Of a stretch of 64,000 nt of DNA, positions 1-64,000 are shown one piece after another (positions within the stretch are counted from its first letter, which is position 1; each line of letters opens with the position of its first letter). Source of the stretch: Filosporella fistucella (Eukaryota > Ascomycota > Leotiomycetes > Helotiales). The notes beneath the pieces were generated by a model that was not told the origin of the DNA, ran no database searches, and saw only the letters and a program-made list of their open reading frames with translations. Location of the stretch: assembly GCA_030077755.1 (NCBI GenBank), contig JAQJZZ010000005.1, forward strand, positions 186,001 through 250,000, read 5' to 3'. The position numbers were made by a program, and so were the translations under genes.

Positions 1-388
1 GCTACATCCTGTCCCACCTTCTTATCCTGCCATAGGGCGAGACATTTTCAGGGCAAGGCATCCCACTTGATGTTTTAGTCCGAGCTGCAGGTTGGAACTA
101 TCGTTCACGAGTCAAAGTATTGAATCCTATGCGCCCTGCTGAGCTCATGCCCGTGTACTATTGCTCCATCTGACTCAGAACGAGCAAATATCCACTTGTA
201 AGGTTTATTTTGTGGTAAAGGCCTCAAGATGGTGTTCTAATGGTTGTGGAGGTCAAAGAGCTGGCACAGGCATTTTCGGGTGGTTATTGCGATCTTGGGG
301 GTTGGCAGTTTGTCTACACAGCTGTAGGTATATATACCTACAGCCATCAGTCATTGGTGTTCCTAGCTCTCCTTGTAGGACATCTACA
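1..388. other. Upstream region of the sedolisin gene
   Basis: No coding signal is convincing here. Apart from the palindrome at 321-344 I see only ordinary promoter-like sequence. Confidence 0.5.
321..344. promoter_or_regulatory. 24-bp perfect palindrome containing TATATA
   Basis: The sequence from 321 to 344 equals its own reverse complement, with arms GCTGTAGGTA around a TATATA core. It ends 44 bp before the ATG at 389. It may hold the TATA element of the sedolisin gene and could also be a dimeric-factor site or fold as a cruciform. The palindrome is seen directly; the role is inferred. Confidence 0.6.
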
Positions 389-2594
389 ATGTTCACAATG
401 AATTTGATTCTTGTTGGGTGTTTATTTTTCTTGCAGGTGGCGGGAGCACCATACACCCATACTATTCACCAAAAGCGTGACCCCTCTACAGTTGCGAAAT
501 GGACCGAAATAGAGGATAGACTAGATGGTCGATCTGTAATTCCACTGTCGATCGCTCTCACGCAACGAAATCTAGAACACGGCTATGAGTATCTCATGGA
601 CACATCGGATCCCAAAAGTCCCAGTTATGGGAAGCATTGGACGACAGAGAAGGTTAGTGTGGAGGGACTTCTTGATTCGTTACTGATTGGACTAGGTTGC
701 AGAAACATTCTCAGCTTCTGAGGCTACAATCACTGCTGCTAAAACATGGCTCACTGAATCGGGGATTTCAGAGGAGAGAATCACTTTATCCGTTGGGCGA
801 AACTGGCTTAGAGTCAATGTTACAATCCTTGAGGCTGAGAGCCTACTTAAAACAGAGTACAAGATCTACGAGCATATTGAGACGCAAAAGCGTGCCCTTG
901 GATGTGACGAGTACAGCGTGCCAACTGAACTTCGTCGGCATATCGATTTCGTCACTCCGGCGATTCAGTCGATTACTGTCACTAAAACCAAGAGAGCGGT
1001 CAATGGAAATCCAGGTCTTCGTCACATTGGAGAGAATCATAAGATGAGATTCAAGAATGTCACTGGACTCGTACCATGGAAATTGCCAAAGAAGCTTCGT
1101 TCTCGAGATTCCGGATCCAGTAGTTTGTCCTGGGATCTCTCGCAATGCAATAGCTATATTACCCGAGCTTGTATTCAGGCTTTGTATCGTATCCCGAACG
1201 GTACCTTAACTCTGTGAGCAACGAACTATCTACTAGTTTCCCTTCAATTTAGAGTGACGAAGCTAATGGACATAGTTCATCATATGCTGTAATGGAGTTC
1301 TCAACACAAGTAAGATGTCACCCACCTTATACATACTTCAAACTAATGAATCCAGTCTTTTTATGACTACGATTTGTTTACATATCTCTATAATCTCGTC
1401 ACACAAACGAATCCGCAATTTTCACCAACTATTTATGTCACCAGCGACACGACCTTCACACCCGGAACGTCGGCTAGTAATGTCAATGATGTACTTGAGG
1501 GTAATTTAGATCTTCAGCTCGCTCAAGGACTCGGTACGCCATCTCAGATTTTCATTACGTGATTTTCTAATTCATAACCGCCCTTTATTTGCCTCCAGAT
1601 ATTCTTTGTGCAGAATCAGTGTGCAATATATGCTAATGATCGATAGTCTACCCTCTCAGAGCCTGGTACTACCAAGTCGGATCTATTGACATTTTCATGG
1701 ACGCTGTAGATGCATCATATTGCTCAAAGTTCCCTGCGAGCCATTGTGGCGACATGCCTCGTGCCCACGTCATGTCGATTAGTTGGGGATGGGGAGAAGC
1801 TGTCGGAGATCCTTCGCAGACCCGACAGTGTTTAGAGTATGTTTTCTCCGCGTGAACGCTCGGAAATGAAGTCTAATTTTCGACAGATATATGAAGCTTG
1901 GTCTTCTAGGAACAACCGTCCTGTTTGCATCTGGAGATGGAGGTGTAAATACTTTTGGTGGTACTTGTACCAGATTCCAGGTTCTAGCCACAGGAGCATG
2001 TCCCTTTATCACCTCAGTCGGCGCAACTCGCATCCCAAATGGTGGTAACACAGCCAGTCATGAAGTCAGCATAGATGTAGGCTGGTGGTCATCAGGTGGT
2101 GGCTTCAGCGATCAATGGGCTCTCCCATCCTACCAATCCTCTGCTATGGCTTCATACTATGCCAATCACGCCCCGCCCTACACGTCAGCCCAGTGCGTTC
2201 TCTTTCTTCTCCAAAAGAAATAGCTAACAGACCCAGATACAATAACTCCCAACGCGTTCGTGGCTATCCCGATATCGCAGCCGTGGGCCACAACATTCTC
2301 ACCTCCCACAATGGTGCCGTCCTCACAGTAGAAGGTACATCAGCTTCTACACCAATCGTAGGCGGAATCTTCACACTAATAAACGAGCAACGTATCAATG
2401 CCGGCAAAGCTCCAATCGGATTTGTTAATCCGGTACTCTATGCAAATCCCAGTGCTATGAATGATATTACAGTAGGAACGCAGACAGGATGTGGGACTAC
2501 AGGTTTTGCTGCTGTGACGGGGTGGGATCCTGTTACGGGCCTGGGGACGCCTGATTATGTTAAGTTGTTAAATATTTGGATGGGGTTGCCTTGA
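389..2594 (+). CDS. Sedolisin-family serine-carboxyl peptidase (S53, tripeptidyl-peptidase-like)
   Basis: Secreted acid protease that should take peptides from protein N-termini outside the cell. Proposed exons are 389-652, 696-1213, 1255-1309, 1356-1533, 1647-1836, 1887-2192 and 2237-2594, giving 622 aa. The N-terminus is a signal peptide (FTMNLILVGCLFFLQVAGA). The pro-domain follows, with YGKHWT near residue 85. The catalytic part shows EGNLDLQ (Glu and Asp of the triad), SGDGGV (oxyanion Asp) and EGTSAST (nucleophile Ser), ending with the usual TGWDPVTGLGTPDY stretch. All signature residues are present and the length suits the family, so I read it as functional. ATG 389 gives the signal peptide directly. 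Some donor and acceptor choices, especially 1214-1254, rest on frame and family fit. It converges on the HET gene to its right. Confidence 0.85.
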
Positions 2595-3244
2595 TACGGG
2601 TTACGATTTGGGGCTTAAATGAAAGTGATAAGAGGGTACACTTTATAGCACTGGCTTGAATTTGGGGGTGTTCTATTTGAGGTTGGATCTGCATATATTA
2701 TATTGTTAATGGAATTCTTAACTTATCTACTCTGATAGGAGTAGATATTCATTTATAGCTCAGGTCTTTGTGATTCCCCATTCAGCGTTTTCTTTCTCGT
2801 GGCAGAATACCGAACGTGCCTTCCCAACTACGTTCGAACGTCTCCTTCATTGGTCGTGCCTGTAATTTTTTGCTAGTACAACATATGTGACAAGCAAATC
2901 AACTTCTGTTGAATTAACCTCACATTTTAATCACACATATCCCAATTCAGGCTAACTCAAAATATACAGTGCTCGTCTTGGGTAACAACTTGTCAGCCCA
3001 TAAAACGTGCTCCAGCCGCCTCGGTGACAATTCCAGTCCTCGATGTAACATGTAAAGTTTTCCCAAGTAGGATCACTTTCAATTGTGTTATTCTGGCCGA
3101 ATGTAAGCTGGATGACGTTTTTGGCATGATGTTGGCAAGCACCACTATTCAATTACAAAGGAAGAGGCGCAAGTCAGGAGCATGGCGTATCGACAAGGAA
3201 GCTCATGCACGCCGGATATCGAATCTGTCTATGCAGGTGCCTCG
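2595..3244. other. Convergent intergenic region
   Basis: AT-rich sequence between the sedolisin stop and the HET gene stop. It should hold the two 3' UTRs. No further gene or repeat seen. Confidence 0.5.
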
Positions 3245-5551
3245 TCAAACAATCACGACCTCTCTCATTCCCCAACCAATTGCTACTTCACCTGCTATCT
3301 GCGCGACGCCCACCCTTTCGAATACCTCTTCATCACCCTCTTGAGCTTCGAGTATCAATGCCCAAATAGTCCCATTTGGGTTTCCCCCGGACTTCCACCT
3401 CGTGATTTGAAGAAAACTCAGCCTTGACCAGTCTCTAGCTCTGCGTTTTTCTTCATCGCTTGGTTGAATGCTCGGAAATTCAAATGTGTTTTCGTCCCAT
3501 GGCCCATAATCCTCGTCTTCCTTCCACTTTATAGTATCAAAATCGCAGATGATTTGAACATTTGGGACTGGAAAGGTCTGCCTTCCGTCATCATCAGTAT
3601 CGAAATACCTGGGCTCGTGGCCATATATGTAGTGTGGCATTTGTTGAGCACATAGAATATTGGCTTCTCTCCAACGACCTCTGATGGTGAGCTGCGCTGA
3701 CCTCAACTGTCCAAATGGATCGCCATTGACTGAGTCGATGACAACTTTTATGATCGAGCAATCAAAGGCCTTATCTTTTTCCGAAAAGACATATCGGTAA
3801 ACTCCTCCATATACCTTTGGGAGGTCATCCAAGGATACTTCGACTACAGCAGGGTCTTGAGAGTCTTCAAAAACTTGCGAGGCCCAGCTCCATGTCGGCG
3901 CCACATAGTTTGTAAATCCTCTTCCGTAACCTTCATAGGACCATAGAAGACCTCGATGCATATCCTGTTCCCAAAGGCCAGCAACATAGGTCCAATTGAT
4001 TCGACGTTGAACCTCCCGAGCAACTGCCGACCAGGCGACAAGGCGATCTGTTTCAAACGTTATACTCCTACACATATACTCGCAAACCAGCAGATAGTAA
4101 TACTGTGGAATCTGCTCAGTCACTTCTTTCGCGTCATCACACCAGAAATCCATCTTCGTTCTCCACTGAGGGCCGTCAAATACCAAATTTTCATCTGGGT
4201 CTGGTAGTCTCTCTACCGCAAACAGACCGCGGCAACTCCAAATAAAACCAAAGCTATTTAGAACTAAAGTTCTTGGAGCTAAGAGATATTCTTGGAAAGT
4301 CCAGGCCCGTGAGTTGATGAATGACTTAGTAACATCTGTAGCTTCATCTCCTATATGAAGTGTTCCTTTCCAATCTTGGGAGCACATAACAGCTGGAATT
4401 GCAAGCCAAACATCATTAGTTTTGCGGGGTACCAGTAGACTCTGTGAGCTATCAATTGCGTCCAACTGCAATGTCAGAATCGATTGCTCATAATAAGTTC
4501 CCATCCGCGCGGACTCGGCAATCCAGTCCTGCTCGGAATCTTGCAAGATGCAAAGTGAATCTATCCAAATATATCTCACATTGAGCGCTCTGACGATAGA
4601 TATTGCATCTTGAAATGTAGGTGGCAAGTTTTGAATCCTTTGTTGGTGAGCCTCCAGTGTGAAAGAAGTCGTGCGAAGGGGCATGAAACTTCCCCAGCAA
4701 TGACTTAGAGATATCCAGCAGCCCTCTTTGCCATGCGTAGTGACCAAATTGGGTGGTTGACTGCCATCTCGAGGACCCACATCGATTACTCGGGTCGGTA
4801 GGGGATGATCCGAAATACCTCCACAGTTCTCATGTTCCAGACATTGCTGAGCCCACTCATTTATCATTCTCAGACATTCCAAGGATAAAGGATATAAATT
4901 TACCGGTCGATGTCGAATGAGATCTCTGATGATTGAGTCGTCTTGGTCATCTATTCACTGATCAGCTGTTCGGTACTAGCAGACACCTCAAGAGGATGAC
5001 GAGATTAAACACTGACCTTCTGCTATTGCAATGTCGCATCTGGAATACAGCTCAACACGGTTATGATCGTCCTCTGGACTCTTCTGTTGAAACTTCAATT
5101 GCTGAGGTCCAATATCTGAGCCTCCGGCCGATTCCCACCCATTCCACCGAGTGTGATCAAACCAGACACTGCACATGATACTCGAATCTTCCCTCCGATC
5201 AATCTCATATACGAGCGGGTCAGTGACACCTTGAACAGACATATTGACCCAGATCTTTCCATTTTCATCTGTTTTCAAAGTGGCACCTTGCCGCATTTCT
5301 TGCCATTGATCATGCATTCTAGTTTCTGAGCTCAATTTCCTTTTGCGCAGTACATCTTTCATCCATACCAAGGAGCATAATTCGCACCCCTGCTGAGCGG
5401 ATATGATAAGGTCTTTGTAGCTCGCATGGTGATGATACTGCGACTCGTCTGTTGGAATCTGTTCGTAGCCTGTGTCTGATTGTGACCAGAGTTCCGGTAA
5501 GGGCCTGTATAGTTTATCGAGATCAATGATGCGGCAGAATGAGCAAAGCAT
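3245..5551 (-). CDS. HET-domain (heterokaryon incompatibility) protein
   Basis: Members of this family act in non-self recognition and can trigger regulated cell death when incompatible strains fuse. Two exons, 5551-5017 and 4950-3245, with a GTCAGT donor and AG acceptor, give 746 aa. The HET domain begins near residue 255 with WISLSHCWG. It continues through the family's conserved motifs, among them FQDAISIVRALNVRYIWIDS and the following Leu-Cys-Ile pair, and the MGTYYEQSILTL segment. The N-terminus (MLCSFCRIIDLDKLY) and a GCELCSLVW segment are also usual for these proteins. The C-terminal half has no partner domain I recognise. There is no NACHT, ankyrin or WD40 array, so this is the plain HET architecture. 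ATG 5551 is the first in frame. It is unlinked to any obvious het partner gene. Confidence 0.85.
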
Positions 5552-5743
5552 GGTAGAGTGGATGAGCTTGACTCTCTATCACAGTTTTGATTTGGACAAA
5601 GATAATGTATATCTAATGATTATGTGTGATAGGATGAGATGCGAGGGCTGCCTGGTCGAGGCTGAGGCCATGAACGGTAATGATGCCGGCTTATCTACGC
5701 CCGAGCATCATCAGGCTACCAAGTAAGCATACAGAAGTTCATA

Positions 5744-5971
5744 CTACTTTTCAATCATATCAAGGTACCCGCTCGTGATCTGCTCAAGAAACATCTTCGA
5801 TAATTTGGTAAGGAAATATGAGGATATAAACCCCTCCCTCATCAACCCCGCCGAATCTAAATATAGCTCCCGGAAAATCTCGGTCCGTTCCGAACCCTCC
5901 CGCAAAAACTCCCCTGCAGTCCTCTGCCCTTGCATGCCATACCTCTGATACCTATCTAAGTATCTATTCAT
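5744..5971 (-). CDS. Small hypothetical ORF (75 aa)
   Basis: A 75-codon ORF rich in charged and aromatic residues (opening MNRYLDRYQRYGM), on the same strand as and upstream of the HET gene. There is no signal peptide, membrane segment or motif I recognise. It could be a chance ORF in the HET leader region or a genuine small gene; nothing in the sequence decides. Confidence 0.15.
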   Translation of the reverse strand: MNRYLDRYQRYGMQGQRTAGEFLREGSERTEIFRELYLDSAGLMREGFISSYFLTKLSKMFLEQITSGYLDMIEK

Positions 5972-8086
5972 AATCTACAATTCTAGATCTCACTCTTTCT
6001 CATCTCCCTAGTGATCATTCCCAAAAAAGGTGATATCCCCGCCAGATACCGCCGATAGTCTCGGCATTTCCAGGAGCATTCCCGTGATGCCATGTTTAGG
6101 CTAAGTCTTATGGCGCCATGCCATGGACGGGGAGAGAAGAGGTGGATCCTCCCCGAGATGTCTTCATTTCTTGTGTTTTTAAGTTTAGGTTAGAAGGGTC
6201 TTGAAGCTTACTGGAATAATGAGTTAGTTGGGTAGGGTGATGGATTGGTATGTGGAGGGAAGGGGGAGGAATTGGGGGAGGAAGGCGGAGGGGCTCCGTT
6301 GTGGAGGTGGGGAGATGGGGAGTTAAAGGTGAGTGCTACTCTGTTTTTGGTTGGTATTTGTTGTTTTTCTTACTTTTGTTTGTCGAGTTTCATTTCTTCT
6401 CCATCAAAAAGTTGGGTTCGAGATGGATGTCAACAGCCAGTCTAAGTGTTTGCAGATTGACACTAGAGAAGTCTCTTATGTCTTGAAGCCCTAGTGATGA
6501 TATTAGAAGTTATATAAGAGGATAAATATGACTCGTGATGTTTTTTGGAATGCTGCGACTCAGTGGAGGGACAAGCTGAGGAGGCGTGGAAATCTCAAGT
6601 GACGAGATCCACATGAAGCGGTCACGAAAACAGCTGGAGCTCAAGTTGAGCTGACTATCTGTTGTGTAGTGATACAAATTTTTCATTTGTCGCACCTCTT
6701 ATGGTGGAGTTCTTTCGACTCCCAAGAAGGAGTTGCCTGTGCAAAGCGTTAGGACCGAGTACAACATGAGGAGAAGAAGAGATGTCGGAAACAGTGATTG
6801 CCACTACATGACAAGACTGGGGAATCTCATGCAACATAAACTCGACCCTAGACATCTATCCAAGAAATCCATGAGTTGCACTCAACTTCCATGAAGCAAG
6901 TGCTCCATTAAGGTTCGACTCTCAAGATGTAAGACGCTCGTCCCGTTGCCTGACAGGGAACAATGCAAACACATGAGCATGGGCAATTGGTGCTCTCACG
7001 CACTTTTGAAATCACGATGTCTAGCACGTTCCAAGAGAGTTCCTCCGGTGCGCAGATTTACCTGCGATTGCCCATCATATTCCGGACTGGGATAATGGGA
7101 ACGGTGACGAGCCTCATAATGTATAAAAATACCACCGTTGAGACCGTAATCTCATTTTCAACCAGTTCAGAACCGATTCCGGCAGTTGATCGTGTGTTGA
7201 GCTCAAACCGCCATGGATTGAGAGCCCTATAATTTTGAACTTTCGACTTTGATTTTTTTCAAGTTGTGTTTTGTACCTGAGCTGTTGCGCAATCATCTCG
7301 TCATGTACCTTAGTCTTTGGAAGGAGGCATATTCTCACCTTAGCTCATTTCCAAAACACTTTTCGCGCTCCAATAACCTTTCTTCCTTGTCGTTTCGAAT
7401 ATAAAGATCGACAAAAAGAACATTCCATTTCACTTCTCTCAGAAAGATACTGTTTCGTCAATTGTTGGAAGCCATTTCCGAAATGAATGATGTTGCAGCT
7501 TTCTCATGCCGCTCGGCCGTGTCTATGACGCAGCTTCAAAGTTTCCCGTGTCCATGAAATGGACATGTACATTGCATGGAACAGCTTCATCGGCATACCG
7601 ATATCAACTCCCGCATATCTCCTAAAGATAACAATATACTTTGTCTCGTAGCATTTGGTCATCCTCAGTCATCATGTACCAAGTGGATCTTCCAAGTGTA
7701 TTTCTCCTTTCAATTGATGCAAAACATCTGCCGAAATCCTTCAGCTGCTACACGTGAGCGGACGAGCTGTGTTGTGCTCGTTCAGGGCGTTCGAAACACC
7801 GAGTCTGGGCCCCACCCAACCCCAAAAAGTGTCAGTGACCGCCACAGGGATGCGCCAACACCACCACCACAAGTAACCGCTAACCGATTCCTTCTAGTGG
7901 GGATTCGCGATCAGCGGGGAAGCATGGCATGCACCGACTACTGAGTTGAATCGCGTTCCGGAACAATCATGTTCTTTCATAGATATCTATAACGGAGGAC
8001 ACGCTCACCGAGAGAGAAGCTTGTAACTATTCACAACCATATCGACAACCCTTCGCGACTTCGGAGACACACTACTACACCTTGAG
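5972..8086. other. Gene-free stretch, about 2.1 kb
   Basis: Long intergenic region before the zinc-finger regulator. It has a G-rich purine tract around 6245-6330 and a pyrimidine-rich part near 7310-7460. The last few hundred bases probably include the promoter and leader of the gene at 8087. No ORF here looks coding. Confidence 0.5.
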
Positions 8087-10471
8087 ATGCCTTTGGATAT
8101 GGCAAAGCAGGAGGCTGGCCCCACAAAGGCGGTTCAATGCTCAGTATGCAATAAGAAGTTCTCACGGACGGATCACTTGAAACGACATCAATTAAGACGT
8201 GAGTGACCTTGGCTTGATTTTGGCATTCAGATAGATCTATTATAATGTGGATCAACGAAATGGTTAACCAGGATTACAGATTCCGGGGTAAAACCTTATT
8301 CCTGTATATTTTGCAAAGATGCGTTTACTCGGAGGCAAGTCAAAGTACCATTTTTTCTACTTCTTTTGGCTGACTTCCGAAGTGATAACCTGAGAGATCA
8401 TTATCCAAGCTGCACGCAAAGAAAGAATCGCCAAATACCGGAAGCTGCTAGGGGTGGCAGGAGGTCCCATGCATGCGATTCGGCAAGTCTTGATATCACC
8501 CTTTCACCAGCGTAAAATCTGACCGACTCTGCAGTGTACATCGATGAAACTTGGATGTGATGGAAGTAGTCCTTGTAAAACGTGTCGGCACAAGAAGATT
8601 GAATGTAAATTCTCCAGGCTGGAATCAAAAGGATTGTCTGTCCGGAAGGATGGTACGGACTCTTGCCTTTACCTATATCGCTTTGCTGATTGCGACACAG
8701 CCCCAAAAATTGGCCCAGACACAAATCAATCATCAGATCGAGGATCAATTAATTTCCTTCTCAACTCCGGGACGGCAAGCTTTATCGAATGCTTCCGCTT
8801 ACCATCTTCACACGAACGTCGCAACCTATTCAATTTTCGGAATATGCAAAAGGCATCCGATGTCCCCGATCCCCTAGATATCTTTGGAAATAGTAGTGAT
8901 AATGGGAGTACGTTTTCGGAGTTCTTCGAGGATGAATCAATCGACTGGTCACTATTTGAAGAAGAAAATCTTATGCGATTCCTGAGCAGCCCTTTCAACG
9001 ACACGCAGAATTTCGGAGCCACGCCGTCAATCGTCGATATATCATTTCCGGTGGAGTGGGAACCTCCGAGTTTACAGTCTGCTGCAATAGTGCAATCGAT
9101 TATGAATTGTGCTCTGTCCATGCATATCGACCATCACGAACAATCGAATATATCGCAAAACCTCAATTATCTCTTCACGCCCTCTAAAATCGATAAATTC
9201 ATTGGTCTCTATTTTGAATTCTGGCATCCACATTGTCCGATGCTGCATCAAGGTTCCTTCAATGTGCAGACCGCACCTATTCCACTTGTCACGGCCGTTG
9301 CGATGATGGGAGCTATGTATTCGCAAGTTGATCGAGAGGTCAATACAGCGAAATTGGTATTGGATCTGGTGGAATTCTACATCTTCTCATTAGATGACTT
9401 GACAGACGAATTTGAAATCAGACAGGTGATGAGGATACCACCTGTTTCTATACCCGACACGATATCATTGAGTGGGATTGCGTTCCAGCATTTGCAGGCA
9501 GCGTATGTGTTGATTTGCGTGCAGTTTTGGGCTGGGAATATGGTTTCTAGGAAGAGAGCGGCTGATACTAGGTTCGCGGTTGCTGTCAAGGTAGGTTTCA
9601 TTTTTGTATTGCGAGAAAATACTGATACAGACAGGTTGCGAGGAGGTTAGGACTCACGAGGGCTAGGCATGAGGTAGATGATAGTCTCGACGAGCAGATG
9701 TGGATACAGAAAGAGACACGAATACGGTATGCAAACCCTTCAACGTTCCAGCTCCATACTAATTCCTCAGCCTCATAAACATAATGACTCTCCTCGACTG
9801 CGCATTTTCCTTCTTCGCCAACTTTCCCACCCGTCTCTCGGCCTCGGAAATGAAATTCGATTTGCCATGCGAGGAACCATATTTCGCGTCCTCTCATCCC
9901 TTCTCAGAACCCGGTTTCGCACCTAGTAGAAATCTGACCACTTTTGATGCTTATCAGAGTCTTTTTGGACAGCCCAAGACTACGCCTGTCCCTACGAGAG
10001 GTACGAAAGGGAATCCATTAGGGCTGAATCCGTTGGATATGTTTATTTTGATTCATTGTATGTTCACTTCTTCAGTTTTGTGTTATAATACTTATAGAAA
10101 TAGTACTCTACGTCTACGCCCACGCTCAAATAACACTCTTCCCCTCCTCTTTCCCGCGCACTCCCCAGGGATCAGGTAACTCCTCCCCCACGGCTCCCTC
10201 GGACGCCCTAACGACGGATTCCAACATCACGATGATAAAAAGCGCTCTCTCCCGCTGGCGAGCGCTCTGGATAAACATACGCTCTAGTATCCCTAACAAT
10301 TCATGGGCTAGTCTGGGGTTCTTTAGAAATGGATATAATTATTGGCTTGTGACGCAGTTGCTGATTAATAATAAGGGGAGCGCGGATGTGTTGATGGGGA
10401 TGGAGGTTGGATGTGAGGATACGCTGAAGCAGTTGAAGGGGTTGTTGAAAGAGGGAGGCGTTGATAGTTAG
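8087..10471 (+). CDS. Hybrid transcription factor: two C2H2-type fingers, Zn2Cys6 cluster, fungal-specific TF domain
   Basis: Likely nuclear DNA-binding regulator, target unknown. Exons 8087-8198, 8280-8334, 8383-8482, 8535-9590, 9635-9726, 9771-10057 and 10104-10471 give 689 aa. Finger 1 uses C18, C21, H34, H38. Finger 2 uses C46, C49, H62 and C66, so its last ligand is Cys (C2HC). The binuclear cluster has C87, C90, C97, C103, C106 and C113 in the usual spacing. The central and C-terminal part resembles the fungal_trans regulatory domain (FWHPHCPMLHQGSF; FANFPTRLSASEMKFDLPC). Introns 2 and 3 have GC rather than GT donors (AG|GCAAGT, CG|GCAAGT). Nearby GT donors would bring a stop or destroy the Cys cluster. 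The gene stands alone. The seven-exon model is inferred by frame and motif fit. Confidence 0.85.
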
Positions 10472-11575
10472 GGAATTTAATATTTGTTGTGATGGTTATG
10501 ATGCCATTAATTCCTAGATTTCTCTGACTTGCTGTGAAAGTGAAGATCTGTCATACTCTTGTCTTGATATACTATTCTGCTTATTGAGCTCTTAATGACT
10601 GCTAATTCCAATCCAACTTAGCTCACCAATGCAACCAAGCATGACCGGACTAGGTAGTAGACTTCTGATATTATCCAATTCTCTCCGTCTCCGACCCGAA
10701 TCAACCAGGATCCCATCCTCATCCGCCCTTCTCCAAATGTGGGGAACATCCAATCTACCTAGTCGAGCTAAGTCCAACACAAACGCAGCCAGAACGCGGG
10801 GTAAGGTAACTAACTCACTCACTCCACAGATCTCTTAGCCTAGGAGGTTTTCCGACTCTTTCAATTGACAAGCTCACCAAGCCACTTCCTTCTCAAGTAC
10901 CTAGAATTCTTTCCACTACGATATCTAATCATCTCGAAAAACTACTCTACTATATAGTACTATATCGCCTAAAAAGAACATTTTACCAATTATTACTAGG
11001 TAATCTACGGAGTTTACTTTTCCCCTCTTTAGCTTACCTAAGCTAAGTAATCTTTCAACTCGGTTATTCATCACTTTAAAGAGGGGAGAGGAAAGAGGAA
11101 AGAGGGGAAAGCGTGTGTATGTGGGGCCCTTCAAAACTGGTACCGGAGTCTACTGTAAAGCCCCACACGAGGCTGTCTTTTCCGTGGTCAACGGCTAGCG
11201 ATTTGTCAGATGCTTGGAAGTGGAAGAGGGGGGGAATGGATTTCAGCCTTGTGAGGGCGGGTGGTGTCCGGTGGTTATTTTACCTCTGGTAATTCATCTA
11301 AGGATAGCCTTGGTAAATTATCTTGCATGAGATTCCAAATATTTAAAGTTGTGGATATATTGAGCTTCAGATCTTTGGTGGGAAGTTTTGACAAGGGGTA
11401 CTACCTATCTCTCGAAAGCTGTTGACATAGGGAGAGAAAACATCTCGGGAGGAAATATATTTGGAAACCTTTCGAAGGAGAGATATTTGCAACTTGAGAA
11501 TTTGAGAATTTGAAGGTGTCCTTGAGAAGAAGAGGCAAAATTGAAAAGAAGGAGGAAAGAAGGACAAGTCAAGAA
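10472..11575. other. Intergenic region before the SDR gene
   Basis: Contains a short AT-rich patch near 10920-11000, an inverted repeat (11022-11031 with 11077-11086) and purine-rich sequence just before the SDR start. ORFs at 10592-10838 on both strands look accidental. Confidence 0.5.
11022..11086. repeat. Inverted repeat with purine-rich right flank
   Basis: Arms CCCCTCTTTA (11022-11031) and TAAAGAGGGG (11077-11086) are perfect complements, 45 bp apart. The loop starts with AGCTTACCTAAGCT (11031-11044), itself palindromic. A GA-rich run continues to about 11110. It lies roughly 490 bp before the SDR start; function unknown. Confidence 0.6.
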
Positions 11576-12619
11576 ATGGCGAAATCTACTCTTGAGGGAA
11601 AGAGTGTAGTCGTTACCGGTACAATATCCCCCCCTCCCTTTACAGCTAAATGAACATACTCCTAATATTCCCCAGGCGGCGTCTCAGGAATCGGTCTCGC
11701 GCTCTCAAAATTCCATGCCTTCCCACACAGCACCATCCACCTCCTAGATATCAAATCCACTCCTCCTCCTTCTCTTCTCTCATCCTTGGAATCCGCCTAC
11801 CCAAGCACGAAATTCGTTTTCAAACAATGCGATATCTCGTCTTGGGAACAGCAGGCAAAAGTATTTAAGGAGATATATAACGAGGTGGGAAGAATAGATA
11901 TCGTGTGTGCTAATGCGGGGGTAAGTGAGATTGGGAATTTTTTGGAGAGGGAGGAGGAGGGTGAGGAGCCTAGGAGACCTGGTGGAAAGACTTTGGATGT
12001 GAATTTGACGGGGACGCTTTTTTGTTTGTCTCCCTTTTTCTGTCTCTCGATCCATATTTTTCTTATTACTGAAAGATCGAGAAGCTGATCATATACAGCT
12101 ATCAAACTAGGAGTCTTCTACATGCGGAAGAATTCTGGAGAGAAGAAGGGCTCGATTATATGTACGGCGAGTAACGCGGGATTGTATCCTTTTCCTATAG
12201 CGCCTATGTATGGCACGTCGAAACATGCTGTTGTTGGTGCGGTGAGGAGTCTTGCATTACCTTTGCAGGCAGATGGGATTAGGATAAATGCTATTTGTCC
12301 GAATTGTATTGGTATGTTTCCCCTCTATTCCTCTGTCTCCATCTTTTCCTTCCACAACTGTCTCTTCTCAATGAGAAATACCCGTGTTGACATATCTCCA
12401 GCCACCGGTCTTGCAGACGATAATCTGTTCGCTTCAATGATCATCACGCCTATGGAGACATTGCTCAAGGCAGCTGAGGAAATAGGGTTGAATGAGGAGA
12501 TGACGGGGCAGGCATTGGAGGTTAGTGGTGAGAAGTTCACGATTAGGCAGCCTTTGGATTTTGTGGATGATATTACAAAGAAGAATTTTGATTCGTTTTG
12601 GGAATTGGGATATGCTTAG
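11576..12619 (+). CDS. Short-chain dehydrogenase/reductase (SDR)
   Basis: NAD(P)-dependent oxidoreductase of the classical SDR fold, substrate unknown; the layout resembles 15-hydroxyprostaglandin-dehydrogenase-like fungal SDRs. Exons 11576-11618, 11676-12023, 12099-12311 and 12402-12619 give 273 aa. The cofactor loop is TGGVSGIGLA near residue 15. NAG occurs in the segment IVCANAGVSEIG. The catalytic Tyr/Lys pair is in YGTSK, preceded by the Ser-containing ICTASNAG stretch. Length is typical. The first intron splits the glycine motif right after VVVTG. A purine-rich leader precedes the ATG. The MFS carrier lies 1 kb downstream on the same strand; a shared pathway is possible but unproven. 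Confidence 0.88.
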
Positions 12620-13689
12620 TTTGGCACATGCCGTTGTAGATTTTCGATGATAGTAAACACGTTTGATAAAATTCCATTCGGGTGATAGTTCAGTGGTATT
12701 CGATACAATTCTTCAACTGGTCAACACCCTTTCACTTCCAGCATATGCATACTGTAGAATATTTGCATACAGTCATCTAATTGTCGAATATTCTTTCCCT
12801 TCCATCACATGCATACCCGTCCCCGATCCGAATCTTCGGAAGTAACCCACCACCCTCAACTCACTAATGCAAATATCTATCACAAAACCACACATCACAA
12901 AACAACACCTCGCACATCCCCCTTCAAACCCCTTTCAATCCATCAAAAGCATCGGAACCTCCCCCTCAATTCCCTCCCAAAAATCCCCAAAACGGTTCAT
13001 CCCGCCTAAAAAGTGCCGAAGACCTCGTGGCTCGTCCTCGCACCCCAAGAATCTTAGTCTCGTATCCTCCTCCCCGACCCCATGCCTCTCTCAACCCTGA
13101 CTCGCAATTCCCCCAGAGTCAGAACCTGGAAAAAGTCTAATCCTGCATCCCCGCATCCCCGCAAAAATAAGAAAAATAAAATATCACAAGGCTACCGCAG
13201 TAAAGGTAAAGCACGAGGCGCGGAGAACCTCCTTGCTGCATTACTAGGTCTAGGTTATGAATGAGTAAGGGAGAGATTATCGAGACTATGGGATAACTTA
13301 CTCCCCGATAACTGCACTACTGAAGGCAGAGCAAGACGCGTGGGAGAGCTGAAAGAGGGAAAGTGGTGTAGACTAGGAGAGGAGGAGGCTTAGTGGCGTT
13401 AATCCAGATCTTTGGCTGGATTGAATTTCTGAGAGTTTGGATTCTTGTGTTTCATTTGGAGCCTTTTTGTATATGGGGCTTTGAAATTGGAAACTTGAAG
13501 CTTGGATTATTGTGTGAGAATTGTCTACATATATGTTGTTACATCTCCGCTGATCATTCCCTTATTTCTGAAATCCACTTTCAATTTGAACTTCTTTCCT
13601 CTTTTTCCCTCATTTCTCCTTCCCAATTGTTCTCTCCTCACCTCTACGTCCAATTCGATCAAGAACAAAGAAGCAAGACAATCAACAAG
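12620..13689. other. Intergenic region between SDR and MFS genes
   Basis: C-rich and A-rich simple sequence around 12850-13150, then a pyrimidine-rich leader (13590-13660) in front of the MFS start. A patch at 12680-12705 looks a little like a tRNA A box but has no tRNA around it. Confidence 0.5.
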
Positions 13690-15690
13690 ATGGGTCTCGG
13701 TGTCCTCGAAGACCGTACTCTCGAACATGTCCCAGGGACAGCACCTCTCAACGAGCTCGGTCAAGAAGTCTACGCTACTTCCGGCGTCGACTCCTCGATT
13801 CTAAAGCATGATCCAACAGGACAAATCGTGCTGGTACCTCAGCCTTCGGACTCTCCTAATGATCCATATAACTGGCCTCGATGGAAGAAAGAACGATTCA
13901 CGATTGCGTTTGCGTTTAGTTGTGGGGCTGTTGGTGGTATGTCTCTTCCCTCCTGCTTTCATGTAGCTAGACTTGACACATTTTCCTGTACTTTCTTAAA
14001 CCTGATATTAGGATACTAACCAAACAAATCAGCCGTCGGACCACTCCTCAGTCCAGCTTTCGTCGAACTCGCCACAGAATTCAATATTCCCCTCTCAACA
14101 TTCATCCAAGGCGTTCAAGGTGGTGTCATTGTCGCCATCGCTTTCGGTTCCCTTATTTGTAATGCTCTAGCTGTCAAGTATGGAAAGAGACCTGTGTATT
14201 TGGTTACAACTGTTGGATTGATGGTTACTTGTTTCTGGGCTGCCGCTGCGAATAGTTTTGCTAGTTTGGTGGCTGCGAGGGTTATTCAGGGGTTCTGTAT
14301 GGGACCTTTGGAGGCACTGGTTCCGGCTAGTATTGCTGATGTTTGGTGAGTTACTGGTATTTCTGGTGCTCTGATACTTGTGTACTGATGGGATTAGGTT
14401 CGTCCATGAACGTGGTTATCGATCCGCGATTTTCAATTTGGGTGTTTTGGGTGGTATCAATTTGGCTGCGCCGATCAGTAAGTCTCTGCCACTCGTCTTT
14501 GAAATGATAGAATACTAATGCAGTCTCTAGCTGGAGGCATTATCCAAGCAAGCAGCTACAAAGTAGCCTTCTACGCCATGGGCGGAGCATTTGGAATCGC
14601 GTTAATATTGATTTTCTTCTGGATGCCAGAAACAGCCTATGTTCGCACCGGAGCAGTAAACTTGGATACCACATCCCACAACGTCAGCCTTCCTCCCATC
14701 ATCTTAATCACAAATACTAACATCTAGCAGGTAATTACAGAATTAACCATAACCCACAAAATGGAAGCCTCCCACCACGAAAACAACGAAAAATCCACCT
14801 CTTCCTCCCCACCAACCCCTCAATCTCAAGAACAACCTCACTCCTTCGCGAAAGAAATGCTTCCCTATTCGGGTTACATAAACCACATTTCTCTTCTCCA
14901 AACAACCATCCGTCCCTTCGTCATGCTAGCCTCTCCAGCAGTCTTATGGGCTACCCTCCTTTTTACAACATGTATTTCCTGGCTCGTAGGGATCTCTATC
15001 ACGCTATCTCAGATCTTCTCTGCGCCACCTTATAATTTCTCCATTACCGCTGTGGGATTGACGAATCTTTCAAGTTTTGTGGCTAGTTTGTTGGCTACCC
15101 TTATTTCGGGACCGTTGATTGATGGTGTGGTTAGGAGGATGAGTTTGAGGAATGGGGGGACTTTTGGTTAGTATCCCTTCTCAGTTTTTGTACTACAACC
15201 GCAGTGGGTTGTCTTTTTAGTGTTCTGAGAGATGAGACGAAAATGAAATCAAGGCTAACAGAAATTAGAACCAGAATTCCGTCTCCCAATCATGGCTTCC
15301 TACCTCCTCTTCACAGCCACCGGTTTCTTCGCCTGGGGCCAATCCGCCATTGCTCTCTCCCCCTGGCCCGTCCCGGTCGTCGTCGGTCTGGGTCTCATAA
15401 ACTTCGGTATCCAACTCGGTACCACAGGCGTAGTATCCTACGTAGTAGACTGTCATCGCGAGCAAGCGGGCGAAGCCTTCGCAGCGATGAATTTCGTGAA
15501 GAATCTGTTTGCATTTGGGCTTACAAATTATTTGAATGATTGGCTTGCTACGCAGGGAACGAGGAATGTGTTTTTTGTTATTGGCGGTTTGACGGCAGGG
15601 GTCAGCTTGACGACTATTCCGATGTATATTTGGGGGAAGAAGGCGAGAGGGTGGGTGTTTAGACATAATATTGCGGAGAAGGCTGCTTAG
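13690..15690 (+). CDS. MFS transporter, DHA1 (drug:H+ antiporter) type
   Basis: Plasma-membrane proton-coupled carrier, probably exporting small hydrophobic compounds or polyamines; substrate not deducible. Exons 13690-13936, 14033-14345, 14398-14477, 14531-14682, 14731-15166 and 15269-15690 give 549 aa. The cytosolic N-terminus ends in DPYNWPRWKKERFT, common in fungal DHA1 members. Motif A is NALAVKYGKRPVYL. A Gly/Pro-rich AVGPLLSP segment and the later GGINLAAPITGG fit the antiporter subgroup. The central loop between the two halves is long and Ser/Pro-rich (EKSTSSSPPTPQSQEQPHSF). Two introns lie within that loop region. It converges on the rhodopsin-like gene with a 282-bp gap. Confidence 0.88.
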
Positions 15691-15972
15691 ATGGAGGTGG
15701 TGAGGTTGTGGGATATGGGAAGTGGTGTTGAGAATTTGGTTGAATATGTAACCATTGAACAAACACTTGTTTCAGAAGAGAATGGCAATGATAATATCAA
15801 GATATTTGGGGCCCTTGTGATGAGACAATTTGTGGACAGAGCGGGAAGCCTCTGCTGTGTTTGAATCGTAGTTGTGCGGTGAGGGAAAAGGAGATTGAGA
15901 CTGCACTTGCAATGTGGGCTTCGAAATCTTACCAACGACAAAATAATGGAATTTAATATTGTAATCGAATGT

Positions 15973-17349
15973 TCAAGTAGGAGTCTTACAACACCTCGAA
16001 GTCCTCCCACTCTCAACTCTAACATCCACCGTTCTCCTAATCCCCTCCAATCCGAGTATATACTCCTCGCTTCCCCTATCATCCCTCAAACTTTCTTCTG
16101 ACACTCCCACTCCCGTTTTCAACCTCTCTATCGCAGTTCTCGAAGTCGTTTTATGGAGCTCGGCTCCATTGCTAGACACTGTACTCAATGTCCAATGGCC
16201 GTGCGGGAGATCAGCACGTAGAGTGATAGATTGGTGACGTGCGCTGTGACTGGGTGTTGAGTCGAAACCGTTGAGGTTAAAGGCTCGAAGGAGAGGTCGC
16301 ATGGTGATCAAGGAGGCGGCTGTGATGGCTACACCTGGTTCGACGAGTGTCCATACCGTGGCTGTTGTGCCATCGTAGAGTACATCGTCAACGACTGTTA
16401 ATTCGACAATATATTTCAGGCGAACGAGAGTTGCGACACTTGCACTAGGGACTATTAGTATCATGATCGGAGAAGACGTGGGGTCCGCCCTACAAAATTC
16501 CAAGAGATAACACGAAAACAACGGTGACCTTCGCCTGTGTTGACATTTTGACAGACCAAATCATTGGAATGGGAAGTAAAGCGTATAACCAATCCGTAAC
16601 GATTGTCATAACCGAGAATGAGTAGGCGGCGGCAGCAAATGATTTTCCCGTAACACACTTTGCTCCCTTGATTGTAGGATTCCATTGAGCTTGGACTGGA
16701 ATACATTGGAAGATATCATAGGTAAAAATAGCGATGGACCAAATCGCCACCACTACCATGCTGATACGTAAAATCCAGATGTAGCCTCGCTTGACTGCAA
16801 TTCGAAGGAGGAAGATAGCGATTGAGATCTTGATGAACATCATATTCACAATGTAGGAAAGAGTCGATAGAGTTTGATACTGTGATCTGTCAGTAATGTT
16901 CTCGATGGCACTAGGGACCAGCTCATGTTGGAGTTTGCCAAAGAGGAATCTTGGCCAAGTAAATCTCTAATTTCGACCCAATCATACAACTTCGTTCCAG
17001 GAATACAACGTGAACATGGTTTGTCATACCTTTAAGGCTCTAATCTCATCCTCTACCGATAAATCCGCATTATGCCTTCCAATGCCGTATTTAATACCAA
17101 CGAAGAGAAAGATGCATGATATTGTGAATGTGATCTAAGATATCGTCAGTTCATAAATCAAATTCCAAGCGGTAATCAACTCACTTGTGCAATGAGCATG
17201 AGCCAATCATCACTCTGGAACGATTTTGTGATCCATATCCGGACGTAGCAACGCAGAAATACGGATAAATATGTAATGGCAAGAAATACTATCATAATAA
17301 CGACCAATTGCTCGCCATTGTACTCATCGCTATGAGCAATAGACATCAT
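15973..17349 (-). CDS. Rhodopsin-like seven-helix membrane protein (PTH11-related, no CFEM)
   Basis: Integral membrane protein of the fungal rhodopsin-domain superfamily related to PTH11 receptors; sensory role presumed, ligand unknown. Exons 17349-17185, 17134-17030, 16879-16494 and 16444-15973 give 375 aa. Family hallmarks are SDDWLMLIAQ at the end of helix 2, VGIKYGIGRH, a Cys-containing SIAIFTYDIFQCIPVQAQW helix, DWLYALLPIPMIW and LGIFASVATLVRLKY. The cytosolic tail after about residue 290 is Ser/Thr/Arg-rich. There is no N-terminal CFEM domain, unlike the receptor at 32612-34181. The two ATGs at 17349 and 17346 are adjacent; either could serve. Confidence 0.85.
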
Positions 17350-19080
17350 GGATTCACAGCACTGGACTGAAACACACGCATAAACCAAATCAAAAGGCAA
17401 GTCAGAGAAAGAGGGTTGCGGCTCGTATCTTATTCATGATCTCGGAGCATTCATTGCAGGGTGGCGCTCAATAAGGCAGCGTGTGATGTGTAACGAACGC
17501 TTCGATTGCAATTTGTACACCTAAATCCAAAAATCTGGGCTCTGAGCGTCGCGATAAACAGGATGCCCCAATTCTAGCTCTAAGCTCGCTTTGACATAAG
17601 GCGTTGCGAGAGATGGATGAGTGGTTGTCTGAACCATTAGCAGCATTTTAGTGCGCGCTATAACGTCTCATGGCGGAGGACTAGTGTAGGTATTCCCGAA
17701 CAACACTGAATATGCCACTAAGCAAACAATAGCCCGTCCAGCTCACTGCCACGAGTTTATTCTCTGATCATGCGGTACAGTTGTGATAAATGTGGGTCAA
17801 ACGACTTTGAAGTCAAAGAAATGTACTAAGAGAAGTGCTTCGCAATAACTGCTTGCTGCTCAATCGTGACATGATGGGAACTTCCCCGCTCCAGGGCTAA
17901 TATATTCCAAACTTGCCCTCGGATGCTTTCCATGGGATCGAAAATAATTGAGGGGAACTGTTGGACATAATTGTCTGAGCGGGCTGATCATATAGCTGAC
18001 TTCAAGGAATGTGAAGAAAAGAACCTGGCCCTCCATCTGAAAAATCGCAGATCTTGGAAATATGATAATCGAGGCAGGCCAAGCCATGGAAGGCTTGCGG
18101 CTATCCTCAAATCTCCGTGATTGGCCATAAAGTTCGAGAAGGTTTGAAAGGTGCTGTGCGCGCAGACCATGTCCTCAACATTGCCTATGAGAACATGCAG
18201 ATGTCATATATCGAACGATTCACTAATGCTGGCTACATTCTGCCATCTCAAGTGACATGACTCGCCTGCAAAAATCGCTTTGATCTCTACGATATGACTG
18301 CGATATGGCACGCTAGCCGACCCGCAGAAGGATGATGCAGGTGCACGAGTTCGATGCGCTCAGTTCGTGATACTCGGCCTTGCATTCTCGGTATTGTCGG
18401 TTTTTCTTGGAATACGGCAGCTTTCCAGAAAACACCGCATTGTGCAACGCCCAAGCTGATTGCTGCAAGACTGATACAGGCTGACAGAAAGATATGATGA
18501 TTTCGTGGGTACAGCTGAGATGTTTGGACCGGTCTGGATCATGTATGGACAAGCCCCACAACCCCAAACAATCAATGCTAGTAGAGAACTTGACGCAGTC
18601 CAGAGCTCGTCGGCATCAGCGACTGATGTGATTCCATTCAAAGATGTAGGTAATCGATCATGCTGAAATAATGATATACCAGTTGAAATAAATGTCCAAG
18701 ACGGAGAATATCAACCCTCTTGTTCGGGTCCGGGAAAGCGTTTGCCCGGCGCCGAGTAGACATGAGTCAGCAAAGTACGGTAGCCATCAACACACCCATG
18801 TTTAAATTGAATGGTCGTCCAAATTTTAATTGCAGACAATAACATCTATCTAGTCCGCCGTACTCTTGAAGAGGAAAATTACCCCGCCAAAGAACCTTCT
18901 CCATACCAAGCCCTAATTCGGGCTAAACATCCAGCGAGCGGCCAATTTATCCATCTTGATCCCAATGACGAGAATTCTGGCGCTCAGAAACGGGTAAAGT
19001 ACCGGCATAATTCCCTATGTGAATAAAACGCCGCTCGATATAAGTACTTCACTTTCCTTCGTATTCAATCACATATTTCG
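17350..19080. other. Intergenic region, 1.7 kb
   Basis: No convincing gene. Overlapping minus-strand ORFs at 18313-18641 and a 71-codon plus ORF at 18811-19026 lack recognisable features. A CCGGG/CCCGG inverted pair lies at 18730-18749. A TATA-like GATATAAG sits near 19035, about 45 bp before the aldo-keto reductase start. Confidence 0.45.
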
Positions 19081-20172
19081 ATGTTCAAACAATCAATTAA
19101 TATGGCAGACACACGATTCAAGCTCAACACTGGTGCAGAGATCCCCGCGTTGGGGCTTGGAACCTGGCAATCCGACGTCGGTGAGGTGAAGAAGGCTGTC
19201 TCGTATGCTTTGTCTATCGGATACAAGCATATTGATGCTGGTAATTCCCGTAAATTTGGCAGACTTCCACATGCTGACCATCTGCAGCATACTGTTATGG
19301 AAACGAAGACGAAGTTGGTGAGGGATTGAAGGAGGCATTCGCAAATGGGGTGAAGAGAGAAGATATCTTTGTTACAACAAAACTTTGGTGCACATACCAT
19401 TCCCGCGTCGAGGAGAATTTGGATATGAGCTTAAAGAGTCTGGGACTGGATTATGTGGATTTATATTTGGTTCACTGGCCGGTTGCCATGAACCCAAAGG
19501 GTACCCCATCCTAGTCACAATACCCAGCTCTTATTAACAAAGATTGCAGGTAATCACGAGAAGTTTCCAAAACTGCCAGATGGATCGAGAGATTTGGTCA
19601 AGGATTGGTCGCATGTACAAACATGGAAGTCGATGGAGAAGTTGGTTGCTACTGGCAAGGTCAAGGCAATTGGAGTCGCAAATTACTCTGTCAAATACCT
19701 CGAGGAGTTGCTACCACAAGCAACCATCGTCCCAGCTGTCAACCAAATCGAGAACCACCCATCTCTGCCACAACAAGAAATTGTCGATTTCTGCAAAGCG
19801 AAGGGCATCCATATTACAGCATACAGTCCACTTGGAAGCACAGGTAGTCCGATGTTCAAGGAGAAAGCGATTATTGAAGTTGCCGAGAAAAGAGGTGTCA
19901 CACCTGCTACAATTCTCCTCAGCTATCACAGTACGTGTATTCATCACAACTGTAAGAAATTGCTGACAAAACCAGTTGCGAGAGGAAGTTCTGTTCTTGC
20001 CAAATCGGTCACTCCTGCCAGGATAAAGTCCAACTTCGAGTTGATTAATCTTGATGCCTCTGATATGAAAGTTCTTGACGACTATTCGAATGAGCTTACC
20101 AAAGCTGGCAAACTCAAGAGATATGTATATCCTGCATTCGGCGTCAATTTTGGATTCCCCGATCAGCAATAG
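19081..20172 (+). CDS. Aldo-keto reductase (AKR)
   Basis: NADPH-dependent reductase of aldehydes or sugars in the cytosol, similar in layout to fungal glycerol dehydrogenase or aldose-type AKRs. Exons 19081-19240, 19288-19500, 19550-19930 and 19976-20172 give 316 aa, or 309 aa if translation starts at the in-frame ATG 19102 ([11 protein letters not shown]). The catalytic tetrad is visible: Asp in [12 protein letters not shown], Tyr in the same motif, Lys in TTKLW and His in LVHWP. Cofactor-side motifs are NQIENHP, AYSPLGS and the [11 protein letters not shown] segment near the end. The first intron falls inside the Asp/Tyr motif. A TATA-like box near 19035 favours the upstream ATG. Confidence 0.9.
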
Positions 20173-20581
20173 ATTTCAATCATAGAACAAAATTATAGAT
20201 ATTTGAAACAATGTATTTCCGGCTGTTATGAGACTAAAATTGAAAGATTCCACCTCTAATTTCAATATCTGGATGATGTGGATGCGGTAGCACCGCCGAA
20301 CATTTCTCCGCTTTAAGGTAGTGGACTCAATGTTCCCACACACGGAAAAATCAACACAAGAATCATTGATGCAACCAAGTGGTCTTCGCGGTTCTAGTTC
20401 ACATTTTTATTGCTCATCTCAGCTACATATCGCATTCATTATAACCTCCATATTACCACTACCCTGCAAAATGAGCAAGTAGCTCTCCATGAAAGAAAAA
20501 ATTCCCACATCCAACCAATGTTCACCACAACTCTCCCAAAGAAAATCCTTCACACCATCTCAATTATTCACCACCTAAGGC
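20173..20581. other. Convergent intergenic region
   Basis: 3' flanks of the aldo-keto reductase and of the surface-protein gene. No further feature seen. Confidence 0.5.
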
Positions 20582-21205
20582 TTACAATGTAGCCATCGCC
20601 ACTCCCAACGCAATCAATGCAGCAGCCATACTACCCAACTCCATTCTCGCACCACCGCTAACAATCTTGGGTGTCGGGGTGGAGGTAGTACCATTAAGCG
20701 TCACACTTGGGCTAGCCTTGGAACTCGTGACAATAGTGGTATTTGGCCAGATCTTGCTCACGCTGGAGCTGACAATGGGGATAGTGGTGCAAGTGAGACA
20801 AGGTGTCGTTGGAGTGACGACAGGTGTAGAAATCCCGATTGAGATAACAGGAGTAGTAGGAATGTCCTTGGTAGTTGAGGCGGTGGTGGAAACAGGGATA
20901 CCGACTGTGTAAGACCAGGTCCATGTGCTAACTGAACATGGTGGTCCTGGACAAGGGACAGTAGAAGTGACGGTCGAGTAGATGGTGCTAGTCTCTTCTT
21001 CACATTCAGTAGAAGTCTCTGGTTCCTCGGTCTCGGTATCACAGTCCTCCTCGCTGGTGGTGGTATGAGGATGATGAGTAGGCTTGCCCCAACCGTATGT
21101 GCCCGTTGGCTTTGGACCCAAGGTGATGGACCATACTTCTGAAGGTGATGCAGCGGCGAAGGAAGTGAGGGAGGTGAGGGCGAGGAGGAGAGTTGAGGTG
21201 CGCAT
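20582..21205 (-). CDS. Ser/Thr-rich GPI-anchored-type surface protein
   Basis: Predicted cell-wall or plasma-membrane surface protein of 207 aa in one exon. It starts with a signal peptide (MRTSTLLLALTSLTSFAAAS). An acidic, Cys-containing part follows (TSEEDCDTETEEPETSTEC). A long Ser/Thr/Pro-rich region holds TSTVPCPGPPC and two NxT sites (NTT, NGT), which suits heavy O-glycosylation. The C-terminus is hydrophobic (LGSMAAALIALGVAMATL) after small residues SGGA, as expected for GPI attachment. No enzyme domain is present. The repetitive composition makes shadow ORFs on both strands. Confidence 0.75.
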   Translation of the reverse strand: MRTSTLLLALTSLTSFAAASPSEVWSITLGPKPTGTYGWGKPTHHPHTTTSEEDCDTETEEPETSTECEEETSTIYSTVTSTVPCPGPPCSVSTWTWSYTVGIPVSTTASTTKDIPTTPVISIGISTPVVTPTTPCLTCTTIPIVSSSVSKIWPNTTIVTSSKASPSVTLNGTTSTPTPKIVSGGARMELGSMAAALIALGVAMATL

Positions 21206-22500
21206 TTTGAAGTTATTTGGAAGGGCTTAGAGGGTGGAGATAGATATAGAATTTGATTCAAAGAATCGGGTATAAGTTAACACAAGAGATAGTATCAAAC
21301 GAATGTAGTGTTTGCGTCCCCAAAAAACGAGTGCAAAGGGTTACTCTCTCCTCAGACGCACCACCACTTCCCTATATATCTCCCCTCCCCCATTCATCCG
21401 TCCATAAATCAGGAGATGCTCAGTCCAAACTCTCTAACCCAGTTCCTATTGTTCAGACCCATCATTCCCAAATATTGGGTAAGTTCGCTCCTATACAGGT
21501 AAATATCCCATTGGTTCCCTTACAGGCAAACAGACATCATGTTTGGTTTTAAGTGGCGCAGGCACAGTGCGGGAAGGTAGATCTAGGGTCGTGTGCCTGC
21601 ATATATATTATGTTACTTGCATTCAAACATCAGTCTATTTATCCACACGAATCACGACCACCGACATAAAGACGATATTTCGGTTGTTATGCGGTGGTTC
21701 GAAGTGGTGTTTGGGTGTTTTGAAATGGTGAGTCTAGAGGAGATGGAGAGATGGGTATTAGGGCGATGTGGTGAGATCATTTGGGAAAGTAGAAGCGCCG
21801 AGATGAGATGGGTGAGGGTTTTTCGTTGGAGGTGCGATGAGGCTATTTTGGGAACAAGAGGCTCGGGTTTGGACTCTGCAACGTTGCGATGGTAATTGCG
21901 ATAATCAAAACTTAAAGGGATTATAACTTTGGACCGAAAGAAACTAGTTCCTCAAAGTAGTGGGAATAATTAAACATTATATGGCGTTCACAAGTGGTGG
22001 GTAGGGAATACACGTGACTGGGTTACAATTCGGCTCTTCACTCCTATTTTTCTCGCAGGGAGGAAGCGAGTATCCAAAAAGGGGGGAAAGCAAAAAAGAA
22101 AACAGCAAAACTTCGGTATCCTCTTCGAGATGAGGATACTTAAGAAAAACTGCCCAACCAGCTTTTTCAAGTTCGTGCGTTCGGGGTGAGTCACTCGATC
22201 GGATCGGCCGTTGTCGTTTTTCGTTTTTGTCGAACTCGGGGTCGTTTTGTTGGCCAAAGTTTCTCTCTTCCTCCTCACAGTTTGACCTGACCACTCCACC
22301 AGGGGAGCGACGCCTTCTGCTTAGTTTCAGAAATGGGTTATTTGATTACAAGGATGGGTATTGAGATTTGTTGGACATCCGAGTGTCGCGACTTTTCTCC
22401 AGCATCAACTAACGGGCATTACCGTAAACATTCTTGTAGGGTCTCATCGGTGTTCAATCAAGATCGCACTCTTTGGAACCCCTTGATAGCTCTCAGCAGG
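21206..22500. other. Intergenic region
   Basis: Holds the leader of the surface-protein gene (a CT-rich patch near 21340-21400) and unremarkable sequence. I see no supported gene. Confidence 0.45.
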
Positions 22501-22785
22501 TCAGAATATATTCCATACTCCTTCTCCGGCGTCTCTCAGATCCCTGATTTCCACGAACGGGTATTGATTACTCAATGCTTCGAGATATTTTGTGCAAAAG
22601 ATCTCCCCTCGTACTTTCGCAATATCCCAGGGCGTGAGAGCCAACCCTGCTAGCTCAATTGGCATATCAGGTACTGCGACTGGAAGAGACTGAGAATGAG
22701 GATCAGCTCCCAGGTGGAAAAGACTCCACGTCATATCCAAACGTCCTGAATAAACAGCCACGTGAAGCGGTGTCCATAAAATGCA
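22501..22785 (-). pseudogene. Ankyrin-repeat fragment, probably a relic
   Basis: Reading leftward from 22785 the sequence gives WTPLHVAVYSGRLDMTWSLF followed by HLGADPHSQS, a good ankyrin repeat (TPLHxAxxxGxxxxxxxLLxxGADP). About 50 unrelated residues and a stop at 22501 follow. Upstream in this frame is a TAG just before the repeat. It is either an acceptor AG or the point where the rest of the gene is lost. No further ankyrin repeat was found upstream or downstream. Treat as a broken remnant or one exon of an unresolved gene. Confidence 0.4.
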
Positions 22786-22963
22786 CGTCTAACAGTATAA
22801 AAACATAGACCAATAAAACTATGTATGCGCGAATGCAGTAATTCGACTCATTCAAAGTAAACTGATACCAGCCGAGGGAGTTTTAAATCTTAAATATTCT
22901 ATTCTACACCATCCTACATGTCCACACCGGATCTAAAGCCCCTCATCATAACCCACTAATAGG

Positions 22964-24958
22964 CTAGCTACTTCCCTCCGCAATTCTCCAGGCCCTAAGC
23001 GGCAGCGCCTGTAATTTCAACGCGGCCGGCTTAATGAATCCCCAAAACGTGATGACTCCAATAATCACACAGACAATATTCATAACATAATACCCATCTC
23101 TCTCTATATTGCAGACACCGCCTCCTTGAATACACTTATCTTTATCGATGGAGAGCGCGCAGGAGAAAGCAGATGTTACTAGGGGACCACGCAGTTTGGG
23201 GTCGAGGACGTAGGATTTGGAGGGCGGGATGCAGGTTGCTGATGTGAAGGCGTCTACTAGTTTGAGGACGAAGAACCGAGGGAATGTACCACCTAGGTTG
23301 GAAACGCTGAATTTGTTAATTGAGACTCGGGAAGCAGTTTGTGACAGGACTTACGTAGCAAGGAGAGTCATGTAAGTACCGCCAATGACTGGATCTGCGA
23401 TTCTAGCGTGGAAAGCAGAAATAGCGACGAACATGACTGTGTTGGTGAAGGTTGAGAAGATGTGTTCGGCGATAACGACAAGTAGATACCATGTATCAAC
23501 TCCATTTGTGGGGAAGATGATGACAGTGATCTGAGCGAGAACAGCTGCAATGAGACGACCAACAAAACCCCAGCACCATAAACGCATCGGGGTATATGTT
23601 GTTGACCATTTTCCGGCATAATATCCTAAGCCGATCTCGAACGGAAAATCGATAAGAACAGTCAACGCCAAATCTTCTTGACTGAATCCCTTGTCAATAA
23701 GTTTCAGATTCGTAACGCCGTCATTGGCTTGAAATCCGATTTTGGCAATCAAATGAATGATAATAATCGTTTGGATGTTCTTGAGTTTCAAAACTCCCCA
23801 CATAACTTTGTAGACATCCCAAATACCATCCTCATTTTTGGTCTTCTCCTCCCTTTTCAGGGTTGCAAGACCAATTGTAACGATTATGTATGCCCATCCC
23901 CAGAAAGTAAGATACCCTCCCAAAGTCATGACACCCTCGTCTAGAGGCGTAGTGCGGAACCACTTGTTCGCGAAATCTGGAGAATTAAAGGCAAGGAAGA
24001 CAGTGTAAGACATGAACTGGCCAGCAGTTAAGCCGACCGTTTGTGCAGTAGATGCATATGAAATATTGCCAGGAGTCAAGAGCGTAAGAGCCCAGCCATC
24101 CACCGCAATGTCTTGTGTAGCACACATAAAAACCAGGAAGAACCACCACCCGGTAAAACCCCATATTCCAGCCCCATCATCTTGGCCTGCCGTAACCATC
24201 ATAGACTTGGCTTTTGAACCAAGCCATATCATCCCGAAGCCAGAAAGCATCTGAATTGGCATAATCCAACTCTTCCTCCTTCCAACCTTTGGGCTCCAGC
24301 AAGCATCCACAATAGGGCTCCATAATAGTTTCAAGGAATATGGGTACGAGGCCAAACTAAACACGCCCAGCGCACTGTATGAAAGGTTTGCGCCTTTTAA
24401 CAGAAATGGCACAGAACCAGTCGCCAACCCCATAGGCACACCCTGCAGAAAATATAGCAAGACTAGTAGGCCAAAATTCCTCCTGTCCTGCATTGGCAGC
24501 TGAAAGAAGCCATGATTGTTTATAGTTGGTGTTCGAGGGACATGTTCGTCTAGCGTAAAAGACTCCCTAGACATCAAGTTCGCAGTGACAGTAGGAGACT
24601 CGATTGAGGCATTCTTCCTCCTGTATTCCACATTATTATTCATGCTGCCGTTTGTGTGACCGTTTTCTCCTCCTGTCGAAGAGGCCGAACCCTTTGGCTC
24701 TAAGGATCTAGGCCTGCGAGATTTAGTACCCATAGAGGGGGTTTCGTATTCCTCTTCTGAATCAGGGGCAAGCAGATGTGTATCTTCTTTTTCTATATCG
24801 GCTGAATGTCTTCTATGACGTTGTCCTTCCGGGGATAGTTCGTCTAACTCTTGAGAATGTGGAAATTGCGCGTCGTGGTGTAAGGGAAGGTGTTGACTTT
24901 GCTGATTTGTTGAAAGAACTGTAAGAGAAGGGAGCGTGTCACCTATTGAGATAGGCAT
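22964..24958 (-). CDS. SLC33-type acetyl-CoA transporter (Acatn family)
   Basis: Multi-pass transporter homologous to animal SLC33A1/AT-1, which moves acetyl-CoA into the ER/Golgi lumen for acetylation of glycans and proteins. Exons 24958-23355 and 23306-22964 give 648 aa. A hydrophilic Ser/Glu-rich N-terminus of about 160 residues precedes the first helix (FGLLVLLYFLQGVPMGLATG). Family-typical motifs are SYPYSLKLLWSPIVDACW, GRRKSWIMPIQ, CATQDIAVDGWALTLL, KIGFQANDGVTNLKLIDKG and a late KSYVLDPKLRGPLVTS region in exon 2. The GGTYMTLLAT/VSNLGGTFP junction across the intron matches the family. Its promoter is shared head-to-head (542 bp) with the CENP-O gene. Confidence 0.9.
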
Positions 24959-25500
24959 ACATATGTTGTTGGAGTTGGGCTTTAGAGGACTCGCTGGCCT
25001 CTAAAGTCTCGTCTCGGAGGATGGAGCTTTGTAAACCGATTTTGTCCCGGTTCGAGGAGTCTAGCTTCAGGCACAAAACGTTATCAAGCGAACGTGTCCT
25101 CTTGAGAGTGGGAGAGACGAATAGAGAGTGGCAATTAATAACTTGTATGAGAATGCAAAGAGTAGAGAGAAATGTGTGGAAAACCTGGGGAGAAACAAGA
25201 AAGAGTCAAGGCGGAAGATTCACAGTTTTGACTTGAGACAAATGCAACGCGCCGCTTCCCTTGCGTTCGTTATCTGGTCTCTGGGCAAATGCAGCTGAAT
25301 GGAACCTGGGAGCTGAGATTCTCCACTGTCATGTGACCAGGCGTTTTCGAGAGTCGGGACCGACACGTACGAGGTTCCCGATGTTGGGAGTTGTTGATTT
25401 TGCCTCAAACACAAGTAACACGGTTTCGCGAACCACGACTATTTCTTGACATCATCCAGTGCTGTACTATCAATTGATACCATAATTGAACATACATACG
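24959..25500. promoter_or_regulatory. Divergent promoter between SLC33 and CENP-O genes
   Basis: The two genes start 542 bp apart on opposite strands. No clear TATA box seen; nothing else coding. Confidence 0.5.
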
Positions 25501-26455
25501 ATGATTCCTTCAACAGATAACTCCATCATGGAGGATCCGGTTGGAGTGCAACTGGACGACGAGATAGCCTCATTACAGGCTCAAAGTAGGTATTCTCTCC
25601 TCGTCATCGATACGTCTAACATACCCAGTATCATCCCTGAAATCCCAGCGCACACTTCACGCATCCACAATTCTCTCCTCGCGGTCTTCCAAGGCCATTC
25701 TCGATCGTCTCCGATCTTCCCAGAAACTATCACGCGATGGCCCCTCCTCCTCCAGCGAACTTAGTCCTCTAATTTCGACATCTGTCGCGCAACGCGCCCA
25801 TAAAGAAGAGAATCTCTATCGCCTATGCGCAGGCATAACTACATTTCGTGTTCAAGATCCAGATCCAAATGCAGTAGATAACGGCAATGTCCTCGGAATA
25901 AGATTTGATGCCTCTAACGCGGGGAAATATATCAGGCCATATTACATCATGCTCAATAAACCATGGAAGGGGTCGGAACTTTTACGAGTCCATAGACATA
26001 CGCTACCGCCCTGTATCCCTCTAGCTACATTATTAGAGCGACATATGCCACATGGGAAAGGGGCCATTGCTATAACGGAGAAGGGAAAAGGAAGTAAAAA
26101 GCAGGATCTGACGCGATTTGTGAGGGCTGTAAGAAGAGAAATAGTTTCGTATCATAATCGGGTTGATATTATCAAAGGATTGCGAAAGGAGTTCAAATTA
26201 GATGAGGAGGTTTCGAAGAAGGGAAAGGGACGAGAGAAAGTTATCACCAATATCAGTGCTGCGGATGCAGAAGCAAAACAAGTGCGGATTGAGTGGGTTG
26301 ATGGAAGAATTGGGAGGGCTGTGGTCGGAGAGAAGGGCGAAGTGGTTCAATGTGTCATTATTGGAGAAGATGGAAGAGATAGAGAAAATGAGAGGAGGGT
26401 GTGGAGTGGAAATATGGATGGGATCGGTGAGCGGCTGAGGGAGGGAATTTACTGA
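25501..26455 (+). CDS. Kinetochore protein CENP-O/Mcm21 family
   Basis: Probable inner-kinetochore subunit of the COMA/CCAN complex at centromeres. Exons 25501-25585 and 25629-26455 give 303 aa. A Ser-rich, probably helical N-terminal part (SLQAQ then ISSLKSQRTLHAST) is followed by the conserved domain: ITTFRVQDPDPNAVDN, GIRFDASNAGKYIRPYYIML, LLRVHRHTLPPCIPLATLLE and TRFVRAVRREIVSYHNR. The VHRHTLPPxIPL signature is the main reason for the call; the length fits fungal Mcm21. The C-terminus is charged and diverged. Its stop is 474 bp upstream of the phosphopantetheinyl transferase gene on the same strand. Assignment is from memory of the family pattern, not a search. Confidence 0.75.
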
Positions 26456-26929
26456 TTATTTTATTGGGATGGAGAATGGAGTTTTTTCGGTCTTAGTGGA
26501 GGTGGGGATACCCTGGAATCAGTTTGTTGTGTTATTTACGAATTTGCATGCATGGAATTCAGCTACGATCTTTACAGTCGGTGATGGAAGAAGTGTCTCT
26601 CCAATTATCTCCACGAGTTCAATCGTTCAAATTGCCAATCCCTGATGAATTGATTCTCATTCCATTGACGAAAACAACACAAACAGTGATAGTAGATATA
26701 ACTTTCGACTCATTGTTTCGTAACGTGCAAACCCTACACCAGTCCACTGCAGACAATGTCCTAGAGGCACCTTTCTATGACACCAAGTCACGTGCATCAG
26801 ACAAAATTTGTGTGAGCATCGGCCGCCGAATATCGCCGAACTCGACACACATCAGCCTGCTCTCCCATCAAATGTCAGCATTTCAACCAGAATGTATTAC
26901 AGTTTCCAAATAGACCGTCTCATATATCG
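26456..26929. other. Intergenic region between CENP-O and PPTase genes
   Basis: The plus ORF at 26524-26913 fills most of this gap but has no recognisable domain; I take it as UTR/promoter sequence. Confidence 0.45.
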
Positions 26930-28086
26930 ATGATGGAAGCGATTCCAAAGGGGGTGTCGATCTCCGGCCTTCAAATCATACAATGGTATCTCGATACGCG
27001 CCCACTCTGGTCCGTGCCAAAGAAGGGAAATTCGAAAGAGGAAGTTCAAGAATTGAGGACAGTCGTAAGAGCAATTTTATCTCACTTGAATTTCTCAATG
27101 AAATTCGTACTGATACATGATACCAGGCTTCCCAAGAACTTTCCTTGCTTTCAGAAGAAGAACAAAAAGGTGTCCTAAAATACTACCACCTCAAAGACGC
27201 AAAAATGAGTCTTGCCTCTCACCTCCTCAAACATTTCGTCATCACAAAATATTGTCAAGTACCCTGGTCCCAATCAAAAATCTCTCGTATGCCCAACGGA
27301 GGCAAACCGTGTTTCCTACCCTCAGATGACAAGAGCCCATCGATCGATTTCAACGTCAGTCATCAAGCCGGCATAGTCTCTCTCATCGCTGCCATCGGCT
27401 TCAAGGGTAAGATGGAAGTAGGTACCGATGTGGTATGCGTTAACGAGAGAGAGAAACAAGATAATGCTTATATTGAGAAAGAAGGGTTCTTTGATTGGGT
27501 CGATATGCATGCTGATGTGTTTTCCGAAGGTGAAGTCAATTTCATGAAATTAGCTCCCATTTCCCTTGATTTTCTGGGAGTTAAGGAGGAGATGATTGGA
27601 TATGCAAGGGATGCAATCTCAAGATGCCAGAGAAGAAATGAGGTGGTCAAAATCAAGGTCGCAGCACGCGATAGAGCAGAAAGTGAGGTCCAGATCCAAA
27701 GCAACGATATCATTGCTCAAAAGCTGCGTCGCTTCTATGCTTGTTGGTGTCTGCGAGAAGCATATGTCAAAATGACAGGAGAGGCGCTCCTGGCGCCCTG
27801 GCTCAAAGAACTGGAAATTCTCGATGTTGCTGCACCGGTGCCTAAACAAGGTGTTACCGGTGATGAGAAACTAGAGCCGGGAGAGGTATATCGACAATTT
27901 GCGAATTATCTGAGAGGGAAGGTGGTTAAGGATGTGAAGACTGAGTTGCAGGCTATAGGAGCGAATTATATGATTGCTGGATCAGTACATGTGCCGAAAG
28001 AGCATGAGAAACAAGATGTGGTGTTTGGAGAATGGCGAGGATTGGATTTGAAGGAGGTCCTTGACACTGCTGAAGGCAATCCGTGA
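26930..28086 (+). CDS. 4'-phosphopantetheinyl transferase (Sfp/NpgA type)
   Basis: Transfers phosphopantetheine from CoA to carrier proteins. In moulds one such enzyme usually activates polyketide and peptide synthetases and the lysine-pathway aminoadipate reductase. Exons 26930-27064 and 27127-28086 give 364 aa. Diagnostic stretches are SLASHLLKHFVITKYC, PNGGKPCF, the substrate-site FNVSHQAGIVSL, the metal-binding VGTDVVCVNERE and the WCLREAYVKMTGEALL helix (family WxxKEAxxK). The insertion between the last two motifs is long, as in NpgA. Its 3' flank carries an imperfect tandem duplication. Loss would be expected to abolish most secondary metabolism and cause lysine auxotrophy (family knowledge). 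Confidence 0.9.
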
Positions 28087-28115
28087 GAGGATGTCAAGGG
28101 ATTTGTGATCGACCG

Positions 28116-28267
28116 TTGGGCTGAGAAGAAGAATTAAGCATGATCAATTGATACTTTTGATCCTCGTGCTTTGAGTTTGACTTTCGACCCGTTATCCGCC
28201 TGGGCTGAGACGAAGAGTTAAGTATGATCAAATGTTGCTTTATTTTGACTTTGACTCGTTATCCGCC
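28116..28267. repeat. Imperfect tandem duplication in PPTase 3' flank
   Basis: Two copies, about 28116-28200 and 28201-28267. Both begin TGGGCTGAGA-GAAGA and end CGTTATCCGCC, with TTAAG-ATGATCAA and TTTGACTTT inside. The second copy is shorter by about 18 bases. Confidence 0.7.
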
Positions 28268-29296
28268 ATGTCAAAATTAGGTTCGCAGACATTTCATCGA
28301 AAGATGCACACAATACAAGGCTGAAATGTAGCCGTGTAAAACATCCACGTCTTGAAACCTATTTCTCGCCCAATATAAACGTCTCAACCTTTCCTATCAT
28401 ACAAGGAGAATCCTCGATCCTGAGATGACTCGCGGATCTTACTGTAAGCGTGACGGCGATCTAATCAATGTCTAGCTTCCCCACTTCAATTGCCAACTCT
28501 AATTATTCCCCATGGGCACATAGTACCCCGCTAAAAGGCCCACGCCTTTCCACCTTTACCCCAGACCGTCAATTAGCGAGCTTGGATAGAAGTCTAGAGC
28601 GGATGCGTTGACATCTAATTCGTTACGTTTTTCTCGTGTTTGGCCGTGTTGGTCGGAATGCCGGAGGTCATTCCGATTGAGACGTGAGGGATGGTAAATT
28701 GAGATGCTCTTCGTTTCTGCTCCGAGAATTTACCTGCTATGAGAATAGAGTTTCTGATATAGAAAGACGTTTGTGATATGCTTCGATAATACATGTCTTA
28801 TGAACATAAAGTTTACAGAATGTAAATTCAAACTTTATTCAATATATCAAAGCTTGTGTTGATACATTTCCCTTGATGTCATCTGTTGATCTATTCGCAT
28901 CAACCCCTCACCAGAACTCTCTATTCCCTCTGATACGCTGAACCCTTGAAATGTTCTTATTCCGACTCGGATATTCACACCCTTCTACTCAGACGGCAGT
29001 ATCTTCATTGGCTACATTCACATCGAAATCGACATCTCGATTCCGACTCCTGCGGCATTGTCCATGCTCTTTCCTTATTCGGCGCCACGCCAACGCCATG
29101 CATTTTGGCAGGTCGGCTTGTGAGCACGATGACGCTGGCGGGTTTCGATTTCTACGATTCTATATCATGAAGCTGTGCCAGAGGTGGTTTGAGTATAGGG
29201 GGGTAAGCAATTATCTCCTTTCAGTTTTATCTCTCCGTTATCTTGCACTCAATTCTCACGAAGCGCAAAATAGTTAATAAAATATCATTACCATAC
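28268..29296. other. Intergenic region before the aquaporin gene
   Basis: No gene seen. The plus ORFs at 28946-29277 lack any recognisable features and end before the aquaporin ATG; they are probably leader sequence. Confidence 0.45.
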
Positions 29297-30928
29297 ATGA
29301 ACCCACCGCTATCCACCTTGTCATCTTCAGAGACCGCGTTCTCTCATCCCAGCGATGACCTCGCCAAAATAAAAGACTTGACCAACTACAATACCACGAA
29401 TGAAAGTCAATTTGGCAGCGGTCCAACTCTCAAAGATCCAAATGATCCCATCCAAAACTCAGATGAGGCATATGACCGCCATCTAGAAAAACACGCTGAT
29501 GCCGTCGGCGATGGTCCTACCACTCGTCGCCCGTCTAACAATTCCCCTCGATATGCCCATTTCGAACATGCATCAGAAGCACGTAGTCCTACCCAATCTC
29601 CAAGTTCATCACCTCAGAAAAATCATCTCTCTACCTTCCCTAGTAATCATTCGAATGGCTCCAACAAAACGAAACGGGAATTAGAAAGGCATAATACACT
29701 TTCTACTATACGTACGCATATCGGATTAGCGCCTGAGCCACCGATTCTGGATGAGCATGACGGTTTGCAACACTTGACTTGGGTGGCGTTCCGACATATT
29801 TTGAGGGAACCACTTGCAGAGTTCTTTGGGACTTTTGTCATGATACTTTTTGGGAATGGGAGTGTGGCTCAGGTTCTGTTGAGTACGGGACAGACGACAG
29901 CGCCAGGCGGGAATGGGTTTGGAGCTTATCAGAGTATAAGTTGGGGGTAAGATCTCCTTTTGTATCTCCAAGGCAAACGATTGGGCTAACACTTGAATAG
30001 CTGGGGCATTGGCGTCATGTTAGGGATTTATGGTATGTTTGTTTCTGATTATATGGTCCGAATGCAGCCTCCCTCTCCTCTTCTAGCAACAAAATCTTCT
30101 TGCTTCAACCGTCTAATTTCAGATCTATACTAACATTCTCACAGTCGCCGGGGACAGCGGCGGTTTCCTCAACCCCGCCGTAACATTTTGCTTCTGCCTC
30201 TTCCGCAAACTTCCCTGGCGGCGTTTCCCAATCTACGTCGTAGCCCAGCTTCTAGGCGGTTTCCTTGCGTCTGGAGTCGTCTACGGAAACTATATCAACG
30301 CCATTAATACTCTCGAAGGCAATGGTATCCGTACTGTTCCACCTTCTACCACAGCTACAGCAGGCATCTTTTGTACTTATCCACAAGCTTTCTTGACCAA
30401 AGCCAGTCAGGTGATGAGTGAATTCATTGCGAGTACAATACTTATGTTTGTTATTTTTGCGCTGAAGGATGATTCGAATCCTGGGGCAATGGGGAAGACA
30501 GGGGCTGGGCCATTCTTCCCGCTTGCGTTGTTCTTTTTGATTTTTGGGCTGGGAGCTTGTTTTGGGTATGTACCTTTCTGCAATCTCCTCGTTTCAAGAA
30601 ATTCCTCCAAGTTTTTTTCAAAAGAGTATATGCTAAAGAATAATGTAGTTGGGAAACAGGCTACGCTATCAACCTCGCCCGTGATTTCGGACCGAGACTC
30701 ATGTCGTACATTGTTGGGTATGGACATGAAGTATGGAGCGCAGGCGGGTATTATTTCTGGATTCCTATGTTCATTCCGTTTTGCGGTTGTACATTTGGTG
30801 CGCTGTTGTATGATGCTTTTTTATACACAGGCCCCGAATCGCCAATGAATATGCCGTGGTTTGGGATGAGGGCTTTAATGCACAAGCTGAGAGGAGGCAG
30901 GAGAAAGGAGGGCAGATTTGAAGTCTGA
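29297..30928 (+). CDS. Aquaglyceroporin (MIP family)
   Basis: Membrane channel for water, glycerol or related solutes. Exons 29297-29946, 30001-30032, 30145-30565 and 30649-30928 give 460 aa. A hydrophilic, Ser/Pro-rich N-terminal extension of about 165 residues precedes helix 1 (PLAEFFGTFVMILFGNGSVAQ). The first pore half-helix has a standard NPA in SGGFLNPAVTF. The second has NLA in GYAINLARDFGPR, the pattern of fungal Fps1-like channels. Asp after the second motif suits a glycerol-conducting pore. Intron 3 uses the acceptor at 30647-30648, restoring the conserved ACFGWETGYAINLARD run. ATG 29297 is the first in frame. It converges on the four-helix protein gene. Confidence 0.9.
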
Positions 30929-31178
30929 GGTGCTTGGGCGCGCAAGACAATTTGGGGGGTAAAGGAAGCTGTACGATTAATGAGAATTGCGCAGGCGTCT
31001 GGTTTTTGCTTTTTGATCGTTTCGGAGCGGGTCATATGTGTATGAGTACTTGTTTCTCCCTTATATACAGTCGGTATCATCCAAAAAGAGTACTCAGTTT
31101 CCAAATTTCCATTTGTTCATATCACCGCCTCCAGATTAGCAAATAACTCCGTGAGGCTTCACAACGCTATACGTCGAT

Positions 31179-31839
31179 TCACTTCTGGCCCTGATCATCT
31201 AGAGGTACTGCCTCGGGATTATGACGTTTACTCAAATTCCAAATCTTCGCCTCGTAGTACCATTGCATCAAACATCCAAACCTGTCCACTGTGAGTACAT
31301 AACTACAACCTAGATGCCTCACTTACCAATTCAACGTACAGAATATAGCACAAGCATAAGCTATCGAGCCTACTCTCCCTGCAGCACTCATTTTGGTTTT
31401 ACCACCACGACGAGGAACGATTCTGCTTTCAAAATCGATTGATCTGACCACCACAAGACTTTCTCCTGCTTTTGCTACTGTGACGAACAGAGGAACAGCA
31501 GCTGATAGCCAAAGGAGAGTAGCTAAACCTCCAATGACTCGGGCGATAATCATTTTTTTTCGGTCGTCGGAATAATATAAATTACATGCCAGAATGCTCA
31601 ATGCCATATATGTGAGGGACTATAATTGTTCAGAACCAAAGATTACCAGTGGTGTGAGATTAAAGTACACTTACGACTGTCAAACTCCATACTGCAGCGG
31701 TATGCACTTCGCCTCTTGTTTTGTCCACTACAGCGGCTGCAAGACCGAGTATCACGATGGAGAACAGGAATTTCACCAGTTCTGTCGTGGCGAGCTTTTC
31801 GCGGAGGCTGGATATCGTGTCTGGAAGTTTCCAACCCAT
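31179..31839 (-). CDS. Four-helix membrane protein, MARVEL-like
   Basis: Small integral membrane protein. Exons 31839-31675, 31619-31327 and 31281-31179 give 186 aa. Four hydrophobic segments are visible: VKFLFSIVILGLAAAVV, AAVWSLTVSLTYMALSILAC, ARVIGGLATLLWLSAAVPLF and GSIAYACAIFCTLNWFGCLM. The helix spacing, the short N-terminus and a charged C-tail (WNLSKRHNPEAVPLDDQGQK) resemble fungal MARVEL-domain proteins, which associate with membrane subdomains. No catalytic motif. The three-exon model was built by hand because no single ORF covers the gene; all junctions are GT-AG and keep frame. Confidence 0.65.
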
Positions 31840-32611
31840 GTTGATCGATGCGGGTGTGCCTTAATCCCTAATCTGTTCACAGGCTTCTTTGATATTTGTT
31901 ACCCGCTGTCCAGACGATTTGTGATTGAGATTGATAAGTGTTGCGGGCACAGGTGCACCGTTGAACTTACGAAGTATTAGCTGTAAATCCTGATCGGTAT
32001 GGCAATCATCCTTTCTTATTGTTGCTAATCTGGATGGCCTATCTTTTGCGATCATGGTTTGGTTTCTAAAAAGAGCTACAAGTGTGGCTTTTCCTTAGGC
32101 GAAATTTGTGGCAGGGTAGAGTATACTACGTACGATCATTATTATGCCTTGGTTAGAAGCTCGTCCAGGTTATAAGATGCGTTTTTCTAGAGAAAATTTG
32201 TAATTGCTGTTTGGATAGACTAATTCGCATCGTGTTGTTCGATTTTACTTGTTTTTCCTGAAAGAAGTCTTGTAGAATAACGTGTAGCTTCTACATAAGA
32301 TTCCAATTTCAGATTTGTTCTCGCTCGGACGTTAGCTGGGGTGTTACATCGCTGGTCAAGCCATCTTCAGCTGAGGCCGAATCGGATCATTTGGGAAGGC
32401 GTGAATGCTGCAGAATGCCTACGGATATGCATATTGCCGGAATATATATTGTCTAGGAGGACCGAGCCTCCCAAATTGACACACATCGCGGCTTGGCTTT
32501 TATCTCTCATGTCATGGAGTGCATCCTCCCATAAATCTTAAACCCAAGGACCTTTGTCTGTCTCTCAGCATCAACACAGGTGATATTGAAAGCTATTGTT
32601 TCGCACTTAAA
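31840..32611. other. Intergenic region
   Basis: Leader of the four-helix protein gene and 3' flank of the CFEM receptor gene. A TATA-rich stretch (32438-32450) has no matching ORF. Confidence 0.4.
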
Positions 32612-34181
32612 CTACACTTCACTACCCTGCTTAAACCGCCTCGGTGTATTATACATTGAATCTTCATCTGTCCATACCTTCCCAGTTTTCTCGAAACCTA
32701 ATGGTCGCGAAATCTCCAAGAAATCTCTTTTACTATCCAATACCCTTTGCCCACTCCCATTACCCGTTGCTTCCTCGTATAAATGCTTCTTGGTAAAATT
32801 ATTGAATCCAGGCCATATTACTCGCAAACCAGAATATATTCCTGGAATGGATGCGGAAACCATTCCAACACTAAGTTCGATCGCACTCCATATCGTTGTG
32901 GAGACATTTGTAAATGTCGGATCTGAAGTGCGACCAAAGCCATGGAGAGAGCTAAGTCTGATGATGGATGCAACCACCGCACTGCCATACCTGTCAATAA
33001 AATTTCGCTTCTGGTGGCAAAGATACAACTTACAATCCACCAAGTACAAATACCATCAAGACACTCAACTTCTTCTTCCTATTAACCTGCAAGGCTTTCA
33101 CCTGCATCACGGGCAAAACCAGGACCAGAATGTCTTGTGCCACAATTAGCACAGAGTACACCCATGTCGCAGCATTAAAGTTGACGCAAAATCCACCTTT
33201 GGGATTTATTTGCCATGCATACGATATAGGCACACATTGGAATATGCTGACAGAGAGAAAGGTGATCATGATAGCAATCCCAAAGGCCGTTGTGTACCAG
33301 CACCATTTGTGGAAACATTGAGCGCTGAAGATTCGTAGGTAAAAGGAGAGGATGGAAAGTTTGATGATGCCGTTGGTGATTATATAGAGGGCTAGGATGA
33401 TGTAAACTGCTTCGTGTGAGAAATATCCTTTGGAGGTAGCGGGTTACTTACACCAAAGTAGAATGTCTTTCAGGTTTGAGAACTCGACGTTCCATACATG
33501 ATTTCCGAATCCTTCGTTTGAAACTACACTTGTCATTACTAACTCGATCATAGATCTCCATGTGGTAAGTAGTGAATCACCTCTCAACGCAGCGTAGAAA
33601 GCAAGAGTATCTGTCAACTACCCAACATCAGTATATGGTCAACTCCAGATTAATACATGATCTCGTCAAACGCACCATCGAAACGAAGATAAGCCAGTCA
33701 TCTAACTCAAAATTACCTTGCGCCAGGACTCTGATAATTAATCTTGTTATCACGAATGTTTTACTGATTGCGCTGAAAATGATAAGCATATTCATGACTT
33801 CAGCCTGCCGGGAATCATCTGGCCGTTGGCAGATATCTGCAACTTGCTTCAGAAGCTCTATCCATTGTTAGCTTACAAATTTGTTGAGGTTCAAGAACTG
33901 CTAGAGAAAATTATTGTCAACAGTGTCTCGGATCTCTTACCAAAAGTTTCCATCTCCGTACAATTCGCAAGCATACAATTCATCGTCAAATCCGTCATTT
34001 GCTGGCTCTGACACTGACATTTTATATCTGTAATCAGACAACCTAATTTCGGTGCAGTGGTCGCGAGACAAGAAAGCCCACATGTTGACATGTGGGGTAG
34101 AACTGGAGTTGTGATTGGAGGGATGGCGTGGACGATGGAGAGCCCTGCAAGCAGGGACAGCAACAGGTAGAAGACGCGCAT
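32612..34181 (-). CDS. CFEM-domain PTH11-type receptor
   Basis: Putative G-protein-coupled-type sensor; in plant and insect pathogens this family takes part in surface recognition. Exons 34181-33941, 33857-33676, 33617-33452, 33406-33034 and 32990-32612 give 446 aa. A signal peptide (MRVFYLLLSLLAGLSIVHA) leads to a CFEM domain with all eight cysteines (CGLSCLA, LGCLI, KCQCQ, NCMLANC, DICQRP). Seven helices follow, with FELDDWLIFVS, FQCVPISYAW and a long loop then DILVLVLPVMQVKALQVNRK. A tail of about 90 residues lacks motifs. CFEM exon 1 ends in codon phase 1 and joins cleanly. A second rhodopsin-like gene without CFEM lies at 15973-17349. Confidence 0.88.
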
Positions 34182-34971
34182 CTTGAATATATCAAGAAAA
34201 CTTGAAGATTGATACCATAATATATCCTGAAGATCTCGAAAAACAGAAAGAAGATTATTCTCAAGGAACGGGTCTCTTTAATCCTAGGGACACTCATATC
34301 GATTTACCGATCTTTCTTCAACTCTAAGTTTAACTTTAAAATAGGCTTTACGATAAACTTTCCGAAGTAAAAGCGGGGTATCAGAACAAAATTTCCGTGT
34401 TTGATATATGTATAGCAGACACCTTTATACCCTTCTATTCGTTCTATTCTCGTGGAGCCGAGAACATATACCTGTACCATGTCTGTGCAGTTCTAGGCGA
34501 GACTCTCAGATGAATACTTTTCACCGATTCCCTCCTACATTAAGAGTAAACTTTTATTTCTATTTGCAGGGCAATAAGAGAGTTTATGACTGATCAAAAG
34601 CATGTTTGGATTCGGATGTTCGACACGTCCGTTCGGTAGTCAAATAAGGTTGTTGCGTGTGACGGGTGTGACGGGTGTGATGGTTGTTTCATGTGGGACT
34701 GTAGGACAAATCGCCTCGACTGACTCACTTTTTGGCGATAGAGAGTGTTTCATGACTTATTTAAGGTATAGCTAGACTGATTGGGCATTTATATATAGTT
34801 GTAGATGGCTTTCTAGGTTTGAAGGGATGTGATTTCGGAATCTCAGATACTTCAGTGACTCTTGTTGTGGGCTACCGAATATTGACGTTATTTTTGCTCG
34901 CATTGCGCAGGTCTTGGGGGTTCTAATCAATTATTCTAGACTCCATTTTTCGATTTTTGTTCTAGCTATTC
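34182..34971. other. Intergenic region
   Basis: Promoter side of the CFEM receptor and 3' flank of the DUF2264 gene. A short TGTGACGGG direct repeat lies near 34660-34682. No gene supported. Confidence 0.45.
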
Positions 34972-37116
34972 TTACCAACTGAATCCGAATTTTGGTCTAT
35001 CCTGCCACATTCGCTTCACACCCTCTGTCTGAATTCCAGATGAAGAGCTCACAGCAAAAATACCTGTGATAAACCACTGCTTTTCACTATCTCGCCCCTC
35101 CAAAGAATCCAGATTCCATTGTACTGTCGGTATCAAAGTTCTTTGCTCGCTCAAATTTGTGTTGGCGTCAGGGTTCAATATCACACCTTCTCCCCCCTTA
35201 GTCCCCCTATTCGTCCCGACATGGTCAGCACCAAGGAAAACGGAAGTCAAATCAGCTACTCCACTCGCTCCCGCAGAAGATATGATCAAGCACTCCAAGT
35301 CGCCTTTCCAATATCCTTCTACTGCCAGTTGTCCCAAAGAAGCGTTCTTCAAGTCTTGTGGAATGGCTGGTAGGTTTCCACCAATGTTACTTTGACTTCT
35401 GATCGCGAATCCAGCATCAACACAGTGTATTTGCCTGTTTGAAACGCCTCCATGTATTCTATGTGCCCTGATATGCCATCCATCCCATCCCTTCAATGGT
35501 GGGATCAATATCGTTTCTATGACGAAATGTTCTTTTTTCCAAGGCTGCCATTTACTTTTGAGTACCGGCATCTCAACCTCTTCCTCTCCAATTCTCAAAC
35601 ATAAGTTCTCAATCCTGGCATCGATCGGCTCATATCTCACTTTCCAGCTCTCTCCATTGTCATTGCTAACGGTTAAGGTGCTATCAGGTGCGAGTTGCTC
35701 CAGGCATGAATGGCAAGTTGGCACAGAAAAACTGAACGAGGAGGAGTATGCGAATTTGCTGTACTTGGCTTCCCGTGCTTTGTGCGGCTTCTTGGTGAAT
35801 TGCCCTGCTGACAAGAGGAAGTGATGAACTTGTGTCGAACAAATGATTTGGAGGGGAGGGGCGATGACTTCTATCCGCTTGAGCTTCTCGCTTGGGCAGC
35901 TTGTTGACGTTTCCCTTTCTGCGGCAGGGAATAGAGGATGTGGCATCTCCTCGCAGGACCAGAATGGATGTTCTTCAGGTAATGAGATGAAAGAAAAAGT
36001 TTTGAGACACCAATATACCGATTGTGGGGAATTATAATCCTCGCTCATGTACATATTTGGATACGTATAGCCAATGTTCAAAGTGCCATCGGTGTTGAAG
36101 ATATGCGACATTGCCGCCCACCAGCGAAGGTGTCGGAGAAGAAGGCCTTTGACGATGCCCAAGGAAAGATGGTCAGGAAGGGTGATATCCGAGGTGAGAA
36201 GGGCGGACCAGAAGGCGGCAAATGCGAAACGATATGTCAGGCTTCTTCCAAAAGGGATTGCGGCACCTTCATTTTATTAACGAAGAGATATACATTCAAG
36301 TCAAAAGAACGTACCATTTGGGTCAAAATATCTCCAAAACCTGCTCGCGAAGTCAACAGCCTGCCTCCGATATTTCTCGCATCTCTCTGGCTCCAGATCA
36401 GATGCAGAACGCACGAATGCCAATTGTGAATACTGCATGGCAAAACTGCCTGAATAATAGTCTGCTTGCTTCCTATCTTCTGTCCACACACCATCGCTGG
36501 ACCACCCACCTCCTATGTAGGAAGTATCAAGTAGGTCCAGATCTGAGTCTATCGCAGGTTTGAGCTCGCTATATGGTATTCCGCATACCTTTACCAAAGC
36601 CAAGTTTGTGAGAACCCGAAACCAGCGCCAATTTGATGGTGGCATTTTGCGTCCATTAATTGAACGAAGCCAGGTGATGAGGTTTTGGGCTGAGGTGGGT
36701 GACCTGCTCGTTGGGAAGAAAATAGAAGGGACAGAGAGTAGGGCATAGGCAATTGGTTCCATTTCTACCATTCTCTGGTCAAAATCTCCCAGATTTCCCC
36801 AGTAAGTGGGTGATTCAGGATCAACTCCTGAATACAAGCCATTTATCCATGATTCCAGATTCAGACTGGAGATACCAGAAATAGCAGACTTTTCTCCAAG
36901 TAGGAGGAGATCTGGCACCACCCACAGTGGACGAGCAAATCCTTCAAGTTGTGCTGAGATCTCGTCAAACCCCGTTCCAGTTGCCGTCGCGAGTTTGATT
37001 CTTGCACCACATGATGACTTATATTGCTCTAGCGGTTGGAGAAGAGAGGTGACTGCTCGGAGGATATCGCTGCGAGATTTGAATGGATTGTCAGAGAACC
37101 CAGGGAGAGGAGGCAT
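34972..37116 (-). CDS. DUF2264-family protein
   Basis: Function not established; the family is predicted to adopt an alpha/alpha-barrel fold like several polysaccharide-active enzymes. Exons 37116-36315 and 36266-34972 give 698 aa. Recognised by the opening NPFKSRSDILRAVTSLLQPL, then FEG-type FARPLWVVPDLL, GLYSGVDPESPTYWG, NWRWFRVLTNLALVK, WSSDGVWTEDRKQADYYSGSF and the exon junction GAAIPFGRSLTYRFAFAAFW. The C-terminal third is beta-rich with repeated Trp. There is no signal peptide, so it should be intracellular. It shares a 445-bp divergent promoter with the Zn2Cys6 regulator at 37562 and lies in the block with GH88 and an MFS carrier, which suggests a step in breakdown of an imported uronic-acid oligosaccharide (inference). 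Confidence 0.85.
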
Positions 37117-37561
37117 TACTGCAGCAAGATGAATTAATAAGTCGCTTCCGGGTACTTATATTATACGCAGAAATGTAGTTGTATCAGGAGACTTTAATCT
37201 TTGATTTTGGTCAGTGTAGGATAGAGATTAATTTCGAAATGGAACATCTGATCTAGGAAGAAGTTATATCGACCGTAACCAAGTCAAAACTTCATTATAC
37301 CTGGAAGCTTACTAGCTCATGAAGTTAATGTATGAAATATTGACGAGGAATATCAGGCTCCTGCATCCTGCAAAGGAAATTCCTTCAAATGGAAAGAGTT
37401 TCCGTGAAAGTGGGATGTGGGGAAGTAAATCTATGGAGTGCGGGGTCCGGATTTTCGGGGTATCTACAGCGGAGAGCGGCAGGATTCAACCGGCTTTATA
37501 AACTTGCTGTCCGACCCATTTATTCCGACATATTCGAGTTGACTTCAAGTGGAACCTAATC
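37117..37561. promoter_or_regulatory. Divergent promoter, DUF2264 / Zn2Cys6 regulator
   Basis: A 445-bp region between two opposed start codons. I see no certain operator; candidates would be CGG-type half sites of the neighbouring regulators. Confidence 0.5.
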
Positions 37562-40474
37562 ATGCCTGCTTGTACAGAATGCAGAAAACGAAAACTTGGC
37601 TGTTCGAAGGAGAAGCCAACTTGTAAAGAGTGTAGACGACTGGGTGAGTTCGCTTAACCCCTATCTCGATCGACTAAGTTTGTTGACTAGCAAATAGGGG
37701 CTGAATGTATCTACGAAGCGAAGGAAAAGCCTGGGTTGAAACCTGGGGCAGTGGAAAACTTGAATAGGCGTGTTGGTGCGTTGTAATTCCTGGACAAGGG
37801 GAAAACCAATCTGATACCTATGTATAGACAAAATTGAGTTGCTGTTGACTCGGTTGCAAAATCAGTCCCAGTCACAAAGTGACACGAATTCTGTATTTCA
37901 AGAAGAGCCTAAAACAGCCGCCAGTCTGCTGAGGTCTTTTGAAAGAGAATTGAAGAAGTTTAACAATACGGTTAGCCATGGAGGGGTCTTTCCCACTTCC
38001 CAGGCTGGATCACCAGCTATTTTCTCATCATCTTATGGCTCGTTTATGCCATCATTTAACAGCAGGAAGAGAAAACATTGTCATACGGCACGAAACACCT
38101 TTTCTTGGGAAGCTGAAATCTTCACTTTAGTTTCAGAAGATGGTGTAAATATATCTCCTCCCGTTGGAGTTCTGGATGCCGTGCTCGACTGTTACTTTTC
38201 GCAAGTCCATCCATGGATTCCTATGATATACGAGAAAAGCTTGAGGGAACAACTATCACAGCAGACTTACGAGCCACATCTGGAGGTGGTACTGCATGCT
38301 ATATGTGTTGCTGCTTTGAGATTCGCTAAGATATCAATCGACTCAGAATCAAGATTGCATTATACTAATGCATCACGTGAACGTGTTGTGTTGACGGGCA
38401 TGAACTCTCTGGCTCTGGAGAATCTACAGGCTCTAGTCATCATTGCATTCGACGATGTTGGTTATTCGAAATGTTTCTATTCGGTCCATTCGGGAGCTAA
38501 CTGGAGTAGATAGGACACGGAGATGCGACAAGGGCATGGTCCATAGTCGGGTCGTTGACAAGGACTGTCGAGTATCTCCAGCTGACAGTTGAAAGTGATG
38601 ATACTGCTGAGCAACATTTGCTCAAGCCTTGCACTTCCTTACCACCTGCCGAGAACTGGACTGATATGGAGACACGGAGAAGGGTTTTTTGGACAATATT
38701 TAGCTTGGACAGGTATGGTAGCCAGCCAAGACAACCATTTAAATCGAATTCACCGTGGTGGCGACTGACAACATTCTAGACTATGCTCTGTGATGACTGG
38801 GTATGCTACCAGCGACACGATTGATGAAACTTAAGACTCTAAAAGTTATTATGCAGTTGGAATACAAGCCTCACATCTGACGATGTCTATCGCCGCCTAC
38901 CAGTTGACGGTGCACTGTGGCGGAAGCAAGAACCAGTAACGACTCCTCTTTTTGGTATATGGGATAAGTCGGCAGGAAAGATTGGAAAATCAATCGCATG
39001 TCTTCCTTCACATTACGACTCGCCGCAAAGGGTCGATGAGGAGCAACCGAGTCCTCCTGGCGTTGCAGATTTTGAGAAATCTGTTATTGGGGCATTCGCA
39101 TATTGCATCGAAGCAACGGAGTCAATGAGCCGTGTCACGACATATTTTTTACAGCAAAAGATCAATTTAAATGATCACAAGCGAATTGGAAGCTGGTTGA
39201 CTCGGTTTAAAGAATTGGATCTTAGGTTGGTCAAGTAGGTGCCCCTCCAGGTTGGTTCCTTTCTCCAAAGCTGCCTCGAAAACCTTCTGACCGACAATTC
39301 TCTCCTTGAATTTTCGCTGAAATTTGAGTTACTACCTGAACTGACATGTAATTCAGTTGGAAGATATTTCTTCCGCAAAAATGGAAAGACACAAACATTT
39401 CTCACCGATCGGCTGAGGCAGCGATCGTCAGAATGGATCCAAATCTTACACTTGCTCACATTACACACAATACCTCTATGATTCTGCTACACCAATTGAT
39501 TGCATACCCACCATCGGAATGGAAATGGGCCTCTAGACTCCCAAGTCGCTGGAGTGCGGAAACATGCCAGGCTGCAGCAATTGAGACTTCAAGTATCACT
39601 GAAAATTATCTTTCCAGCCCCACCACGAGCAAGATAGTGAGCAGTCAATTTGTGTTCTGTGTTTTTCTCACTGCGAGAGTCCTCTTAGGTAAGTTTGGTT
39701 GCCATTGATATCAAATATATACTATTGATTTAACTGCCCGTAGTGCACTGGAGATATTATTCGGATGACAATCCTCTCTCGGAATTCGCCAAACTCCTCA
39801 ACTGTTTGGAGACAATGGCAGACCGATGGGAAGGTAACTTTATACTAGGTTATCGAGATCAACATAATCTTGCTGCCAAGTACGCAAATCTACTGAAAGA
39901 AATGCACAGGAGGTGTGCAAGTGACTTGGGCTTTCGAATCGATGTTTTGGGATACGCAAAGGACCTTGGAACATATCCTCTCGATAAGCCGCCAGCAGAA
40001 TTTGAATGGGGTTGGTGTTCCCCAGGAAGGCCGGACGTGAGTCAAAAGAAGCAGTCAATCTCGCAAGCTAGAAAAGGGATTAGCCAAACAAGCCCGAGGC
40101 CGCAGCAAATTTCAGGTCGAACACATCGACCACCGACTCAGACGGCTGGGCTTATTGACGGTATCAATAACGAAAACCATAATCAAAGTCAAAATCATTC
40201 CTCGATCTCCCATGAAATTCCGCAATTTTCCTCTCCATATCATGAGGCTCGCCGGCATTTAGAGTCTGTAGAGAGCCAAGCTAGACCCATAGGTTTAACC
40301 AACAACTTAACCCCAGCGAATCCAGTAAACTATGGGAATATACCTGGACGGGACAATGACGATCCGATTTCTCGGATGTTTCTTGATCAGCAATTTTTGG
40401 ATATGGACAGGGTCATAAGTTATGATGAAGGCCTCTTCACTTCGAACATGCAATGGTGGGGTCAGGATAGCTGA
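37562..40474 (+). CDS. Zn2Cys6 transcription factor of the GH88/DUF2264 cluster
   Basis: Probable pathway-specific activator in the nucleus. Exons 37562-37643, 37698-37775, 37828-38456, 38510-38712, 38780-38800, 38857-39234, 39357-39688 and 39744-40474 give 817 aa. The binuclear cluster starts at the N-terminus ([11 protein letters not shown], then TCKECRR and AECIY), followed by a short coiled linker ([11 protein letters not shown]). The fungal_trans domain spans roughly residues 170-500 ([40 protein letters not shown]). The tail is Gln/Ser/Asn-rich with acidic patches, suited to activation. Exon 5 is only 21 nt; it restores [15 protein letters not shown] across two introns. It starts head-to-head with DUF2264 and ends 59 bp from the GH88 stop. 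Confidence 0.85.
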
Positions 40475-40533
40475 CGTTTCTCTATGCTATATATTCAAAT
40501 CTATGTTGCAACGCCACATTTGACAGATTGTCC

Positions 40534-42124
40534 TCAATGGTCACTCTTTTGTGATAGTCCCATTCTCAAAAGCTCATTACCAAATCGGACCAGGTAATAG
40601 TCGGCATACACTAACCCGTGATTCCAGTAACGTCGATTGGCTCCCACATTATTGTTGGCGGTCGAATATTTCAGAATTGCATCGAACGACTTGCCTTGTT
40701 CCACATCTTCAACCAGAATCTTACTACTAAGGTTACAATCCTCAGTAACAGCTAAAGTCGCAAATCTCGCTTTCTCTTCCGAAAGTGAAAAATTCAACAA
40801 TGCTTTCACCAATTCCACAGAACCATCTCTGAACCTATTCGACAATACCAATTGGTGATTTTGTGCTAAGACTTCAGAAATGAGAAGCATTCCATTTGCT
40901 GCAATTGCTCCAGCTGAAGAGTCGAGAACAGGGTTTTCGGGATCTTCGATTGGTGCATCAAAGTCCCAAGGAGGCACTTTGTGACCATCACCCATTCGTT
41001 GCAAGAAGTATTCTGCGAGTCCACAAGCCGCATCAAGAAAGACGGTATCCTTCGTCCATGTATATGTTTGAGCATATCCCAAAATTGCCCAAGCTTGACC
41101 TCGTGACCAAGTCGATGTTTTCGAGTACCCTTGAGCTGTCATTCTGTCCTTCATTGTTCCAGTCTTTGGATCTAGATTTGCGACATGACAGGTAGAGAAC
41201 AGCCGACCTCTATATCCAGTCTTCGAGGTCTTTGTGGATATTTCAGGTCGCAAATGTGTTTTCAGACACGTCAGAGCATGGGCTCTAGCTTTCCCAGCCA
41301 GACTCCTGTCTCCTGATTGAGACGAAGCATAGAACAACAGATCCAGATTACAAAGACTGTCAATAATGACTACAAAATTTTCCTCCATGCCAATTACCTC
41401 CAAGTCTCGTTTCTTGATCAAATCCCAGCTCCGAATAGCCTCAACTCTCGCATCAAACCTTGTGGCTAGACTATGAGCGGCCTTGATAACTGATTGAAGA
41501 CTTTTTTTGTTTCCGGTAAGCTCCCAGTCGAGGCGCAGAGCGGGCTCCACGATGAAGCCAAGGTCGTGGGTATCTGTTCGCGCGGTCATAGAATGAATGG
41601 GCTCAGTCCAAGCTCGACAGAGCCCAAGCAGTTGAATCTTGACGAAATCAGTACTAACATTGGCTTGCGGTATTGCCATGGCATCGGGATAAAGTGTCAG
41701 CCTCTCCAGTAGAGAGAAGAGGGTACCGGGAAAGAAGCCGCAAGTCCAGAAGTCCGCATCTCGGTATTCATAATCCCCTTTACCGCCCCCTTCTTGAGGA
41801 ACAGTCTCTGGGAACCGCGTGGGAGGATTCTAGGAGACGGTAAGCAAAATTTTGCAAATTATAGCAGAGAAATACATTGATCTCAAGTCCTCTACTGGCC
41901 ACTCGCCACATCTTTGCAATCACATTTTCCGCATAAAGCTCTCCAAGCTCCGTTCTTTTACAAGCAGCTGTTGGTGCGCTTCTTACGGTCTCATCGTTCA
42001 CTCTGGTTACACTTTCCACGACTCCTGTGGACTTTCGAATCCAAGGATCTTTAATAACAGTTCTCGACTGGTCATTTAGTAGACTGTCTGGTGCAAGCTT
42101 GATTTGTACTTCGAGTTGAGACAT
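40534..42124 (-). CDS. GH88 unsaturated glucuronyl hydrolase
   Basis: Hydrates and cleaves the 4,5-unsaturated uronic acid that polysaccharide lyases leave at the non-reducing end of oligosaccharides. Exons 42124-41876 and 41829-40534 give 514 aa. Family stretches are DYEYRDADFWTCGFFPGTLF, the Asp-bearing THDLGFIVEPALR, the likely catalytic Asp in VVIIDSLCNLDLLFYAS, TWSRGQAWAILGYAQTY, VPPWDFDAP and DSSAGAIAANGML. There is no signal peptide, so substrate would be taken up first. It faces the Dal5-type carrier across a 596-bp shared promoter, consistent with co-regulated import and hydrolysis. The N-terminal 80 residues before the barrel are longer than in bacterial enzymes. Confidence 0.9.
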
Positions 42125-42720
42125 GATTGTGAAAAAAGTGGTGGTAGACCGCGAGGACGGGTTTGGATAAAACAAATCTTCATCGGTATCATTGGAATAG
42201 GTAAGTGGACATGAGGAGATACGTCTTCCTACATTTTCTAGCTAGAAATGGGTTATCACCTCCAAGAGCACTCTTCAGCCTAACATGGAGGTCCCAAGCT
42301 CGCTTCTTCGGGTGGTTATCACCACGACGGAAATGTTCATCCGTCCGCCGCCAATACCCCGAAAATCCGACGCTATCACCACTTTTTCCAAATTCCTCAT
42401 AGTTCCAAGAAAATGCTTGTCAAGATAATTTTGGAAATTCCCAAGATCTGTCTTTCTATTCGCGGGTCTCTTGATTCTTTTGCCCGTTCCAAAAACCCCA
42501 GATTTCCAGTACCCACCTTCTCCATCACCCCACAAACGCGGGGAAATTAATGCCTGCACCAGTTTGGTCAAGATATTTGAGATTGACTATCACATATATC
42601 ACCATCCCGATATCTCTTTCCGAGAGATATTTAGTCAGACTCAATTCGCATGAAAAGATTATCTCTTCAACAGAAGGATTCTTCAGCTGTCTTCTCTCAG
42701 TTCACTCCCAGTATTTCATC
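42125..42720. promoter_or_regulatory. Divergent GH88/MFS promoter with repeated GATA-type sites
   Basis: Between the opposed starts of the hydrolase and the carrier. TTATCACC occurs at 42253-42260 and 42316-42323 and CTATCACC at 42373-42380; two more TATCAC copies lie near 42590-42605. Read on the minus strand they are GGTGATAA/GGTGATAG, matching HGATAR sites for AreA-type GATA factors. Confidence 0.5.
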
Positions 42721-44725
42721 ATGGCAGAAATCAGAGACACACCACCAGTTGATACTGCGGCCAAGGAGAAAGAAGAAGTCATCGCCAGATCAACAGAAAA
42801 CAAAGCACCAATCCGCTCTTGGTGGAAGGCATGGCTATACATGTTTGATTGGTACCCAAGTCACTACTCACCCGAGGAGCGAAAACTTCTCAGGAAAATT
42901 GATTACACCCTCATGCCGTTCTGCTGTTTGATGTGTAAGTGACACCCTATTCTCTAAAGTCCTAGTGGTTAACAAGCTCAATAGTTTTTCTGAAATGGCT
43001 CGATTCGTCAAATATCAACAATGCTTATGTCTCAGGCATGAAAGAAGACTTGAAACTAAACGGCAACCAGTAGGTACTCTATTTCCCAAATAATGTACAT
43101 TGCGTCTAAAACAAACAGATATTCCCTCTTTGGAACATTTTACAACCTTGGTTACCTTATTTTCGAAATTCCATCAATGATGATTCTCTCCCGTCCAGCA
43201 TTGACCCGTTGGTACGTCCCCACAATGGAAGTTTCCTGGTCTATCGTCACATTTCTGCAAACTCATCTCCGGAATGAACGCGATATCTACGGCATCCGTT
43301 TCTTACTCGGCGTCCTCGAAACACCTGCTGCTTCCGGCTCTCTATACATCCTTTCTTCCTGGTACAGAGCCGATGAACTTTTCAAACGCGCGGGAGTTTG
43401 GTACGTTTCCTCGAATCTAGGAGCGATGTTTGGTGGCTATCTACAAGCTGCTGCATATAACAATCTCAATGGCGTACATGGTCGTGCGGGGTGGAGGTGG
43501 CTATTCATTATCGATGGATGCATCAGTCTTCCTATCGCTATTGCGAGTTACTTTATCTTTCCCGGACTACCAGCGAGTGCGAAACCTTTCTATCTTACCG
43601 AAGAGGAACATATGTTGGCGAGGAAGAGGATGGTTGATGATGGTGTGAGACCGAGCAAGAAGATTGGAAAGGCGATGTTGAAGAGGGTGTTTACAAGGTG
43701 GCATTTTTATGTGGCGATCTTTACTTATGTTTTGTAAGATTCTCTCCTTCGCATTCGTCATCAGCAGGCTCTTTTAAAAATCAACAGGGTTAGATGCTAA
43801 CATGCTGTCTAGCTTTCAATGCTCTTCCTACCCGACCGGTCAAATGGCACTCTGGCTCAAAGCAGAAGCAAAAGCTCACGGCACCTGGTCCATCGGACAA
43901 ATTAACACAATCCCAACGGGAGTCCAGGCTGTCGCAGTAGTTTCAGCTATTCTCGCCACATCTCTCTGCATGATTTATCCTCTTTGGGTTATATTCACAA
44001 CCGTATCTATGATACTACTTTTCTGCAATCTTTGTCTGTTAGCTTGGGATATTCCAACCGGATTGCACTGTAAGTATTCCTATACTCATCTCCTTTTTTA
44101 GTCATTGCCACCAAAGGGAGATGGCTGATTTTGAAAATAGTCACTGCGAATTTTCTCCTTGGGTTGACGTCTGCTGTAACGCCTATCCTCTTCCCATGGG
44201 TAAACATCGTCATGAAAGATGATGCTGAGGCGAGAGCGTTCACAACTGGTGCAATGGTACGTACTCTTCTCTTCTGTTCCCCATTTCCAAGTTCATAACT
44301 ACCATACTTCCCCTCCTCATTCTCCATAATAACTAGAGAGTTCCACTAATCAGCCATTCTCTCAGATGACAATGGGTTGGGCATTCTTCTGTTTCTACCC
44401 AATAACCGTGTTCCCCGTTATCGAAGGTAAATCCAACCTTTCACAACTCTACTCCCTTATCCCTCATTCCTTCTCCCAACCACCCACAGAATCACGTTAA
44501 TATCTCTATCCAGCACCAAAATGGCGCAAAGGCTACATCGTAAACACAGTATTTGTGTGCATGTTCTGGGCCCTATTCATGCTTGGCCAGATCCTCTGGC
44601 GACGTGATCAGAAAAAAGACAAGACGGGCAGGCAGAGCGGCGATACAGATTTAGAGGAGAAACTGGAGGATGGTATGGAGAAGAGTGGGGACAGTGTGCA
44701 TGTTGAGAGTTTGGAAAAGAGGTAG
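42721..44725 (+). CDS. MFS transporter, Dal5-type anion:cation symporter family
   Basis: Plasma-membrane proton symporter; relatives carry allantoate, pantothenate, nicotinate and sugar acids. Exons 42721-42934, 42985-43069, 43119-43733, 43813-44069, 44141-44256, 44366-44426 and 44514-44725 give 519 aa. Typical features are [14 protein letters not shown] in helix 1, [16 protein letters not shown], the [20 protein letters not shown] region, [20 protein letters not shown] and [13 protein letters not shown]. The C-terminus is charged ([19 protein letters not shown]). Small introns interrupt the second half. Divergence from GH88 makes a uronic-acid oligosaccharide or derived acid the likely cargo (inference from context). 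Confidence 0.88.
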
Positions 44726-44923
44726 GATTGATTAGGACGATGTAGAAATGATTGATCTGTGCCAAATTCAAGGTGATCTGTAACCTACTATGCCAAGAGT
44801 CTCAAAAAGGTGAAATTACGGCCATAATAGGCACTCTATGACTACGATTTTATGATAACCTCTTCACTTTTATCCTAGAAGATTTGACATCCGTTCCAGC
44901 TGATTTTATAGCATCACAAAATC

Positions 44924-47917
44924 TCAAAACGCAGACTGATCCTCCCCCATCCCATTAGCATGCTGGCCATATTCGTGTTCCTCAAACCCACCACCTCCCT
45001 GCTCCATACCCCGATGTGGGTGAGGAAACATATGCCTCCACTCATCATCATACAAACCATGCACACCTCGAATATTTCCAAACTTCTGCATGGCGCTCCT
45101 TCCATCTAACGGATTCGGCGTCTGTTCACCCATATGCAGAAAACCAGGCTCATTATAGCTAGGATCATAACTATACCGATGCTGCTGTTGATGCCACTCG
45201 TTCGTAGCTGCGTTCTGATTAACGGCACTTTGAGTCTCCTCGTAATCCCGAAGATTAGATTGTGAAAGTTGGTTCTGCAGAGGTATGAAAGATGAACTGC
45301 TGAAGCGATGCCAGTTATAACCTGGTGGGATAGGAGCAGACGTAGGTAGGTCGTAAACGCTCCAGCTTATCATCGGCGCTACGAGACGGATCAAACAATC
45401 GAAAATTTCCCATGCCTTTCTAGCACTGACACTTGTTTCGGCCATATCCCGTAGCCACATAATGCCCTTTTTGGCATCGGATAAAATATCGGCAGCTTCA
45501 TCTGGGAGATGATGTGCTTGGAAGGCCATTTCTAGCATGAGAACCGAGAGGGCTTCGCAGAGGTAGTGAAGAGTCGACCACCAGGGCGGGACAGAGTAGA
45601 GATTTGAAATTGGCGACGCGGCCCATGAGATTAGGCAAATCATCATACGTGCAGAATGTACGCAGGTCGATACGGCTTGTTGATTGAAATCTTTGGACTC
45701 TACCGATTGATTCCGGATCCTGCCTTCAAAGCGGCAAAGACATGGTCGGAAAAGAATCATACGAGCGCTGTGAAAAAGCATTGCTAGTCCCAGTCGCTGC
45801 CGGATATGTGAGTCATTCACGTCTGGTGTTGTCCATCGATCAAAGTTGATGTCAAAATCAGGAGGTAAATTATCACGCCAGGCGAGGAGACGCTCGTCGA
45901 TCCTTCGAATTGTATCTTGTACCTCGAACCATTTCTCCTTAATGGTTGCAGCACAATATAGCTGAGTGACTATCTCATGAGAGATGATTGACAGTTCGAC
46001 GCGGTAAATAAAGTATGTAGATGTAGTAAATGGAAGTTCGAGAGGTGGAAAGGCACTTGGGGAAGGCCCACTGGAAGAACCCACAGGCATTTGATATGTT
46101 GCTGGTAATCGCACTTGGAAAATCAGCCGAAGACCAGTCGACAAATTGAGATTTTCATACCTTTAGGACCTCTGGAACCACGTCGATTTGGGAAATCGGA
46201 AGACGGTATACTTTCGGTGAGGTTGTATAGTGAGCCGCCAGGCTGAAGTACCTCCTCGTCAACATTCAGAGGCAATGGCTGGCTGCTGTCCCTATCAGAA
46301 ATACAACTTGGCCTTCCCGTCAGCTCATTTAAAAGACATTCAAGAGAATATAGCGACCACCAAACCCGGATCCGATACTCCTTTTTGTGTTCCGGCAGAT
46401 ATTTCGCTTGACTTCTGACGTGAAGACCAAGAGTCATAGCATTTCTGATTGCCACTCCGCAAATAATCCATGCCCTGCCAGATATGTCAGTACATAGACC
46501 AGTTGGACAGTCAAGTATAAGGACATAACAGACCTGTTCAACTGGCAGGATACCACAAAATATACACAGAGCAGACCTAATGCGCCCGTGGTGGTAACCC
46601 GAGGATCCTTATACAACAATCCTTCATCGAGGCAAAGTCGTTTTGCTCTTGCGACGAAGATCAAATGATCGGAATAGTGGCCCAGTTTTCGTTTGGTTAA
46701 CTGAGCATAGACTGATGCTATGCCGAAGACAAGATTGAAAATCCCAAGCCATACTAGGCTATCCAGAGGAAGATCCCTAGCATTCCTGTCCCATTGGTGG
46801 TATTTCAACAAAAACTCATGCTTATCCAGCAAAGGTAGGGCAGGATGTACGTGATCGAAATATATTTCAACCAAAAGGTCGCCCATTCCTACTTCTGGCC
46901 ATACATACATGTCAACATGGCTTGTGTCAATTGGCTCAAAGTCTGCTTCCTCGGTATGGTATGAAGCGAAGGCAAATCCAGTATCTTGATTGTCTAGACC
47001 TGTATCCAGATGTGTCTGTGTTCTGAACTCATCCGCGGTCCGCTTGGCCCATGTAACAGCGGAAGATTTTCCTAAATGGCCCGTTGCTCTTGTATCGTCC
47101 AGGTCTGTATCCACATTGACAACATCAATAGACCCAGTAGATCCAACATCGGCATCAGCATCTTCTTCTCCGCTGAGTACTTCATGATTGAAATGTGTTT
47201 CTGAGGAGAACGTCTGACTTTCATCGAAACTGATATTGCTGACTTGCATCTGGATCACTTAGCTGTCAATCTTAGGAATCATAGGTCTGCGTACCATAGC
47301 TAGTATTTCATCAAGTGCCAGCCTCATATCATCTGCAGATAAACTAGAGTCTTGTCGGATTCGTTGGACAGCCTTTGCGATGTCGAGATGCAATTGACTG
47401 AGAGAGCTGCTCTCCTGACTTAGCTCCATCAGTCGCCTACAATACATTAGCTGGATTTAGAATGCATACCGAAACAGTACCTTCTATCCTTATCACGTTT
47501 CCCATCGCCATAAATACATTCGACATTGGCATTCTTGCATCGTTGACACGGCTGCCCACCAGTACATCCTGCCTTTGCTTTTCGGCAAAAATCACACGCA
47601 TGTGAAGTTCTGCCTTTCCGGAGAGACTTTCCTGGCTCAGGTAGCTGTGAAGACCTAAGTGCTGGAATTGCAACTTTACCGGGAGGGGCAAAACCTCCAG
47701 CAGTTCCAGATTGTTGTCGTGAACCATTTACAGTTACGAAACCAGCATTTGACAGGCTCGAAAAGGCACTGGACTGGGTCAGGCGAGAGCCGGTTAGAGA
47801 AGACGTGGTAGATGTGTTGTTTATAGGAGCGAATCCATGAACTGATATGTCTTGGGACGATGAGCCTTCATCTCGAGCCCTCTTGCCCTTTGCTTTTCTT
47901 CGCTGAGGCATCGACAT
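44924..47917 (-). CDS. Zn2Cys6 transcription factor at the edge of the cluster
   Basis: Large nuclear regulator. Exons 47917-47481, 47436-47295, 47249-46534, 46474-46161 and 46113-44924 give 932 aa. A basic, Ser/Thr-rich N-terminus with possible nuclear-localisation signal (PQRRKAKGKRARDEG) precedes the binuclear cluster near residue 110 (CDFCRKAKAGCTGGQPCQRC, then NANVEC). A linker of about 150 residues is acidic (EVLSGEEDADADVG). The fungal_trans domain begins at YFDHVHPALPLLDKHEFLL and includes RIRVWWSLYSLECLLNELTGRPS. The tail is Gln/Tyr/His-rich. It converges on the MFS gene (198-bp gap). Whether it serves the cluster or marks its border cannot be told from sequence. Confidence 0.85.
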
Positions 47918-49453
47918 TTTCTCCCTTTCCGTAGTCTAGACTCCAGTACGGTACCAGCCAGGGAATTCTATATCGGCAGCAATATTGTCGGGATTTGGTG
48001 ACTGTACACTGGTCTAGTCTCCCGATTTTCAATGTGGCTGTTATCAAGTCGTGGATGTATGTGAGCCCTAATTCCGATTACCAGGCGCATTGACCTATTG
48101 GAAAAATTGATATATCTTGTGTAATCCCTAGCGTTCATTGTTTGGTGTTTGGACAATCGAAATGGCGCAAGAGAGAAGTGGACGAAATGCTGATTTAAAT
48201 ACAAAATCATCCGATATAGTTGTGAAGGCAAGCACGACACTAAATATCAGTCCACTTTGAGATGATGAAGTGACGATGGCATTGAAATGTCAAGCAAACG
48301 TTGAAAACAGCAGTCATCGGAGAAGGACAGTGCTGCCTCTTTGCCTTTATTTCCCGCTCTCACAAAAGCCGTGTCAACGTGCATGGCAGTCTAGGTTGAT
48401 CACAATCGTATTGTCGTCACTGGACGGAGGCAACATCCGCTCTTCAATAGCGAATGAAGGCTCTATGCTTTGATACCCGCCAACCTAAATTGGTGGACCA
48501 GCACCAGGTCACTGACTCGGCTTTGGTTACCTAGACATACAAAATAATTGGTAGCTGGAGAATGTACACAAATTCTCCGAGGATTGATGAAGAAATGACA
48601 GCATTGTTTTGTATTCCAACCGCAAGGCAGATTTTAAGCGTGGAAAGAGGGGAGTGGTGTGGTTGGGATAAATACGCTTAGTCTACTGTAGAGAATGAAG
48701 TTGACACCAGGGAGCTCTTCCTCCTAATTTCGTACCTTACCTTAACTTACCTTGCCTCTGCGGTTGTTGATTGACACAAGAAGACAACGTCAAGGTAAGT
48801 TTGATCTAGCGGCATAAATACCGGAGGCACCGCCGAGCCAATGGCCTTGGGTGAGGTAAGGACTTCTTTTGTGTGTTTTCCTAATTCCCGATAACGATAT
48901 CGATAGCCTTATGACTTCAAACAATGCGTGTTTTGAGGCTATTCTGCCATTGACGACAGGTGCAAGAACAACGAATGACCTCTTTACAGCCGCAAGTATT
49001 TTAAGGGTGAATCAACTGTTTGATTGAAGAATCTCAAAACAATGTCTTTCAGCGACGTCGAGTCGACTCAAACTCCAACCCAAAGTGAAGAGTGGGATTT
49101 CGCTAACGAGGCCATCTCTACTGGCCCTCGTCACCAGCATACCTCCCACCGACAGCCAGAATTTCGCAGAAAATTAATGCCGCGCCATTTGAACCTTCAG
49201 CACGACGAGATCATCCATAAGGTCAACCCTAACTTTTTTTTTGGCAGATGTTCCCATGTCATAATCAATTTACCTTTCGGCCTGACCTTAACTCCTCATT
49301 GTCAGCTTACCGAATGCGCCCGAGGATCCAAATCAACAAAGTGCCCAACATCCCATTGACCGAGGCTGGATACTAATCCGCCGAGGACGACTGCGGTGCT
49401 TATAAGGTATGTTGAACGCTTGCACAAAGTCAAGGAGTTCATTATATCTTCAA
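47918..49453. other. Intergenic region, 1.5 kb
   Basis: No supported gene. The plus ORF at 49024-49359 (111 codons) ends before the next gene and has no recognised motif. A GTATGT donor-like sequence at 49407-49412 may belong to a leader intron. CTTACCTTAACTTACCTTG-type direct repeats occur near 48737-48760. Confidence 0.45.
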
Positions 49454-50845
49454 ATGGCTAACATGGCGAAACCCCAGAGTGAATTGGTGTCAGGTTCCAA
49501 TTGTCAGCCCACTTCCCCGGCTTTGAAATCTTCAACCCCACCATCAAGCAAAGGCTTCTCTCTCTCCTTTAACCTTCCCGACTCACGACCTCCCTCTCGC
49601 AGATCCTCGCGCACATCTTCCATATTCTCCGAATTTTCACAAGATACAATGTCGACGACAAGTTCGAGACCAGATCTGGCGCGTCAGAACACAGCAGATA
49701 TAGCAGAGAGGGATTACTTCTCCGAGAACCCTGCGCCTCCAGCTCTCGACAAGCATACACGATTGGCAAAAGATTTTATAGATTTTCATGTTGCTGCCGG
49801 CAGAAGGGTGGTCTTGGTGACATCTGGAGGGACAACTGTTCCTCTTGAGAGGCAGACCGTACGATTTATCGACAATTTCAGTGCTGGAACTAGAGGAGCT
49901 ACATCAGCAGAATATTTCCTGGAGACGGGATACGCGGTGATCTTTTTGCACAGACAATTCAGCCTATTGCCATATTCTCGCCATTACAGTCATGCTACTG
50001 ATTGCTTTCTGGATTTCCTCCACGAAGGTCCTGACGAAAGTGTAGTAGCAAACGAGGAATACCGAGAGAAGATGTTGACTGTGCTACGAAAGTACAATGC
50101 TGCTAAAAACAAGAACCTCCTCCTCACTCTTCCTTTCACGACAATCACCGACTACCTCTTCGTTCTGCGAGAAATTGCCCAATTGCTTCGACCATTAGGG
50201 CCAAATGCCTTATTATATCTCGCTGCGGCAGTATCAGACTTCTTTGTGCCACCAGATAGGATGGCAGAGCACAAAATTCAATCAACGAATGCGGCAGATA
50301 AACCGGAAGAGAAAGAGGTCGTCGAGGAAAAGCAGGAGGGGAATGAAGACGAGGAGACATTTGACAATTTCGATTCTTCACCTGCTGTACCACGAAGCAA
50401 GCGATTAATAGTTGATCTCGACCCTGTACCGAAATTCTTGAAGAACCTGGTTGATGGCTGGGCACCAGAAGGAATGATCGTATCATTTAAACTAGAAACC
50501 GATCCAGAAATCCTTGTTCACAAAGCACAATATTCATTAGATCGATACCAACATCACCTGGTTATTGGCAATTTACTTTCAACAAGGAAATGGGAAGTTG
50601 TATTCGTGGCTCCTGGACAAAAAGACCAATGGATAAGAGTCCCGAGAAATCGCAGGAAGAAGACCATCAGTGGAGTGGAGAATATGGTTGGTGTTGCAGC
50701 GAGCGGAGGGGAGATTGGTGAAAAGCCTCTTGATCCCAAGGATCTGCCTGAGGGAGAGCCAGAAATGGAGATTGAAAGTCTCATTATTCCAGCTGTTGAA
50801 CAGCTACATACAAGCCATATCAAGAATGCCAAGAAAAGGTATTGA
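49454..50845 (+). CDS. CAB2: Phosphopantothenoylcysteine synthetase (phosphopantothenate-cysteine ligase)
   Basis: Second enzyme of CoA synthesis from pantothenate, joining phosphopantothenate and cysteine with a nucleotide cofactor. Single exon; 463 aa from ATG 49454, or 478 aa from the in-frame ATG 49409. I prefer 49454 because a GTATGT donor-like site overlaps the earlier ATG. Key stretches are VVLVTSGGTTVPLE, RFIDNFSAGTRGATSAEYFL, LYLAAAVSDFFVPPDRM, LDPVPKFLKNLVDGWAPEGM and VSFKLETDPEILVHKA, all near-invariant in eukaryotic enzymes. An acidic insertion (EEKQEGNEDEETFDNFD) sits mid-domain, as in yeast Cab2. The Ser-rich first 80 residues are poorly conserved. Gene symbol follows the yeast orthologue by motif identity. 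Confidence 0.88.
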   Translation: MANMAKPQSELVSGSNCQPTSPALKSSTPPSSKGFSLSFNLPDSRPPSRRSSRTSSIFSEFSQDTMSTTSSRPDLARQNTADIAERDYFSENPAPPALDKHTRLAKDFIDFHVAAGRRVVLVTSGGTTVPLERQTVRFIDNFSAGTRGATSAEYFLETGYAVIFLHRQFSLLPYSRHYSHATDCFLDFLHEGPDESVVANEEYREKMLTVLRKYNAAKNKNLLLTLPFTTITDYLFVLREIAQLLRPLGPNALLYLAAAVSDFFVPPDRMAEHKIQSTNAADKPEEKEVVEEKQEGNEDEETFDNFDSSPAVPRSKRLIVDLDPVPKFLKNLVDGWAPEGMIVSFKLETDPEILVHKAQYSLDRYQHHLVIGNLLSTRKWEVVFVAPGQKDQWIRVPRNRRKKTISGVENMVGVAASGGEIGEKPLDPKDLPEGEPEMEIESLIIPAVEQLHTSHIKNAKKRY

Positions 50846-51919
50846 TATGTTGCACAGGAAGCTATTGGATGGATGTATTGGAGCACAACATGCGCAGGAG
50901 TAATGAAGAATTTACTGTCGGAGATATTGCATGCATGTGCATGTCATGTATGATTGATTCGAGGTATGGGGATAGAGACTGGGTGTATTCCAGAACTATC
51001 TATATTCACTGTCGTTATATGCTAGAACCAAGACAGATGTATAGTTACATATAGTTATAATATACCATGTGATTATGTTATTTATGAGCAAGCGTTATTT
51101 ATACTCTCAATTCCCTCCATGCCTTATTATACACAATCAATATTTCCCCTCAATCTCTACTTAATTTAAATCATCAATTCAATATCCCACAGCAGACACA
51201 TCCACCAGCCACCTGATAAAGTATTATTTTCACAAATCAGCTCATCTATATTCACTATACTAGCCTCCAAAAGCAAGCTAGCTGTAAACCAGTTGGAAAC
51301 CAATCCTCAAACCATCCGATCTAGCTATGCTTTCCACTCGCAACACCATACATTCCAAGAATCTCGAGAAGCTTTACACCTCGGCTCGTGAAACCGGGCT
51401 TCAAGAATTACTTCAGTGTCTGGCTACATCCTGTTGATACACTGTTCGAGGTTCAGTGACTCCAAGTCATGCCCTTGAACACCCAGTGGGAAGGTAAAAT
51501 AGCAGAAGCAAAGACAAATGTTGTTAGTAAGACGACTGTGGCTTACAAATCCACGATGATATCTTTTCAAATTTCGTACTAAATCCGATGTCTTCATGTC
51601 CAAAGAGCAAGTCGGTCGGGTACTGCACACAAAAACACATTCTCCTTCCAGCCACCACGGCACAGTATTGCGCAAATACTACTTCAGCAACACTCGAAAT
51701 TCGCAGTCTCACTCGACATGAATCGAACTAAGATCTCTCGGGCTCATGTAGCGCGTGAGCGCCGCCTACATAGTGGGTTACCTTCTTGACAACAATATCA
51801 ACCGTCAAGCCTTAGGTGTCAGCTTTGCATCTCTAGGAAATTTTCACCAGTCTATGGAACGAGCAAACTTTGAATAAAAGTACAATTATTATTTTTTGGC
51901 CTCACTAAGTAACTACGAC
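50846..51919. other. Intergenic region marking the end of the gene-dense part
   Basis: AT-rich with long A/T patches near 51050-51200. No gene to the right of this point is clearly intact. Confidence 0.5.
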
Positions 51920-53484
51920 TCAGTTATGTCTCCGCCTAAGCCATGCCCAAGGATTGACAGCGGCCAGGCATCCCTCCGACTCAGCACCAACTCGAATTGC
52001 GATGAACAGAAAGGTTCTCGGGTTGGACATGAGATCCGCGCGCGTATTTTTCTTCAGATCGAGAGCTGCAGCAGAAATTATGATGACAGTGCCATACCTA
52101 CGTCGCGTTAAGGCGATAAGCGCATCTCGACGATCAGCTGCGAACTCTGAGAACACGCTTCTATTTGGCCACTGCACGAAAGTGTAATCATAAATTCCCT
52201 GTATTTCCTTTGCAACATGAGACTGGTGCTTCTCCATTTGCGCAGAGCGAAGATCGACCCCGATAGATTTGGCTTGGGCGGCATAGGGATCTATATGGCA
52301 GACGCTACCGGTTTAGCCTCCCATGTGCTCCATGATATCTCTGTTCAGCTCGACAGAAAACTTCTCCATCAGAGAATTGGTGATACATGTTCCGCAGGCA
52401 TCTTTTTCGTCACGAGTGTTTTCAGAAGGACCACAGCCCAGTTATTGTCTACCCCAAGTTTGGCCTTGAGAGCTGCCTTGAATGCTGCACACTCTTTTGT
52501 GGGAGACTAAGTTGCGTGAGCGTCAATTATCACGCTGTTGTACCAGATATGGTTGATGCAATTTGTCAAGCCACGAGTATGCATACGGAAGTGTTCGCTC
52601 AAGACTATTCCCGAGTTCTTGCCTAGCATGATGAAACGCTCGAGGTTGCTCTTGATTGCCGCGAAAATAAATGGATTCCAAGCATTAATTTTGTTGTGAG
52701 TCTCAAAGTAAGCAAGCTTTTGTCTGTGATGGCCATTTTCCATCAATATTTCATACTGGTGAGCACCAAGAAGGGCATAAGTAGATGCGGAATCGCGTGA
52801 TATTGCTTGATCCCCAACAATCAGGTCGACATGTGGAACGGCAGATCGCAAAAAAAAGCCAATTGCTTGAGCCGTAGTGGTGACGATGACATCTGCTGAT
52901 TTTAGAGTGTCCATCATCAGCCGTGGGAGGACTCGCTAGATTTGCGTGCGTTGAACAAGTCCTTCAAGTGTTGTGCATGTGGTCCATGGTTGTCAGCTGA
53001 AAGATGATTTTTTATGATTTTCATGACAGGAATCATAATTACTGGCCGATGTTGAGATATGTTATTAGGGTTAATCGTATCTTGTGGCCGGACGTTCAGG
53101 CCATCTATTTCGCGGTTGACTGTGTATTTTATGAGCAGTTCAGATCTGAGGCTTGGCTCGGCCCAGAATGCAACCAGTTCGCAAGTGGGAGCCAAATGTG
53201 GAGCTTCAGGACCCAGGGTGCTTTTGAAATCTTGATGGAATCACTTGCCATTGTATAAAACACGTGCTGGAAACCGAACTGGATTGTGTTGTATCAATTT
53301 GTGCTTCTCGGGCGGTACAGGGGCATCTGAAGGTATGATCAATCTCGACGATGTTAGTGTTCTTGTGTGGACGTGTGACATCATTGAACTCACGCTTTTC
53401 TTGGGAAATCTCTGCTTTACCTTCACCATTTTTAGAGCTCGTTGCAACAACAGCTTTGAAACACAACTTTGGCATGAAGTTCAA
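51920..53484 (-). pseudogene. Degenerate SF1 (Upf1-like) helicase
   Basis: Broken coding traces on the minus strand resemble the large fungal P-loop helicases of the Upf1/NAM7 superfamily. From right to left: ARKSSESSHG with ADVIVTTTAQAIGFF after a frame break at about 52917, the DEAA-like VDLIVGDQAIS, GHHRQKLAYFETHNKINAWN (motif III-like), EHFRMHTRG (QHRMH-like motif IV), then after more stops and frame changes SEFAADRRDALIALTRRRYG (motif VI, RINVALTRARYG-like). The Walker A loop was not found, several stops interrupt the frame, and key residues have changed. This is a decayed gene, not a functional helicase. Exon boundaries cannot be recovered. The tandem repeats to the right may be its former upstream part. 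Confidence 0.55.
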
Positions 53485-54239
53485 GTTGGGTTGGCAGGTT
53501 ACACTCAGAAGTCGCAGGCTGGTTCACAACCCCTTGAGGCGGGTCCATCTTGTGGGTGTCCCTCTAACTCAAAATTGGAGGATCTAAAATCAGGAGGTGG
53601 CTGTGAAAGTTGGATGTAGTTGTTGAAACAAACAAGTTCTTGTTGGTTGCTGAAGACTTGTGAGTAAATACCTGCGCGGATTTTCTGGAATTGCCCAATT
53701 TGGAATAGCGTATCAAGAATCACATGACTGTATTCGAGACCGAATTGAGAGGGAAAATCAAAGAAACTCCCTCTATCGGGGTTGTTTGGAGGATCTCGAA
53801 GGATCTCGAGCGAAAACTGGAACGATAGTCAAAGCAAAGACTTTCTCAATCGATCATTTTTGTGTGGTATCGGAACATCGGGGAAAGTGTGAATGGATCG
53901 AGAGGCCAACACAAAGAGGTTTGTATTATCTTGTAGGGTGATTTAATCCGAAGATGAATTGAAGCGTCAAACGAGTTCAGCGCAAGAGTCCTCCTCAGAT
54001 GAGCGCAATTCTCTGGTATTTTCGGTCTATGTTTGAATCGAAGAGGATCTTGGTATCAAATCAGCAACGCGCAAACTGAAAGGACTCCGAGTGTTCCTGC
54101 TGCAACTCGCTGTCGCTCTTGGTCCATAAAGCAAGCACGGGGCAGTGCATCAGACCCCCTCGCCACTTCCAAGGCAACGAGTTGCGGCCCCCAACCCAAA
54201 TCAACTCGAGCGTTATTGTTGAGTAGAGTTTTATCGGGA
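53485..54239. other. Degenerate sequence between helicase relic and repeats
   Basis: Short ORFs only, none convincing; may be further decayed parts of the same minus-strand gene. Confidence 0.35.
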
Positions 54240-55470
54240 TAGTAAGAGGCTCTCGTTGTACGCTCAATGTGATGGAAAGTCGAATGTGATGGAAAGTCGA
54301 ATGTAACGAGTTCGTGATTGCCCTGTAGTAATTCCCCCAATTCACAAAGACGATCATATATCAAGTATCTGTCGCTCCAAGCAGAAAGTCAACAGTCATT
54401 GCTGATCAGAATGTGTGTCGCGGTGAGATGAGGTTCTGTTGTCGATTCGATGTAATGTGAAGAATTTCGACCTTAATGAATTCAGGCATGGATTGTGTCA
54501 GCAAGGTCTGTCAGGTCCAGATCCTGCCTCGATCATCCATTCGTAGTTTGGTACGGCAAGTCAAAGTTGTTGCTCATGACATTGTTCATCGAGGTAAAGA
54601 CAGTATCTGCTCTTCTTGAGGCTGTATTTGTATGATCCGAGGGTCAATAAAGTGGAATCTTAAGTTACGGGAGAAAGCACTGGAAGTAGTTTGTAGTCTT
54701 CCCTGGTGCCTAACCTGCACTTAAGCTAACTGGTCAGGAGGGTATTGCCCTTGATGTCGTGGTCATTGTTAGACGGAATCGAAAGTTTGAAGATTTGAGT
54801 CCAAATTAGGTGAACGATCTGATTACGTCTATCGCAGACGGCAACTAATGTCATTACTGATGAGAGTGTATATCGGGTTAACGTGAGGCTTTCGTTGTCA
54901 GTTTTATCGGGAGTGCGAAGTACAGAGGCTCCCCTTGGAATTTCATCTGTGTGACCCAGAAGCATTCTGCAGACGAGTGAAGATGAGAGGGCAAAATAAG
55001 AGGCTCTCCTTGTCGGTTTGTAGAACGGATTTGAATATTCAAGGCCTTAACGCATCCAACCTTGCCATGTGGCAGCTGAACCCCGCCGCCTTCAGGTCTT
55101 GTCGATTAGGTCATGTCAATTCGGAAAATGAATCTTTCTAATATTAGTATCGTGGATAAAAGGTATCTGGGAAAGATTAATCACTTACCAAAATGAGATT
55201 GATTTGAGAGTGCAAAAGTAAGAGGCTCTCGTGGTCGGTAAAAAAAGAGGAATTCGATTCAAGACTGTATGGGTTCGGTCTTTCCCTGTGCTAGCCAAAT
55301 CCTCCGCTATCAGGCCTTGCCGAGTAGTTTAATGTCAATTCGGAAGATCTTACTGATATTAGCATTTCAGATAAAAGGAATCAGATTCTGCTTCTTACCT
55401 CTGAAATAGGAATGAATAAAAATTCGAATGTAAGAGGCTCTTGTTGTCGGTTTGTAAACGAAACAATGAA
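54240..55470 (-). repeat. Diverged tandem repeats of about 215 bp
   Basis: The plus-strand motif (TAA)GAGGCTCTCnTTGTCGGT recurs at about 54246, 54885, 54924, 55001, 55222 and 55433; the last three are 211-221 bp apart. Between copies a second block recurs (AATTCGGAA with TTACT/TTCT-ATATTAG and GATAAAAGG). On the minus strand the motif encodes TDNESLLL-like peptides and the second block reads as a GTAAG...CTAAT...AG intron followed by SELT. The units therefore look like repeated exon-intron pairs of a decayed gene. A 17-bp perfect tandem duplication (54266-54299) lies beside the first copy. Confidence 0.55.
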
Positions 55471-57643
55471 TCAATGCCCAGTGCATTTGGCAGCAATCGC
55501 CGAAGATGAGATCGAAAGAGAATAGCAATGAGATGAAGAGTGCTGCTGCTGTTATTGGTAACACTTCGGCTTTGTAAAAACGTGCGTAGGACTTACCAGA
55601 TCTGCGCACAATTTTTGCCAATGTTCTCATCTTGCAGGGCTCTTCGCGACGATGAGCTGCGCAAAGTCCTGCTGAGGATATTTATGTATTGATAACATTA
55701 AAGCAATGGCGACTGTTTGAGGATATTGCACTCATGATGTTGTATTGGTTTGATGTTGCTGGGAGAAGAACGGCGAAGGTGACAGTGTTGAGTATACGCA
55801 AAGCTCAGGTACCCTAAGGCTCGCAACCGGGCTAGCGCCTCGTGACTTGAATTATGCTGCATTTTGAAGGTGAACATCTGTAGATCGAGACAAGAATTCA
55901 ACAAAGTGAGATCGTTCTCGTGAACAGTCTTCGTTAACAAGAGATCGTGCTGATCCACAAGAAGCGAGAGCAGAAAGAGAGGGGGCCATACCTATTGAAG
56001 CTGGTGATCGATCTTCCGCCTTGAGACAAACATGACTCTCCGAAGCCTCAGCTACTGTAGAGTACAACATTCCTGAGAGTACAGAAGCAAACTACCCAGT
56101 TGTAATGATTGACGCGAGCATGTCACAATCTAAGCCTTGACTGGGTTGCGCAAAGGTGAAAAGACGAAGACAACAACATTACGGCACTCAGCTTCTGTTC
56201 CGCAAGAGAACTCGAAATGAAGCCGAACGTTACCATTCAGCCCTGGAATCCATCACCGAATCCCATTTTGCCCTGTGTAATCGATTGTGCTTATCGTCGT
56301 GAAACAAAGCCCAGTCCTAGAGCAAGCAGGAACATCTTCTCGCCCTCGTAAAGTATGAAATTGATCAAGGGGCTTTCTTATCCAACTTGAAAGTTAGCTA
56401 CGCCTGAAAATTTGGCTTTGGATTCCCAGGCCTGCTCTTTTCTCGGTGCGGCACTTCGAGACAATGGCACGCGGATCATGTGGGAAGGAAGTTTAACTGT
56501 GATAACAAACCTTCCACAAATGTAGCAACCGTGGTATCCATTCTCAGAACATAGACCTGAATAATCTATTAGTGACAAGAATCATAGCGTATCTGCACGC
56601 GGTAGATGCACCCTAATTATCTATGCATGGTTGCATTGTGCCAGAACTCTGAACGTGATCGATCAAATTTCTTGACACAGACGTGAGCAGCTTTGGAATA
56701 TGCTCTTAGGCCTTTATGGATTAGGAGGCTCATCAGGACAGATGACATTGTACTCTCCGATACGGCTAATGTTGTTGTGGTAAGATTGGTGTTGCGGTGG
56801 TTGCAAGCTTGTGGAATGGTAGGTGGTATATTTGATCTCGACGGGAGTGCCACACGAGAGGGTAGACAAAAATATCTGGTCACGTGATGCGCATGACGAT
56901 GGCTTCCATTGACCATACGCTGTATTCACCTTTTAAGACATATCCTGCACTGTTTCTTTTTCGATGAAATCTGGAAATTTCATGATAGTCCATGCGGCAG
57001 TGCAATTGACCGCGAGGTACCATCTCAATGCTTGCTTCAGATAGTGCACCAAACGGAGACGGGCAGTTGGCAAAAGCGGTACCTACCTAGCCAGAGCTCT
57101 CCAGATTCAGGCACATTCGTTAAGTCTCTTGATCCCAAAAGCTATCAGAACTTTTAATGGAAAAATTAGGTTACTAAACCTGGGACAGCCTATTCTCACT
57201 CATTCTCCTTGCTCTCGATGGGTTTCTTTGCAAGAAGGTAGATATCATGAGCCAAAATTTTCCCAGCGCAGCATCGCCTTGTGCGCAAAGATCAACGTAA
57301 AGCAAGGGAGCGAAGATTGACCTGGATCTTCATCTCTCCAGTGACCTTTGAGAAAATTCCCGAGATCATTGTACCCGATTTTCTCTTTGTTCATTTTTCA
57401 CCTTTGCTCGTTCTTAGTATCGTCGCCCTTGCAGACAACATTGCCAAGTCAAGCTTTGTGGTACAGGCTTTTCCTCGCTCTCTATAGCTCCACAAAAGTA
57501 AAATCGTGCATCACGACTAAAGCTGCTCAGCTTGAAATGTGTACAATTCTCCGAAGCATACTGTAGAAATGAACAACTCTCTTCCCCTAAATTTGCCACT
57601 GCCTGTATGTTTGCTAATAGTTGGTAACTAGCCAATCATTACC
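55471..57643. other. Gene-poor stretch
   Basis: About 2.2 kb of short, unconvincing ORFs on both strands. No motif or repeat of note beyond the tail of the tandem array. Confidence 0.4.
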
Positions 57644-57681
57644 GTCTTCGTGGCTCAGTTGGTTAGAGCGTTGGTCTCATA

Positions 57682-57719
57682 TGATAAATATGAAAAGACT
57701 GGAAACAGTCTTTGATCCA
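57682..57719 (+). other. Canonical tRNA intron (after position 37)
   Basis: 38 nt. It contains a perfect 8-bp stem (57694-57701 with 57706-57713) closed by a GAAA tetraloop. The 3' boundary is ambiguous by a 5-nt shift because ATCCA is repeated at 57715-57724. Confidence 0.75.
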
Positions 57720-57728
57720 ATCCAAAGG

Positions 57729-57777
57729 GTAAGCAAAAATTGTGGAGCATTTAAGGAGTTTGCTAACATTCAAATAG
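57729..57777 (+). other. Spliceosomal-type intron in the tRNA variable loop
   Basis: 49 nt starting GTAAGC and ending AAATAG, with TGCTAAC at 57761-57767 placing the branch A 11 nt before the acceptor end. It splits G46 from U47 of the tRNA. Size and signals match the mRNA introns of neighbouring genes. The junction G is ambiguous within the GGG at 57727-57729. Confidence 0.65.
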
Positions 57778-57809
57778 TCGAGAGTTCGAGTCTCTCCGAG
57801 GACATCAAG

Positions 57810-57817
57810 TTTTTTTT
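57810..57817 (+). terminator. Pol III T-tract terminator
   Basis: Eight T residues six bases after the discriminator base of the tRNA-Met gene. Confidence 0.75.
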
Positions 57818-59782
57818 GCTGCTGGTAAAGATCCTTTTTTTTCCCGACTTTCTATATCTGTGTGGGTGAGGTGTTTGAGCCGGAGCTGATCCGTCAAAGC
57901 GGGGTCATGGCGGGGTCATTGTTCGGCTGTTCAAGGGGTAAACCCCACAGACGGTTTTCCGACGGCCCTTTCTTTACTAAGACTACTACAAGCCACTTCA
58001 TTCATTGGTATCATAACCTTATATAGTGAGTGCATAGAACAATTGGTATCATATATTTTACCGATTCTAAAGTATATATTACTGATTCAAAAGTTCGTCA
58101 TTGCCCTGGAATTGAAGATCATGGAATTGTTCTTGGTTAAAAGCTGGCCCTCAGGTCACTAGGCTACTCGAAACTAAAAAGTTTCCAGACTCTATACCAT
58201 TAGTTCTCCAGACATCTTTGGCTGCAACAAAGCACGTCTCGCCGACACCGATACTTCAATGAGAAGAGAAACCACCCACCAGTAAGCCTCGAACTGACGA
58301 GACAGCCAAAGCCCACACTATCTACATGGGTACTTTTGCAATCCACCAGCAATCAGCATGAGCACAGAAATTTGCAACTATTATCCCATTAGAGAAGATC
58401 GATGATGAAAAGACAAGTAGCTTCAAAGCTTTTTATAACCTAAATAGAGCTTTTAATAGTTATTCGATACGATTTATCTTACTAGAATAGGTCAAATATT
58501 CTATGACAAGGCTAAACGTTTAGACTATTTTTTCTATCCAAAGAGGAAGAAGCCCTATCTCGTGTCATTATAGCCGCAATCTCGTAAGTTTCGAAAATTT
58601 ATTGGCTTACCCGACCATCAACTAATTCGAACGCTACCGTCCTCCAGCCTTGCGGAAGTATATTGCAGATCTTTCGGAAATCAGCAATAGCAATTCACGA
58701 ATATTAATAGAATTGAGTACGTATATGTCCCTGTGTTGGAGTGCTCTGGCCATTGAAATCAACGTTTTGCCTCAAAGCAGTTCTGATCAGAATAGCTAGG
58801 GAAAGCCTCGAAAAACCTCGAAACCACCAAAGTTCCTCGACGACGATCTTTCGAAAGCAGACCACACATTAATACATCCAAGAAATGGGACATTTAACTC
58901 TGGTCTTTCCTTGCTCTACATCCAATGGAGCATTAGGTGAAGAGGCCAATTGGCAAGTCGAGCTTCTACCTCAAGTCGCATAGTATGCTCTGATCCATGA
59001 GTATAGCACCCACCACAGCAACCTCTCAATTGCTTGTGCATTTTTCCCATTTTGTTTCTTCTTCTGCTTCTGGCCTAGAAGATGCTTGGGCATTTGAAGC
59101 CAAAATATATCTTGATAATGCAGGTCTTTCACGTAATATCAATGAATCGGTTGCCTGGCGCTTTACAAGTAAGGATACTACAAGGAACGTTGCGCTCTTG
59201 CATAAACGTAATTGAACTACCACTGGCAGTATTCGGCACACATCGAGCAGCTACGCGGCTTACAATCGGGTGTATGACGAGAAATTACGCTCCTATGTAG
59301 CCATAATTGAACCAAGCCTAGTATATTTGCGCAGATATGGATAACTTCCACCACGATAAGTCAATAGCATTGCATGGCCAGCGGCTATTCTACAAATAAT
59401 TCTCGAAATGGCCATTAAAGCACAGCCTATCTAGCCTGTAACCGCACCCCAAGTTGCCAAATTTATCGTACATGAAGATATTTCATCTGACCCTAAGTTG
59501 TGGTTGTTGCTCCTTTCTTCCAGGGAAAGGAAGGAACATTGAAGACAGCATCAAGTCGCAAGAGGCCACAGCGAGCCGTGTTATTTCTGATGAGGCCTCC
59601 ACAGATGATACCATCCAAGTCGAATCAGCTTGTGCCATGTAATCGATGAAGTTACACCCAACTCTCAAACGCACGTTGGATACATCATATCATGATAGCA
59701 ATATTATAGGGTGTAGTACAGTGGAACGATTGACTAGATTCCTTATTCTACAGTAGGCAAATACAGTGCTATATATACAAAT
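57818..59782. other. AT-rich decayed sequence
   Basis: Rich in TA dinucleotides and stop codons in all frames around 58020-58560. No domain could be read. Two copies of ATTGGTATCAT (58004-58014, 58042-58052) are present. Confidence 0.4.
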
Positions 59783-59960
59783 TCAGGCTGTGGCTACAGG
59801 CTCCCGTACGCTGTAGTTTCAGGCTACTGAGCCTCTGGCAACTACTGTTCCAGCCTGTGGCCATCACTGCTCCAGGCTATGGCAGCCACTGCCTCAGCGT
59901 ATGTACATTATGGCACCATATGCCTACCCTGTAGCCACGGTAAGGCTACCCTGCAACCTA
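59783..59960. repeat. Imperfect short repeats (CAGGCTRTGGC-like)
   Basis: Variants of CAGGCTGTGGC, CAGCCTGTGGC and CAGGCTATGGC, plus related CCACTGCC and GTAGCC pieces, recur within about 180 bp in both orientations. Origin unknown; could be a decayed minisatellite or part of a small element. Confidence 0.45.
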
Positions 59961-62751
59961 AGCTATAGCACAACACATCAAATTCCCTATGCTACCCCCG
60001 TTCTATACAAGCGATTTTGGAGCCTTTTTAAGTAAGAAACAAGATTTCAGGACCATACCATGCCTTGAAAGCTTTGGGCATACGCTACAACTCAAAATTC
60101 ATCTCTGGGGATGAAGAAGACATTTCAGAATCGATTTCGGAATTTTGGATCCCACTTCACCATGCGCTATTGGTTTTCAAGCTCCATAACGGCGGCCATG
60201 TACAAAGAAGAGCTTTTGACAACATCGTCAAGTCATCATTTCTATTACTTACTACAGATCCTGTGGCGAAACTTACCTAAGAATCGAGAGAGTCGACAGC
60301 AAAATTTGCCAAGCGATAATATGAAGTCTTCAAAAAAAAAAAAAAAAAAGGGGCGGGACACACTCAGCAGAGCTGTGGTCATTGAATGCTGGATATGTGA
60401 TCTGGATCTAACATACATTCAGCAATACCTCGGACAGCGAAGAGATCTCGCCCCATCTTCCTGCCTTGGTGGATGACTCCTAGCGCCGAAGTTTTCATTA
60501 CCGAGCATGCAATAATTAACCCAAATGGAAGTGTCACATTGATCTCTACTGTTGATGGAGTTCAGAAAAATGATGGAGCAGAAGTTATCGTCGTTGATGA
60601 AATGGCACCTCAACTGGTCGGCGGCGTCTTTGAGGCTACACTTACCTCATACTGCCACTGTACATAAACAGCAAAGATTTCAAAGGATCCCTCGTCCAAT
60701 GGATCCACTCCCATCACGACACGATAGCAGTAAAGATTTCAAAGATAGACTCGTTTAAAAATCTTTATCCTACCATTGCACGCGGTCAGCAAAGACTACA
60801 CAGGATAAACGTATTCCAGGGCTTTGATACTATGTCGATGTGCTAGTAGCGAAAGTTTCAGAGGCTACACCCTTTCAACAACCTCTGCCTCACCCTAAAG
60901 GGCGTGGATTGTGTGAGGAACATCGCAAGCGTGGAAGTTTGGAGGCTCAGTTTGCCGTTTTGGTCAAAAGAAGAAATCTCCCCCATGTTGAATAGGCACT
61001 ACGAAAGAGCGCAACACGAGCTTGGAATGTATGATTAAGGAATAAAAGCACAACTTAAGAGATTAATGGACAGTTGCAAGAGCCCTACTAATCGACCTGG
61101 ATCTGCCAAAGAGTGCAACAAACACTTGGAAAGCATTATAAGAAACAAAATGCAAACAGTAAGGGATTAGCTAATTGACAATAAAAATGCTTTCTTGACT
61201 CACGTGCCATATTAATAGAGCAAAATATAATATGCCGAAACCAAATATTCTATCTTTATATCCGTATAATATGTCTATTCGCCATCGGATTAATCAAGGC
61301 TCGCATCTTAGTGAAAGCACACAATGAGAGGATTGCAGATGGAGAGCAGGATCAATAGCATTCATAGTACGATAATATATTAATCCTACGGAATCAGGAT
61401 GAATTTGCAGAAAGTAACGTTGAACTTTCATTGGACCCTTACCTAATAATCGAAATTGCTGATTGTGTTTAATTTATTAGGCATTTTTATTTTGCACAGT
61501 CACTTAGGGTCGTTTTACTTGACAATACTCAACATTTCTTTAGTAACCTATTGAGGTATATAGAGGTGATAAATGACAAGAGTATAAGGGGGTTAGAGGG
61601 TTTGGTGTTAAGATAATGACGAAGGTAGGGGGCTGGTGGACAAGAGTTCCGAATGGTATTCTACAAGGGAACAGGACAATCGAAATGGGTATTAATGTGG
61701 GGAACGGCGAGATATATGATGTGGTACTGGGACGAGGAGATGCGGTGGGGAAAGTGGATGCAGAAATGAATTGGGGGGGGGGGGGGGCGATGGCTAGTGG
61801 ATGTTGAATGCCTTGGTCCACAATGGCATTTTCGCGTGACCTACTACTCTTTCGTTGAAAAATTGTTGCGTCACTACGATGCGGCATAATCGAATTGTTT
61901 TGCTCTAAGATCACATTCTGGAGATGCTCAAGAAACTTCAGCTTACAGGAATAGGCCGTCTCCCAATTGAGTCAATAAGTGGCACATCAAGCCGGCTAAG
62001 CTTGTCGAACATCGAACTGATGCCTAATTCCCGTGCCTAATATGGGAACTATAACTATGAATAAAGGAGATTGAAAGTACAGATAATATGCTATTGAAAT
62101 TTTTCTTTACCTATTATAGAGACTTTAACACTGTTCCAATTTGTTATTGATATATTAGACTTTACTCAGGGGTTGACTCTTTTTGAATGTGTCAATTATA
62201 AGTTATGTCAGGAGACCGTGGGAATGGAACTGCCAGCCAAGGATCGAGGCATAGCTCCACGGGTAAGGTGAAGATAAGTAACTGTTTGATGATGCTGGAA
62301 GAATTGGACTAATCCTGTATTCAGGTTACGGGATGCAATTGAAGTTATAAGACGACTCGTGGGTGGGACGTCTGCAATAAATATTAATCGCCTCGTAGGA
62401 AGCTTTTTCTAATAATTTAATTGTGTTATTAATTACTATGAATATATTCTTATGTTATATGAGTTCCTGGTTCCAGATTAATGCGAGGAAATTTCTTTCT
62501 AGCTTCATGTCGGCGTCAAGCGTTCACAATATTGTGCTCGAGTTAAACTTTTCGTCATAAAGTGCCCCGCTCTCATTGTTTAAAGTTTTAACTAATGTCA
62601 CCTTGTCTTGCTAATAATTTAAGCGAAAAAGAGAGCACCTCATTGAAAGGATGGACGCAATTGGAAGAAAGGTTGTAAGATTCTTTGTTACTGACAGAAC
62701 GGCGCGTGGACAATGGTTATTGACGTTTAAATCTTAAAGGGCTAGAGTGCA
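59961..62751. other. Gene-poor stretch with homopolymers
   Basis: Holds an 18-A run (60332-60349) and a 15-G run (61773-61787). Short ORFs such as 61540-61914 minus are low-complexity. No supported gene. Confidence 0.4.
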
Positions 62752-64000
62752 TTGGGATGCTATCTAAAATCCTTCGATAAGTATGGCAAGCCAACTCGAT
62801 GTGAATTTAAACCAGAATTGCCCTTTTGGGGCAGAATTAGGGGCAGATTGGAAGCCGTGAAGTTTCTCCGCAAGGGAAGCTTTGCCACAGTCGTGCTATG
62901 GGAGTACAACGGCACAAGAGAAATTGCTCTAACTGAGCGATATATTGCAATCAAACGAATAGATTGAGCTCCAGCTCAAGGGAGAGATGAAGCAGAGGCT
63001 GAGATAGTCCAGGCCCTGACCCAGACTAATTCGCCGCATATCGTGAGGCAGGTGAGGCCGAGTATCAAAATACAAGGCAAAATCGTCTTGTTCCTGGAGT
63101 ATTGTCCTGGCAAAGACCTCCAGATAGCACTACTAGATCCAGATGAGAAGGCAGATAAGAATACTCGAAAACACATAGAGGAAGAAGACATGTGGAGGAT
63201 CTTCAAACGTTTGGCTGAAGGTGTGGCTGTAATGGAGTGCGGAACAGAGTATGCTAATGCTCAGCCAATTGAGAAATGGATCATAGAAGAATTGGTCCAC
63301 TATGAGTAAGTCAATTTGTATATCTTGGAGTTCGCTGACTGTGATTTAGTTTAAAGCTGGATAATGGTAAGTCAAACATCCCGCCACTTGTGGAGATTGC
63401 CGATGCTAATAGTCCTACTCGGATATCGTGACAGTGAACACAAAAGATATCCAATTGCTAAAGTGGGTTACTCCTTTCATGCAAAAATCATATATCGCTG
63501 ACAGAGTAACCTTCAGATAGGGGATTTTGGTTGTGCTACTTGGGAACCAAAGGTGCAAGACAGTGGATATTGGGCAAGCGAAGGGGATCGGGATTTTGGG
63601 GCTTTGGGACTTTAGCATGGAGAGTCCCGGTATGTCCCAACTTTCCACTCCTACATTTCGACTGACTTAATGCTAGGAAAACAGCGGCGAAGGCAAAAGA
63701 TTAGTCAAAAAGCTCCGCAGAGGTGCCTGTTCCAACATTTCTTCCGTTGGGTGCATCATGCTATGCGTTCTACTGCGAGCAAATAGAAGACCGGGAGGGC
63801 TCAAAGCCGAGAAGTGGAAAGCTTATAAGGACGATAAATTACGACCAGACATAGTGGGAAAGTTGACCCATGTTTATGTTATGGGTGTGCCACGCTGGGC
63901 TGAAGTTCCCTACTCGCAAAATCTTAGAGACTTGATACAAGAATATACGATGATCGAACCGAACGATCGTCCGACAACTAAGAATTTGCAAGAGCGCATG
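62752..64000 (+). pseudogene. Protein kinase, interrupted by stops and cut by window end
   Basis: Kinase-domain order is preserved: glycine loop LRKGSFATVVLWEY, lysine in YIAIKRI, EAEIVQALTQTNSPHIVRQ, hinge IVLFLEYCPGKDL, then after introns at about 63306-63350, 63368-63410 and 63464-63519 the joined DLKLDNVLLGYRDSEHKRYP and IGDFGCATWEP (DFG). The end reads GVPRWAEVPYSQN and EPNDRPTTKNLQERM, the usual C-lobe close. A TGA at 62965-62967 follows KRID, and a TAG at about 63613 follows ALGL. Both lie in otherwise conserved frame; the first could be a CGA-to-TGA change. No upstream start is clear (TAG just before 62752). Recent pseudogene, or gene with unrecognised introns; continues past the window. 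Confidence 0.6.

Follow-up and report, generated by a model that had tools for sequence, protein, structure and literature searches.

Background

Can a tRNA gene whose variable loop is split by an mRNA-type intron still yield a tRNA? The question is raised by an elongator tRNA-Met(CAU) gene of the ascomycete Filosporella fistucella (Leotiomycetes, Helotiales), which lies in a 64,000-nt stretch of contig JAQJZZ010000005.1 (hereafter the window). An earlier note, made from the letters of the window, described a tRNA intron at the usual site 37/38 and a further insert with mRNA-intron signals, and offered two readings: that two machineries process the tRNA, or that an insertion has disabled the gene. 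A protein encoded in the same window, a phosphopantothenate-cysteine ligase by its relatives, is 90% identical to its counterpart in Mollisia scopiformis, 85% in Cudoniella acicularis, 84% in Leptodontidium sp. and 81% in Botrytis aclada; Mollisia and Cudoniella belong to the Leotiomycetes, Helotiales.

According to an excerpt of PMC5832005, U3 and U6 were, as of 2017, the only ones known to be often interrupted, and the U6 genes of some fungi have introns, in agreement with the earlier note's mention of spliceosomal introns in fungal U6 snRNA. Spliceosomal introns of lichens are removed by yeast from Pol I rRNA transcripts (PMC8527467, excerpt). The earlier note also held that nuclear tRNA introns are normally confined to 37/38; this needs qualifying, since unicellular algae have others (PMC3978253, in the part available), though those are of the bulge-helix-bulge (BHB) type. 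Among the matches listed from the open-access literature, a body that leaves aside preprints and most subscription papers, no title or abstract opening concerned spliceosomal introns in tRNA genes. We know of no report of such introns in tRNA genes.

Methods

The assembly searched comprised 45.77 Mb in 19 contigs. Loci were gathered by a tRNA model search and by B-box-plus-T-run searches of the genome. The model search listed 61 places. Twelve of these cluster at about 7-18.5 kb of contig C8, which was taken as the mitochondrial genome. From a B-box search requiring TTTT (96 rows, several per place), all places new to the catalogue were taken in. Another B-box-plus-T-run search (36 rows) contributed 6 new places with tRNA-like 3' ends, and about 20 were left out. 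Among the matches listed in one such search were copies of a GGTTCGAAGCCC-type repeat, which were likewise left out along with a small number of further places. This dispersed repeat (GGTTCGAAGCCC...TGTTTT; on C1, C2 and C7) starts like a B box and has a T-run close by; it is possibly tRNA-derived.

Each locus was scored both intact and after one GT-AG deletion by a simple cloverleaf function, using a score and threshold devised for this analysis. The threshold of 29 points was reached by 77 of the 98 loci and missed by 21. The approximately 80 nuclear tRNA genes referred to here are those 77, the Gly-CCC locus L126 (one of the 21 below threshold) and two elongator tRNA-Met genes handled separately. 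The catalogue is incomplete, with Tyr for example missing, and counts of insert-bearing genes are lower bounds.

Several further tRNA-like units were noted. L058 (C14:2021380-2021538), L115 (two units, C6) and L140 (C14) have long, odd inserts after the D arm and a 5' part reading GG(A/G)G(C/T)TATA(G/T)CTTAATGGTAAAGC, with two pairs close together; they could represent tRNAs in decay, a repeat that arose from a tRNA, or an additional tRNA family. L059, L060 and L065 (C7, C11 and C15) are three similar units with inserts of about 60 nt and scores of 17.5-26.5. L155 (C1:329345-329600, minus strand) is tRNA-like, with an anticodon loop of seemingly 8 nt (ATCCGTCT between CTCGG and CCGAG). An anticodon-arm scan of viral contigs gave 5 places and no fungal tRNA.

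Results

The window gene and its two inserts

Direct reading of the window bore out both inserts, the 38-nt intron at 37/38 and the variable-loop insert of the form GTAAGC..TGCTAAC..AAATAG, as well as the T8 run, whose role as a Pol III terminator is presumed (Table 1). ARAGORN agreed with the earlier note that deleting both inserts leaves a complete 74-nt tRNA, which it named tRNA-Met(CAT). Unspliced, the gene scored 17.1 bits against the Rfam tRNA model, for which the gathering score is 29. Across the whole window, no tRNA was reported by Rfam at the gathering threshold or by ARAGORN in bacterial mode, and Rfam matched no group I or group II intron there. Inserts of 48-54 nt are far below the size of either intron class.

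Table 1. Features of the elongator tRNA-Met gene (positions in the window) and insert sites of the other tRNA genes outside the Met families
Feature	Position	Strand	Basis or comparison
Whole elongator tRNA-Met(CAU) gene before splicing, both inserts included	57644..57804	+	Direct reading; ARAGORN on spliced sequence
Exon 1: 5' strand of the acceptor, D arm with the A box region, anticodon arm as far as nt 37	57644..57681	+	
38-nt tRNA intron at the usual site 37/38	57682..57719	+	Direct reading, ARAGORN; 33 nt in the C13 paralogue
Exon 2: nt 38-46	57720..57728	+	
49-nt spliceosomal-type intron at 46/47	57729..57777	+	Direct reading; 50 nt in the C13 paralogue
Donor GTAAGC of the 46/47 insert	57729-57734	+	
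CTAAC, presumed branch site, starting 15 nt before the intron end	57763..57767	+	
Acceptor TAG of the 46/47 insert	57775-57777	+	
Exon 3: from nt 47 through the discriminator base, with T arm (B box) and 3' strand of the acceptor	57778..57804	+	
T8 run, presumed Pol III terminator	57810..57817	+	
Lys-CUU L061 and L062, insert at 8/9			L042, L043 intronless
Arg-ACG L063, insert at 13/14			L021, L032 intronless
Arg-CCG L122, insert at 13/14			
Gly-GCC L141, insert at 12/13			L053, L132, L142, L143 intronless
Gly-CCC L126, insert in T stem			
Val-CAC L134, insert in D loop			
Asp-GUC L064, insert at 64/65, T stem 3' strand			L123 intronless
Ser-UGA L066, insert at 25/26			

Every tRNA-Met gene found carries an insert

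The earlier note had proposed counting the other tRNA-Met(CAU) genes. BLAST of the window locus against the genome found one other place, on contig C13: a second elongator gene, with inserts at the same two sites. ARAGORN called Met for both genes once their introns were out. Their tRNA parts differ only at two acceptor pairs, each altered on both strands (2-71, T-A versus A-T; 6-67, C-G versus T-A), and their 46/47 inserts have GTAAG, CTAAC and TAG in common and little else. This is the pattern expected where the product and the splice signals are maintained and the intron drifts. The 22-nt stretch from D arm to anticodon occurred, with up to 3 mismatches, only at these two loci, and BLAST with the spliced tRNA as query returned the two elongator genes and one tRNA-Ile; by the mismatch search and BLAST, no intronless elongator gene was found in the assembly.

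The initiator genes are alike in this respect. The pattern GGGCTCATAACCC occurred at 5 places in the genome (its reversal at 3), three of which hold initiator tRNA-Met genes, whereas the other two hold no tRNA. All three initiator genes found have a D-loop insert, of 52, 52 and 53 nt, and read GGCGCAGTGG/GTAAGY..YTAAY..CAG/AAGCGC, the slashes marking the insert borders. The exact string GGCGCAGTGGGTAAG was present only at these three loci, and searches with GGGCTCATAACCC and GGCGCAGTGGGTAAG revealed no intronless initiator gene in the assembly.

Inserts in further tRNA families

Spliceosomal-type inserts were present in 14 of the approximately 80 nuclear tRNA genes examined, at eight positions (elongator Met 2, initiator Met 3, Lys 2, Arg 2, Gly 2, Val 1, Asp 1, Ser 1). 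The earlier note had proposed a search for other tRNAs with GTAAG...CTAAC...AG inserts; besides the two elongator genes there are 12 more with inserts of this kind, and the phenomenon is wider than first noted. Spliced Arg-ACG L063 is identical to its intronless sister L032 at 72 of 72 nt, and the exon parts of the Gly-GCC and both Lys genes likewise match intronless sisters. In Gly-CCC the insert splits the B box, and by direct reading its last letters rebuild GGTTCGATTCC. The gain in score from deletion was small for Ser-UGA (31.0 versus 29.5), where the undeleted fit gives the wrong anticodon.

By ARAGORN and by cloverleaf scoring, removal of the introns restores the cloverleaf. With any 37/38 intron retained, ARAGORN named 10 of the 14 spliced genes as expected and misread both elongator and both Lys genes. 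An unsupervised scan tried every 35-65 nt deletion in 10 of the 14 genes. In 9 of them a GT-AG cut held or shared the best score, which was reached by 1 to 22 different products per gene. In Gly-CCC and Asp-GUC, whose inserts split a stem, only one product attained the best score, and it was the GT-AG one. The expected cut of the window gene fell outside the top-scoring deletions because its 37/38 intron offers false anticodon stems.

Splice signals of the inserts

All 14 inserts are 48-54 nt long. Their donors all read GTNNGY (GTAAGT 7, GTAAGC 4, GTCAGT 1, GTACGT 1, GTTCGT 1), the last three being variants of a GTRNGY-like 5' splice site. Every insert has a YTAAY branch site starting 13-16 nt from its end, and the acceptors divide equally between TAG and CAG (7 each). 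These lengths and branch distances resemble those of intron-like places elsewhere in the genome: among 68 such places the median length was 50 and the branch distance 13-15 in 47, the 68 being a subset of about 100 rows listed, not matched to gene models, from which two tRNA inserts, the longer of duplicate rows and some further ones were dropped without a fixed rule. The intron-like pattern occurred 1166 times in the genome versus 614 for the reversed control.

We rejected splice signals alone as proof, the generic intron pattern not being enriched in the window (4 matches, the 46/47 insert being one, versus 0-5 in ten simulations and 8 on reversed strands). A combined tRNA-plus-intron pattern was not enriched in the genome either (79 places versus 106 reversed); when its list was read by eye, only the two elongator genes were judged to be tRNAs, and the resemblance of one candidate, C1:609574, to a tRNA disappeared once it was read with its flanks. 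Shuffling the inserts recreated a GTAAG start, an AG end and CTAAC after position 20 in 4 of 1,000,000 trials for the window and in 0 of 1,000,000 for C13. Stronger evidence than the signals alone comes from the C13 elongator gene, which has inserts at both sites, and from the 12 further genes.

The only similarity among inserts was one 14-nt match, between Ser and one of the initiators (E 0.022), and the 14 therefore give no sign, in their sequences, of a recently multiplied element. T-runs were not significantly depleted in the tRNA inserts (1 of 14 versus 17 of 68, p 0.13); the Val insert contains TTTT.

Pol III signals

T-runs of 4-13 lie within 60 nt downstream of 11 of the 14 insert-bearing genes; one of the 11, Arg-CCG, was itself selected by a TTTT pattern. 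For the remaining 3 the retrieved stretch ends early, and they too were found by a pattern demanding TTTT. A TATA-like motif at -60..-25 precedes 8 of the 14 insert-bearing and 29 of 66 intronless genes, versus 3 of 50 control stretches, and probably serves this fungus as an upstream element of Pol III promoters. By the pattern used, none precedes either elongator gene. Such upstream elements may explain how the genes tolerate an insert within the A box.

Discussion

We consider it very likely that the 49-nt insert is a short spliceosomal intron, with GT-AG ends and a CTAAC branch site, in a working Pol III tRNA gene, and that at least 14 genes of the genome are of this kind. Judging from sequence, a working tRNA from the insert-bearing genes probably needs the mRNA splicing machinery. 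For the window gene we propose that Pol III transcribes through both introns to the T-run, that the spliceosome would excise the 49-nt intron and so restore the variable loop, that tRNA splicing endonuclease and ligase would remove the 37/38 intron, and that end processing would then give elongator tRNA-Met; the order of these steps is likewise part of the proposal. Between the options left by the earlier note, the evidence strongly favours two machineries over a disabled gene: both elongator genes have the insert, 12 further tRNA genes are alike, and exons and pairings are kept while the insert drifts.

That the insertions left dead or decaying copies is accordingly a reading to which we give very little credence. 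Arg-ACG, Lys-CUU, Gly-GCC and an Asp gene do have intronless paralogues, and single copies in these families could be dispensable. Against this, the assembly yielded no intronless Met gene, elongator or initiator, and because no alternative gene was found, dead copies are nearly excluded for the Met families. The exons are moreover intact, to the point of full identity with a sister in Arg-ACG, the splice signals are kept in 14 of 14 inserts while the remaining insert sequence diverges, and the acceptor-stem changes between the two elongator genes are compensated. It is just as improbable that the GT-AG look is incidental and that tRNA endonuclease cuts these inserts at a BHB motif, as it does the non-canonical tRNA introns of algae and archaea. 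Unicellular algae do have ectopic BHB introns in their nuclear tRNA genes (PMC3978253, excerpt); here, BHB pairing at 46/47 of the two elongator genes was equalled by 87% and 50% of shuffles, in a weak test that credits even the 37/38 introns with no more than 9 and 7 of 12 pairs, and mRNA donor, branch and acceptor signals are present in 14 of 14 inserts at a tight branch distance.

A further alternative accepts the spliceosome and changes the polymerase: Pol II, or longer Pol II transcripts, would read the genes, and no Pol III transcript would meet the spliceosome. Spliceosomes normally serve Pol II transcripts (PMC8527467, excerpt), and the inserts at 8/9, 12/13 and 13/14 split the A box. 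We nonetheless regard this as unlikely, given the T-runs soon after 11 genes and TATA-like motifs about as frequent as before intronless genes and far above controls.

Transcription by Pol III and removal of the inserts by the spliceosome, the reading we prefer, has partial precedents. Fungal U6 snRNA and U3 snoRNA also have short mRNA-type introns in small structured RNAs; in the excerpt of PMC5832005, U3 introns are common in Pezizomycotina and U6 is a Pol III product. Unlike U3 and U6, the present cases are tRNA genes, in several families and at several sites, also within stems and promoter boxes. Ectopic spliceosomal introns similarly interrupt a stable non-Pol II RNA, the product of nuclear rDNA, in lichen fungi among other ascomycetes (PMC8527467, excerpt), although there the product is rRNA and the polymerase Pol I, whereas the genes here are tRNA genes and presumably read by Pol III. 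tRNA genes of unicellular algae, nucleomorphs and archaea can have introns at sites other than 37/38, at times two or more in one gene (PMC3978253, PMC8450103, excerpts), and a variable-loop tRNA intron of Thermofilum pendens appears in the reference list of PMC3978253. These ectopic introns are cut by tRNA endonuclease at a BHB motif, in contrast to the mRNA splice signals found here, where BHB is unsupported in a weak test. The window gene also has a canonical 37/38 nuclear tRNA intron, from which the 46/47 insert differs in position, sequence signals and presumed machinery.

Such genes are overlooked by tRNA finders, and a default search would report this genome as having no Met tRNAs. The non-canonical intron search of tRNAscan-SE 2.0 is described for archaea in the excerpt of PMC8450103.

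Conclusions

We consider it likely that start-codon reading and internal Met decoding in this lineage are spliceosome-dependent, given an intron in every initiator and elongator tRNA-Met gene found, that tRNA genes are a regular target of intron gain, at no fewer than eight sites including stems and Pol III promoter boxes, and that Pol III pre-tRNAs are regular substrates of the spliceosome. The genome offers clear-cut pairs of genes, one with and one without an intron, in a 72-nt frame in which each base can be assessed, and therefore intron gain, Pol II-free splicing and intron-split Pol III promoters become directly testable. If this reading is true, the usual division of labour, spliceosome for mRNA and tRNA endonuclease for tRNA, is crossed, and translation itself would depend on pre-mRNA splicing.
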